Part shown: positions 1 to 64,000 of the stretch, piece by piece
Layout of the letters: every line of letters begins with the position of its first letter
Numbering within the stretch: position 1 is the stretch's first letter
From: Anaeromyces robustus
Taxonomy: Eukaryota > Neocallimastigomycota > Neocallimastigomycetes > Neocallimastigales > Neocallimastigaceae
Direction of reading: 5' to 3'
Length of the DNA: 64,000 nt
Assembly: GCA_002104895.1 (NCBI GenBank)
Contig: MCFG01000177.1
Coordinates: 31,001-95,000, forward strand
The notes under the pieces: model-generated
Told to the model about the DNA's origin: nothing
The model's input: only the letters and a program-made list of their open reading frames with translations
Databases searched by the model: none
Program-made: the position numbers and the translations under genes

Positions 1-2339
1 ACTAATAAAATATAAATTTATATAACAAAAACGTTATATATATATATAATATCTACTATTTTTCTTTTTCTTTTTTTAAAAAAAAAAAAAAAAATAAAAA
101 AAGAAAGAAAAAAAATAATAATATTATAAAAAATTATTAAAATTTAAAAAATTAAAATTAAAAAAAAAAAAATAATATTTTAAAAAATTTATAATATATT
201 GTAATATTGTAATAGTTAAATAATAATAAAAACATTAAATAATATTAAATAAAATAATATATAATAAAATACTTTAATTATTAAAAAATATATATCTAAA
301 TAATAAATTATAAAATATATCATATCTACCGTATTCTATTTTTTTTTTTTTTTATTTTTTTTTAAAATTATATTAATTTTATTATTTATTTATATTTATT
401 AAATATTAAAATATTAAAAATATTAACTATTTTATATTAATTATATTATTATATATTAATTATTATAATCATCAAAGTTATTACGTAAATATAAAGATAA
501 ATGTATTATGAATAAGTGATTAAATTGTTAAGGTCACAACACCTTAAAATTCTATCTCTTAATAAAATAACAGCAAAATACGTAATGAATGATTAATTAT
601 ATAAATTTAATACAATTAATTTAATAATATTAATATTATACATTTAATTTAGACGATGAATAAAAATGTTTTAAAATAAATAAAAAAAAAAAAAAATAAA
701 AGAATATAGAAAAGTGAAAATACTATTCTAATTTTAAAATGGATAATATTAACAATAAATTTTGAGATTTTAAAAATATTATAATATAAAATAATATAAA
801 ATACGATTTATTATATATTAATAGTCTTGTAATAAAAAGTCAATTCAATTAAATAATAACCGATATATATTTTTTATTAATATTATTAATATTTAAAATT
901 TTAAACTTTAATGGACAATCAATGTTATTATACTATTATTTCTTCCTTTTTCTTTCTTTAAATTAAATATTTATTTCATCTTTATCTAATCAATAATTTG
1001 ATAAAATTACTGATTTTACTACATTTAAAAAAAAAATTAAGATAAATACCATATGAAATACTTATTATTATGATATATAATGTACAATAGAAAATCATTT
1101 ATTTATGATTATTTTAATATATACTTATTTATGAAATAATTTTCATAAATATTATCGATTTCTAATTTTTACCCATCTTCCGACACAAAATAGTGACAAT
1201 ATTATTATTTATAGTATAATTAATATATATATTATCATTATTATTCTTATTAATGTATTATGTTTTATTATTATTTAGTGTATGTTTTTTTTTTGTTTTG
1301 TTTTGTTTTTTGTTTAAGTTTTTTTTCTTTTTCTTTTTTTTTATATCTATTACAATCTGTAAATGACAATTATTTATTTTAATATTTAATTATACTTAAA
1401 ATGATTAAATAAGATTATTACTAATTATTACAATTACAATTTAAAATAAAAAATTATAATACTAAATAATAATAATAATAATAATAATAAATCATTTTTA
1501 TGATTAACATTGTGATTTGTGATCTTTAATTTATTGATTTATTGCTATTGTTAATAATACCATAATAAATAATTTTTATTAAATAATATCCTTTTTTATT
1601 TATTCATTTATTTAATTATAATTTTAAATCTTTTATTTCATTTTGTTATTATATATAAAAACATTAACGATATTATTTAATTATAATTACATAAATATTA
1701 ACAAATGTTTTAACCATTTGATATTATTAATATTATTATTATTATTATAATAAATAATTATTATTATAAATTATTATTGATGATTATTAACTAATAATTA
1801 TTTATTTATTATTTATTTAACAAATTTCTATATCATGGTTTTTTTCTTCTTTTCTTTATTCTATAAAATAATAATAAATAAATATATATATTATTCATTT
1901 TATATATTTTAATATCTCAATAATTAATTAATTTTCATTTTCTTTTATTATTATATTTCACTTTCTAAAAAAGAATTAATTAGTATAATATATTATTCAA
2001 TGAAAACTATTATATTGATAATATATGAAATTTAAATTTTATATAAATATAGAAATAATTAATTTTTTTTGAAATTTTAAATAATAGATTAAACAATTAA
2101 AAAATATTTAAAATTTTTATTTTAAAGTTATTTAAACTTATTATGCCATATAATAAATTATAGTTTAATATATATGTAGATTTAATTTAATATATATTCT
2201 TTTAATTATTATTCATTTATTTATTTATTTATTTATTATTTTATTTTATTATTTTATTTATTTATAATACAAGTATTAATTATAATTATCATATCATATT
2301 ACTATTATTATTGTTATTATTATTATGATAATTATATTA

Positions 2340-2392
2340 TTATTTATCATTATTTATTATTATTTATTATTATTATTATTATTATATTATTA

Positions 2393-2425
<33 letters not shown>

Positions 2426-2440
2426 GTTATTATTGTTATT
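2340..2440. repeat. (ATT)n microsatellite, imperfect
   Basis: Trinucleotide ATT/TTA repeat interrupted by ATTT and GTT variants, followed by a poly-A run. Typical intergenic microsatellite. Confidence 0.7.
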
Positions 2441-3325
2441 AAAATAGTAAAAAAAAAAAAAAAAAAGAAAAAAAAAATTATAGAATAAATCATAAGAAAT
2501 ATTAAAAAATTCACTTATTCACCTCTTTTACTCTAAATTTATGTAATTAAAATATAAAAGGAAATAAACATTAATTATTAACTTAAAGTTTCTGTATTGC
2601 ATATAATGTATTTAATTTTTACTTTTATATATACATAATGATATATGAATAATACAAAAACCTTTTTATAAAAAAAATTTTTTTTGATATAGAGTGTTTT
2701 TCTAATAAATAAATACATTGTACTATAATAATTTATTCTCTAACAAATAATCTATAGTATATTATTAATATATCCTGCATGACTTTGTAATATTTAATTT
2801 CATTTCTTGTTTTTTATTTTTTCACAATATATATACTTATTTCTTTTTATATTTGAAAAAATAAATAATAAATAAGAATGAATAATCAATATAATAAGCC
2901 ATTTAAAAATATATAAAATAATAAAATAATTATGAAAGAGATCAAGATTCGAATAATATTTATTTATTAATTTAATTTTATTTTATTTGTTTTGTTTGTT
3001 TTCATTTGTTTTGTAATTAATTAAATAATAATTAATTATTTTTTTTTTTTTAACTTTATTTTCCTGTGATTTGATTTTAAATAAAAATAAAAATAAAAAT
3101 ATCCAGATTTATTATCTATAAATATATTAAATTGTTTTATATTTTTTAATATGTTCTTTTATAGAAAGAATGTAAATTTAAAATAAAATAAAAATTAAAA
3201 TAAAATAATAATAATAATAATAAATTATAGTGTATCTTTTAATGTTAAACATAAGTTTACACTTTTTTTATCAATCTTTTATTATTATTATTAATTAGTA
3301 ATATTAATTATTATTATTGTTGTTG

Positions 3326-3327
<2 letters not shown>

Positions 3328-3396
<69 letters not shown>

Positions 3397-3398
3397 TT
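3328..3398. repeat. (ATTT)n microsatellite
   Basis: About 17 near-perfect copies of the tetranucleotide TTTA, preceded by a short GTT run. Confidence 0.85.
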
Positions 3399-4829
3399 AG
3401 TATTATTGTTATTTTGATTTAATATATGTATATTGGTTATAATCCTCAAAAGGGTTCTTTATAAAATTATATTAAAATGTTACAGATTTTAATATTAATT
3501 AAAATTTGTTGAAAAATAAAAAAGTTAATTAATGTAATAATATTACAATATATTTTTATAATGTATTGTAAATATTTTAGTAATATAATAATTTTAAAAT
3601 TTAATAACATCATGCCAGATATTTTTATATATATTAAAATTTTAAAAAAAAAAAAAAAAAAAACTTTAAAAAAATTTTTTTAAAAAAATAATAAATAAAT
3701 ATTAAAAAGAAAATAAATAGATACTAAATATTTAATATATATAAAATTATATATAATAAACTAATATTAATACTAATGATTTGATTTAAAGTAATATGAT
3801 GTTTGATGAATGTCTGATGATTTATATTAATAAATTATTATTAACTTAACCAAAAAGAAAATATTTATATTTATTGTAGTATAGGTTTATTGTTTATATA
3901 AACAAAATCTATGATATTGTAGTATTATTTAATATATTGAACTAAATAGAATAGAACAACAAGTAGATAGAATCATCTTATTTTTAAAATTCCTTTAATT
4001 AATTAAATCTTTTTTTTTTTTTTCGTGATTTAAAAACTTTAAAATTTTTAAAAATTTTCTTTTTAACAATGATTATTTTATTATCATACTTTATTTATTA
4101 ATTTAATATATTTATATTTTTTTTTCCAGATGAATTATAATAAAGATTTTTAAAAACCACATTACAATTATTATAATAATTATTTACAACTTTAAATTAA
4201 AAAAAAATATATATATATATATTTAACTATAGATTTATAAATAATAGATCATACATAATTTTATTAATTAGTAATAAACTATTACAATATTTTATTATTT
4301 TTATCATTATTATAATTATTTTTATTATATTATAATTTATATAAATATCATTTTCTTCTTATTATTAAATAAATAAGAAATAATTAAATATATATATATA
4401 ATGATAATTAATAATAATAATTAATTAATTAACCATTATTATTATTACTATTATTATTATTATTATTATTATTATTTATTATTTATTATTAAAAATTATG
4501 ATAAAAATAACAATATTAAAATCAAATTTAATAAATTACACCAACGGCTTATTCTTTTATTTAATTATAAAGATTTAAGAATATATTAATATAATATAAT
4601 ATAAAATAAATATAATTAGCAATTAAAAATTAAAATAATTTATAAATTATATGAAACAAATTAGAGAAAAGTAATAATATATATATATATACAATTTTTA
4701 ATTACTTTGTTTTATGCTTTTTTTTTTTTAAAAGAAAAAAATAAAATAAATTTTTGTATATATGATTTATGTTCGATATTATTTTTAATTTAATTCAATA
4801 AAAAAAATTAATATAATAATTGGTTTTTA

Positions 4830-5210
4830 TAGCGATAACTATAATTATAATAGACAGTTTCTGTCCTAGTTGTTAAGGCATACCCTTAGTTATACATAAT
4901 ACTTTTGGAATTAATTTTAACATTAGAGAAAGCTAGATAATTGAGTATAAAAGGGTTTCATTTATTCGGCCTCCTCAAAAAATTAAGTAAATTGTAATAT
5001 ATTTTAATTATAATGTAGTTTATTTATTATATATAATTAGAAGTTTTCTTGGTTTTCAGACTGGATATTCTTTGTCAGTACGTAGGGTATAAGTGCAATT
5101 ATAAGATATTTAAAAATATCACTGAGCATTAACTCCGAATAGTAAGACATAGAATACATTTATGCATTAATCATATGATAAGTCTATAAAAAAACTGGAT
5201 TGGTTAATTT
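4830..5210. other. Unexplained higher-complexity island
   Basis: Inside 11 kb of near-pure A/T this stretch has clearly more G+C, for example around 4855-4890, 4965-4978 and 5050-5095. It contains a small hairpin (TAAGG...CCTTA, about 4873-4888). No protein frame is open across it on either strand. I compared it by eye with tRNA, U1, U2, U5, U6, U11, U12, U3 and RNase P landmarks and found no convincing match. It may be a decayed element or an unidentified RNA. Confidence 0.3.
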
Positions 5211-8200
5211 AATAATCATATAAAACAAATATATAAAATTATAAAATTTATCTTTATTATTATTAAATGATAAAAATATATTATATGTAATATTTAAAGA
5301 TAATAATAATAATAATATATTATCTTTAAATTTTTTTTTTATTTAATATAGCAAAAAAAAAAAAAAAACGTGCTTAAAAATTTTTGAGAATTGATTATTA
5401 ATACTTTATTTTCTTATTGTAATTAGTCACTCTCTTTTTTTTTTTAATTAATCATTAATTATTATTATCTAAATAAATTAAAAAGTATTTTTTTTTTTTT
5501 TTTTAGTTTAGTTCTTTATAGATTAAAATATTAAAAAATAATTTCAAAAATTTTGAAACTATTTTAAAAATGATTTATATAAAATAAATAACAAAAAAAA
5601 AGTTGATTTAACCCATAAAATACTAATAAGATAATCAATAAATAATTTATTGATTATTAATAATGGGTATTTCTATTTCTATTATTATTTCAATATTTGT
5701 ACATACTGTTTTTATTAAATGTATATTAAACATTAATTGTTATTATAAGTTGAAATTAAATAGTGTATTAATTAATATTGATATTAATAGTTTTTATTTT
5801 ATAGAATTTATTATATATTGTATTGTATTTTTATATCTATAATATGTATTTCATTTTATTAATTGCTAATGAAAATATATATATATATATATATATATGT
5901 TTCAATAATGTTTCAATAGTATTTAATTTTCTATTTCATTATTTTTATAATATGATAATATTTTACAAATAATATTTAATATAAATTATGAGATGTATTT
6001 AAGTATTCTAATAAGAGTACAAATACCCTTTATATTAAAAAAAATATTATGTTATATACATAAATCATATATTAGTGATAAAATGAATAATTGATGAACA
6101 ATAATACTAATACATATATATACACATGTATATTAAAGAAAAAATAAATTAACCAACAATTATTGTAATTATAGCAATGTTAAATGAATATCTAAAATTA
6201 TTATTACAGATTAGGTTATGGATAAAAATTTGTTACATTAATATAATTTTTTGTATTAAAGTGTGTTAATGTAAACTAAATAATAAAATTGTAAATTAAA
6301 ATATCATTATTATTATTATTATTTATTTTATTTATTTATTTATTTCTGTTATTTGTATCAATTTTATTAATATAAATATTATAATTTATTTCATAATGTA
6401 ATTTAATGTAACACAATCTTCATTATAAATAAAATATTTAGATGATGTACAAAAAAGTTAACCAATTATTTTCAAGTTATAAATTAATGTATTATTAAAT
6501 TATCATACCTTGTATTAAAAAAATCTTAAATATATATATAAAATATAACACAAGAGAAAAAAAGAAAAAGGAAAAGAAAAAGGAAAAGAAAGAGAAAAAA
6601 AAAAAAAAAAAAAAAAAAAAACCATCAGTGAAATTAAATAAAACAAATAGAAATATAAAAGAACCTTTAAATAAAGTATTACTTGAAAATTATAAGTCAC
6701 AAGATTTAAAATAATTATAATATTTTAGGTAAAAATAGTATGATTTTTATTGAAATGCATTATTTAATGTGAAATTAGTATACTAACTATAATTAATTAT
6801 TACTGCCTTATATACTATTAATTAATGATTCAATTTAACATTTTTTAAAGTAAAGAATTAATTATTATTATTTAAAGTATAATTTATGCTTTTTTTTTTA
6901 TTTTTTATTAAACAATCTTATATTACAATGACATTATCAATTGTACTTTGTATTAATTATAAATTTGTGATCTAGTGTAGAACATAATAATTCATTATTA
7001 GCTACTCATGGATGATAGGAATTTTTATTTTTTTTATTATTTGCTATATTGTAAATGAGATTAACATTGATGATGGAATAATAATAAATTAATAAGAATA
7101 AATAATCTAAATAAATAAAACTATTATTTAATAACTTATAAAAAAAAAAAACTCTTCTATTAAAGTTAATAATATTGTTAATTAAACCATAAAAATGAAA
7201 AAAAAAAAAAAAACGTTTTTTTTTTTACCATTGTATTTTCTATTAATTTTGTTTCCTAAACATTCTTTTTCCTTTTTGATTTTGTTTCTTTTTTCTTTTC
7301 TTTCATTTATACCAATTATATAATTTTTTTGTTTTAATAATAAAAATTATTACTATATATGGTAATAAATTTTTTTTTAATTTTATTTTTTTTTTAATTT
7401 AAAATATATTAATTTATTATATTAATATATTAATAATATAATATAATATATATTTTAATAATATTATTAATTCATTAGAGAAAAGTAAAAAGTATTTTTG
7501 ATATTTTAAAAATCATTGCATAGATTTGGTGAAATTGAAAAAAAATAATATATAAAAGATTAAAAGATTTATTATAATTTATAATATAAAAGAATAAGAG
7601 TAATATAATATTTTATAAAAAATGTTATTAAAATATGTATAATTTTTGTAAATGTAACTAAATTTCACATTATTTGAATTTTTTATTATTAAGAAAAATT
7701 TTACTTTTTTTTATCATTATTATCCTCATTTATAATATCCTTCATTGTTTATATTTTATTATATAACGAATTATAATATGATATAATTTTTTGAAATAAT
7801 ATTTATAAATATTTTTTAAAGGTTAGTTTTAATAGTAAAATAAAAATATAAATATAAGAATACTAAAAAAAAAAAAAAATGAAGTATATAATTTATTCTA
7901 TATGATTCAATAATATTAAATATTTTTATATGTATTAATATTTTATATAATAAAATATATGATTTTAAAAAATGAGAAAATATATGTAGTTATATTGTAA
8001 TATATTATACTTTATATATTAATTATTATTGTTATAGAATAATTATATTGAATTAATTTAATAGGACATTTTTAATTAAGTTTTCATTTGTAAATTACAC
8101 AATTTATTTAATATATAAGCATATATATACTAATAAATATATGTAGTATATTACAATGTATTATAATATATAACTATTATAATATAATTTAATAAGTTTA

Positions 8201-8834
8201 TATAGAAATAAACTTTTTTTTAAAATTATTTCATATTATAAAATTATTATATATAATAATATATTTTCTATATATTTACACAATATATTAAATATACATC
8301 AAATATATTAAGTAATTATAAGTATTTTATATATTAATATATAAACAATATATATTATATTATATTAATATATATGGATCTTTCAATAAGAATAAATATT
8401 AAAAAATGACCCTTTCATTATGACTTTTTTTATTACTATTTAATATTTAAAATAATGATAATAATAATAATAATAAAAAAATAAAAACAAAATAAATAAT
8501 GATAATATATATTAAATGTAATGAATTTTTTTCACATAATTATTACTAATAAATATTAAAAAAGAATATATAGAATAAAGTATTTATATAAAATAGAATA
8601 TACTATTTTTAAATGTAATATATATTATATAATATATAATAGTATAAAAATATATTGTATTTTAATAATTGATTATTCAATATTTTTTTAATAATAAAAA
8701 TTTTATTTTATATAAATATGAATTAAGAAATATGAAAATATATGTGAATGAGTATATTTAAAATATATACAAAATCTAATACTTTTAATGTGAATGAATT
8801 ACAATAACATGATTAATAGTAAAAAAAGTATAAA

Positions 8835-9021
<187 letters not shown>

Positions 9022-9148
9022 ATAATAATAAAAAAATGTGTAATAATGTATTAATATTAAATAGTAAAGAGAGAATAATATATATGGAACTATCATGAAT
9101 TATGACATATTATATAATTATATATTTAACATTGTATAATATTATATA

Positions 9149-9221
9149 TAATATAATATAATATAATATAATATAATATAATATAATATAATATAATATA
9201 ATATAATATAATATAATATAT
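9149..9221. repeat. (TATAA)n pentanucleotide satellite
   Basis: About 14 head-to-tail copies of ATAAT/TATAA. Confidence 0.85.
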
Positions 9222-10975
9222 ATTATAATTTAATATAATGTAATATAATAAAATAAAATATAACAATATATTAATATAAATATATTTCTAATTTCAATAA
9301 TACCAAAATAAAAATATTTTTTATATATTATATATATGTTATAAAATGAAAAGGATTAATTATTGTTTGGAATAATGGAATAAAAAATTTGATTTTAATA
9401 ATATATAAATTTTATATATATCAATTTATTATTATTTAAGATTATTAACAAATCACAAAAAATTTTTTTCACATTTTTCCCTTTTCAATTTTATTTTTCT
9501 TTTTTTTTTTCTTTATTAAAATATTAAAGTCATAATCATATTTTATAAAAAAAAAATAATAATCTATTTTAAATGGAGTAAATAAAATCTTTTGAAAAAC
9601 TCAGTTTGTTTATGAAGTAAAATTTTAAAAAATAAAATTTTTATTTTTCATTTTCATAAATTTTTATAATAAATTTATAAATTCAAGAAAATAACAACAG
9701 TAATCAAAGAATAATAGAAAAATAATAATCAATTAAATTTCAAATCAAATAAATCATTTAAAAATAATGTTTTAAATTCGTTTTTACAATTCATTTTCCT
9801 CAAAACAACAAAAAAAAATAATTTAAATATTAAGAATTAATTAGATAAAATTAACAACAAAGGAGAAAAAAAATTTGAAAATAATATAAAAAATAAAGTA
9901 AAACAAAATAATATAATAAATATTATATAAACAAAACAAAAACAGCAATTTATAATATAATAAAACAAATACATCAACATCAATAAAAATAAAAATAAAA
10001 AATAAAAACAACAAAAGCAATAACAATAAAAAGAACTCTCTATAAATATCATTAATACGTAAATATATATAAATATTAATAAAGAATAAATTTCTTTATA
10101 TAAATTAATACCATAGAAATTATCAAAGGTAGTTTTTATTATTATTTAATTTTTTTTAATATATATTGAATTTATTATTAATATATATATTTTCTAAACA
10201 AACAAACAAACAAACAAAATTATAAATATATTAAATAGAATAATAATTATTTATTATTTAAATTCATAAATTAAAGTTATTTTGAGGCGTAGTTTCAATA
10301 ATTAGACAATTAGTTTATAAATATTAAATCAAAATAAATATATATAGAACTTTTTTTTTATATCTTTATAAATATTATATAATTTTATTTATTTAAGTCA
10401 TTTTTAATCATATATATATATATATATTATTATTATTTTTATATTCATTATTATCAGAATTAATCAATCATAAATATTTTTTATTAAATTTTTTTATATT
10501 ATATTACTACATAACATATATTATAGATAAAACAACTACCTTTATAAATTTTTCATTTTGATTAATTATTCAACATAAATAGTTCATATAAAATAGTTAA
10601 TTCTTTTTTATTTACTTCATAAACAATAATTATTAAGTTTTATTATAGACAAATGCATATTTTTTTTCAATAATTATATTATTATTTTATATAATTAAAA
10701 TCTTTAAAGCATTTAAATATAATTAATTGGAAAGAATGATATAAATTATAAGAAAAAAAAACAACAAAAACTCATTTAGCTTCAAAAAAAAGCACACTAG
10801 TTTAACATTATAAAAAGAAATTAAATAAATTTGAAAAAAGAGTGTAAATTTGAATATTATTTTAAAAAAAATATTAAAAAAATATATTTAAAGGAGAAAA
10901 TAGTAATAAAAAGCAATTTATATATATATTTTAAGCAACTCAATTAATAAAAGTTAAATAAAAAAAAGTGAAAAA

Positions 10976-13900
10976 ATGCTATCAAATTTTATGAAATCTT
11001 CAAAATCAAAACCTAAACAAAAGACTCCTATGTCTGGGATACGGTCTGTAGGTTCATCATCATCTTCTGTAATAGATAATAATAATTCAACGCAACAAAA
11101 TATACAAAATATAGCTTTTGGATCTTCAACGACATTAAACAATTTTGATAATACTAATAATAATCTTCACAATTTTGAAAAATCTAAAAGTTTACCTCGT
11201 TCTAATTATAGTAATTATAATTCTTCTGTCAATCAAAATGTTATTAGTAATCGTTACAGTTTAGATAGTAAACCAAGTGTAAAATCGCGTTCTTCAATAA
11301 ATAGTAATTATGAAGAAAATTATTATTCATGTAATTATAATCAACCTATATCTTTAAGTCAAAGTAATTCTATGATATCATCAAAATCATCAGGATCTAC
11401 AATAAAACATTATACTCCAAATAATTCAAATTATAGTTTAAGAAGTAGTACTTATAATTCTGGGAAAACTATGAAATATAATGAAATGAATCAAAACAAT
11501 ATACCTTCATCTCCAGTAACTAAAAATGATAATTATACTCATTCAAAAGTTACAAATACAATTATAACATCACATCCTTTACCTTCATCATCATCTACTT
11601 TTAATAATATGAAAGGACTAAATAATATACCACCAACTCCTATAAGAACAGTTAGTAATCATCATTCACATAAAACTCCAAAGAAAACATCAAAGTCTTC
11701 ATTAGAAGTATCAATGACTTCTCCAAATACTACAAATAGTACTTCAAATGATTATAGTAAACCTTCAAAATTAGATGATTCATTAATTTCTTTAAATACT
11801 TTGGAACTTTATAATCTTTATTCAAATGCTGCGGCTTATTATAATTCTACAAGTTCTTTTGATTTAGATACATCTCCAAAACTTACGGATAATTTCCGTT
11901 CACTTAGTCGCAACTTTAAAATGAAAGAATACAAAACCAACACAAATACTAATTTATCTACCACTGCATCAAGATCTAATCGTTCAACTAGTATTGATAA
12001 TATATTAGATAATGAAGAATCAGATTTGATGTCTACTGTTCTTAGTGCAGGAATGAATACTGAATCAGATTCTGATGATAATGAACCATTATATAATACT
12101 TATTATCGTTCTAGAAATAAGTATAAAGCACCTTCAATATCATCCAATTCTACTTCAAATTATACATCAATTTCAACTAATAGTCAAACTTCTAATCGTT
12201 TATATCCAAATGGTTATTACGCCTCAAATTCTTCTTTATCTACTAATTTAAGTAATACAAGTGGAACAAATAAAATTTCTTCTAAACATTTAAGTCCAAA
12301 TAAAACATCAGGTGGTATAAATCGTCGTATAAGTCGTAGTCAACCTAATATGGCTCTTCCTACTACTTCTAATGCAACTAAAGCTTATGCTTCTTTATTA
12401 AGAAATTATAAATATACAGATAGTTCTAATACTACATCGGATACTCTTATAAATACAACCCCTTCTATTAACTTTACTAATATTCAAGAATTAAAACCTG
12501 TATCAGCTAGTCCTGCTTCAAAAGTAATTACATCTAGAAAAGATTCTAATAATATGGCTAATAATCAACGTCCACAAATACCACAATCTTCTAATATTTA
12601 TGATACATCACTTACTCCATCATTATTAGATACTCAAATTAATATACAACCTCAAACTACATCTACTAATAATAATACTAATGTTAATGATACTTTAGGA
12701 TTATCATCTCAATATCAGTCAATATCTAAATCTCAACTTCAAACTCAAAATCAAATTCAAACTAAAACTCAAAATCCAAATTCAAATTCAAATTTAAATC
12801 CAAATCAAACACAATTATATTCTCAATCACAAACACTTCAAATTCCTGTTATTATAGGAAAACGTAAACAATCAATTGGATGTAGTAAAAGGTTTAAAGA
12901 ATACAAGAGGGGTTCAAATTCATCAGCTACATCAAAATCTTCTTCGGTTTGTAGTTATAAAAGTGATAATAAAAATAATATTAGTGATCATCAACAATAT
13001 ATAAAGAAATCAGATTATGTTGATAATAAGGATATTTCATCTACATCTTTGGATTCTAAAAATACCAGCCATTCTAAAAATGAAGTTTCTACCTCATCAA
13101 TTGAATCTATACCTATATCAGAATCAAAACAACCATTACAACAACAAACAAAACCTTTATCTCCTCAACTTAAACTTTTACGTAATATTTCAAATTCTCC
13201 TATTTTAAAAAATCAACAAATGATTTCTTCACCTCAATTAGCATCTCAAAAACCATTACCTCCATCACCTCTTTTATCTCAAAAGCCGTTACCTTCACCA
13301 CTTTTAAATCAAAAGCATCAACCTTTAGCATCACCTCAATTAGCAAGTCAATCACCATTACAAACCTACGTTACATTAGATACATTTGATAATGATACCT
13401 CTTCTGAAAGTAATAGTCTTAAATTTTCAACAACTCTGGAAAATAATAATAAACATATTATTACTCATGCAAAAACTTATCATTCTTCTACACCATCTTC
13501 TCCTTCTTTTGCAAATGTATCTAATTTAAATGAAAAAGGTATTACTGGTAATAATCATACAAATACAAATACAAACTCAAATTCTGTTTTCTCATATATG
13601 TCAAATCAAGGTCCATCGCCTATTACGGCATATAATTCAAATCTTGGTAATAAATCACCATTATTGTCAGCATCTGCAAGAATTAATTCTCCAAAACTTT
13701 TAAACAATCCATTTGTTAAAAAGGATCAAGAATTACAACAACAACAAAGTTTTTTCAATCATTTAAATCATTCCTCACCAAATTTAACTACACCAACTGT
13801 ATCTGTATCCTCAAAAGTAACATCTTCTTCTAAAATGACATCACCAAAGATGACATCACCAAAAATAACATCACCAAAAATGACATCACCAAAAATGTCA

Positions 13901-16900
13901 TCACCAAAGATAACATCACCAAAGATAACATCACCAAAAATGACATCACCAAAAATGACATCTCCAAAGTTAAACTCATCAAGAATGGGTTCACCTAGAT
14001 TAACTACAACAAGATTTAGTTCTTCAATAACTAGTTCACCAAAAATTGGATATACTACTGGTGAAACTGTCAATACTAATAGGAATAATTATTCAAATAT
14101 GCCAATGAATTCATTTAATTACAAGTCATTAGCACGTACTCCTCCTATTACTGCTGTTGCAGCTATTGTTGAATCACCAGCATTATCTACATCAACACAA
14201 TCTACACCAAAAGCTTCTAATACTTTAACAGTAGTTATTCCAGATCCTCAAGAATCAACAGTTCAACAAAATGATGTTACAAATATTTGTACAATTAATG
14301 AACGTGTTTCATCATTGTATAATGTTGATCATCAACTCCAAGAACAATTACAAGAACAACTTCAAAGTGGAAGTTATGTTAAATCTAATAAATATGATGA
14401 TTTATATACTTTACCTTCATCTTTTTCTTCTACTTCATCAAATGTTCCTTATTATCATACTAATAATAGTAATACTAGTCTAAATACACCATTATCTACT
14501 AATAAAGTGTCTCCAAAGGTACAACCTTCTTTACCTTCACCAACAAATTTAATTTCATCAAAACTTGAATCAACACAACCTATATTATCAACATCAACAT
14601 CAACATCAACATCAACTCAGGGACATTTATCACCAAAACATCAAACTGCTAGTCCTACAGCAATTAATCCTTCAACAACTAGACCTTTATCTAACAATAT
14701 CAATCAATCACAATCACCTAAACTTCAACAAACTCAAGCTAGTCCTGTAATAATTCCAACACAATTTAATGATAATAAAAATGTTAAGAATTATTCAACA
14801 TTAGATCGTAGTAGACATGTTCGTCATAAAAGGAATGTTTCATTTAATGATGAAAAGAAAAAAGTTATTGAAAATAAAATTAATAATAATAATAATAAAC
14901 TTTCTCCAAGTATTAATGAAATAGAAAATGTTCAATCTTTAAATAATGAAAAACTTACTACCAATACCAATACCAATACCAATAGTAATACTAATAATAT
15001 TGAAAATCTATCTTTTCATAGTAATAACAGTAGTTATAGTGGTCAAGAAATAATTAATTATAATGGTGCAATTACAACTGCTGTAGTTAATAATAATTAT
15101 AATCATGGTAAATTTACTACTTTAGGTCGTACACATGATAATAAAACATCTAATAAAGCAATTGATTTGAATAAAGATGATATTGATGGAAAACAATTTT
15201 ATGTAAAAAGTTATAGAAAATTAAATAATAAAGAATTAAGTTATTTACAAGAAGTTTCCTATAAACAATTAAAGCAAAGTTTCCCAGAAAGTTCAGGATT
15301 TATTAAAAAGGATGTTTTAAAAGGATTACAGCAAAAAGCTAAAAATAAGGGTAGTTCACCAAAATGGTGGTCTTATTGGAAAAAAGAATCAAAAAATTCC
15401 ATGTCTTGTTCTGTTTTTAAAACTCCATTAAATACTTCAATATTATATGCTTCTGTTTCTTTAGATTCTGTAGATGAAGAAAATCCAAGAAGAATTCCAA
15501 TTATTGTTTATAAATGTGTTCAATATTTGAAAAAATATGGTTTAAAGAAGGAAGGTTTATTCAGAGTTAATGGTAATGAAAGAAGAATTAAAGCATCTGT
15601 TAAAACATTTGATGAACCACCTTATCTTGGTCCTGATACTTTTGAAAATTTAAGTGTATATGATATTGCTGGTCTTTTAAAACTTTATATACGTGGATTA
15701 CCAGATTCATTATTCCCTAGTGAAATTTATTTACCTTTATTAAAATATTATAGTAAATATACTAATGAAAATGATAGAATAAAAATTTTACAACTCTTTT
15801 TAATGATGTTTCCAAGAAATTATTTGATTTTATTAGAATATTTATTTGATTTATTTAATTTAATTACTCAATATAGTGAATATAATCAAATGACTTCCGG
15901 TAATTTAGCAAAAATATTTGCTCCAAATTTAATAAAACCAGCTCCACCTTCAGAACCATCTTTAAAAGATTATGAAATTACATCTTCAATTATTCAATTT
16001 ATGATAGATCATGATGAAGATTTCCATATTTCAAGAACTGATCATATATTATTAAAAATTCTTCAAGAAGTACCAGAATTTGGTAATAAGAATCATAAAA
16101 TTAAAAAATCTAATATACGTATACCATTTATGGCCATTAATAATATATTTAGTGATAGTGAAGAAACAGATGATGATAGAAGTTCAAGATATAGTGGTGA
16201 ATATAATAAATATTCACCACAATTAGCTAATAATAATAATAGTAATAATAATGCTATTACAAAATTTTCACCAAATCTTTCAGGTGATGAAAAAGTAAAT
16301 TCTAGTAATAATAAGGTTAATCTACTTTCAAATATAATTTCTAATAATTTAAATATTAAAATTAATAAAAAACAAGTTGGTAAAACAGTATATAATAATG
16401 TATCATTGCCATTAACTCCACCACAATCACCATCATCACCTACTCAATCTTCTTCAACATTTAATACTATAAAATCACAATTAAATGCTCTTTCTTCATC
16501 AGTTACTTCATCAATTATTTCATCCGTTAATCCAGTTGATACTAATGCTAATGATTTAACTATGAGTAGTAATGAGGAAGGTAAAAGCTTTAGTAATTTA
16601 AGTACAAGAAAAAAATCAACTTCTTTTTCAATAATTAGACCAAATATTGAACAAGTTGTAAATTCCAATTCCAATTCCAATTTAAATTCAGATTCAAATT
16701 CAACATCTAAACCTACTACTACAATAACAACGACAACGACAACAACAGCAACTACTACTACTACTACTACTACTACTAATAATAATAATAATATTGGAAT
16801 ATCAAATTCTCCAACACCAGTGATATTGAATGGTGAAAATATTGTATCAACTCCTTTAAATCCTAATAGTGTAAGTCCAATTCCAAGTGATGATATTATA

Positions 16901-17077
16901 ATGAGACATGAAAGTATTCATGGAGTTCAACGTAGTAACAGTAAAACTATTATAAGAAAAAATACTGTAGAAGAAAATGATAATAGTAGTAGAAGTCCAA
17001 GTAATGATATGAGTATTGAGCGTAATAATTCTTCATATTCTTTAAATAAACTTCGTCAAACAGCTAGTGAAATTTAA
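10976..17077 (+). CDS. Large RhoGAP-domain protein (2033 aa)
   Basis: Single-exon gene for a GTPase-activating protein of the Rho family, expected to switch off Rho/Rac/Cdc42-type GTPases that control polarity and the actin cytoskeleton. About the first 1400 residues are low-complexity Ser/Thr/Asn/Gln/Pro-rich sequence, probably disordered. They include nine 5-residue repeats of the (M/I)TSPK type at residues 954-998 and many other Ser-Pro sites. A basic helical stretch (about 1390-1475, with LQEVSYKQL) leads into the RhoGAP domain at about 1478-1690. The catalytic arginine finger is Arg1530 in GLFRVNG, and the conserved Asn is Asn1651 in NLAKIFAPNLI, so activity should be intact. The C-terminal tail is again low-complexity, with a poly-Thr tract and Asn runs. 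Met at 10976 follows an A-rich leader. The subfamily cannot be set from the sequence alone; the domain somewhat resembles ARHGAP6/36-like proteins. The sequence shows the domain; the target GTPase is unknown. Confidence 0.93.
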   Translation: MLSNFMKSSKSKPKQKTPMSGIRSVGSSSSSVIDNNNSTQQNIQNIAFGSSTTLNNFDNTNNNLHNFEKSKSLPRSNYSNYNSSVNQNVISNRYSLDSKPSVKSRSSINSNYEENYYSCNYNQPISLSQSNSMISSKSSGSTIKHYTPNNSNYSLRSSTYNSGKTMKYNEMNQNNIPSSPVTKNDNYTHSKVTNTIITSHPLPSSSSTFNNMKGLNNIPPTPIRTVSNHHSHKTPKKTSKSSLEVSMTSPNTTNSTSNDYSKPSKLDDSLISLNTLELYNLYSNAAAYYNSTSSFDLDTSPKLTDNFRSLSRNFKMKEYKTNTNTNLSTTASRSNRSTSIDNILDNEESDLMSTVLSAGMNTESDSDDNEPLYNTYYRSRNKYKAPSISSNSTSNYTSISTNSQTSNRLYPNGYYASNSSLSTNLSNTSGTNKISSKHLSPNKTSGGINRRISRSQPNMALPTTSNATKAYASLLRNYKYTDSSNTTSDTLINTTPSINFTNIQELKPVSASPASKVITSRKDSNNMANNQRPQIPQSSNIYDTSLTPSLLDTQINIQPQTTSTNNNTNVNDTLGLSSQYQSISKSQLQTQNQIQTKTQNPNSNSNLNPNQTQLYSQSQTLQIPVIIGKRKQSIGCSKRFKEYKRGSNSSATSKSSSVCSYKSDNKNNISDHQQYIKKSDYVDNKDISSTSLDSKNTSHSKNEVSTSSIESIPISESKQPLQQQTKPLSPQLKLLRNISNSPILKNQQMISSPQLASQKPLPPSPLLSQKPLPSPLLNQKHQPLASPQLASQSPLQTYVTLDTFDNDTSSESNSLKFSTTLENNNKHIITHAKTYHSSTPSSPSFANVSNLNEKGITGNNHTNTNTNSNSVFSYMSNQGPSPITAYNSNLGNKSPLLSASARINSPKLLNNPFVKKDQELQQQQSFFNHLNHSSPNLTTPTVSVSSKVTSSSKMTSPKMTSPKITSPKMTSPKMSSPKITSPKITSPKMTSPKMTSPKLNSSRMGSPRLTTTRFSSSITSSPKIGYTTGETVNTNRNNYSNMPMNSFNYKSLARTPPITAVAAIVESPALSTSTQSTPKASNTLTVVIPDPQESTVQQNDVTNICTINERVSSLYNVDHQLQEQLQEQLQSGSYVKSNKYDDLYTLPSSFSSTSSNVPYYHTNNSNTSLNTPLSTNKVSPKVQPSLPSPTNLISSKLESTQPILSTSTSTSTSTQGHLSPKHQTASPTAINPSTTRPLSNNINQSQSPKLQQTQASPVIIPTQFNDNKNVKNYSTLDRSRHVRHKRNVSFNDEKKKVIENKINNNNNKLSPSINEIENVQSLNNEKLTTNTNTNTNSNTNNIENLSFHSNNSSYSGQEIINYNGAITTAVVNNNYNHGKFTTLGRTHDNKTSNKAIDLNKDDIDGKQFYVKSYRKLNNKELSYLQEVSYKQLKQSFPESSGFIKKDVLKGLQQKAKNKGSSPKWWSYWKKESKNSMSCSVFKTPLNTSILYASVSLDSVDEENPRRIPIIVYKCVQYLKKYGLKKEGLFRVNGNERRIKASVKTFDEPPYLGPDTFENLSVYDIAGLLKLYIRGLPDSLFPSEIYLPLLKYYSKYTNENDRIKILQLFLMMFPRNYLILLEYLFDLFNLITQYSEYNQMTSGNLAKIFAPNLIKPAPPSEPSLKDYEITSSIIQFMIDHDEDFHISRTDHILLKILQEVPEFGNKNHKIKKSNIRIPFMAINNIFSDSEETDDDRSSRYSGEYNKYSPQLANNNNSNNNAITKFSPNLSGDEKVNSSNNKVNLLSNIISNNLNIKINKKQVGKTVYNNVSLPLTPPQSPSSPTQSSSTFNTIKSQLNALSSSVTSSIISSVNPVDTNANDLTMSSNEEGKSFSNLSTRKKSTSFSIIRPNIEQVVNSNSNSNLNSDSNSTSKPTTTITTTTTTTATTTTTTTTTNNNNNIGISNSPTPVILNGENIVSTPLNPNSVSPIPSDDIIMRHESIHGVQRSNSKTIIRKNTVEENDNSSRSPSNDMSIERNNSSYSLNKLRQTASEI
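13835..13969 (+). repeat. 15-bp coding repeat encoding (M/I)TSPK x9
   Basis: Nine consecutive copies of a 15-bp unit inside the RhoGAP gene give residues 954-998, each with a Ser-Pro dipeptide followed by Lys (one copy MSSPK). Such arrays are candidate multisite targets for proline-directed kinases (CDK or MAPK). Confidence 0.9.
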
Positions 17078-18693
17078 GCTTTAAAAAGAAAAAAAAAGAA
17101 AGAAAAAAAAAAAACATAAAAAAAAATTTTTTTTTTTTATACAATTAAATATATTTATATATTTATTTTATATATACATATTATATAATAAAATTAAAAT
17201 TAAAACGAGGACTTTATAATAATATAAACAAACATATTTTATATATATATATATATATAAATTTAATGTATATTTTTTAAATTTTCATTTTGTTATTCTT
17301 AATAGTAATTTTTATCATATCTATCCTTAATTAAAATATAATATAATTATAAATATTTTTTTTTTATAAAAAAAAAAAAAAAAAGAATAAAAAAAAAACA
17401 AAAATAATAATAAAAAACAAAAAACAAAAAAACAAAAAAACAAAAAACAACAACAACAACAACAACAACAACAAAAAGATTTCATAATATTTTATAAGTA
17501 TATAATAAAATAAGTAAAAACAAAAACTTTTTTTTTTTTTTTTTTTTTTTTAAGTATTAACATTAGCATATTATCTGTTAATATTATATATATTTTTTTC
17601 TATTATTATTTTTTTTTTTAAAAAAAAAATATTTTATATTAAAATATTATATATAGAGTATAAATATATAGTTTAATAAGTAGAAATAAATATTTTTATA
17701 TCTATATCTATATAATTTTTTTTTTTTACATTTTTTTTTTTTAACATTATTATATGATTTTTTATTCTTATTTATTTATTTGTTTTTATTTATTTACATA
17801 AATTAGTCTAAAAAAAAAAAAATCATTAACATAATAATTATAACAGGAGAAAAAACAATTTTATATTTTATAAGTAATTAAATGTAATTGATATAAATAG
17901 TTTAAAAAAATAAGTAAATAAAGTTATAAATAAATAAATAAATCAATAAATAAGTAAAAAAGTAAAAAAAAAATTATTTAAAATCTAGGGAAAAAAATCA
18001 ATATAATAATTAGATTATTATTAATGAAGCATGTATTATTGTTCTGTAATTATTGTTATTATTATTATTTTTTTAAATAATAAATAATTAGTTTTGATAT
18101 TAGTAAAAAAAAGAAAATTAATATTTTAAATATAGGTTATTTTTTTAAATATATTTTTTAAAATTTATATTTAATGAATAAAAAAAATAATTAAAACAAA
18201 GACAAAAAAAATATTACCTTTATTTTATATAAAAAATAAAAGTCATTATTTTTTATTTATAAATCTTATTATAATTTTTATATAATGAAAATAAAGTTTT
18301 TCTTTTTTTTTAATGTTAATAGATAAGTCTTATTTGAGTCTATATAATATATATAATAAAAAAAAGGTTACATAAAAATTAAATTAAATCAAATCAATAA
18401 AAGATAATTATATATAATTTTATAATAAATTATTTTTTATATATTTCTATTAATTAAATTTAATTAATAGAAATAACTAAATCTATAATTGTTTATATTT
18501 TTTATTTCAAAACAAAAAAAAAAAAAAAAAAAAAAAATTCAATAGAATATACCATAAAAAATAATAAAAACTAAAAATACAAAAGAAAAAAAAATAGTAA
18601 TAATAATAAAAAGTTTTTATTAAGAAACAAAATTATTATTAAATAATAAACCTTTTTTTTTTATTTATTATCCATAAATATATATTAAAGAAA
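17078..18693. other. Intergenic region, RhoGAP to CDK5RAP3 homologue
   Basis: AT-rich DNA with homopolymers and an (AAC)n run at about 17446-17474. It should contain the 3' end signals of the RhoGAP gene and the promoter of the downstream gene. No gene is seen. Confidence 0.6.
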
Positions 18694-18917
18694 ATGAATA
18701 TTGAAGAATCAAAAACTGAAATTACAATTCCAGAAGATGAAATTATTGATTATTTAGTTACTAAAAATTATATTAAAGAGAATTGGTATGAAAAAATTAA
18801 TTCAAGTTTAACAGATTTAGAAGAACTTTTATTAGAATTAAAAGAATCTTGTTTTGATTTAGTACATCAAAAATATAAAGAATATGGTACTTTTTTTTTT
18901 TTTTTTATCTTAATTTT

Positions 18918-18980
<63 letters not shown>

Positions 18981-21307
18981 GAAATTTAATTTCTTTTTTT
19001 TTTATGTAATAATTATAATATATATATAAAAGGTATGACATATTATGATTTATTATCAGTTATACAAGCATTAAAACGATTGGATAATGCTGATAAAGGT
19101 TTATTTGGTAAATATAATTCAGAAAGAGTGAATAAAAGTTTAAATATTAAATCCATTTGGGAAGAAAATAATAGTTGGATAGCAGAAACTTCAAGAATAT
19201 ATACTAGTTCTCATCAATTTCAACTGTAAATAATAATATTATAAATAATATATATATATATATTTATTCTATTCTATTTTATTTTATATATTTTATTTTA
19301 TTTTATTTTATTTTATTATATGAATTATGTATTAAAGTTTTATTTTATTTAATAAATAAATAATTATTATATATTTTATATATATATATATAAATTACAC
19401 TTTTATATTCTTATCTTTTATCTTTATCATCTTTATTATTATTAACTATTATAAATAATAATATAAAGTTCAAATTTGAAAAAAGACCAACAAAGTTTAA
19501 CTGATTATATAAAAGATGTTAAACGTTTTAATGATATTTTAGAAAAGGAAAATCAAAAATTAGTAAATGATTGGAAATCCATCATTTTAAATGATGAAGT
19601 TTTAAATAAAAATATTAAAATAAATAATAATTCCATTAATATACTATCAAAGGATGATTATCTTTCTTATTATCATCAATATCTTGAGAATATTTTAAAA
19701 GAAATAATAGAAAAAATTCAAACTAATGAAATAAAAGAAGGAATTCAATATTATAAAGCAACTGAATATTTAACTTCAAAAGTAAAATAAAAAAATGGAA
19801 TAATATATTTATATATTTTTTTATTAGTATATTATAATATATATATATATATATCTTATATCTATATATATACATTTTTTAATATTTATATTTTAAACAT
19901 TATTTCATAATGGATAATATTTAATAATTATTAATTGTTATCTAATTATTTATTATATATATATTTTTATTTTATTTTATTTTATTATTATTTTCTTTTT
20001 TTTGTTGTATAAATTATTATATTATATTGATAAAACACACACACACATATATATATATATATAAATAAAAGGAAAACATTGAAGATACAGATGATAATGA
20101 TAATTATGATACCAACTCTTTAATTCATTTAGAATATTTAATTAAAAAAGGAAATACTTCTATCGATGATTATAAATCTTTCTTTAATATATCTAAAGTT
20201 CAAGAAAATATTATAGACTCATTCTCTAATAATAAAACTATATTTTATAATAATGAAATAAGGAATCAAATTTTTACCGAAATACAACAAGTAAATATTA
20301 AAAAATATTAAAACTATATTATATATAAATAAGTTAATTATAAATAAATAAATAAATGAATAAATAAAGAAAAAAAAAATAAATAAAATTATTATTATTA
20401 ATATTAATATTATTATTAATTTTTTTAATCATTTATGTATGTATTTATATATTTATTTAGTTATACTGTTTTATATCACAAAGATATCAAGAATTAAATA
20501 ATTACTCTACCAATTTAATTGCTTCTTATATTTTACAACATTCACCTTCAATTATTAGAAAACAAAGTTCAAAATCATTACTTGCATTAATTAATCATTT
20601 AAAAGATATTGTTAATCAATTTGAACTTTTTAATGAAACTTGGTTAAAAGCTTATTCTAAAGGGTAATTTATTATAAATATTAAATTACATTTTATTTTA
20701 TTTGATTACTATTTTTTTTTATTTTATTTTTATTTTTATTTTTATTTTTATTTATTTATTTATTTATTAATTAATTTAATACTTATTTTTATTCTTTTTT
20801 CATAAAATTAAATAAATATACATATATATATACATTGTAAAATAATTATGACAATAATAATTACAATAATAATAGATATCAAAATGATATATTGGATAAA
20901 TTAAATAGTAATATTACACAGATTCATTATCAAGAAGAAAAAATTCAAAAAAATAAAGAAAGATTAATTGAATTACAAAATAAATTAAATAAAAAAATTG
21001 AACAAGTAAAAACTGTTCAAGTTTATACTGATGATTTGAAATCAAATGTAAGTTTTATATATAATATATATATATAATATAAATATTTTTCAAATATATT
21101 TATAAATTCTATATTATTAGAAATTTTATTTTAATAATCATATTATTTTACTATTATTATTATTATTATTATTATTAAAATTTTTTTTTATATTTTATAT
21201 TATATTTTATATTATATTTTATATAATATATATATTGAAATTATTAGTTGGAAAAGTCTTTATCAAAAATGTTAAAGAAAGCAGTTACTATAAAAGATTA
21301 TAAATAA
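18694..21307 (+). CDS. CDK5RAP3: CDK5RAP3 (C53/LZAP) homologue, seven exons
   Basis: Predicted exons: 18694-18886, 19033-19225, 19469-19781, 20072-20290, 20461-20663, 20876-21047, 21248-21307. All introns are GT/AG, the phases join without a break, and the product is 450 aa (human protein about 506). Landmarks shared with animal CDK5RAP3: the N-terminal DYLVTKNYIKENW stretch (LDWLVDRRHCSLKW in human), LFGKYNSERV at 88-97 (human IFGRYSSQRM), WEENNSWIAETS, SNLKKD at 130-135 (human PSLKKQ), IQYYKA at 221-226, LIKKGNTS at 256-263 and RNQIFTEIQQLYCFISQRYQ at 297-316 (human RNQFLDELMELEIFLAQRAV). A charged coiled coil fills about 375-430. In animals and plants this protein is an adaptor of the UFL1-DDRGK1 ligase for UFMylation, at the ER and on stalled ribosomes. 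The central disordered region (about 234-296) is short and has no IDWG motif; SFFNI at 269-273 could be an ordinary ATG8-interacting motif. Identity comes from remembered family landmarks, not a search. Confidence 0.85.
18921..18980. repeat. (AAT)n microsatellite in an intron
   Basis: About 19 copies of AAT/ATA inside the first intron of the CDK5RAP3 homologue, after a poly-T run. Confidence 0.85.
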
Positions 21308-21592
21308 TAAATAAATAAAAATGAAATATATATATAATTATGTAAAAAAATAAAATAAAAAAAAAAAAACAAATAAAAAAGCAAATAAATAAAATGTAAA
21401 AAATAAATCTTTAGAAGGTTAAATAATATTAATGATAATTAATTATAAAAAAAAAATAGTAGTATAAAATGTTTATTTTTTTTTTTTTTTTTTTTTTTTC
21501 TTTTCTTTTAGAAAAGTTATGAGATGGTATTTTTTAAGAATATATATATATAGTGATTTAAAATGAAATATTTATTTCTTTTTTTATCATAT

Positions 21593-21625
<33 letters not shown>

Positions 21626-21957
21626 ATTGTTATAAAATAAGGAATAAAAAATGAATAAATGAATATATAAAAAATAACAATAGAAAAAAAAAAAGAAAAT
21701 GAAAAAGATAAAGAATATATATATTTTTTTAAAAATTATTAAAATATTGGTATATTTTTATTAAATTGAATTTTTTTTTTTAAATTAGGATATTTTTTTT
21801 TTAAGTTATTTATCTACTAATTAATATCATTATTATTAGTATATAGAGATAATGTATTTAATATGACATTTTAATAATATTTTTTTTTTTTTAATATTGT
21901 TAATGAAAATAATCAATAATATTAAAAAAATACATTAATTATTATTTTTAAAAATAT

Positions 21958-22000
<43 letters not shown>

Positions 22001-22253
22001 ATATGTATATATACATTTACTTATTATTATTATTATTATTATTATTATTTAATTATTTTTTGTTTTTCATTATTGTGAATTAGATTATTTATAAATATTA
22101 AATCGTCATTATTTTTTTTTTTAAAGAAAAAATATAAAAAAAAAATATGAAAAAGTTTTCAATTTGATTAATTCTTTTATGAGTAGATTAAATATTTTCC
22201 AGTCATTATTTATTATTATTATTATTTATTTTGTTCTTTTTTTTATTTAATGG
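21308..22253. other. Convergent intergenic region
   Basis: Shared 3' region of two genes pointing at each other. It holds several long poly-T tracts, including one at about 21963-21996. No gene or structured RNA is apparent. Confidence 0.6.
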
Positions 22254-24722
<2,469 letters not shown>

Positions 24723-25379
24723 TTCATTTTTAACATTTAATTTTAATTTTAAAATTTTGTAAATTCAAAATTAAAATGTTTCATTTGTAAAAAAAATAAT
24801 TATAAAAAAAGAGAAATTAAATTTTAGCATTGAACATGAATTTAAAATAAATTTTTAAAGTAATTTAAAATATATTTTCTTCTTATTATTTAAAATAGAA
24901 TATATTTCAATAATTTCAATTATTTTAAAGTCATTTTTAGATTCAATTTTATAAGCAATTTATACATCATATAAAATATTGTATTGTTGTAACAATATAG
25001 ATATATACTTCATTTTATTAATATTTAGGCCCGAATGATAAACCAAATTATAATTTTTTGAAAAAAAAAAAAAAAAAAAAAAAAAAAATAGAAAAAAAAA
25101 ATTAATTTATTATTTAATTAATATTATGATGTGAAAATTATAGAAATAATGTTTAATTAATTATTTTTATTTAATATTTTTTAATATTATGAAATACGTA
25201 TAATACATATAAAGTTCTATAAAAAATATATATTAAACCACATAAAATTATTGCATATTGATATAAATTTTTAATTTATGACAGTTTAAACATTAATAAT
25301 TAATATATTTTATATAAAATAATCTATAAAATTATAAATAATTAATTTGTTAGATTAATATATAAAAAAATTTTTTTTT
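24723..25379. other. Intergenic region, CDK1 promoter side to U4 array
   Basis: Divergent region that must hold the CDK1 promoter. It has a poly-A run at about 25060-25088 and a few less degenerate bases near 25029, but no gene. The U4 repeat unit is not recognisable here. Confidence 0.55.
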
Positions 25380-25469
25380 TAATGATAAGCGTAAATTATA
25401 ATTTTAACCAATCATTATGTAAGATAAAGACTCAAAAAATATTTAATAATTTAATAAGTTTTAAAAAAG

Positions 25470-25477
25470 TATAAATA
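25470..25477 (+). promoter_or_regulatory. TATA-like box of U4 copy 1
   Basis: TATAAATA 40 bp before the inferred RNA start. The flank downstream of it (ctaaaaatttcaacagccaa) differs from the other copies. Confidence 0.6.
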
Positions 25478-25509
25478 TCTAAAAATTTCAACAGCCAAGT
25501 TAAGTCTTT

Positions 25510-25652
25510 AACCTTGCACTGGAGCATATCCATACCTGTGAAGTAATAACTGAGGCTGGATTATTGCTGATTGAAAACTTTTAACCAATCACCGCGAGAC
25601 GACTACCCTTTGAGGAGTCGGCTTCGCAATTTTTGGAGCGACCTCTGGTCGA
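25510..25652 (+). ncRNA. U4: U4 spliceosomal snRNA, copy 1
   Basis: U4 pairs with U6 and, with U5, enters the spliceosome as the tri-snRNP; it is unwound from U6 before catalysis. The features in order are: a 5' end AACCTTGCACTGG that can form U4/U6 stem II; a 5' stem-loop with k-turn parts (CCTGTGAAG ... CTGAGG) that would bind the Snu13/15.5K protein; ATTATTGCTGATTGAAAAC, close to the human sequence here and able to form U4/U6 stem I; a central stem (GCGA ... TCGC); the Sm site AATTTTTGG at 25628-25636; and a 3' hairpin CGACC-TCT-GGTCG. The exact ends are inferred by alignment with remembered human U4. The loop of the central stem differs slightly from the other copies (ctacccttt). Confidence 0.93.
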
Positions 25653-26342
25653 TAATTATAATATTTAATTTAAAAATTTCTATTAATTAAATAATAATAT
25701 TAATTTATTATTAATATTAGATTTTGTTGATTTATACATTTATATATTTATTTTTTTATATAAACATATTTTTTTACTAATTAATATGTATGTATATGAG
25801 ATAAATATAAAAAAATTTATTAGTATTAATTTTCATTTACAATATTGGAATATTATTAATATTTGGTAGTAATATATTATAACTTGTGGATGAACTATTA
25901 AAAGGCATATAAGTAATTATTACAATATTTAAAAAAAAATGTGTAACATAAAATTCAATATATATTTTACTACAACTAATTAATATTTAATTATTTATAA
26001 TATAAATTGCAAATTATACTACAAATATTATATTAACTAGTGTGAAGTTTCTCATAATAAAAAAAAAATGTTAAATAATACACTAAATAAAGCATAAATA
26101 ATAATTTTTTAAATTTTTTTAATTGTTTTAAATATTATATAATAATATAATTCAATGATTCAGTTTAAAATACTTCTTATAAAATAAAATTTTAGTATAT
26201 AATATAAATTAGTTACAATATATATTACTGTAATAATTATTCCAGTAATTTAAAAATAATAAGTATTATGAATAATTATAAATATTTATACCAATTAGAG
26301 AATATCAAATATCATTTAATATATATTATTTATTATTTAATA

Positions 26343-26399
26343 ATTAAATTATTAAAATTATATCAATTGTAGAATTTTAAGCTAAACCATCGAATTATT
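26343..26399 (-). repeat. Invertible 57-bp block, copy 2 (inverted)
   Basis: This block reads ATTAAATTATTAAAATTATA and so on: the reverse complement of the block upstream of copies 3, 4, 6 and 7. The DNA on both sides is in normal orientation. Confidence 0.85.
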
Positions 26400-26426
26400 T
26401 CAAAATTTTGAAAAAAAAATAAAAAG

Positions 26427-26434
26427 TATAAATA
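26427..26434 (+). promoter_or_regulatory. TATA-like box of U4 copy 2
   Basis: TATAAATA, followed by the conserved tctcaagatttct, 42 bp before the inferred RNA start. Confidence 0.65.
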
Positions 26435-26468
26435 TCTCAAGATTTCTCTTTATTTTTTTAAAATCTTT

Positions 26469-26613
26469 AACCTTGCACTGGAGCATATCCACACCTGTGA
26501 AGTAATAACTGAGGCTGGATTATTGCTGATTGAAAACTTTTAACCAATCATCGCGAGAAGACAAACTCTTTGAGGGAGTCGGCTTCGCAATTTTTGGAAC
26601 GACCTCTGGTCGA
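26469..26613 (+). ncRNA. U4: U4 spliceosomal snRNA, copy 2
   Basis: Same structure as copy 1: stem II strand, k-turn 5' stem-loop, TTGCTGATTG stem I strand, Sm site AATTTTTGG at 26589-26597 and 3' hairpin. It shares CCACACC in the 5' stem-loop with copy 5. Small changes in the central stem (TCGCGAGAAGAC) distinguish it; the GCGA/TCGC pairing is kept. Probably functional. Confidence 0.92.
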
Positions 26614-27807
26614 TAATTATAATATTTAATTTAAAAATTTTTTTTAATTAAATAATAATATTTAATTAAATTTATTTTTATTTATTAGTTTCTTTTGATT
26701 TATATATTTATACGGTAATTTTTTTTCATATAAAAATATTTTTTATAATATATATGAGATAAAATAGAAAAGAATTATAATATTAATATTAATTTTTATT
26801 TACAAAATTGGAATGTTATTAACTTTTGGTATTATTATAATGGATATTAGAATATAAATCGAAAATTATACTACAAATATTATATAACTAATATATTTTG
26901 TAATAGAGTAAAAATAAAGTAATAAATAATAATTTTTTAAATTTTTTAATTGTAAATTTGATACTATATAATAATATAGTTCAATGATTCAGTTTAAAAT
27001 ACTTCAACTGAAATTGATATATATTTAGTTTATATTTATTAAATTAATTGAATAATAATATTCAATTAATTTATTTTTATTTATTAGTTTCTGTTGATTT
27101 ATATGTTTATAGATTTTTTTTTTTATTTAATTTATTTGTTTATTTATACGTTTATTTTTGTATATATAAACATACTTTTAATTAATTTATGTATATATAT
27201 ATGAGATAAAGAAAATTATAATATTACTATTAGTTTTTATTTATAATGTTAGAATGGTATTACTATCTTTTGATATTAAAAAAATATAAATTGAAGATGA
27301 ACTAAAATGTTAAATAGATAGTTTTACAATATTTTAATAAAATCAATTTTAATAAAATAAATTTTAATAAAATGAATCATATATTAAAATATATTGTGTA
27401 ACATAAAGTTCAATATATCTTTTTTACTACTAATTAATACTTATTTAATATTTGTCGTATAATTTTCAATTATATTCTGAGTGAAGAACAATTTGTCTTT
27501 TATAAAAAAATATAGAGTTAAAATAATACATTAAATAAATTAATAAATAATAATTTTATGAGTTTTTTTTAATTGTTATAAATTCAATACTATTATATAA
27601 TAATATAGGTTTCAATGGTTCAGTTTAAAATACTTTTTATATAATAAAATTTTAGTATATAATATAAATTAGTTACAATATATATTACTTTAATGATTAT
27701 TCCAGTAATTTAAAAATAATAAGTATTATGAATAATTATAAATATTTATACCAATTAGAGAATTTCAAATATTATTTTAATATATGTTATTTATTATTTA
27801 ATAATAA

Positions 27808-27864
27808 AATAATTCGATGGTTTAGTTTAAAATTCTGCAATTGGTATAATTTTAATAATTTAAT
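27808..27864 (+). repeat. Invertible 57-bp block, copy 3 (forward)
   Basis: The block starts AATAATTCGATGG and ends AATAATTTAAT, 25 bp before the TATA-like box. It contains CAATTGGTATAA, which can pair with TTATACCAATT about 60-70 bp upstream. Confidence 0.85.
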
Positions 27865-27889
27865 AATTTTGAAAAAAAAAAAAAAAAAG

Positions 27890-27897
27890 TATAAATA
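27890..27897 (+). promoter_or_regulatory. TATA-like box of U4 copy 3
   Basis: TATAAATA after a poly-A tract, 41 bp before the inferred RNA start. Confidence 0.65.
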
Positions 27898-27930
27898 TCT
27901 CAAGATTTCTCTTTATTTTTTAAAATCTTT

Positions 27931-28075
27931 AACCTTGCACTGGAGTATATCCATACCTGTGAAGTAATAACTGAGGCTGGATTATTGCTGATTGAAAACT
28001 TTTTACCAATCACCGCGAGACGACAAACTCTTTGAGGGAGTCGGCTTCGCAATTTTTGGAACGACCTCTGGTCGA
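27931..28075 (+). ncRNA. U4: U4 spliceosomal snRNA, copy 3
   Basis: All U4 elements are present, with the Sm site at 28051-28059. It has GTATATCC instead of GCATATCC near the base of the 5' stem-loop, and TTTTTACC instead of TTTTAACC after the stem I strand. Probably functional. A chance open frame crosses its promoter and 5' end and is not a gene. Confidence 0.92.
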
Positions 28076-28753
28076 TAATTATAATAATTAATTTAAAAAT
28101 TTTTTGTTAATTAAATAATAATGTTCAATTAATTCATTTTTATTTAATTTATTTATTTATTTATACGTTAATACGTTTATTTTTTTTATATAAAAATACT
28201 TTTTATAGTATATATGAGATAAAATAGAAAAGAATTATAATATTAATATTAATTTTTATTTCAATATTGGAATATTATTAATATTTGGTAGAAAAAAATT
28301 ATAAATGTGGATGAACAAATAGGTAATTATTACAAATTTTAATAAAAATATACTGTGTAACATGAAATTCAATATATATTTTATTAAAACTAATTAATAC
28401 TTATATAATATTTGTAGTATAATTTTCAATTATATTCTGAGTAAAGAACAATTAGTTTCTTATAAAAAATATATAGAGTTAAAATAATACACTAAATAAA
28501 GTATAAATAATAATTTTATGAGTTTTTTTTTTTTTAATTATTGTACATTCGATATTATATAATGGTTCAGTTTAAAATACTTCTTATATAATAAAATTTT
28601 AGTTTATAATATAAATTAGTTACAATATGTATTATTGTAATAATTATTCTAGTAATTTAAAAATAATAAGTATTATGAATAATTATAAATATTTATACCA
28701 ATTAGAGAATATCAAATATCATTTAATATATATTATTTATTATTTAATAATGA

Positions 28754-28810
28754 AATAATTCGATGGTTTAGTTTAAAATTCTACAATTGGTATAATTTTA
28801 ATAATTTAAT
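28754..28810 (+). repeat. Invertible 57-bp block, copy 4 (forward)
   Basis: Same orientation as copy 3, with CTACAATTGG instead of CTGCAATTGG. Confidence 0.85.
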
Positions 28811-28832
28811 AATTTTAAAAAAAAAAAAAAAG

Positions 28833-28840
28833 TATAAATA
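28833..28840 (+). promoter_or_regulatory. TATA-like box of U4 copy 4
   Basis: TATAAATA, 45 bp before the inferred RNA start. Confidence 0.65.
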
Positions 28841-28877
28841 TCTCAAGATTTCTCATTTTTTTTTTTTTAAAATCTTT

Positions 28878-29022
28878 AACCTTGCATTGGAGCATATCCA
28901 TACCTGTGAAGTAATAACTGAGGCTGGATTATTGCTGATTGAAAACTTTTAACCAATCACCGCGAGACGACAAACTCTTTGAGGGAGTCGGCTTCGCAAT
29001 TTTTGGAACGACCTCTGGTCGA
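28878..29022 (+). ncRNA. U4: U4 spliceosomal snRNA, copy 4
   Basis: Complete U4 core with the Sm site at 28998-29006. Its 5' end reads TTGCATTGG where most copies have TTGCACTGG; copy 7 shares this. The change lies in the strand that pairs with U6 in stem II. Probably functional if G-U pairing is tolerated there. Confidence 0.92.
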
Positions 29023-29734
29023 TAATCATAATATTTAATTTAAAAATTTTTTTGAAAGTAGTAATGATAAATTTATTCGTTTTTGTTTATTAGTATTTGT
29101 TGATTTATATGTTTATAGATTTATTTTTTATATATAAACATATTTTTTACTAATTAATAGGTATGTATAAGAGATAAGTATAAAAAAAATTATAATATTA
29201 GTGTTAATTTTTATTTACAAAATTGGAATATTATTAATATTTGGTAGTAATTTATTATAACTTGTGGATGAACTATTAAAAGGCATATAGGTAGTTATTA
29301 CTATATTTTAATAAAAATATTTGTGTAACAAAAAATTCAATATATATTTTATTACAACTAATTAATACTTTATTATATATATTATAATATAAATTGAAAA
29401 TTATACTACAAATATTATATTAACTAGAGTGAAGTTTCTCATGAAAAAAAAAAAAATAATAATGTTAAAATAAAGCATAAATAATAAATGTATAAATTTT
29501 TTTTTTTAATTGTTGTAAATTCGATATTATATAATAATATAATTCAATGATTCAGTTTAAAATACTTCTTATAAAATAAAATTTTAGTATATAATATAAA
29601 TTAGTTACAATATGTACTACTGTAATAATTATTCTAGTAATTTAAAAATAATAAGTATTATGAATAATTATAAATATTATACCAATTAGAGAATTTCAAA
29701 TATCATTTTAATATATATTATTTATTATTTAATA

Positions 29735-29792
29735 ATTAAATTATTAAAATTATACCAATTGTAGAATTTTAAGCTAAACCATCGAATTAATT
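29735..29792 (-). repeat. Invertible 57-bp block, copy 5 (inverted)
   Basis: Inverted as in copy 2, with one extra A near its right end. Confidence 0.85.
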
Positions 29793-29812
29793 CAAAATTT
29801 TGAAAAAAAAAG

Positions 29813-29820
29813 TATAAATA
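29813..29820 (+). promoter_or_regulatory. TATA-like box of U4 copy 5
   Basis: TATAAATA, 41 bp before the inferred RNA start. Confidence 0.65.
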
Positions 29821-29853
29821 TCTCAAGATTTCTCTTTATTTTTTAAAATCTTT

Positions 29854-29999
29854 AACCTTGCACTGGAGTATATCCACACCTGTGAAGTAATAACTGAGGC
29901 TGGATTATTGCTGATTGAAAACTTTTTACCAATCACCGCGAGACGACTAAACCCTTTGAGGGAGTCGGCTTCGCAATTTTTGGAACGACCTCTGGTCGA
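29854..29999 (+). ncRNA. U4: U4 spliceosomal snRNA, copy 5
   Basis: Complete U4 core with the Sm site at 29975-29983. Shares CCACACC with copy 2 and GTATATCC with copy 3. The central loop is one base longer (ctaaacccttt). Probably functional. Confidence 0.92.
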
Positions 30000-30690
30000 T
30001 AATTATAATAATTAATTTAAAAATTTTTTGTTAATTAAATAATAATGTTCAATTAATTCATTTTTATTTAATTTATTTATTTATTTATACGTTTATACGT
30101 TTATTTTTTTTATATAAAAATACTTTTTATAGTATATATGAGATAAAATAGAAAAGAATTATAATATTAATATTAATTTTTATTTCAATATTGGAATATT
30201 ATTAATATTTGGTAGAAAAAAATTATAAATGTGGATGAACAAATAGGTAATTATTACAAAATTTAATAAAAATATACTGTGTAACATGAAATTCAATATA
30301 TATTTTATTAAAACTAATTAATACTTATATAATATTTGTCGTATAATTTTCAATTATACTCTGAGTGAAGAACAATTTGTCTTTTATAAAAAAAATAGAG
30401 TTAAAATAATACATTAAATAAATTAATAAATAATAATTTTATGAGTTTTTTTTAATTGTTATAAATTCAATACTATTATATAATAATATAGGTTTCAATG
30501 GTTCAGTTTAAAAATTTTCTTATATAATAAAATTTTAGTATATAATATAAATTAGTTACAATATATATTACTTTAATGATTATTCCAGTAATTTAAAAAT
30601 AATAAGTATTATGAATAATTATAAATATTTATACCAATTAGAGAATTTCAAATATCATTTTAATATATATTATTTATTATTTAATTATAA

Positions 30691-30747
30691 AATAATTCGA
30701 TGGTTTAGTTTAAAATTCTGCAATTGGTATAATTTTAATAATTTAAT
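30691..30747 (+). repeat. Invertible 57-bp block, copy 6 (forward)
   Basis: Forward, with CTGCAATTGG as in copy 3, three units upstream. Confidence 0.85.
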
Positions 30748-30769
30748 AATTTTGAAAAAAAAAAAAAAG

Positions 30770-30777
30770 TATAAATA
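30770..30777 (+). promoter_or_regulatory. TATA-like box of U4 copy 6
   Basis: TATAAATA, 41 bp before the inferred RNA start. Confidence 0.65.
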
Positions 30778-30810
30778 TCTCAAGATTTCTCATTTTTTTT
30801 TTAAATCTTT

Positions 30811-30955
30811 AACCTTGCACTGGAGCATATCCATACCTGTGAAGTAATAACTGATGCTGGATTATTGCTGATTGAAAACTTTTAACCAATCACCGCGAGA
30901 CGACAAACTCTTTGAGGGAGTCGGCTTCGCAATTTTTGGAACGACCTCTGGTCGA
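30811..30955 (+). ncRNA. U4: U4 spliceosomal snRNA, copy 6 (k-turn variant)
   Basis: U4 core with the Sm site at 30931-30939. It is the only copy with CTGATGC instead of CTGAGGC in the 5' stem-loop. The changed G lies next to the tandem G-A part of the k-turn, in the helix expected to pair with CC of the other strand, so binding of the Snu13/15.5K protein may be weakened. The spacer before it is almost the same as that before copy 3. Confidence 0.9.
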
Positions 30956-31287
30956 TAATTATAATAATTAATTTAAAAATTTTTTGTTAATTAAATAATA
31001 ATGTTCAATTAATTCATTTTTATTTAATTTATTTATTTATTTATACGTTTATACGTTTATTTTTTTTATATAAAAATACTTTTTATAATATATGAAATAA
31101 AATAGAAAAGAATTATAATATTAATATTAATTTTTAATTACAATATTGGAGTATTATTAATATTTGGTAGTAATTTATTATAACTTGTGGATGAACTATT
31201 TTATATTAACTAGAATGAAGTTTCTCATGAAAAAAAAATAATGTTATAATAATACACTAAATAAAAGTATAAATAATAATTTTAAAA

Positions 31288-31320
<33 letters not shown>

Positions 31321-31546
31321 ATTGTAAATTCGATATTATATAATAATATAATTCAATGATTCAGTTTAAAATACTTCTTATATAATAAAACTTTAGTATT
31401 TAATATAAATTAGTTACCATATATATTACTGTAATAATTATTCTAGTAATTTAAAAATAATAAGTATTATGAATAATTATAAATATTATACCAATTAGAG
31501 AATATCAAATATCATTTAATATATATTATTTATTATTTAATAATGA

Positions 31547-31603
31547 AATAATTCGATGGTTTAGTTTAAAATTCTACAATTGGTATAATTTTAATAATTT
31601 AAT
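31547..31603 (+). repeat. Invertible 57-bp block, copy 7 (forward)
   Basis: Forward, with CTACAATTGG as in copy 4, three units upstream. Confidence 0.85.
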
Positions 31604-31626
31604 GATTTTTAAAAAAAAAAAAAAAG

Positions 31627-31634
31627 TATAAATA
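31627..31634 (+). promoter_or_regulatory. TATA-like box of U4 copy 7
   Basis: TATAAATA, 47 bp before the inferred RNA start, the longest gap in the array because of a longer poly-T tract. Confidence 0.6.
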
Positions 31635-31673
31635 TCTCAAGATTTCTCAATTTTTTTTTTTTTTAAAATCTTT

Positions 31674-31814
31674 AACCTTGCATTGGAGCATATCCATACC
31701 TGTGAAGTAATAACTGAGGCTGGATTATTGCTGAAACTTTTTACCAGTCACCGCGAGACGACTAACCCTTTTGAGGAAGTCGGCTTCGCAATTTTTGGAA
31801 CGACCTCTGGTCGA
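31674..31814 (+). ncRNA. U4: U4 snRNA, copy 7 (5-nt deletion, possible pseudogene)
   Basis: U4 core shortened by 5 nt: TTGCTGAAACTTTT replaces TTGCTGATTGAAAACTTTT. The loss trims the end of the U4/U6 stem I strand and the single-stranded link to the central stem. It also has ACCAGTCACC instead of ACCAATCACC. The Sm site (31790-31798) and 3' hairpin are intact. It shares TTGCATTGG with copy 4. It may be transcribed but work poorly, or be a decaying copy. Confidence 0.85.
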
Positions 31815-32221
31815 TAATTATAATAATTAATTTAAAAAATTTTTTGTTAATTAAATAATAGTGTTCAATTAGTTCATTTTTATTTAATTGATTTGTTTAT
31901 TTATATATTTATTTATACGTTTATTTTTTATATATAAAAATACTTTTTATTAATTAATGTGTATATATATGAGATAAAATAGAAAAAAATTATAATATTG
32001 GAATATTATATTACCAAATATTATATTAACTAGAGTGAAATTTCTCATGAAAAAAAAAAAAATAAAATTTTAGTATATAATATAAATTAGTTACAATAGG
32101 TATTACTTTAATGATTATTCCAGTAATTTAAAAATAATAAGTATTATGAATAATTATAAATATTTATACCAATTAGAGAATATCAGATATTATTTTAATA
32201 TATATTATTTATTATTTAATA

Positions 32222-32278
32222 ATTAAATTATTAAAATTATACCAATTGTAGAATTTTAAGCTAAACCATCAAATTATT
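32222..32278 (-). repeat. Invertible 57-bp block, copy 8 (inverted)
   Basis: Inverted as in copies 2 and 5, with CCATCAAATTATT where they have CCATCGAATT. Confidence 0.85.
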
Positions 32279-32302
32279 TCATAATTTTGAAAAAAAAAAA
32301 AG

Positions 32303-32310
32303 TATAAATA
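32303..32310 (+). promoter_or_regulatory. TATA-like box of U4 copy 8
   Basis: TATAAATA, 43 bp before the inferred RNA start; the following element reads tctcaaaatttcg. Confidence 0.6.
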
Positions 32311-32345
32311 TCTCAAAATTTCGCATTTTTTTTTTTAAAATCTTT

Positions 32346-32491
32346 AACCTTGCACTGGAGCATATCCATACCTGTGAAGTAATAACTGAGGCTGGATTAT
32401 TGCTGATTGAAAACTTTTTACCAATCACCGCGAGACGACAAACTCTTTGAGGAAGTCGGCTTTCGTAATTTTTGGAACGACCTCTGGTCGA
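32346..32491 (+). ncRNA. U4: U4 spliceosomal snRNA, copy 8 (last of the array)
   Basis: U4 core with the Sm site at 32467-32475. Just before the Sm site it reads GGCTTTCGTAA instead of GGCTTCGCAA, which changes the last G-C pair of the central stem to G-U and adds a T in the bulge. The 3' hairpin is intact. Beyond it the conserved flank continues only to about 32515, where the array stops. Confidence 0.9.
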
Positions 32492-32520
32492 TAATTATAA
32501 TAATTAATTTTAAAAATTTT

Positions 32521-33686
32521 TAATTTATTATATTATAAAAATTATATATATATATTTAATTGGAATATTATTGTTTTAGGTAGTTTATTATGAAAATCTT
32601 AATATCTATAGATAATTCATCAATTACAAAAAAAAAAAAAAAAAAGTATTGATAATATTTATAGTATTTATAAGATAATAACGTAATATTTACTTAAATT
32701 CTCAAAATAAATATTATAATTAAATATTTAATTATAAATAAATTTATATAGATATAGATAAAAAAAATTATATAAATTAATTAATTTATATTTATATATT
32801 TTTTTAAGTATTTTATATAGAATTTGTTCCATTTTTTTATTATATTCTTTATTTTTTTTTTTTTTTTTTTTTTTTTTAGACTAAAGGAAGAGAATACACT
32901 TCCATGTATTATATTCTTTAATTAAATATTTTTTTTTTTTTTTTTTAATCTATATTTTAACTATATTTAGATATTGTTATTTTATTTATTATATTTGTAT
33001 TTTTTTTATTTTCCTATATATTTTTCTATTGCTATCAATACATAAAATATGAATTATATATAATTAAATATATATATATATATAAAATTATAATCAACAC
33101 CCAATTTTTTAATTTAATAATTTTTTAACACCCAAATTTTTAATTTAATAATTTTTTTAAAACAAAACATTAAGAATAAAAAATAAACACAATTTTAATT
33201 TTAAACAACTTTTTATTTAGTTTTATTATTTATATATTTTTATTTATATATTCTTTTTAATTTTATGTTTTTTTTTTTTTAAAAAAAAAAAGAATAAATA
33301 AATTTTATAATATTACAAAAGATGTATTTTTTTTTTTTTTTTTTACAAATATCTAACATTTTTAAATAAATATTTATATAGAAAAAGTTTAAATTAAATA
33401 TAGCATAACATATTATTATAATAATATTATTAATATTATAATAATTATTAGTATTCAATAAATATTTAATCAATAAATATTTATTCAATATATATTAAAC
33501 AAATTAATTTATTTTAATATTTCTATATTTTTATCATTCCTTTCTCTTTTTTTTATCATTGTTTTATATTATATAAAATTATTATTATTATTACTATTAA
33601 TTTAGTTATTTTATTTAATCTTCTTTTTCTTTAATAATTTTTATATTAATTTTTTTTTGTTTTTACCATTATCTTTTGCTTTAGAA
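32521..33686. other. Intergenic region, U4 array to CE1 esterase 3' end
   Basis: AT-rich DNA. It holds a small hairpin (GGAAG...CTTCC at about 32886-32905), a two-copy direct repeat of aacacccaa plus an A/T run at about 33095-33157, and long poly-T tracts. No gene is seen; the end just before 33687 must contain the esterase polyadenylation signals. Confidence 0.55.
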
Positions 33687-35663
33687 TTAATCTCTTCTTC
33701 TAGTTGTAGTGGTATGTTTTTTAGATTTAGTAGAACTCTTTTTAGTTGAAGAAGAGGTTCTCTTTTTGGATTTAGTAGAACTCTTTTTAGTTGAAGTAGT
33801 TCTCTTTTTTGTGGAAGAAGTTCTCTTTTTAGTAGTAGTGGTAGTTCTCTTTTTAGTAGTGGTGGTAGTTCTCTTTTTAGTAGTAGTAGTTCTCTTTTTA
33901 GTAGTGGTGGTAGTTCTCTTTTTAGTTGTAGTAGTAGTTCTCTTTTTAGTAGTGGTAGTTCTCTTTTTAGTTGTAGTGGTAGTTCTCTTTTTGGTTGTAG
34001 TAGTTCTCTTTTTAGTTGTAGTGGTAGTTCTCTTTTTAGTTGTAGTAGTAGTTCTCTTCTTGGTGGTAGTACTCTTTTTGGTGGTAGTACTCTTTTTGGT
34101 GGTAGTACTCTTTTTGGTGGTAGTAGTTGATTTAGATTTAGTAGTTGGAGTTGGTTTAACTTCAGTTTCAGATGGAGTTGGAGTTGGTTCAACTTCAGAT
34201 TTATAATTTTTGAATACTATTTGAATAAAATCGTTGAAACCTTTGTACCAAACAGGGAAATCATGAGTTCCATCAATGTATGTATAATCAATAAAGTTTT
34301 CAACTCTATTCCAAGTCTTCATAGTTTCTACAAATGGTGGGTAGGAATCCCATACAATATGGTCATGATCACCACAAATCATATAAAGGTTATGAATTGG
34401 AAGACCAGTGAATTCTGGGTTTGCTTCAACACTTGAAATAAGTTCTTTATCTTCTACAAACATATAAGCAGAGAAACCAGCGAAATTACTGATAAGGTCA
34501 AGACATTCCTTAATACCAATACTGAAAGTTTGACCACCACCCATAGAAAGTCCAGCTAAAGCAACATTATCACGACCTTCCTTTATATTAAAGTTAGCTT
34601 TAATGTATGGAAGTAAATCATTTCTAAGTTCACCTTTAAATGCGTGGAAACCATTGATATCATTTCCAGCACCGTTTGGTCCCCAATTTTTGCTTGCAAC
34701 ACCTGTTGCTGCAACAAGAACAAACTTTTCGGCATCACCATTTGCCATGGCTCTGTCCATGTATCCTTTAATTTTACCACCACGACCTTTGTTAGAAAGA
34801 CCCCATGTGTTTTCATTTTGACCTCCTCCGTGAAGTAAAATAATTAATGGGTATTTTTGATCTTTTTTGGAAGCATCATATCCAGCTGGAAGGTAAACCC
34901 AAGCATGCTTTTTATATCTATCAGCATCAGTTAAAGCTGATTCATCAACAGTATAATCTCTTGTTGGATAATTGATTTCAAGAACAGTACCACGTTGACT
35001 GTCATTTAAACCATCATCAAAAGCTTTATCTTCAGCAGCTCCTTTTTTTGGGTTGAATTTAACATTCTTTAATTGTACTTTAATTTGGTCACCATCCTTA
35101 TTACCTCTTTGATAATCATTAAATTTAACTGCAAAACCTAAAATTGAATCATAGTCAGAACTGGCAATGATTTTGTCTGCAAAATCAGAAGGAATCTTAA
35201 TGTTATATTTTAAAGTTCCAGAAGATGCTTCTGAATCAAAATATTCAAGATCTTCATATCCACCAAACATACCTGTTGAATCCCATGGAAGAATTCTCAT
35301 AGCGAATCCTGGATTCATAGCATCAGCACTCCATTTTCCTTCAATAGATTCATAATCCATTTCAATATCAATAGATTCATAATTTGCAATATTAATTTCT
35401 TCTTTGGTTGATTTAACATAAAAAGCAACACCACCTCCAGCACCATTAGAAGCTGTAGCAACCCAAGAAACAGAACCATCTTTTTCTTCTACAATATCAT
35501 TAGCAAAAGAACCATCTTCAAATACTGAAAATTTTTCTTTAGTATCACGTAAAGTAATACCATAAGTTGGTTCTGATTCTACAGTGCTACAAGAAACAAT
35601 TGATAATGATAACACTGAAAGTGCAAGTGTCCAACTAAATTGTTTTTTCAATTTTTGGAACAT
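33687..35663 (-). CDS. Secreted CE1-family esterase with basic Thr/Lys-rich tail
   Basis: A 658-aa alpha/beta-hydrolase of the Esterase-D/feruloyl esterase group (CAZy CE1), expected to remove ferulate or acetate from arabinoxylan outside the cell. Order: signal peptide (about 1-25); a beta-rich, CBM-like module (about 30-205, with YESIDIEMDYESIEGKW); catalytic domain (about 225-488) with oxyanion motif HGGG at 278-281, nucleophile Ser373 in GLSMG, probable Asp432 or Asp434 in GDHDH, and His467 in GTHDF; then a 150-residue Thr/Lys/Arg/Ser tail made of TTTTKKR-type repeats. There is no dockerin and no cysteine in the tail, unlike many gut-fungal cellulosome enzymes. The signal peptide ends in SIVSC, which also fits a bacterial lipobox. 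The gene has no intron and visibly more G+C than its surroundings. Together these suggest transfer from rumen bacteria, as is known for CE1 enzymes of these fungi. Exact substrate is unknown. Confidence 0.92.
   Translation of the reverse strand: MFQKLKKQFSWTLALSVLSLSIVSCSTVESEPTYGITLRDTKEKFSVFEDGSFANDIVEEKDGSVSWVATASNGAGGGVAFYVKSTKEEINIANYESIDIEMDYESIEGKWSADAMNPGFAMRILPWDSTGMFGGYEDLEYFDSEASSGTLKYNIKIPSDFADKIIASSDYDSILGFAVKFNDYQRGNKDGDQIKVQLKNVKFNPKKGAAEDKAFDDGLNDSQRGTVLEINYPTRDYTVDESALTDADRYKKHAWVYLPAGYDASKKDQKYPLIILLHGGGQNENTWGLSNKGRGGKIKGYMDRAMANGDAEKFVLVAATGVASKNWGPNGAGNDINGFHAFKGELRNDLLPYIKANFNIKEGRDNVALAGLSMGGGQTFSIGIKECLDLISNFAGFSAYMFVEDKELISSVEANPEFTGLPIHNLYMICGDHDHIVWDSYPPFVETMKTWNRVENFIDYTYIDGTHDFPVWYKGFNDFIQIVFKNYKSEVEPTPTPSETEVKPTPTTKSKSTTTTKKSTTTKKSTTTKKSTTTKKRTTTTTKKRTTTTTKKRTTTTKKRTTTTTKKRTTTTKKRTTTTTKKRTTTTTKKRTTTTKKRTTTTTKKRTTTTTKKRTSSTKKRTTSTKKSSTKSKKRTSSSTKKSSTKSKKHTTTTRRRD
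33700..34130 (-). repeat. Coding repeat of the esterase tail (TTTTKKR units)
   Basis: Imperfect 18-24-bp units of ACT/ACC-rich codons followed by AAA AAG AGA encode the basic tail. Length variants (TTTTT, TTTT, SST) point to replication slippage. On the + strand this gives a spurious Val/Leu/Phe-rich open frame. Confidence 0.9.
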
Positions 35664-38600
35664 TTTTTAAAATTTTTTTAAAATTTTTTTTTTTTTTTTA
35701 CTTAATTTATTGTTTTAATAAAATAGTTATACTTCGAATTATTAATATTATATATCTAATATTATATTAATACTTCCTCTATTTTATTTTTTATTTTTTT
35801 ATTTTTTTTATATATTATTTATTTATTTTTTTTTTAATAAAAAAAAAAAAAAAAAGGTTTAATTTAAAAAAAAAAAAAAAAATAAAATTGTAATTTTTGC
35901 TTTTTATATAAACAAAAATCTCTTCGCGGTTGACATTTATTTAATTTAAAAATTAATTAAATAAATAATAATTTATTAATTTTTTTGGTTATATTAAAAA
36001 TAACGTTTATAATTTAATGTAACACGAAGCTAAAAAATTATGAATAAAATAATACTTAAATAATTAATAATAATAGTTACTAAAGCATTGTGTAACAATG
36101 AGTAATAATTAATTCAAAAATTAATTAATGGATCTTTACTTTAAATGCTTTTTTTTATTAATAAGGATGTTTATTAATTTCTTGTTTATTTTAATAAAGC
36201 TGTTTTTTTTAAATTTTTTTTTTAAAAAAAACATATATTAATGATTATTTGTTCAATATTATTTGTTAAATACCATTATTTTTAATTAACTATTAATATT
36301 TAGCCATTTCTAGAAACTTTGTATTTTGTGGAAAAGATATGATGATAATCATCATTATAAATAAAGTTTTTCTTACGATTTTTGAAAACTTTATTTATAT
36401 AAAAACGCATTTATTATAATTATTGTTATAATAATTATTGTTATAATAATTATTGTTATACTATAAAATAAAATAAAAAGAATAAAATGATAATATGATA
36501 ATAAATATGATAATAAATATGATATAAAATAAAATAAAATAAATAAAATAAATAAAGATATTTAAATCTCAGTAAAATGGTTATTAAGGATGATGTAAAA
36601 GATATTTAATTAAGGGGTTAAAAATGTAATATCTTTTTAAAAAAATTAAATTATCTTTGTGATAAAGTTAATTTCAAATAAGGTGATAATCCTTTGAAAA
36701 AAAATAATAAATCAATATTTTTTATATTAATATTTATTAATATAAATTAATTAATGAAAATAATATTGGAATTATTGAATGCTTAAATTTTATTATTTAA
36801 TATTTTTAAATATTTTCTTTTTAATAAAAAAAAAAATAAATTAAATATACAATATACTTATATATATTATAGTATATTATATTATATTATATTATATTAT
36901 ATTATGTTATGTTATATTATAGTATATATAATTATTATTATTAAAACATAAAATAAAAAAAATTTTAATAAAAATATCATCATATTTTATTTAAAAATAA
37001 TTTACTTTGCTTTGTTATTAAAATAGCAATTTTTTTTTAAAAATGCTTAATTTATTATATTAACTTAACAAGATATGTTTTTTTTTATATATATATTTTA
37101 TTCTGTTTTCTTAGAAAGATATATATACATTGATAACATAAATATTTTTTATGTTAAGGTATTCCTGCATTTAGTTTAGTCTTATTTATTGATTCTAAGA
37201 GTACTGTTGCTACTATTGATAAAATAAAATTATATTCAATATATTAAATATATCCATATTTATTATGATATTATTTTTATTATTAAATAATAGATTTCAT
37301 ATATGTTATAAATAGTTCTTAACTCTAATCCAAGTAAAACCTCTATGATACAAATTATTATACATGGATATCTTTTTTTATTAATTAAGGTTTATACACA
37401 AAATGCAAAGTAATAAAAAACATTAACAAAAGTCTTTTCCTAATAAAAAGAAAAAGATACAACAAATATAAAAATTATACCCACTATCAGAGAAAAAAAG
37501 TTTGAAAAAAAATGATTACTATCAAAAAATAAATAATATTATAATTTTCATATTATTTTAATTTTGAAGTTTTTCATAAAATAAAAACATTGTTCATTTG
37601 ATTTGATATATATATATATATATATATTTTTTTTTTTTTTGAAATAAATTCATATAAATTGTATAAATATATAAATATGTTTTAATTAATTTGAATTTAA
37701 GAAAGATTTTATCAATAGTGGGGTTTATATCAAATTTATTGATAAAAATTTAATTTCTTTTATCTTTTAAGTGTAATTACCTTTATATATATAAAAAAAG
37801 TTTCATTCAAATTATCAATAATTAATTCATATTTGATTTTTTGAATTATTGAAATTTCATCGTCAAAATTTTTATTTATTTTTTTCTCTTTAGTATTGTC
37901 ATGAATGTAATTTAAAATTTATCATATTTTCAGTATAAATACTAATAAAGCATTAAATAATTAAATAAGTAAAAAGAAAATTTACTAATTGTATTTATTA
38001 AAATTAATTTTAAATTATTATAATATTATATAATTAATGTGTATATATATATGTTTTATTTTGTTATTTTTTTTTTTTTTATTATTTATATATTTTTATT
38101 CTTATTTATTTTTTGAGGAAAAAAAAGTTTTACTTTTTTTTTTATTTACATTATAAAAAAATAAAATGAATATAAAAATATATATACATATATACTTTAC
38201 TTTTTTTTTTTTAATGTTCAAAAAACAATATAATTATTTTTTGTATTATAAAAAAAACATTATTTTTAAAAAATAATTGGATGATTTATTCTATTTCATC
38301 ATAATTTAGATTAATAACTTATGATATTTCAAAATTTAATATTTCATCATAATTTAGATTTATAACTTATATATTTCATCATAATTTAGATTTATAACTT
38401 ATAATATATCAAAATTTAATATACTGCTGTAACTTAATTATTAGAATAATTTTTATTCAATTAAAAATTAAATCACTTTTAATTAAGGATTAAAATAGTA
38501 TTTTTTTTTTAAAGTTCTTATATTTAATGATTAAATATGTACTACATTTTTTAATCTATACTAATTATTTATTGTTATTTAAATTATAAAAAATTTTAAT

Positions 38601-38709
38601 ATCCTTATTAATTTAGTTTAAATATATTCTTTTTTTTTTTTCTTGTATTATTATTATTATTAATTATTATTATTAATTATTATTATTAATTATTATTATT
38701 AATTATTGT
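35664..38709. other. Intergenic region upstream of the CE1 esterase
   Basis: Contains the esterase promoter side (poly-T/poly-A tracts at about 35680-35890) and the 3' side of the ankyrin gene. Small repeats are seen: ATTGTTATAATAATT x3 at about 36421-36466 and a 30-bp unit at 38293-38402. No gene is apparent; about 37150-37240 is slightly less AT-rich. Confidence 0.55.
38293..38402. repeat. Three copies of a 30-bp direct repeat
   Basis: Units start ATTTCATCATAATTTAGATT and lie at 38293-38322, 38341-38370 and 38373-38402; the first differs by one base. A related tail (atcaaaatttaatat) follows the first and third. Function unknown. Confidence 0.8.
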
Positions 38710-41149
38710 TTATTCTTCTAAGATATAACAAATATCTTGAATATGATAAAATTTACTGTATTCATAAGCATTATTTCCATCATTATTTTTAATAGTTGTA
38801 TCAGCACCATAATCTAATAAATATTTAATAATATTGGGATTGTTATACTTAATGGCTTCATGTAATAAAGTGTTACCATTTTCTTCATTTTTTAAATTAA
38901 TATTAAAATTTTGAGTATTACTTATCAATTTTTTTTAATAAATTATCTTGACTATCAAAAATTAATTGACTATAGGAATTAAAATTCAATTTTTTCATTT
39001 CATAACCATTATTATATAAATTTTCAAGTATAGTATATTTTTGGGATTGAATAAATTCATCAACCCATAAATCATTCTCTTCATTATTCTGATAATATGC
39101 TCCATTTTTTATTAATAATTTATAAATAAGAGAATAATCATTTTGAAAAGCATATACTAAAGGTGTATTACCCTTTTTATCTAAAATATTAACATTAATA
39201 CCTTTTTTAATAAGAAGTTCAATAAGTTCTTTTTTCTTATTACAATCCATTTTTTTCTTTTTAATTTTAATAATGGTTGTAAGAAGTGAATCCCCTTCTG
39301 AATTTTTTACATTAAGGTCTATATTACTATATTGAATTATTATTTTAAAAATTTCATAATTTTTTTGGTTGAAAACAATATCCATTGGTGACTTATCAAA
39401 ATTATTTTTTAGGAATGGATTAGCCCCCAGGAAAAGTAATTGTTTTATCATATTAAAATCCTTTTTAAATAGAGAATAATGTAAAATTGTATTACCAGAA
39501 AGATCAGTTTGATTAATATCATAATATTCCAATAAATAATTAAATATTTTTAAATCACCTAATTTATAGGATAGAATTAATGGAGTATTACCATTATTAT
39601 CTTTAATATTTTTAATATTACTATTAATTTGATTACAATAATCAAGAATAGAAAAAACCATATCGAAATTTTTTTTATAAATTGCTTCAATTAATGGATA
39701 TTTTCTTTTATCATCCTTTTTATTAACGCTTATTTCCATATTATATTTTATTCCATAATTTAATATTAATTCTACTATTTTAGCATTATTTTGATTTATA
39801 GCATATTCCAATGGGGAAAAACTATTAGAATCCTTTTCATTGATAAAAATATTTTCATATTTTAATAGATTTTTTGCCATATCTACATTATTTTTCATAA
39901 TGATAAAAGTTAATATAGATAATCCATTACTATTTTTTATGTTTCTATTGTGAATTCTTTTAATTAAATATTTGAAAATATTATAGCAATTATATTCTAT
40001 CGCAGAAAAGATAGGATATTCTCTTTTTATATCCATAGTATTAATTTCATTAGAAGAAGACCAATAATCCGATGATCTACATAAATATTTAACAGCCTCT
40101 AGATTTTTATTTTTAATAGCAATATTTAATACTAGATTTCTGAAAGAAATACCTTCTTTTGATATTGTACGAAACGGATTATTTTTATTATAAATTATTA
40201 TAGAAGTTTTAATAAATTTTGAAATTACCAATTTTGCAATATTTTTATTTTTATCCATTTCCGTAGGTGTTAAATATTTATTAATTAAGTTTGATAAAAT
40301 TTCTTCGTAATTCTTACACATATAATGTAATGGTTTATAACCTAATATTTTTTCAACATAATTATAATTATTGGAATCAAGAGATTTATCAAATAAATTA
40401 TATTGAATGATTCTTCTTCGAATAATACTTTCTTCCGAAGTATCATTTTCAAAAGTTATTCTTAAGGTTTCATCATTATGATTATTAATAGATATTTTAT
40501 ATAAATCTTCATTAATATGTATTCTATTTTTAATATCATGAATGATATTTTTTAAGTCATTATTGATATTACATATATCATCATCTGAAAATATTTCTTT
40601 ATTCATTTTACATTTTTTATATAAATTTAAAAATTTAATAATATCATCATTTCTAAATATACAATTAGTATATCGTAATTCATAAAATTTATTTTCTTTT
40701 TCCATTATTAATTTGTATAAAAAGCGATAATTGATACTAGTACCTTTTTCTAATACATATTTTAATTTTCTACTAGTAAGAAATTTATAATAATATAAAT
40801 ATTCTGTAATTCTGAATTTTTCATCTTTATAAATATAATTTATATCAGCTTTATATTTATTTAATAGAATATCTGCAAGGGTATAATTATCTTTGGCTAC
40901 AGCTATAAAAATTGGTATTTTTTTTCTTCCATCTTTTATTTCAAAATTAACATTTTTATCTTGTCTTTGATCTAATAAAAATATTATCATATCATTTGGT
41001 ACATCATTTTCAATAGCAAAAATAATTAAATCCTTTAAATCATTATCTGAAGGTTTGATATTAGATTTAGAGAAATAATTCTTGAGAAGATTTTTATTGT
41101 TTTGTATAAGAATTTCTTGTATTTCAAGTTGAAAATTCTTATTACTCAT
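38710..41149 (-). CDS. Ankyrin-repeat protein, frameshifted near the 3' end
   Basis: The main frame runs 41149-38918 (743 aa). The reading continues in another frame from about 38926 to 38710 with clear ankyrin sequence (NGNTLLHEAIKYNN, IIKYLLDYGADTTIKNNDG). The switch falls in an A8 run (minus strand) at about residue 736; seven A's would join both parts into about 810 aa. The N-terminal half is a divergent helical-repeat region; ordinary ankyrin repeats are visible from about residue 400, such as NGNTPLILSYKLGDLKIFNYLLE and KGNTPLVYAFQNDYSLIYKLLIKNGA. No signal peptide or membrane segment is seen, so it is probably an intracellular binding protein. Large families of such genes are known in gut fungi. 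The shift may be a sequencing error, a real mutation removing the last repeat, or slippage during expression. Confidence 0.85.
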
Positions 41150-41543
41150 TTTTATTTAACATTATTTTTTATTTTTATTTAATTTTTTATTATTATTATT
41201 TTTTTAATTTATTATTTTTTTTTCTTATTTTTTCTTTTTTTATTTTTATTTTTGCTTATCTATTTTTCATAATGGTATTATTATTCAGTATTTAGTAACA
41301 ATAATGGAAAAAATATTTTTAAAACGTTAAATGTATATTTAACGTTATTATATTAAGTATTATTTATTAAAATAATTAGGTTGTACTAAAATCATTTTAA
41401 TGTTTTAAAAATCAAAATCAAAATAAAAATAATAAAAAAAAATAATTTTTTCATATGAATATATATGGAAAAACAATTCTCAAAAAAGCTTCAACTTTTG
41501 ATGGATTATTACCAATATAAATAATAACATATAGATATAGATA

Positions 41544-41574
<31 letters not shown>

Positions 41575-41791
41575 TATAATTTTCAAACTAGCTGTAGTTG
41601 AAATTTTAATGATTTTTATTTTGTTTTGTTTTTATTTCTTTTTTCTATTTTTTGTTACACAATTTATAAATTATAATTAATAAAGTAATAATTAATTTAT
41701 TATTTATTTATTTTATATATTATTACATGGGAATAATGGAAAATTTTGAAGGTAATATTGCTATTTTTAGTAAATACTATTAATTAAGCTT

Positions 41792-41875
<84 letters not shown>

Positions 41876-42244
41876 ATGAATAAGTATATTTTATTTTAAA
41901 CTAAAGTGAAGCAACCATTTTTTTTATGCTATTTCACTTGTTTTATTTATTTTTATTTTTAACTTAGAATATGTAATAATGAATATATATAAAAAATATA
42001 TTTAACTTTTGATAGAATAAGTACTATAAGTTTCAATTATTATTTAATGATAAATAATAAAAAGTTAGGTTGGTAACCTTTCAAAAAATCTCATAATTAT
42101 ACAAGACCAACAATGGAGTAAATATGCTATAATAACTTGTTATAAAATAATGATTTTATGCAAGAAATGAAAAAGATATGGAATCCCTATATAAATATAT
42201 AAAAAATAGATAAACAAATAATAAACAATAAATAAATATATAAA
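41150..42244. other. Intergenic region upstream of the ankyrin gene
   Basis: Promoter side of the minus-strand ankyrin gene. Holds the (AAAT)n tract at 41793-41878 and a small palindromic motif AGGTTGGTAACCT at about 42066-42078. No gene is seen. Confidence 0.55.
41793..41878. repeat. (AAAT)n microsatellite
   Basis: About 21 near-perfect copies of AAAT. Confidence 0.9.
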
Positions 42245-43620
42245 TAGATTTATTTCAAGTTGGAGGATTTAAATTTAATATAATATCTTTTAATACAGTC
42301 AAAAAAAAAAAAATAGATATAATTTTAACAAAGTCAAATACCATAAAGCTAATATTTAATTGGAAATAATTTAATATATCATTAGAGAAATTATATTCAT
42401 TAATTAGAAAGAAAAAAATAAAAATACTAGGATTTACCAGGATTTAATTATGAAATGTTATTAATTAATTAGAATTGTATTCCTTGAATGTATTTTTAAA
42501 TTATGATAATGATAATGAATATTCCATTTTATCATACATTGATAAATATAAAATATAAGCAATTATATTATTAATAATGATTTTTATTTCAATGAGAAAA
42601 ATATCAATTAAAGGTTTATTAAATTCATTTTAAAATAATTATAATCCTAAATTATGTAGTATCATTGAGGTAATTCTTAAGAAATCCAGAGAGATTGTAA
42701 AGAATTTGAAATTTTAATATTTATTATTAATTAAATATTAAAATAATAAGAAAACATGGATATAAAAAAGCGTTTTTAATGATATGTTAAGAAAAAATTA
42801 TTGAAATTGAATGAAATTAATTAAATTTATAGTGGAAAATGAAATATATGAAGAAATATATAACGAATATACATCGTATCTCATGATAAAGATAGTAATA
42901 CCTCAGTTAAAATATGCTGTTAAACAAAAAGTTTTTTTTTTTTTTATAATTATAAATATTTTAGTAGAACATGGTGCAGTTCCAAATTATATTAATGATA
43001 AGAATAATGAATTTATTTCGATATATGTTGTAGAATCTCTATAGAAGTAAAAAAAAAAATATTAAAATATTAATAAATTATAAATTATTTTTTGATAATA
43101 TTTTGATGACTTTTAAGAAGATTATTGATAAGGTATACAATTTTGAAAAATCATCGGATAATGTTGATAAAAATAAATTTTTACAAGAGGAGTTTAATTT
43201 TTATAATAAAAGAATATGAAAATAAATAGAGATATATGAATGTTTAGTGAATTATGTGATAATTATTTCATTTTTAATAAAGATATTTTAAATTATATTA
43301 TATTATTAAGATCAAAAAAAAAAAAAAGAAAAAAATTATTGGAAACATTTAATGAAAATGATTTGGATAATAATTTTCAAGATGAAAAATAGAAATTTTC
43401 TTTTATATTGTACAATAAAAGGAAAAAAAAAAAAAAAGAAAGAAATAATTAATTTTTTAATAAATTAAAGTAATACTAATATGAATAGTAAAAGTAAAAA
43501 AATGAAAAAAAAAATAGGAAAACGATGAAAATATATAATATTTGTTAATGAATTTTAATAATGAATTAAATTTAGATTCTTATGCTTTAAAATTTTCCTT
43601 TTTGGATTGCTCTTCTTAAG
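42245..43620 (+). pseudogene. Decayed ankyrin-type gene
   Basis: Protein-like stretches on + are broken by stops, frame changes and A/T homopolymers. Examples: about 42641-42714 (YNPKLCSIIEVILKKSREIV), 42811-43044 (KLIKFIVENEIYEEIYNEY, then NILVEHGAVPNYINDKN), about 43165-43218 (DKNKFLQEEFNFYNKR) and about 43560-43617 (LNLDSYALKFSFLDCSS). LVEHGAVPNYINDKN is a typical ankyrin loop. No start-to-stop frame survives. It lies beside an ankyrin gene of similar composition but opposite strand and may be a diverged relative; the limits are approximate. Confidence 0.65.
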
Positions 43621-44999
43621 GTTTTTTTTTTTTTTTTTTTTTTCACAACAATAAATATTATTCTATTTTTGCAACAATTAATATTATAAATTCTATTTTT
43701 TGTACCAACAAATATTATATATTATAATTTCTGCATCAACAATTGTTGTAAATTCTACTATCCTAACATCATTATCTAGTTCAGATTCTATTTGTACAAC
43801 ATCAACTATATATTGATATATAATTATAAAATTATTCAAGAAGATAGAGATTCAGGAGAAAAAAAAATATATATATATAAGGTGTTAATTAATTAAGTTT
43901 TGTAATAGTAGAAAAAGAAAAAAAAATATGCAATAGACAATTTAATTCTTCATTGAGGGATTTCTCTTGAATAATTTTTGTATTATTCCAATTCTTATTC
44001 AAGTTCAAGTAAAAAGAATTTAATAATAAAAAATAATATAAGATACTAATTAAATCATATTATTAATATATAAACAAACACATTATTTATTGATATTTAT
44101 TAACAAATACTATATTAAATTTTAAAAATAATTAATTATTTATGTTTAATTTATTAATATATATTCATATTGAAATATAAAATGATAATATCATTATTAA
44201 TAAAACAATTATTATATCAATAAAATAATGTAGTTTTCAACAATATATATTAATAATTATGATAATAATAAATAAAATGAAAACTAATAATAAGAATGTT
44301 TTTTTTTTTTTTTGTTTTATTTTTTATTTTTATTTCTTATGAATGATGATAAATATTGTTTTTTTTGTCAATAACATATACTTTTTTTTTTCTGTAAAAA
44401 GAAAATTAATAATTAATACAAAAAACTTAATAATTAATACAAAAAAAAAAAAAAAAAAAAAAAACTAACACATAATATTTTCTATCCTTTGTACAGAATT
44501 AATTATATATATAGTAAAGGCGATAAAATTTTATTATATATTATATATTATATATATTATAAATATATATTTAATTATTTATTTATTTGTAATTTATTTG
44601 TAATTTGAAAAAAAAAAAAGGGATTTTACTATTTGAATACTTTTTTTTTTTTTTTTTTATTATTAACCAAAAAGAATTATAATTTTTTTTTCTTTTTATT
44701 TTTATTTAGAACAATTTAATATATTTAATTATTGTTACATTATTAGATTAAAATAATACAATATAAAATGTAACAGTTTTTTTTCTCTTTTTTTAAAAAA
44801 ATAAAATTACGCCATAAGATAAAAAATCATGATATTACTAAATTTGATAAATGTTATCATAATTACTCATAAGGCTTACTTATTCTTTAATTCTTTTTTT
44901 TTTTTTTAATAAAAAAATATATAGAATAATATAATAAACTTTTATACTTTTTTAATATTAACATTAATAATAATATATAAAATAAATAATAATAAATAA

Positions 45000-45066
<67 letters not shown>

Positions 45067-48000
45067 ATATATGAATAAATAAATAATGAAAAATCTAAAA
45101 CATTGTCATTTACAATGTTAAAAAAAAAAAAAACTAGAAACATTTTTAATTATTGATTGATTCTAATCTAATATTAGAATTAAAAAAAATTCTTTTAAAA
45201 TAAATAAATAAATAAATAAATAAATTGATACTCATTAAATTTTTGTATCTTTATTTTTTATTTTAATATTTATTCTATTTATCTGTTATATATTATAATA
45301 TACATTTGTATTTATTCAAAACTCTTTAAAAAAAAAAGAAAATGATAATTATTATTAATTATTATAATATAAATCCTTTTAATTATTAAAATGGGAGGGA
45401 ATTAAAAAAAGGAAACGTATTATTTTGTTTTTATGTTTTTCCTTTTTTGTTACAGAATATGATTTAATGAATTATAATAATAAAATGATAATTTGAACCT
45501 TCTGTAATGCAAAAAATTTTTTTTATTAAATAGTAATTAAAGTTTATTAACCATAAATAGAAAGTTTAAAAAAGAATAGTAAATAAAATTATGATTCAAT
45601 TTTTTATTAGTTTTTTTTTAATAATATTGACAAAATAATTGTGTAACATTAATTATTATGTAAATTTTCATAATAATTAATATTACATTTTTAATTTAAT
45701 AATCATATATTAGATTACACAGTTACATGTATAAAATAAATGTTAAAATAATAATATTATATTATACTATTATATATTGTAAATATATTAATAGTTAATT
45801 TTAAATGTATTCAACACATAAAAAAAATATATTAAATATTTATATATAAAAAAAATTATATTAAATATTTATATATAAGGATTATCAAGATTAAAATAAA
45901 TTAAAAATTAATACATTGTAACTAAATAATTTTTTTTTTAAACAATAATAATCAAAACATTATAAATTCTTAATTATTTTTTTTTTTTTAAAAAAGTTAC
46001 AAAAAAAGAAAATGATTTTTTTCTATAAAAAAAAAAGTGTTTTATAATTATTATTATTATAAATTCTATTTATTCTTTTATTCTATTTATTCTATTTATT
46101 TTTGGATTTTTTTTTGTATCTTGTGCTTTTTAATTGTGATTTCAGTTTGTGTTGTTTGTATTTTTTTTTTTTTTTTGTATTAGGGTGTTTTTTTTTTATT
46201 AGGAATTATAATAAGAAAATATAAAATTAAATAAATATTGGTTTTTTTATTTTTTTAAAAAAAATAAAGAAATATATTATATATATAATTCTACTTTTAT
46301 TTATCGTTTATTAATAATATATAAATAAATAAATAAATAATAATAAATAAATAAATAAATATATAAAACAAAGGAACATCATTTATTAATAGATAATCTG
46401 TTTTTGGGTTTTTTTTTTTATTATACACAAACAAAACCATAACATAAATATCAATATATGCACAATATATTGTTATATATATAAAAAAAACGTTATTTTC
46501 ATTAAATAAGATAAAAAATTCTTTTTTCTTTTTCTTTTTCTTTATATAATATTTTATTTATTTTCTTAAAATATTTTTTGTACCTCAATAATAAATTAAT
46601 ATTTATTAGTTAGGATTATGTAATTTTATTATTATTAAAATTTATTAATTTTTATATTCTTTTTAAGAAATAATTCTTGGAGTATTTTTATTTATTCATA
46701 TAATTTAGTATATTCTATAATAAAGATAATTAATTATTAATTTAATTGATGCACTATAATAAAATTAAATAAAATATGTATAATATTTTTATTTTATTTT
46801 ATTATTATATAATATTTTATTATTATATTTTTTATATTATATTTTATAATATTTTATTTTATTATATTTTATTATAATATAATGGAATATGATTTTAATT
46901 TTCTTTATGGAAATTTTAATAGGAATAAATAATTCATAAAATATGAATGAGGCTTTTATTATAAAAGTAATTTTTTTTTTAAAAAAAAACTTCATATAAT
47001 TTGAAATGAAATGTTATAAGTATTTATGGTAATTATATATTTACAACGATAAATAATGAATAATGAATAATACTAATAATACTAATACTAGTAATAATAA
47101 ATTTAGAGTTTAAATAATGAATAATAAATAATAATACTAATAATAATAATAAATTAAGAGTTTAAATAGTATAAAATTAATGACATAAAAAAAATTTTTT
47201 TTTCATTGTAAATAATAATATTTCTATAATTAGAATGTTATAGTTAAATACAAGTTATATAAAAATTGTAATAAATAAATAACAACAATAATAAGCAAAT
47301 TTATAGATTGTGAACAAATTATATATAAAGATATAAAAAAAATATATTTCTTAAAAGTACATTTATACATTCATTTAAATCATTTTAAAACTATAATAGT
47401 AAGAATTTATTTTGTTCACTTTTTTTTTATTTAATTTTTATTTTTTTTAAACTATATCATGATTTTTTTTTTCACTAATTAATCCTAACATTATTTTATA
47501 AATTTTAACATAAAAAATTAAACCATTAAGAATAATAAGGGATATAGAATGATTAAATGTTTCTATGACTTAAAACATTTAATTCAATTATAAATTTTAT
47601 AATAAATAAATAAAAAAACAAACGGCATTTTAAAAAATAAAAATATTTATTATATATTTATAAAATTAATAAAGTTTAGAGTAATACAAATATTTTTTAT
47701 ATTTATATTTATGTTTTAAATTTTAAATTTTAAATTTTAAATTTTTAAATTTTTAAAATCTTATGCATTTTTAATTTTTCTATTTTTTATTTAAACATTA
47801 TTTTATGATTAAGCTTAAAACATAAAACATAAATTATTTATATTTTTATATATAAATTTTATATTTTTATAAAAATTTTTTATTTTTCTAAATTTTATTT
47901 TTCTATATTTTATATTTTATATTTTATATTTTATTTTTTATATTTTATTTTTTATTTTATAATTTACAATATCCAAAAAAAAAATATTTACTATTTTATA

Positions 48001-49903
48001 AAACTATTCCTTCTTTTATTTAAATTAAAAATGTTTTAAATATTTTAATATATTGAATGTTATTATAATATTTTATATATATTTTATATATTTTAAAGTT
48101 TAATATCATTGAAGATAATAATAATAAAAAAAAAATAAAAAAAATATCTGAATGAAATTTGAATTAAATACTATTAATAATATATATATAATAAATGGTA
48201 TATAATATATATATAATATGGTATAATATATTAATAATATATTATAGAATATATAAATATAATTAAAAAAAAACAAAGCATTCTGTTAATAAAAAAAAAA
48301 AAAAAAAAAGAATTTTTTCCACTTATTTAATTTCATTAATAGTTAAGATTAAATAAATAGTATTAAATTTTTTATATCAATTCATATATTGATATTATAT
48401 TCATATGTATATTATTTATATATATAAAAGGATTTTTAATAATTTGTGATAAATTAAAAATTATAAAAAAAAGATTACAAGTTTAAAAAAAAAAACATTA
48501 ATATTTAGAGTTAATAATAATTTAATATATATTTTAAATTAAAAAAATCAAAAACAACAAAAATTATGGATAATTGTTACATATAATACTTAATTAATAA
48601 TTAATTATTATTTATATTATTATTATTTATATTATTTATATTATTAATATTAATAATATTAATATTATTATTTATTATTATTATTATTATTATAGTTATA
48701 TATATTGTTTTTTTTATATTATGTTTACAAAAAAAAAAATTTTTTTTTTTACACAATATAAATTAAATAAATTTTCTTCTTTTTTATTTATTTTTTTTTC
48801 TTTTTTCTTTTTTTTTATTAAGTAAAAAAAAAAATAATAAGGGAATTGTTAAAAAAAAAAAAATAAAAGAGATTTATTTTTTTTAAGGAATTAAAAATAT
48901 TTATTACTTTTCTTTTCTATTCTCTATATTTTTTTTTTTAAAAATATAAAGAGAATAAAAGGGAAGGTTATTTAAATATTAAGAATATAATTGTATTATA
49001 ATTATAATTATTATTAACTATATATAATTATTATAAAAGTGGATATAGTTTTAAAATATTTTATATTTTGTATATAAACAAAAATAAAAAGAAAAATATT
49101 TAATAATATTTATATAAAAGTTAATAATTTTGATAATTCGTGTATTATTATCTAAAATAATTTATGTATTTTTTATTTCTTTTTCTTGTTATTATAAAAA
49201 ATATAATAGAATATAATATATATATAATAATAAAAGAAATCTATAAAGATAATAATATATAAATAATTAAAATATATTCCTTAAAAAAATAATAATTAAC
49301 AAATCAAAAATCAAAAAATATAATATAATATAATATAATAAAAAATTGTTAATATAATATTTAAAATTTATTTATTTATACAAATAAATATGCAATAAAA
49401 AATCGAAGAAAAGAAAAAAAAAATAGCAATATTTGTATTGTTTGATATTTAATAATATTATATGTATTTAAGTCAATAAAATCAATTTTTTTTTCTTCTT
49501 ATTTTAACAAAAACAACAGACTAATAAATATAAACAACAAATAATATAAAAACTATATAGTAAAATAAAAAAAAAAAAAAAGAAAGAAAGGAATTAAAAA
49601 TAAGATAAAAATTAAAAAAATAAAACAAATCAAAAACAAAACTAACCAAAGTAAAAAAAAAAAAAAAAAAAAAAAAGCAAAGCAAATAAGCAAATAAAAA
49701 ATATTTATTTTTAATAACTGAAATTCATTAATAATTATATATATATATATATATATTATTTGTATTTATTAATAATATCTAGTATATATATATATATATT
49801 TTTAATTCAAATTCTATATATAAATATATAATTGATTTATAATTAAATATAATATATAGTCTGTTTTATATAATATATAATTAAAAAAAAAAAAAGAAAA
49901 AAA
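43621..49903. other. Long AT-rich intergenic region
   Basis: No convincing gene in 6.3 kb. At 43720-43810 a short Ser/Thr-rich frame on + (SASTIVVNSTILTS and so on) is open but has no continuation, possibly a further remnant. An (AAAT)n tract lies at 44997-45068. The last kilobase before 49904 is the promoter and leader side of the membrane-protein gene. Confidence 0.55.
44997..45068. repeat. (AAAT)n microsatellite
   Basis: About 18 copies of AAAT following an (AAT)n start. Confidence 0.9.
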
Positions 49904-51235
49904 ATGGTTTTAACAATAAAACGTATATTCATACTTTTTATAATTATTTTGGTTATTCATAATTTTGGAGTATTGGCTGATGATGAAAATACTTCTAGTT
50001 CAAAAACATCCACTACAACAACATCTATTTCAAAAACAAGTAGTAAATCTGGATCATCTACACCAACTGTAGAATCAACAAATTCAAATAATAATTCAAC
50101 AAATTACAATTTCCCTCCAAATAGAGTAGATGAAAATGGTAATCCAATACGTCCACCACCTTTTGATGAAAATGGTAATCCAATGCGTCCACCACCTTTA
50201 GATGAAAATGGTAATCCAATGCCTCCACCTTTAGATGAAAATGGTAGACCAATACCTCAATTTGGTCCTCCAGGTCCTCCTCCTCAAAATAATAATAATA
50301 ATGGTGATAGAAAAGTTTATACTTATTTAATTATTTTTAGTATATTAGTTGGTGTTTTTGCTTTATTACTTTTAATGTATATTTTTGCTTATAAAAAGAA
50401 AATAAATAATAAGATCAAACGTTTAGAACAAGTTAAAGATATGCAAAGTTTAGAAGCTTCAAATACAAGACCTATTACAACTATGGATTCTTCTGGTAAT
50501 GTTGAAGATAAAAGAGATGTTTATTCTTCTCAAAGTTCTTCTCATAAAAAAACACCACTTTATACTGAATCTGTAACTTTACAATCATCTACTTCAGAAA
50601 CTTCAATGTTTGATGAAAGTTATAATTATCATGGTGAATCAGATTTTAATAATAATAATATTAATACTAATACTAATAATAATAAAAATTATATGGTATC
50701 AAATAAACAATTTATAATGAATAAAAATTTAGGAAATCATAAAAATAGATATAATGTTCCATCAATAGAAAGAGTAAAAGCATATGATGGACCATATCAT
50801 AGTACTCCATCAGCAAAAGAAGATCTTGATGGTTTATATGCTAAAACACTTGAACCATATAATTTTAGTGATACAGATGATGATTTTATATTACCACATC
50901 ATAATAGACCTCATAGTATGATATACGATTCTGGTGCTGGCATCAGTCCTATACCAAATGCTTACAGCCCAATAATGTATAATACTATTACTTCTCCTAA
51001 ATCAATGATAAATGTTAATGTTTTATCAAATCATAATAATAATAATAATAATAATAGAAATTCATTATCCAATAGTAGAATGTTTAATAATTCCTTACCA
51101 AATTTAAATAAAATGCATTATGATATGGATTTAGCAACAACATCTTATAATTTTAATCCTATAAATAATATAAATAATATAAATAATATAAATAATATAA
51201 ATAATATAAATAATATAAATAATATAAATAATATA

Positions 51236-51271
<36 letters not shown>

Positions 51272-51697
51272 CCAATGAAACCTTATCTTTCTAATATTAT
51301 ACAACCTATTTCACCTATTTTACCTATTTCATCCGTTGCACCAATTTCACCTACTACGCCTACTTCACAAAAATCTTTATCAGATTATTCTCAAAATAGA
51401 ATGGAATCATCAAGATCTTCTAATAGAAGAAGAAGTCGTTCTATTGATATAACAAAAAGTAAACGTAATTCTTATATAGATAAAGATAGTATTCATAGAA
51501 AAAGTCCAGCTATTCATTCCCATTCCCCTATAAATAGTAGTAGTCCTTATGTACAACATCATAGAAATTCTACTGTTAGTGATAATCGTAGTGCTAAAAG
51601 TGTTTTAATTGATCAATTGGTTTATGCTATGGATATGGAAGCTGAAAGTGATGATACACTTTCTTATTATCCTACTGATATTAATGAATTAACTGTA

Positions 51698-51729
<32 letters not shown>

Positions 51730-52345
51730 CAATAATAATAATAATGATAATAATAATAATAAATCCAAAATTATTAATAGGAAAAATTCCACTACTCCAA
51801 AAGCAAAAATCATGAATATTTCACCAAAAGAAGGTACATTAACAAAAATTTCCTCATCTCATCAAGTTAAAAAAGTTGCACAAATTACTCCTGTTTCTTC
51901 TATATCATCATTAAAACATCATAATACTAATACAAGTAAAACAATGACTATTACAACAGAAACTACTGAAGAAACAAAAATAAAATCCTCCGATGAAGAA
52001 ACGCAACTACAACAACAATATATAAGTATAAGTAGTGGTAATAATCATCAAAATAATAATTATCAAAATAATGAAAAAAATCAAAATAATGAAAAATATT
52101 TATCTGGTCATGGTAGTAGTACTGAAACTCCATATAAAAAAAGAGTTATTAAAATAGAAAAACCTGGAATCAATGAATTAAATCGAGATTTCTTACCAAA
52201 ACCATTTAATGTATTAAGTCAAGAAAGTGATTATTGTTATGAATCCAATAATAGTTTTAATCAATCTATTTTTGAAGAAGTTAAAGTATTTGAAGTTGAA
52301 GAAGATGAAGATGATGATTTAATGATTCAACTTTCATCACAATAA
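49904..52345 (+). CDS. Single-pass membrane protein, Pro-rich ectodomain, long cytoplasmic tail
   Basis: Single-exon gene, 813 aa. Signal peptide at about 1-25 (hydrophobic core FILFIIILVI, likely cleavage after FGVLA). The ectodomain, about 26-137, is Ser/Thr-rich (probably O-glycosylated) and then has four DENG(N/R)P repeats of the kind DENGNPMRPPP at about 76-118. The transmembrane helix is at about 139-162 (YTYLIIFSILVGVFALLLLMYIF), followed by AYKKK, which places the C-terminus in the cytosol. The remaining 650 residues are Asn/Ser-rich and disordered, with an Asn-Ile-Asn repeat at about 420-450, poly-Asn runs, basic patches (NRRRSRS) and an acidic end (VEEDEDDDLM). The layout recalls fungal cell-surface sensors of the Mid2/Wsc type, but no WSC domain or other shared domain is visible, so function is not assigned. 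Confidence 0.85.
51160..51270 (+). repeat. Coding repeat (AATAATATA)n and (AAT)n
   Basis: About eight 9-bp units encode Asn-Asn-Ile, running into a pure AAT run (poly-Asn), in the cytoplasmic tail of the membrane protein. Confidence 0.9.
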
Positions 52346-55300
52346 AAAAAAAATTGAAAAATAAAATATACAAATGAAAATGAAAAAAAAAAAGTTTTTT
52401 ATTTTTCTTTTTTTTTTTTTTATAAATAATAATTGAAATAAAACCATAAAAAAAAGGGAAGAAAAAAAAAAAAGAAAAAGAAAAAAGAAAAAAAAAAACT
52501 ACTGTTATCCCTTTTAATCTTTAGAAAATTGAAATTATAATAATTTTTTTTTTTTTTTTGTAATTTATATTTAAAATATAAATTTAAATAAAAAAAATAA
52601 AAATAAAAAAAAAAATAATATATAAATATATAAAATATATAAAATATATAAATATATAAATAAAAAATAATATATAAATATATAAATATATAAATATATA
52701 TAAAAAAATATCAATATTTAAATATTTTATTTATTTATTTAATTATTTATTGTAATTTTTTTTAACAATATATTTAAAAAAAAAAAAAAAAAATACAATA
52801 ATAAAGTAATTTATAAAATTATCAAAAAACAAATTAAAAATGAAAAAAAAAAATGAAAAAAAAAAAAAAACAATTTTCGAATAACAAATAAAAACAAAAA
52901 CAAAAACAAAAAACAAAATTAATAAACAAAAACCATATATTATACAAATTAAAAAGTTTAACTAAAACTAAAAACTAAAACTAAAAACTAAAAACTAAAA
53001 AATAAAAAATTAAAAAATATATAATATATAATATATAATATTTATATTATGTATTGTTAATTAATACACTTTTTAAAAAATAATATAATATAAAATATAT
53101 ACAATGTTATATTAAAAATTAACAAGGTTACACATAATTTATGGGAAATATTATCTATGTATTATCTGTGTTATCTATATATATTATATATTTTTTATTT
53201 TATTATTTTATAATTTATAATTTTATCTTTATATAATATTATATTAAAAAAATTTGATTATTTAATTTAAATTATATTTTATATTTTATATATAATAAAT
53301 AAAAAATATAATAAAATGAAATATAAAACAAAAAAAAAAAAAAAAAAACAAAAACAAAAACAAAAAACAAAAATGGGTCAAATAATAACTTTATAATATT
53401 TTTTTTTTAAAAAAAAAGATTTGGTTGTGGTATAATTTTAATATGATGATTCTATTTAATTAAGTATTTTTTTATTTGGTATTTTTTTTGTATTTATTAC
53501 AATGATTTCCTTTTATGTATTATAAATTATCAATGATCATATTATATTATATTATATAATAATAATAATTAATAATTAATAATTAATAATAATAAATAAT
53601 AATAAATAATAATAAATAATAATAAATAGATTATTATAATAATAGATTATAATTAATAATAAAGAATTCTTTTCATAGAAAAAAATAATTTTAATTTTAA
53701 TTATTATTAAGATGTTAAGATGATTTTTTATTTTTTTTTTTTATCTTTTACTTTGTGTGGCTAAAATAAAAAAAAAATTAATATATATTAATATTAAAAA
53801 AAGATAACAGGAAAAGAAAATAACAAACAAAACGAATAAATAAAAAAAATATAATAAAATAAAATAAAACAAAAGCAAAACATAGCAAAGTAGTTATATA
53901 TAATATATAAAATATTTAAAATATTATAATTATTTACATCTTAAACATTTTTTTTTTTATTTTTATTTTTATTTTATATTTTATATTTTAATAAAATATA
54001 AATTTTGTATTAAAATAAAATATAATTAAAAATAATTAAAAATTCTGTTTAAAATATTTTTTATTCTTATTTATTTTAATAACGATATTTCTACATTTAA
54101 TTTATGAAACTCATATTTATATTTATAACAAAAAAAAAAAAAAAAGAAAAAAAAAGTATAATAATATTTTAAATATTTTAAATGTTTTTATATTTATATT
54201 TATATTTTTTTTTTATATATATACATATATGTATATATTATTATATTTAAGTTTTTTTATTTTATTCTCCTTTCTTTTTTTATTTTAATGATTTTAGATA
54301 TTGCTGCATTGCATTTAAATCTATGCAATTAATAATTAATGAAATTTTTTTTTTTTTAATATTTTTTACTTTTTTTTTTATATTCATAGATAATATTTAT
54401 AAAAAATAATGATTTAATATATATTATCTAATCCGTAATTAAACCTAAAAATAATAAAATAATCTAAAGATTTATAATTATGTATCTATATAAGTTTTTA
54501 AAGTAAAGTACTGTATTATCACTACTTGATTAAATAAATAATAATTAAAAAAAAAAAAAAAAAAAAAGAGATAATCATTTTTATAATAAAAAATAAAAAA
54601 AAAGTTTTTTTAATTAAATAGAATTTAATTATTATCAAAATTTAAAGATTTCTGTATTATTGAAGAAAGAAAGAAAGTAAAAATAAAAAAAAACTTTAAA
54701 TAATAATGAAATGATTTTTCTTTCTTCTTCTTTTTTTTTTTTTTTTTATTAAATATACCCTATATATACATTAATATTTAAAGTCAAACTAAAAGGATAA
54801 TAATAATTAAATTATTTATGATGATATAAGAATTTATTATCTCTCCACTTTTTTTTTTTCATTATTTTTCATTATTTTATTTTATTTTATTTTATTAATA
54901 TTTTATAATGTACAATATATATTATATACTATTATAAATCATAATTTTATCTTTATAAAAATGATGTATTTCTTTTTAATAAAATATAATTAAATTTTAT
55001 TTGTTATTTTTTTTTAACTTTGTTTTGATTTTGATAAGAATCAATTTTTATTATTAATATAAGTATTTATGTAAATTAGTTATTGGAAGCAATTAGAAAT
55101 AATAAACTTAAAAAAAAAAAAAAAAAAAAAGAATAACAATGAAATATAATGAAATATAATTGATTATAAAAAAAGTTCTTATACTTTTCTTTTTATTTTA
55201 TATATATAAAAAAAAATGATTTAGAATTATACAATATAAAATATTTTTTATAGTTTTTTTTTTTTATATTTTATTTATATTTATATTTATTATTATGATT

Positions 55301-56387
55301 ATGGCGTATTTTATATATAAAGAAATATTAATTTTAATAAATTTTTTTTATTTAATATTTAATAAATAACAAAAAAAAAAAAAAAGCTGTAACACATAAC
55401 GTGACGTTGATTTTGACGTGACAACATGATATTAAAACAAAATAAAGAATTAATATAAAATAAAAGAATAAATGAAATAAAATAAAAAAATGTAAATGAA
55501 TGAAATAAAATAAAATAAAATAAAATAAAATAGTATAAATGCATCATTTAATAAATAAATAAAAAAAAAAAACAGAAAAATAGTTTTTATTTTTTTTTTA
55601 TAGTAAATTTTTTTTTTTAGAAATATATTAAAGAAATAAAAATAAAAATAAAAATTAAATATAAATAAATAATAAATTAGAATAAATATTTAATAAATTT
55701 AATTGCTAAAAATTTTTTAATGTGTCCTTAGATAGGATAATTTTTTTTATATTATTTTTAATAAGATTAATAAATAATAATTAATTTTATAATAAATAAA
55801 TATTATAATAAATAAATATTATAATAATTAATTTTATAATAATTAATAAATAATATTAATATTAATAAATAATAATTAATAAATAATAGATAATTTACAT
55901 ATAATTTACATTACATTACAATATATTCCATCTATTATATTATTTAATATATTAAAATAAAATAAAATAAAATAAAAAAGATTTTTTATTTTATATATAA
56001 ATTAAAATATTAAATATTAAATAATTTTTAAATCATTTTTAGTTTATCCTACTTTTTAATTTATTTTATTATTTATTTATTTATTATTTATTTATTCACT
56101 TATTTATTTACTAAATTTTTATTTATTTAATTAACATTCATTTATTTAATTTCCATTTATGTATTTATTAATTATAATATAATATAATGTAATATAATAT
56201 ATATAATATTCAATATATTAAATTATATTTGAATTTAATATATAAATTATAATAATTAATAAATAAAATTAGCTTTTTATATTTTAAAAAAAGTAATTTT
56301 AATTTAATATATGATTTATAATATATTAAAGTGTAATTAAATATATATCATTTGTAATTGTATTTTGTATTTTTATACATTTATTAA

Positions 56388-56419
<32 letters not shown>

Positions 56420-57106
56420 TTTAAAGTATAAAGAAAGAAAAAAAAAGACAAAACAGAAAAAAAAAATTTTTTTACTCTTTTTTTTTTTTTTTTTTTTTTT
56501 ACTCTTTACTTTCTTAAAACAACAAAAATATTTATATAATATTGTTAATTAAAATTAATTACCAAAAAATAAAAAAATAATTAAATACTAATAAAAAAGT
56601 TTTTATTTTTACCCAAAATTTGTAATATATATTTAAAAAAAAAAAAAGAAAAACTTTTTATTTATTATTTAAAACACAGAACATTGTTATTAATTTAAAA
56701 GTAATAATAAAAAAAGAAAAAGAAATAAATATATTGTTGTAACAAAATAAAAAAAAATTTAATAAAATAAAATATTATTTAATTTTAATTATTTAATAAA
56801 AGATAAATTCAACTTTTTTTTTTCTTTAATAATTATTTAATAAAAAGGTAAATTTCAACTTTTTTCTTTTTTAAAATTTATACAATGTTTTTTAAAGTGA
56901 AAATATAAATTATACAAAATTTTCTAAATACAAAAAATAATATATATATTGCTTCTTTTTTTTTTTTTTTCTTTTTCTTTTATTTTTTTTTATTTTCTTT
57001 TTATACATATTATTAATGAACTTTTTTTATTTATATTTATAAATAAAAAAATAAAATAAAAAAAAAAAAAAACACGAAAATAGAAATAAATTATTTAATA
57101 TAAACA
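52346..57106. other. Long AT-rich intergenic region
   Basis: No gene seen in 4.8 kb. Contains many A and T tracts and ACTAAAA, TATAAA and AATAAT minisatellite-like runs. A small G+C island at about 55386-55427 carries two direct TGACGT motifs (55402-55407 and 55414-55419). The end is the promoter and leader of the CBM48 gene. Confidence 0.55.
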
Positions 57107-58709
57107 ATGTTTGACTATCAATTTGAATGGAAAAATCCTTCAGCAGGAAAGGTTTTTGTTACTGGTAATTTTGATAATTGGCAACAAGTAAATGAATTAG
57201 AAAAACAACCAGACGGTACTTTTAAGAAAGTAGTACCTTTACCATCTGATGAACAAAAAATTCTTTATAAATTCGTTGTAGATGGTAATTGGGTTATTGA
57301 TAATACTATGCCAGTAGAAGATGATGGCATGGGAAATCAAAATAACTGTCTTAATATTCCACTTGAAGTAAATTTTTTTTTATTTTTTTTTTTATTTTTT
57401 TTTTAATATATTTTATATATATAAAATATATAAATATATATTTATATATTTTATTATCATTTTATCATATTATTAAAAATACATTTATAAATTATTTGTT
57501 ATATAAATATCAAATCAATATAAAAAAAAAATTTTTTTTTCTCTTTCAACTATAAATAAAAATTAAATATTAATATCTTAAATAATTTATATATCATTAT
57601 ATTTTATAAAAATAAAGACTGCTCCTACTGTTGCAGCAGCTGCAGAAGCTGAAATGGAACAAGAAAGAATAAAGAGAGAACAAGAAGAACAAGAAAGAAT
57701 TAAGAAGGAAAAGGAGGAAGAAGAAAGAATAAAGAGAGAATTAGAAGAACAAGAAAGAATTAAGAAGGAAAAGGAAGAAGAAGAAAGAATAAAGAGAGAA
57801 TTAGAAGAACAAGAAAGAATTAAGAAGGAATTAGAAGAACAAGAAAGAATTAAGAAGGAAAAGGAAGAAGAAGAAAGAATAAAGAGAGAATTAGAAGAAC
57901 AAGAAAGAATTAAGAAGGAATTAGAAGAACAAGAAAGAATTAAGAAGGAAAAGGAAGAAGAAGAAAGAATAAAGAGAGAATTAGAAGAACAAGAAAGAAT
58001 TAAGAAAGAATTAGAAGAACAAGAAAGAATTAAGAAGGAAAAGGAAGAACAAGAAAGAATTAAGAAGGAAAAGGAAGAACAAGAAAGAATTAAGAAGGAA
58101 AAAGAAGAACAAGAAAGAATTAAGAAAGAATTAGAAGAACAAGAAAGAATTAAGAAGGAAAAAGAAGAACAAGAAAGAATTAAGAAGGAAAAAGAAGAAC
58201 AAGAAAGAATTAAAAAGGAAAAAGAAGAACAAGAAAGAATTAAAAAGGAAAAGGAAGAACAAGAAAGAATTAAGAAGGAAAAAGAAGAACAAGAAAGAAT
58301 AAAGAAGGAAAAAGAAGAACAAGAAAGAATTAAAAAGGAAAAGGAAGAACAAGAAAGAATTAAGAAGGAAAAAGAAGAACAAGAAAGAATAAAGAAGGAA
58401 AAAGAAGAACAAGAAAGAATAAAGAAGGAAAAAGAAGAACAAGAAAGAATAAAGAAGGAAAAAGAAGAACAAGATTTAAGAAGAAGACAACTTGAGAGTA
58501 TTAAGAATGCTCTTCGTGAAGATGATGAAGTTCAAGAAAGAAAAGTAGAATCATCAAAACCAAAACCAAAATCAAAACCAAAATTCAATAATCCATCTGT
58601 AAAAGATGAACTTGAATTTAATGAAAATGCATCAAAGTATGCTTTCTATGGATTAGCTGCTTTAGCTGTAGTAGTTGCATTGGTATATATAATATTTTTA
58701 TCTCATTAA
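57107..58709 (+). CDS. Tail-anchored CBM48 protein with long ER/K helix
   Basis: Two exons, 57107-57367 and 57618-58709, GT/AG intron in phase 0, product 450 aa. Residues 1-85 are a CBM48 (AMPK-beta-like glycogen-binding) domain. The sugar-contact residues known from AMPK beta line up: Trp25 (GNFDNW), Lys55 (YKF), Trp62 (VDGNW) and Asn80 (NQNN). An Ala-rich joint (TAPTVAAAAEAE) leads to about 27 tandem 10-residue units (QERIKKEKEE type, 100-372), a composition that forms a stable single alpha-helix or coiled coil. After a Lys/Pro-rich segment comes one hydrophobic helix at 428-447 (YAFYGLAALAVVVALVYIIF) with only three residues behind it, a classic tail anchor. The N-terminal position of the domain resembles yeast Mdg1/Crp1. 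Inference: it links glycogen or another glucan in the cytosol to an ER or other membrane, as STBD1 does in animals with a different layout. Confidence 0.88.
57654..58470 (+). repeat. 30-bp coding minisatellite, about 27 units
   Basis: Unit caagaaagaattaagaagga plus aaaggaagaa encodes QERIKKEKEE. The early units vary (KRELEE, KKELEE) in a higher-order order; the later ones are almost identical, a sign of recent expansion or homogenisation. Confidence 0.95.
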
Positions 58710-61700
58710 TTATTTTATAATATAAAATATAAGTGAAATTATTTTTTATAAAAAAATTTTTTTTAAGTTTTTACATTGAAATATAGCAAATAAATATTTA
58801 ACAAAAAGATTAAAAATAATGATATAATAATAATAATAATCAATAGTAATAATAATAATAGCAAATAAAAAAAAAAAATAAAAAAGCAAAAAAATTTAAA
58901 AAAAAAAAGCAAAAAATAAAAATTAATCAAAAATAATTAAAAAAAAAAATCAAAAAGAAAAAAAAAAAAAAAAAAAAAAAAAAAGAAAAATCAAAAAAAG
59001 AAAACAAATAAAACAAGAAAATTATTCAAAAAAAAAAATTATTAATATTAATAATATAAAAAAGGAAAAAGAAATATTATACAAATATTATATATATCAT
59101 ATATTATGAAGAAATATTCATAAATAATAACTAAGTTTTCAACACAAAGTCATATAAATATATAAATAATTATATATAATGAATGATTAATTTTATTAAT
59201 CATCGATTTTTTTTTTTTTTAAAAAAAATAGAAATATATAAAATCAACAAAAATATAAATAAATCAATAATAATTATCAAATTAATTTAGGTAATATATT
59301 ATTGAATAACAAAAACAAAAAAGAGCAAAAATAAAACAAACATTCAGTAATAACAATATACACACAAAATAAAAAAACAGTTTCAAAAAAAATTATAACA
59401 AATATAAATAAATTAAATCAATATTAATTTCTAAATGATATTAGATTGTTAATAATAATAATAAAAAAAAACTTAGTTATTTATAATATGAATTATATAC
59501 ACAACTTTCTTTTTCTTTTATTTTTTTTTTTAATTCTTTTTTTTTTTTTTTAAAAAAAAATTTTTTTTTTTTTGTTTATTTGTTTATCCTTTTTTTTTTT
59601 TTTTATTTTTTTTTTTAAGTTTTTTTTTTTTATTATTTAAGAAAAAAAAAATAATCATAAAAATTATATTAATATTTAACAATATTTCAACATTAACAAC
59701 AATTATAATAAATAATAGTAATAAAAAATAAAACAATTAGTATATTTTATATTATATAATAAGAAATTATTATCAAGTAATTTCAAATTTTGAAACAATT
59801 TAATTTAAAAAAAAAAAAAAAATAGTAATATTTTAAGATAATAATATAAATAAATAAATTATATACCATATTATTAAACATAATATATAATATAATAGTA
59901 ATAATAATTATCAAGAGAAAAGAAAAGAAAAAAAATTTTTTTTTTTTCCTCTCTCTATCCATTTTATGTATAATAGTTTTAACAAACATGAAAAATTAAT
60001 AATTATCAAACAAATTCATATTAAAATCTATTATAATTAATAAATAATTAAATAATTAATTAATAATTAATAATAATAATAAATATTTATTAAATCAAAA
60101 CCATAAAAAAAAAAAAAAAAAAAAAAAAACCAAAAAAAAAAAAAAAACAAAAACAAAAACAAACTAAAAAAATAAAAAAAAAAAAAAAAATAAGAAAAAG
60201 AAAATTAAAAAAGTTATTTAGTTTTTACTATTGTTTTTTAATATAAAAATGTTTTTTTTTTTTTTTTTTTTTCTTCATATGTTACTTTATTTCTTTCTTT
60301 TCTTTTTTTTTATATTATAATTTTTTTTTCTTTTCTCTTTTTATTTTAATATATTATTTAGTATTATTAAATAAATATAATAAAATAATAACAATAATAA
60401 TAATAATAATAATTAATATATATATGAAAAATCATAAACTAACTTTATTATTTATCTATATATATATATATTATATATTTCTTTTTTTTTTTTTTAATAT
60501 TATATAAAAATATTAATATTAATATTAATATTTAACTTTTTTATCTTTTTTTTTTTTCATTTTCATTTATTTAACGAAATTAATTAAAAAATAAAACACT
60601 ACTTTTTTTTTTTTTTTTTTTTTTTTCTTACCTTTGTTATATAATATATATTTTTTAATATTTCCTTTTTTATCTCTATTTACATTTTTTTTTCATACTT
60701 TATGTTTTTTTTTTTTTTATTAAAAATTTTTAATTTAATTTTTATTTTCTGTATTTTTCATTTTTCATTTTTCATTTTTCATTTTAGTTTATTGCTGGTA
60801 GAAAAAGAAACTAAACACAGTGAATGGCGTAAAAAAAAAAAAAAACAAAAAAAAACAAAAAAAAAAAACAAAAAAAAAAAAATACCAAAATATCAAAGAC
60901 TTTAATAATATCAAAGAAGTTTTTTTTTTTTTTTTTAAAAAAAAAAAAATTCGTACTCAATACTGAAAAAAACAAATAAATTGAAACTTGAGTATATATA
61001 ATGTTTTTACTTTTAGGAAAAAAAAAAATTTGTCAATCTACATTATGTAAAAAACAAAAACAAAAAAAACAAAAAAAAAAACAAAAAAAAAAAAGAAATA
61101 TTATTTAATGTAAATCACTATTATGTAAAAATTTGTTAATAGCTCTTTTTTATTATTATTATTAGTTTTTTTTTTTTTTTAATATTACAAAAAGATAATA
61201 TCAAAGATAATCAAAAAAATATATATATATATATATAATATCAGATTTTAAAATTTAAATATTTATGTATACTTTTATTTTTTTTTTTTTTTATTTTTTT
61301 TAATATTATTATTTACTTTTTTACTACTTTTATTCATAATTAGCTTAATATATATTATTTATATATGATATCTCTGTAATATGTTTTTTAATATTCTTTA
61401 TGACTTAAGAAAAAAAAAAATTATACTTTATATATCATTATCTTATAGTTTTATTTGTTTCATATTCGAAAATTTTACTATTTTTTTTTTTTTTTTTATT
61501 AAATTAAAAAAAAAAAAAAAAAAAGAAATAATTTATATTATCATTATATATATATTTTTATTTTCAAATTCTTTTTTCTTTTTCTTAAAAAAGTTTTTTT
61601 TTTTAAAAAAAAAAACAAGAAGAAAAAAGAAAAAGGAAATGAAGAATAAAAATAAAATAAAATAAAATAAAAAAAAAAATAATTAAAAAAATTAATATAT

Positions 61701-62904
61701 ATATATTTAATTAATTAGTTTTAGATTTAGATTTAAACAATAAATAGTATAATAGCAAATAAAATTAAAAAAAAAAAAATAACATTTTTGATAGATTTTA
61801 ATAAATATTATTATTATATAGAAATAAATAAAGTAACATACACCACCATTTTTATTACATTATAATACATATAAAAAAATAAAAATAAAATATATTTATA
61901 TATATATATATAGATAATTAAATTTAAATTTAATAAAAATTAAAAAAAAAAAATTAATTAATTAATAAGATAAAATGACAGATTTTTTCGGGTAAATAAT
62001 ATTAAATTTAATATTTAAGATACATAATAAAATAAAATAAAATAAAATAAAATAAAAAATAAAAAAAAAAAACACATACACACATAATTCTTGTTACTAT
62101 TGTTACTATTGTTATTATTGTTATTATTGTTATTATTGTTATTTTATATGCAGTCTTTTTTTTTTTTTTAATGTAATAAAAAATAATCAAAAGTATATTA
62201 TTATTATATTTTATTCTGTGCAGAAAAAAATAAAAATAAAAATAAAAATAAAAAAAAATTTTTTTTTTCTTTCTTTTTTTTTCTTTTATGTTTGTTAAGA
62301 CCTATATATATATATATTTATATAAATATATTATTTTATTTCTGTATTTTTCTGCATAGGATAAAAAAAATTTTATGATAACGAAGCAAAAAAAAAAAAA
62401 AACATCTAAATTAACTATTATCTAATTTAATTGTAACATTAAAATAAAATAAAAAAAAAAAAAATGATAAAAAATAATATATTAAATTTTATTTAATTAA
62501 TTTACATTTATTATTATTATAAAATAAAATAAAAAAAAAAAAGTTTAAATACTAAATTAATTAATAGATAAAATTATTTATCTTTATTTATCTTTATTAA
62601 AAATTTTTTTTTAAATTAAAAAATTAAATAAAAAAAAATTATGTTAAAATATTTATCAAGATTTATTAGTTTTATTTTAAATTTCCATTTTTTGTAATAC
62701 AATCTTAAATTTAAAAATTCTTATTAATAGTATTCATTTTTAATCTTATATAAAAAATAAAAAAAAAAATAAAAAAAAAGATATAAACTTTTTTACTTTT
62801 TATATTCTTTATTCTTTAATTTTTTTTATTAATACATTATTATTAATACATGATTAATAATAAAATAATAAAGTAATAATAACAATAATTCTACTTTTTT
62901 TTTT
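58710..62904. other. Convergent AT-rich intergenic region
   Basis: Downstream of both flanking genes. Extremely rich in poly-A and poly-T, with (ATAAA)n and (TTATTG)n minor repeats near 62030-62145. Open frames here are Phe/Lys homopolymer products. A few less degenerate bases at 60788-60832 do not form a gene. Confidence 0.6.
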
Positions 62905-63055
62905 TTACTTATTATTATTATTATTATTATTATTGTCTAATTCTTGTCGAGCTTCTAAAAAAACTTCACTTTCAACAACATTTTCATTTTTACTACTACT
63001 ATTATTATTATTATTAACATTATTAATATCATTATTACTGCTGTTATTGTTATCA

Positions 63056-63086
<31 letters not shown>

Positions 63087-64000
63087 TATTATTATTATTA
63101 TTAATTTGGTCTAATTCTACTTGTTGTTGATACATTTGATATGGATATTCATTAGGATTATTAATCATTGAAGAAAAAAGATGATGTGATGGTGATTGAA
63201 GTTCTTGTTGATAATTCATATGTTTTAATATATCAAATTCAGGTGTCGGTGATGAAAAATAAAGTTGTTGATGTTGTAAATATCTATTATTATTATTTAG
63301 AGTAGTAGTAGTATTAATATTAGTATTAGTAGTTGTAGTTGTTGTAGTATTAACATTATTATTATTATTATTATTATTTATTAAATTATCGAGATTATCT
63401 TCACTACTACTACTACCACCATAATCTTCATTACTACTACTATTGGTATCATTATCATAATTTTTTTGAGATAGGAAAGGTGAGGTATAATTTGTATTTG
63501 TATTTGTATTTGTATTTGCATTTGTATTTGTATTTGATAATATTGTTTGAAATGATTGATTATTTTGATTATTATTATTTTGATTATTATTATTTTGATT
63601 ATTATTATTTTGATTATTATTATTATTATTAAATAATTTTAAAGAAGGGTTCAATTGTTGTTGTTGTATCTGTTGTTGTTGTTGTTGTTGTTGAGATGAT
63701 AATGATGGAGGGGATGATGATTTAATAAATTTTTGTGAAATTAATAAAGAATTTTTATTATTTGAATTATTTAGTTTACTACTATTACTACTACTACTAC
63801 TACTATTATTATTATTATTATTGTTATTGTTGTTGTTGTTGTTATTACTAAATAAATGAGGACTTTCTATATCACTATTATTATCATCTTCATGAATTAA
63901 ATTTTTTGTATTTGTTATTAATTCTTGAGTTTGAATTTTAGATTGTAATTTCTTTTTCTTTTTTGACTCTGCAATAGATATAAATTTTTCCCATTGTACT
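62905..64000 (-). CDS. Asn/Gln-rich protein, C-terminal part (runs off window)
   Basis: The frame is open from the window edge (64000) to the stop at 62905, giving about 365 residues; the start lies beyond the window. It begins in ordinary sequence (QWEKFISIAESKKKKKLQSK), probably the end of a helical or basic domain, then turns into poly-Asn, poly-Ser, poly-Gln and Thr-Asn repeats with short acidic and hydrophobic patches (EVFLEARQELD). Such tails are common in regulatory proteins of AT-rich fungi. The function cannot be named without the missing N-terminal part. Confidence 0.8.

Follow-up and report, generated by a model that had tools for sequence, protein, structure and literature searches.

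The window (the whole 64,000-nucleotide stretch analysed here) contains a tandem array of eight U4 snRNA genes, which comprises every U4 gene detected in the assembly. The reading that we prefer, with moderate confidence, is that the array is genuine and that copy 1 probably serves as the main source of U4, transcription of copies 2-8 being weak, uneven or absent.

Identity and RNA elements of the eight copies

Using the Rfam covariance model RF00015, we identified eight full-length U4 matches on the forward strand between positions 25510 and 32489, each covering model positions 1-138 of 138 and scoring 68.5-91.8 bits, above the gathering score of 46 bits (E-values of 2.8e-19 to 4.2e-13 exclude chance matches). 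This agrees with the initial annotation, which had recognized eight direct U4-only copies on one strand; the genes lie head to tail as follows:

25510..25650, + strand: U4 copy 1; 91.8 bits; no lesion in the elements examined
26469..26611, + strand: U4 copy 2; 81.6 bits; central stem short of one pair
27931..28073, + strand: U4 copy 3; 85.3 bits; no lesion in the elements examined
28878..29020, + strand: U4 copy 4; 83.4 bits; no lesion in the elements examined
29854..29997, + strand: U4 copy 5; 87.1 bits; no lesion in the elements examined
30811..30953, + strand: U4 copy 6; 79.6 bits; G-to-U change breaking a pair in the 5' (k-turn) stem-loop
31674..31812, + strand: U4 copy 7; 68.5 bits; 5-nt deletion, stem I reduced from 8 to 6 pairs
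32346..32489, + strand: U4 copy 8; 80.0 bits; 1-nt insertion and a G-U pair at the base of the central stem

Start-to-start distances, from copy 1 to copy 8 in order, are 959, 1462, 947, 976, 957, 863 and 672 bp. The array occupies positions 56510-63489 of contig C87, in the interior of this 135-kb contig, so that both of its ends are in hand. Across the whole 70.2-Mb assembly, the RF00015 search recovered U4 matches at these eight sites only, and a DNA search with copy 1 returned the same eight sites and none besides (8/8 candidates scored); searches for the U4 core in genome-contig and viral-contig collections gave no matches in either. The DNA had also been ascribed to an extremely AT-rich fungus, in keeping with its GC content of 15% and with a neighbouring esterase that resembles proteins of the gut fungi Piromyces, Neocallimastix and Anaeromyces. 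Other spliceosomal RNA genes of the assembly number at least two for U1, four for U2, two for U5 and two for U6. With eight genes U4 therefore stands out, and the earlier expectation that such a cluster would be unusual is borne out by comparison with the remaining snRNAs of this genome.

The U4 elements originally described were recovered in large part. With the organism's own U6, stem II comprises 13 pairs in all eight copies, both of its variable bases remaining paired as G-U, and the Sm site AATTTTTGG and the 3' hairpin are likewise present throughout. Stem I comprises 8 pairs in seven copies and 6 in copy 7, and the common predicted fold of the 5' stem-loop with its k-turn was obtained for 7/8 copies, being broken in copy 6. 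The picture of eight equally intact genes was thus not upheld: the changes in copies 6 and 7 are likely damaging, and those in copies 2 and 8 are mild. Single-sequence folds of the whole U4 were uninformative (z of -0.18 to -1.80).

Promoter elements and predicted activity

Examination of the canonical small-RNA genes of this genome revealed a CCAATCA element at a fixed distance upstream of all 16 (U1, U2, U5, U6, U3, SRP and U4 copy 1), located at -99 to -105 where the gene is presumed to be transcribed by Pol II and at -89/-90 in U6 and SRP. A 3' box, AATTTAAAAAT, is common to the Pol II snRNA genes and follows Pol II snRNA genes only. Within the array, the standard snRNA promoter of the genome, with CCAATCA ~100 bp upstream, was identified at copy 1 only, which possesses:

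25408..25414, + strand: upstream element CCAATCA, at -102
25470..25476, + strand: TATA box, at -40
25667..25677, + strand: 3' box AATTTAAAAAT, at +17

CCAATCA was found upstream of none of the seven copies 2-8, and is also missing from both of two below-cut-off SRP matches. A promoter matrix trained on 12 genes assigned copy 1 a score of 17.0, inside the leave-one-out range of 15.9-31.5 and reached by 0/2000 background windows; copies 2-8 scored 3.6-7.6, values equalled by 2.5-11% of 2000 background windows. The initial annotation's description of similar promoters consequently holds for the TATA region, common to 8/8 copies (at -41 to -47 in copies 2-8), and fails for the upstream element of other snRNA genes, present in copy 1 alone. 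The 3' box is identical at +17 in copies 2-6 and has one additional base in copies 7 and 8. Tandem layout by itself does not explain the loss of CCAATCA, since three tandem U2 genes have all kept it. Genome-wide, the CCAATCA-TATA pattern gave 372 matches versus 233 for a reversed control, indicating that these two elements alone do not mark snRNA genes.

Also identified were CCAATTG motifs at -99 and -104 in copies 5 and 8, respectively, and a second CCAAT at -172 to -183 in all seven copies 2-8. The possibility that copies 2, 5 and 8 retain a diverged but functional upstream element, composed of CCAATTG and a second half-site, was rejected because its matrix score is at background level, though such an element may still work. 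The genome encodes INTS11, the Integrator nuclease, which would presumably act at the 3' box; to our knowledge, yeasts lack both Integrator and the 3' box. A search for SNAPC3 (PF12251) gave no match here, but control genomes were likewise without a match.

Most U4 probably comes from copy 1. In copies 2-8 the TATA box, the RNA and the 3' box are all retained; lacking the shared upstream signal, these copies may be inactive, poorly expressed or under another form of control, and their transcription is probably weak, uneven or absent. In that case, the array would lift gene number more than U4 output. Counting against weak or silent copies 2-8 are the lesion-free elements of copies 3, 4 and 5, the retained G-U pairs of stem II, and the CCAAT motifs at -99/-104 and -172 to -183.

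It is conceivable, if somewhat doubtful, that all or most copies are active, serving a high demand or buffering against mutation, with copies 2-8 using a second promoter type made up of a shared upstream module and the TATA box. Conservation of stem II, the Sm site, the 3' hairpin and TATA in every copy, together with an exact 3' box in 6/8, is consistent with general activity, as is variation in the upstream module as low as that of the gene (0.037 and 0.033 substitutions per site, respectively, among copies 2-8, compared with 0.065 downstream at +1..+45 and 0.114 at +46..+180). This equally low variation could reflect selection on active genes; purifying selection was set aside as its explanation because a comparison of rates cannot tell selection from gene conversion. 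Arguing against general activity, copies 2-8 lack an element found in 16/16 canonical genes, lesions are present in copies 6 and 7, and the partner RNAs U6 and U5 are encoded by at least two genes each, two having been detected. Amplification by recombination events occurring at random accounts for the data no less well than a high need for snRNA or buffering does.

U4 acts in a one-to-one ratio with U6 and U5, yet eight U4 genes stand against two detected for each of these partners. Furthermore, seven of the eight are without a promoter element that all other canonical small-RNA genes examined here possess. The copies can be told apart by copy-specific bases at gene alignment columns 10, 16, 24, 45, 61-65, 74, 91 and 110, so that reads by themselves could reveal which copies are used; such usage could in turn show whether the upstream element is required and whether additional snRNA genes alter snRNA supply.

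Rearrangement and exchange among the repeated units

At the site of the upstream element, copies 2-8 possess a segment of ~65 bp that is inverted in four of the seven (in order, + - - + - - +). We also identified the remnant of a further unit lacking both gene and proximal promoter:

26339..26402, + strand: invertible segment, U4 copy 2
26830..27143, + strand: remnant unit; distal spacer (26830-27005) joined to U4 downstream flank (27012-27143)
27807..27868, - strand: invertible segment, U4 copy 3
28751..28814, - strand: invertible segment, U4 copy 4
29731..29794, + strand: invertible segment, U4 copy 5; carries CCAATTG at -99
30683..30751, - strand: invertible segment, U4 copy 6
31544..31607, - strand: invertible segment, U4 copy 7
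32218..32286, + strand: invertible segment, U4 copy 8; carries CCAATTG at -104

The remnant flank matches that of copy 2 at 113/138 positions, with a score of 136 compared with 98 for the best of 1000 background pieces. Similarity between units is mosaic, and the spacers between them bear large private deletions. As regards homogenization of the units, identity among the genes is 89.6-98.6%, alongside these deletions in the spacers. The common strand, mosaic identities, inversion and remnant unit together back a series of head-to-tail units exchanging sequence. We envisage duplication of a U4 gene whose promoter was of the standard type (CCAATCA near -100, TATA near -40 and 3' box near +17), with the duplicate coming to have another upstream region. 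This second type of unit would have multiplied through unequal crossing-over and gene conversion, accompanied by a small inversion at the upstream-element site. We regard as improbable a dosage or switch locus, in which copies 2-8 would form a second U4 class with its own promoter, the orientation of the ~65-bp segment would set output, and a pool of variants would be expressed to different degrees.

The concern that most of the array arose during assembly, with alleles or one copy strung together, is weakened by these data, and we consider it very unlikely. Two below-cut-off SRP matches, one on contig C249 and the other on C692, appear to have the same sequence, including the 150 bp upstream, and hint that duplicated stretches may exist in the assembly. 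The U4 genes, however, are 89.6-98.6% identical and differ pairwise by 2-9 substitutions plus gaps, and so do not represent one copy assembled repeatedly; moreover, they lie at seven different spacings within a single contig, with inverted segments and private spacer deletions. Assembly duplication was rejected as the main account on the basis of these differing copies and spacers. Dispersal of the copies as a mobile element, or by reverse transcription into pseudogenes, is scarcely credible: nothing was found in its favour, the units include promoter and downstream flank, U4 DNA is confined to the array, and the upstream module scores 291-486 bits there versus at most 61.7 bits elsewhere (23 of 34 matches).

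Comparison with known snRNA gene systems

A literature search with most subscription journals outside its scope returned nothing on tandem U4 genes and, for Neocallimastigomycota and snRNA, only work on goat rumen acidosis. As in the array described here, the human RNU2-1 array is a single-locus series of one spliceosomal RNA gene repeated head to tail, in which each chromosome has between 6 and more than 80 U2 copies according to the accessible text of PMC13083260; the present array differs in comprising U4, in its eight diverged copies with unlike promoters, and in its fungal host. Arabidopsis likewise has several U4 genes, and its snRNA promoters combine an upstream element with a TATA box; its 11 U4 genes lie mostly in U1-U4 pairs, of which there are seven, and the accessible portion of the report contains no description of a U4-only array (PMC545797). 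Regarding fungi, the available part of PMC4133162 states that no Pol III promoter motif of the usual kind could be found in the mucoralean Lichtheimia, and that its U4 was absent from the assembly yet seen in reads; the accessible sections of PMC7471841 and PMC6368637 yielded nothing on Integrator in fungi.

As in plant and animal snRNA genes, characterized by an upstream element or PSE, TATA, a 3' box and Integrator, one upstream element at a fixed distance is common here to small-RNA genes of both presumed classes, Pol II and Pol III, a 3' element follows Pol II snRNA genes only, and INTS11 is encoded. The upstream element itself differs, being CCAATCA here and RTCCACATCG in plants (accessible text of PMC545797). 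Taken together, the shared element, its class-dependent distance (presumed Pol II versus Pol III), the 3' box and INTS11 suggest an animal- or plant-like snRNA gene system in gut fungi.

A tandem U4 array and other small-RNA genes

The initial annotation described a tandem array of eight U4 genes with similar promoters, and the identity of these genes was borne out by a search with the Rfam U4 model RF00015, which returned eight complete matches on the same strand at 25510-32489 (68.5-91.8 bits; threshold 46). In the 70.2-Mb, 769-contig assembly, no further U4 gene was found among the best 41 of 3033 covariance-model candidates that were scored, and a DNA similarity search of the assembly identified the same eight and no others (8/8 candidates scored). 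The copies are spaced 672-1462 bp start to start, and their genes are 89.6-98.6% identical in pairwise comparisons (gaps counted). Whole-assembly searches of the same kind identified at least two U1 genes on two contigs, at least four U2 genes (three in tandem on contig C28 and one on C16), at least two each of U5 and U6, at least one U3, and at least four SRP RNA genes above cut-off plus two hits below it; with the best 26-48 candidates scored per family, these counts are lower bounds for repeats. Subject to those bounds, eight copies were found for U4 only among the spliceosomal RNAs. The tandem U2 genes (L040:2893-4769) are spaced 830-850 bp apart.

The ATG frames (at least 110 aa) closest to the array encode the following:

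10976-17077, + strand, RhoGAP protein, one flank of the array
33687-35663, - strand, esterase (PF00756), other flank of the array

GC content is 15%. The esterase has relatives in Piromyces, Neocallimastix and Anaeromyces, with a further one in a Treponema metagenome genome, and carries a long tail of threonine/lysine/arginine repeats. Its relatives in those three genera, together with the low GC content, favour an anaerobic gut fungus as the source. Also present is a 351-aa frame (57654-58709, + strand) with a hydrophobic C-terminus; charged E/K/R/Q/I repeats make up almost all of it, and no Pfam match was found.

Promoter elements of the U4 copies

Our best reading of these sequences is that the U4 array is recombining and that, of its copies, the first carries the standard promoter; copies 2-8 appear to have lost or replaced it. 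The standard was defined from 16 canonical genes (two U1, four U2, two U5, two U6, U3, four SRP and U4 copy 1), with positions numbered relative to where the Rfam match begins, a point assumed to be the transcription start. All 16 possess an upstream CCAATCA. Its position is -99 to -105 for the genes presumed to be transcribed by Pol II (ten) and -89/-90 for those presumed to be transcribed by Pol III (six). The set is partly non-independent: it includes three tandemly duplicated U2 genes and two SRP genes with similar upstream regions. A TATA string follows, at -35 to -43 in every member of the presumed Pol II group and at -25 to -31 in five of the six presumed Pol III genes; the pattern used found none in SRP_c. 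Among the 15 non-U4 genes (L009-L018, L043-L047), the distance from CCAATCA to the start is shorter for U6 and SRP than for U1, U2, U5 and U3, and a looser second half, TCA...AAA, follows after ~22 bases. In the window outside the array, CCAATCA occurs once in 113,720 strand positions. At genome scale, CCAATCA followed by TATA at snRNA-gene distance is unspecific, with 372 matches versus 233 for a reversed control.

CCAATCA was found in none of U4 copies 2-8 within the 500 bp searched upstream; all three tandem U2 genes on C28 retain it. Using a matrix built from 12 non-U4 genes and 2000 background windows, copy 1 scored 17.0, within the leave-one-out range of 15.9-31.5 and above every background window, while copies 2-8 scored 3.6-7.6, values reached by 2.5-11% of background windows. 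Counting against loss of the element, copies 5 and 8 keep a CCAAT at -99/-104, and all seven possess another at -172 to -183. CCAATCA is also absent from the two below-cut-off SRP hits (L048 on C249, L049 on C692), which look identical, 150 bp upstream included, and perhaps represent a duplicated or allelic contig end. The stretch GTATAAATATCTCAA from the U4 TATA region also occurs on the reverse strand of L039 (contig C255), before an apparent protein gene.

Recombination and divergence among the copies

Copies 2-8 share a segment of ~59-69 bp in the region from roughly -130 to -60. Copies 2, 5 and 8 have it in one orientation and copies 3, 4, 6 and 7 in the other, with 91-95% identity across orientations (12/12 comparisons). 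The resulting order, + - - + - - +, suggests a higher-order repeat of three units. Identities over -110 to -1 agree for pairs 2-5 (98.1%), 3-6 (97.2%) and 4-7 (99.1%); off this pattern, pairs 3-4 and 4-6 likewise reach 98.1%. Further upstream, copy 7 is nearest to copy 5, and the downstream flanks of copies 3, 5 and 6 cluster together (98.9-99.4%). The history of the units is mosaic, as expected from unequal crossing-over and gene conversion. The long spacer that separates copy 2 from copy 3 contains, at 27012-27143, a sequence resembling the flank downstream of a U4 gene (113/138 identical to the copy 2 flank; score 136 versus 98 for the best of 1000 background pieces). Distal spacer (26830-27005) directly precedes this remnant, the gene and proximal promoter between them being missing; therefore, at least nine U4 units once existed.

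In gapped pairwise alignments of copies 2-8, substitutions per site were 0.033 in the gene, 0.033 from TATA to start and 0.037 across the ~136 bp tested upstream, rising downstream to 0.065 (+1..+45) and 0.114 (+46..+180), or 0.050 and 0.083 without copy 8, whose downstream flank is mostly unlike the others. The gene and its upstream module act like a single well-kept block, which may reflect selection or the length of converted tracts.

Paired with the U6 of this organism, every copy yields a stem II of 13 pairs (bases 10 and 16 vary, with pairing retained as G-U), and in every copy the Sm site and 3' hairpin are undamaged. Stem I with U6 has 8 pairs in seven copies and six in copy 7, where 5 nt are deleted. 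Copy 6 has a G-to-U change breaking one 5' stem-loop pair, copy 2 has lost one central-stem pair, and copy 8 carries one inserted base plus a G-U pair at the central-stem foot. No lesions in stems I/II, 5' stem-loop, central stem, Sm site or 3' hairpin were found in copies 1, 3, 4 and 5. The extra copies (2-8) may do nothing.

The 3' box and comparison with known arrays

The 3' box, AATTTAAAAAT, begins 14-25 bases past the gene end in 8/8 U1, U2 and U5 genes, the three tandem U2 genes on C28 included, and at +17 in U4 copies 1-6, with a form one base longer in copies 7 and 8. The exact string was not found downstream of U6 (0/2), SRP (0/4) or U3 (0/1), where a one-mismatch form was seen by eye near +34. 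Its background in the window outside the array is 5 in 113,720 strand positions. The string also occurs in the array's upstream module, ~220 bases upstream of each of copies 2-8 (26247, 27707, 28654, 29639, 30590, 31448 and 32125), so that alone it is no proof of a 3' end. A genome search for Beta-Casp domains returned three matches at two loci, with no third or fourth locus for INTS9 or CPSF100. One frame (L080:868-3354, contig C76) matched INTS11 structures at 721.7 bits versus 319.5 for CPSF73; the second (C296) favoured CPSF73 (185.7 versus 84.6 bits). The former thus encodes an Integrator nuclease of the INTS11 type, separate from the CPSF73 on C296; by analogy with animals, this INTS11 might act at the 3' box.

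For a U4-only array with a promoter split between copies, no precedent was found in the literature searched; the observation is real, clean and directly testable. A tandem snRNA array as such is of a known kind, with precedents in the human U2 snRNA arrays and the Arabidopsis U1-U4 gene pairs described in PMC13083260 and PMC545797, respectively.
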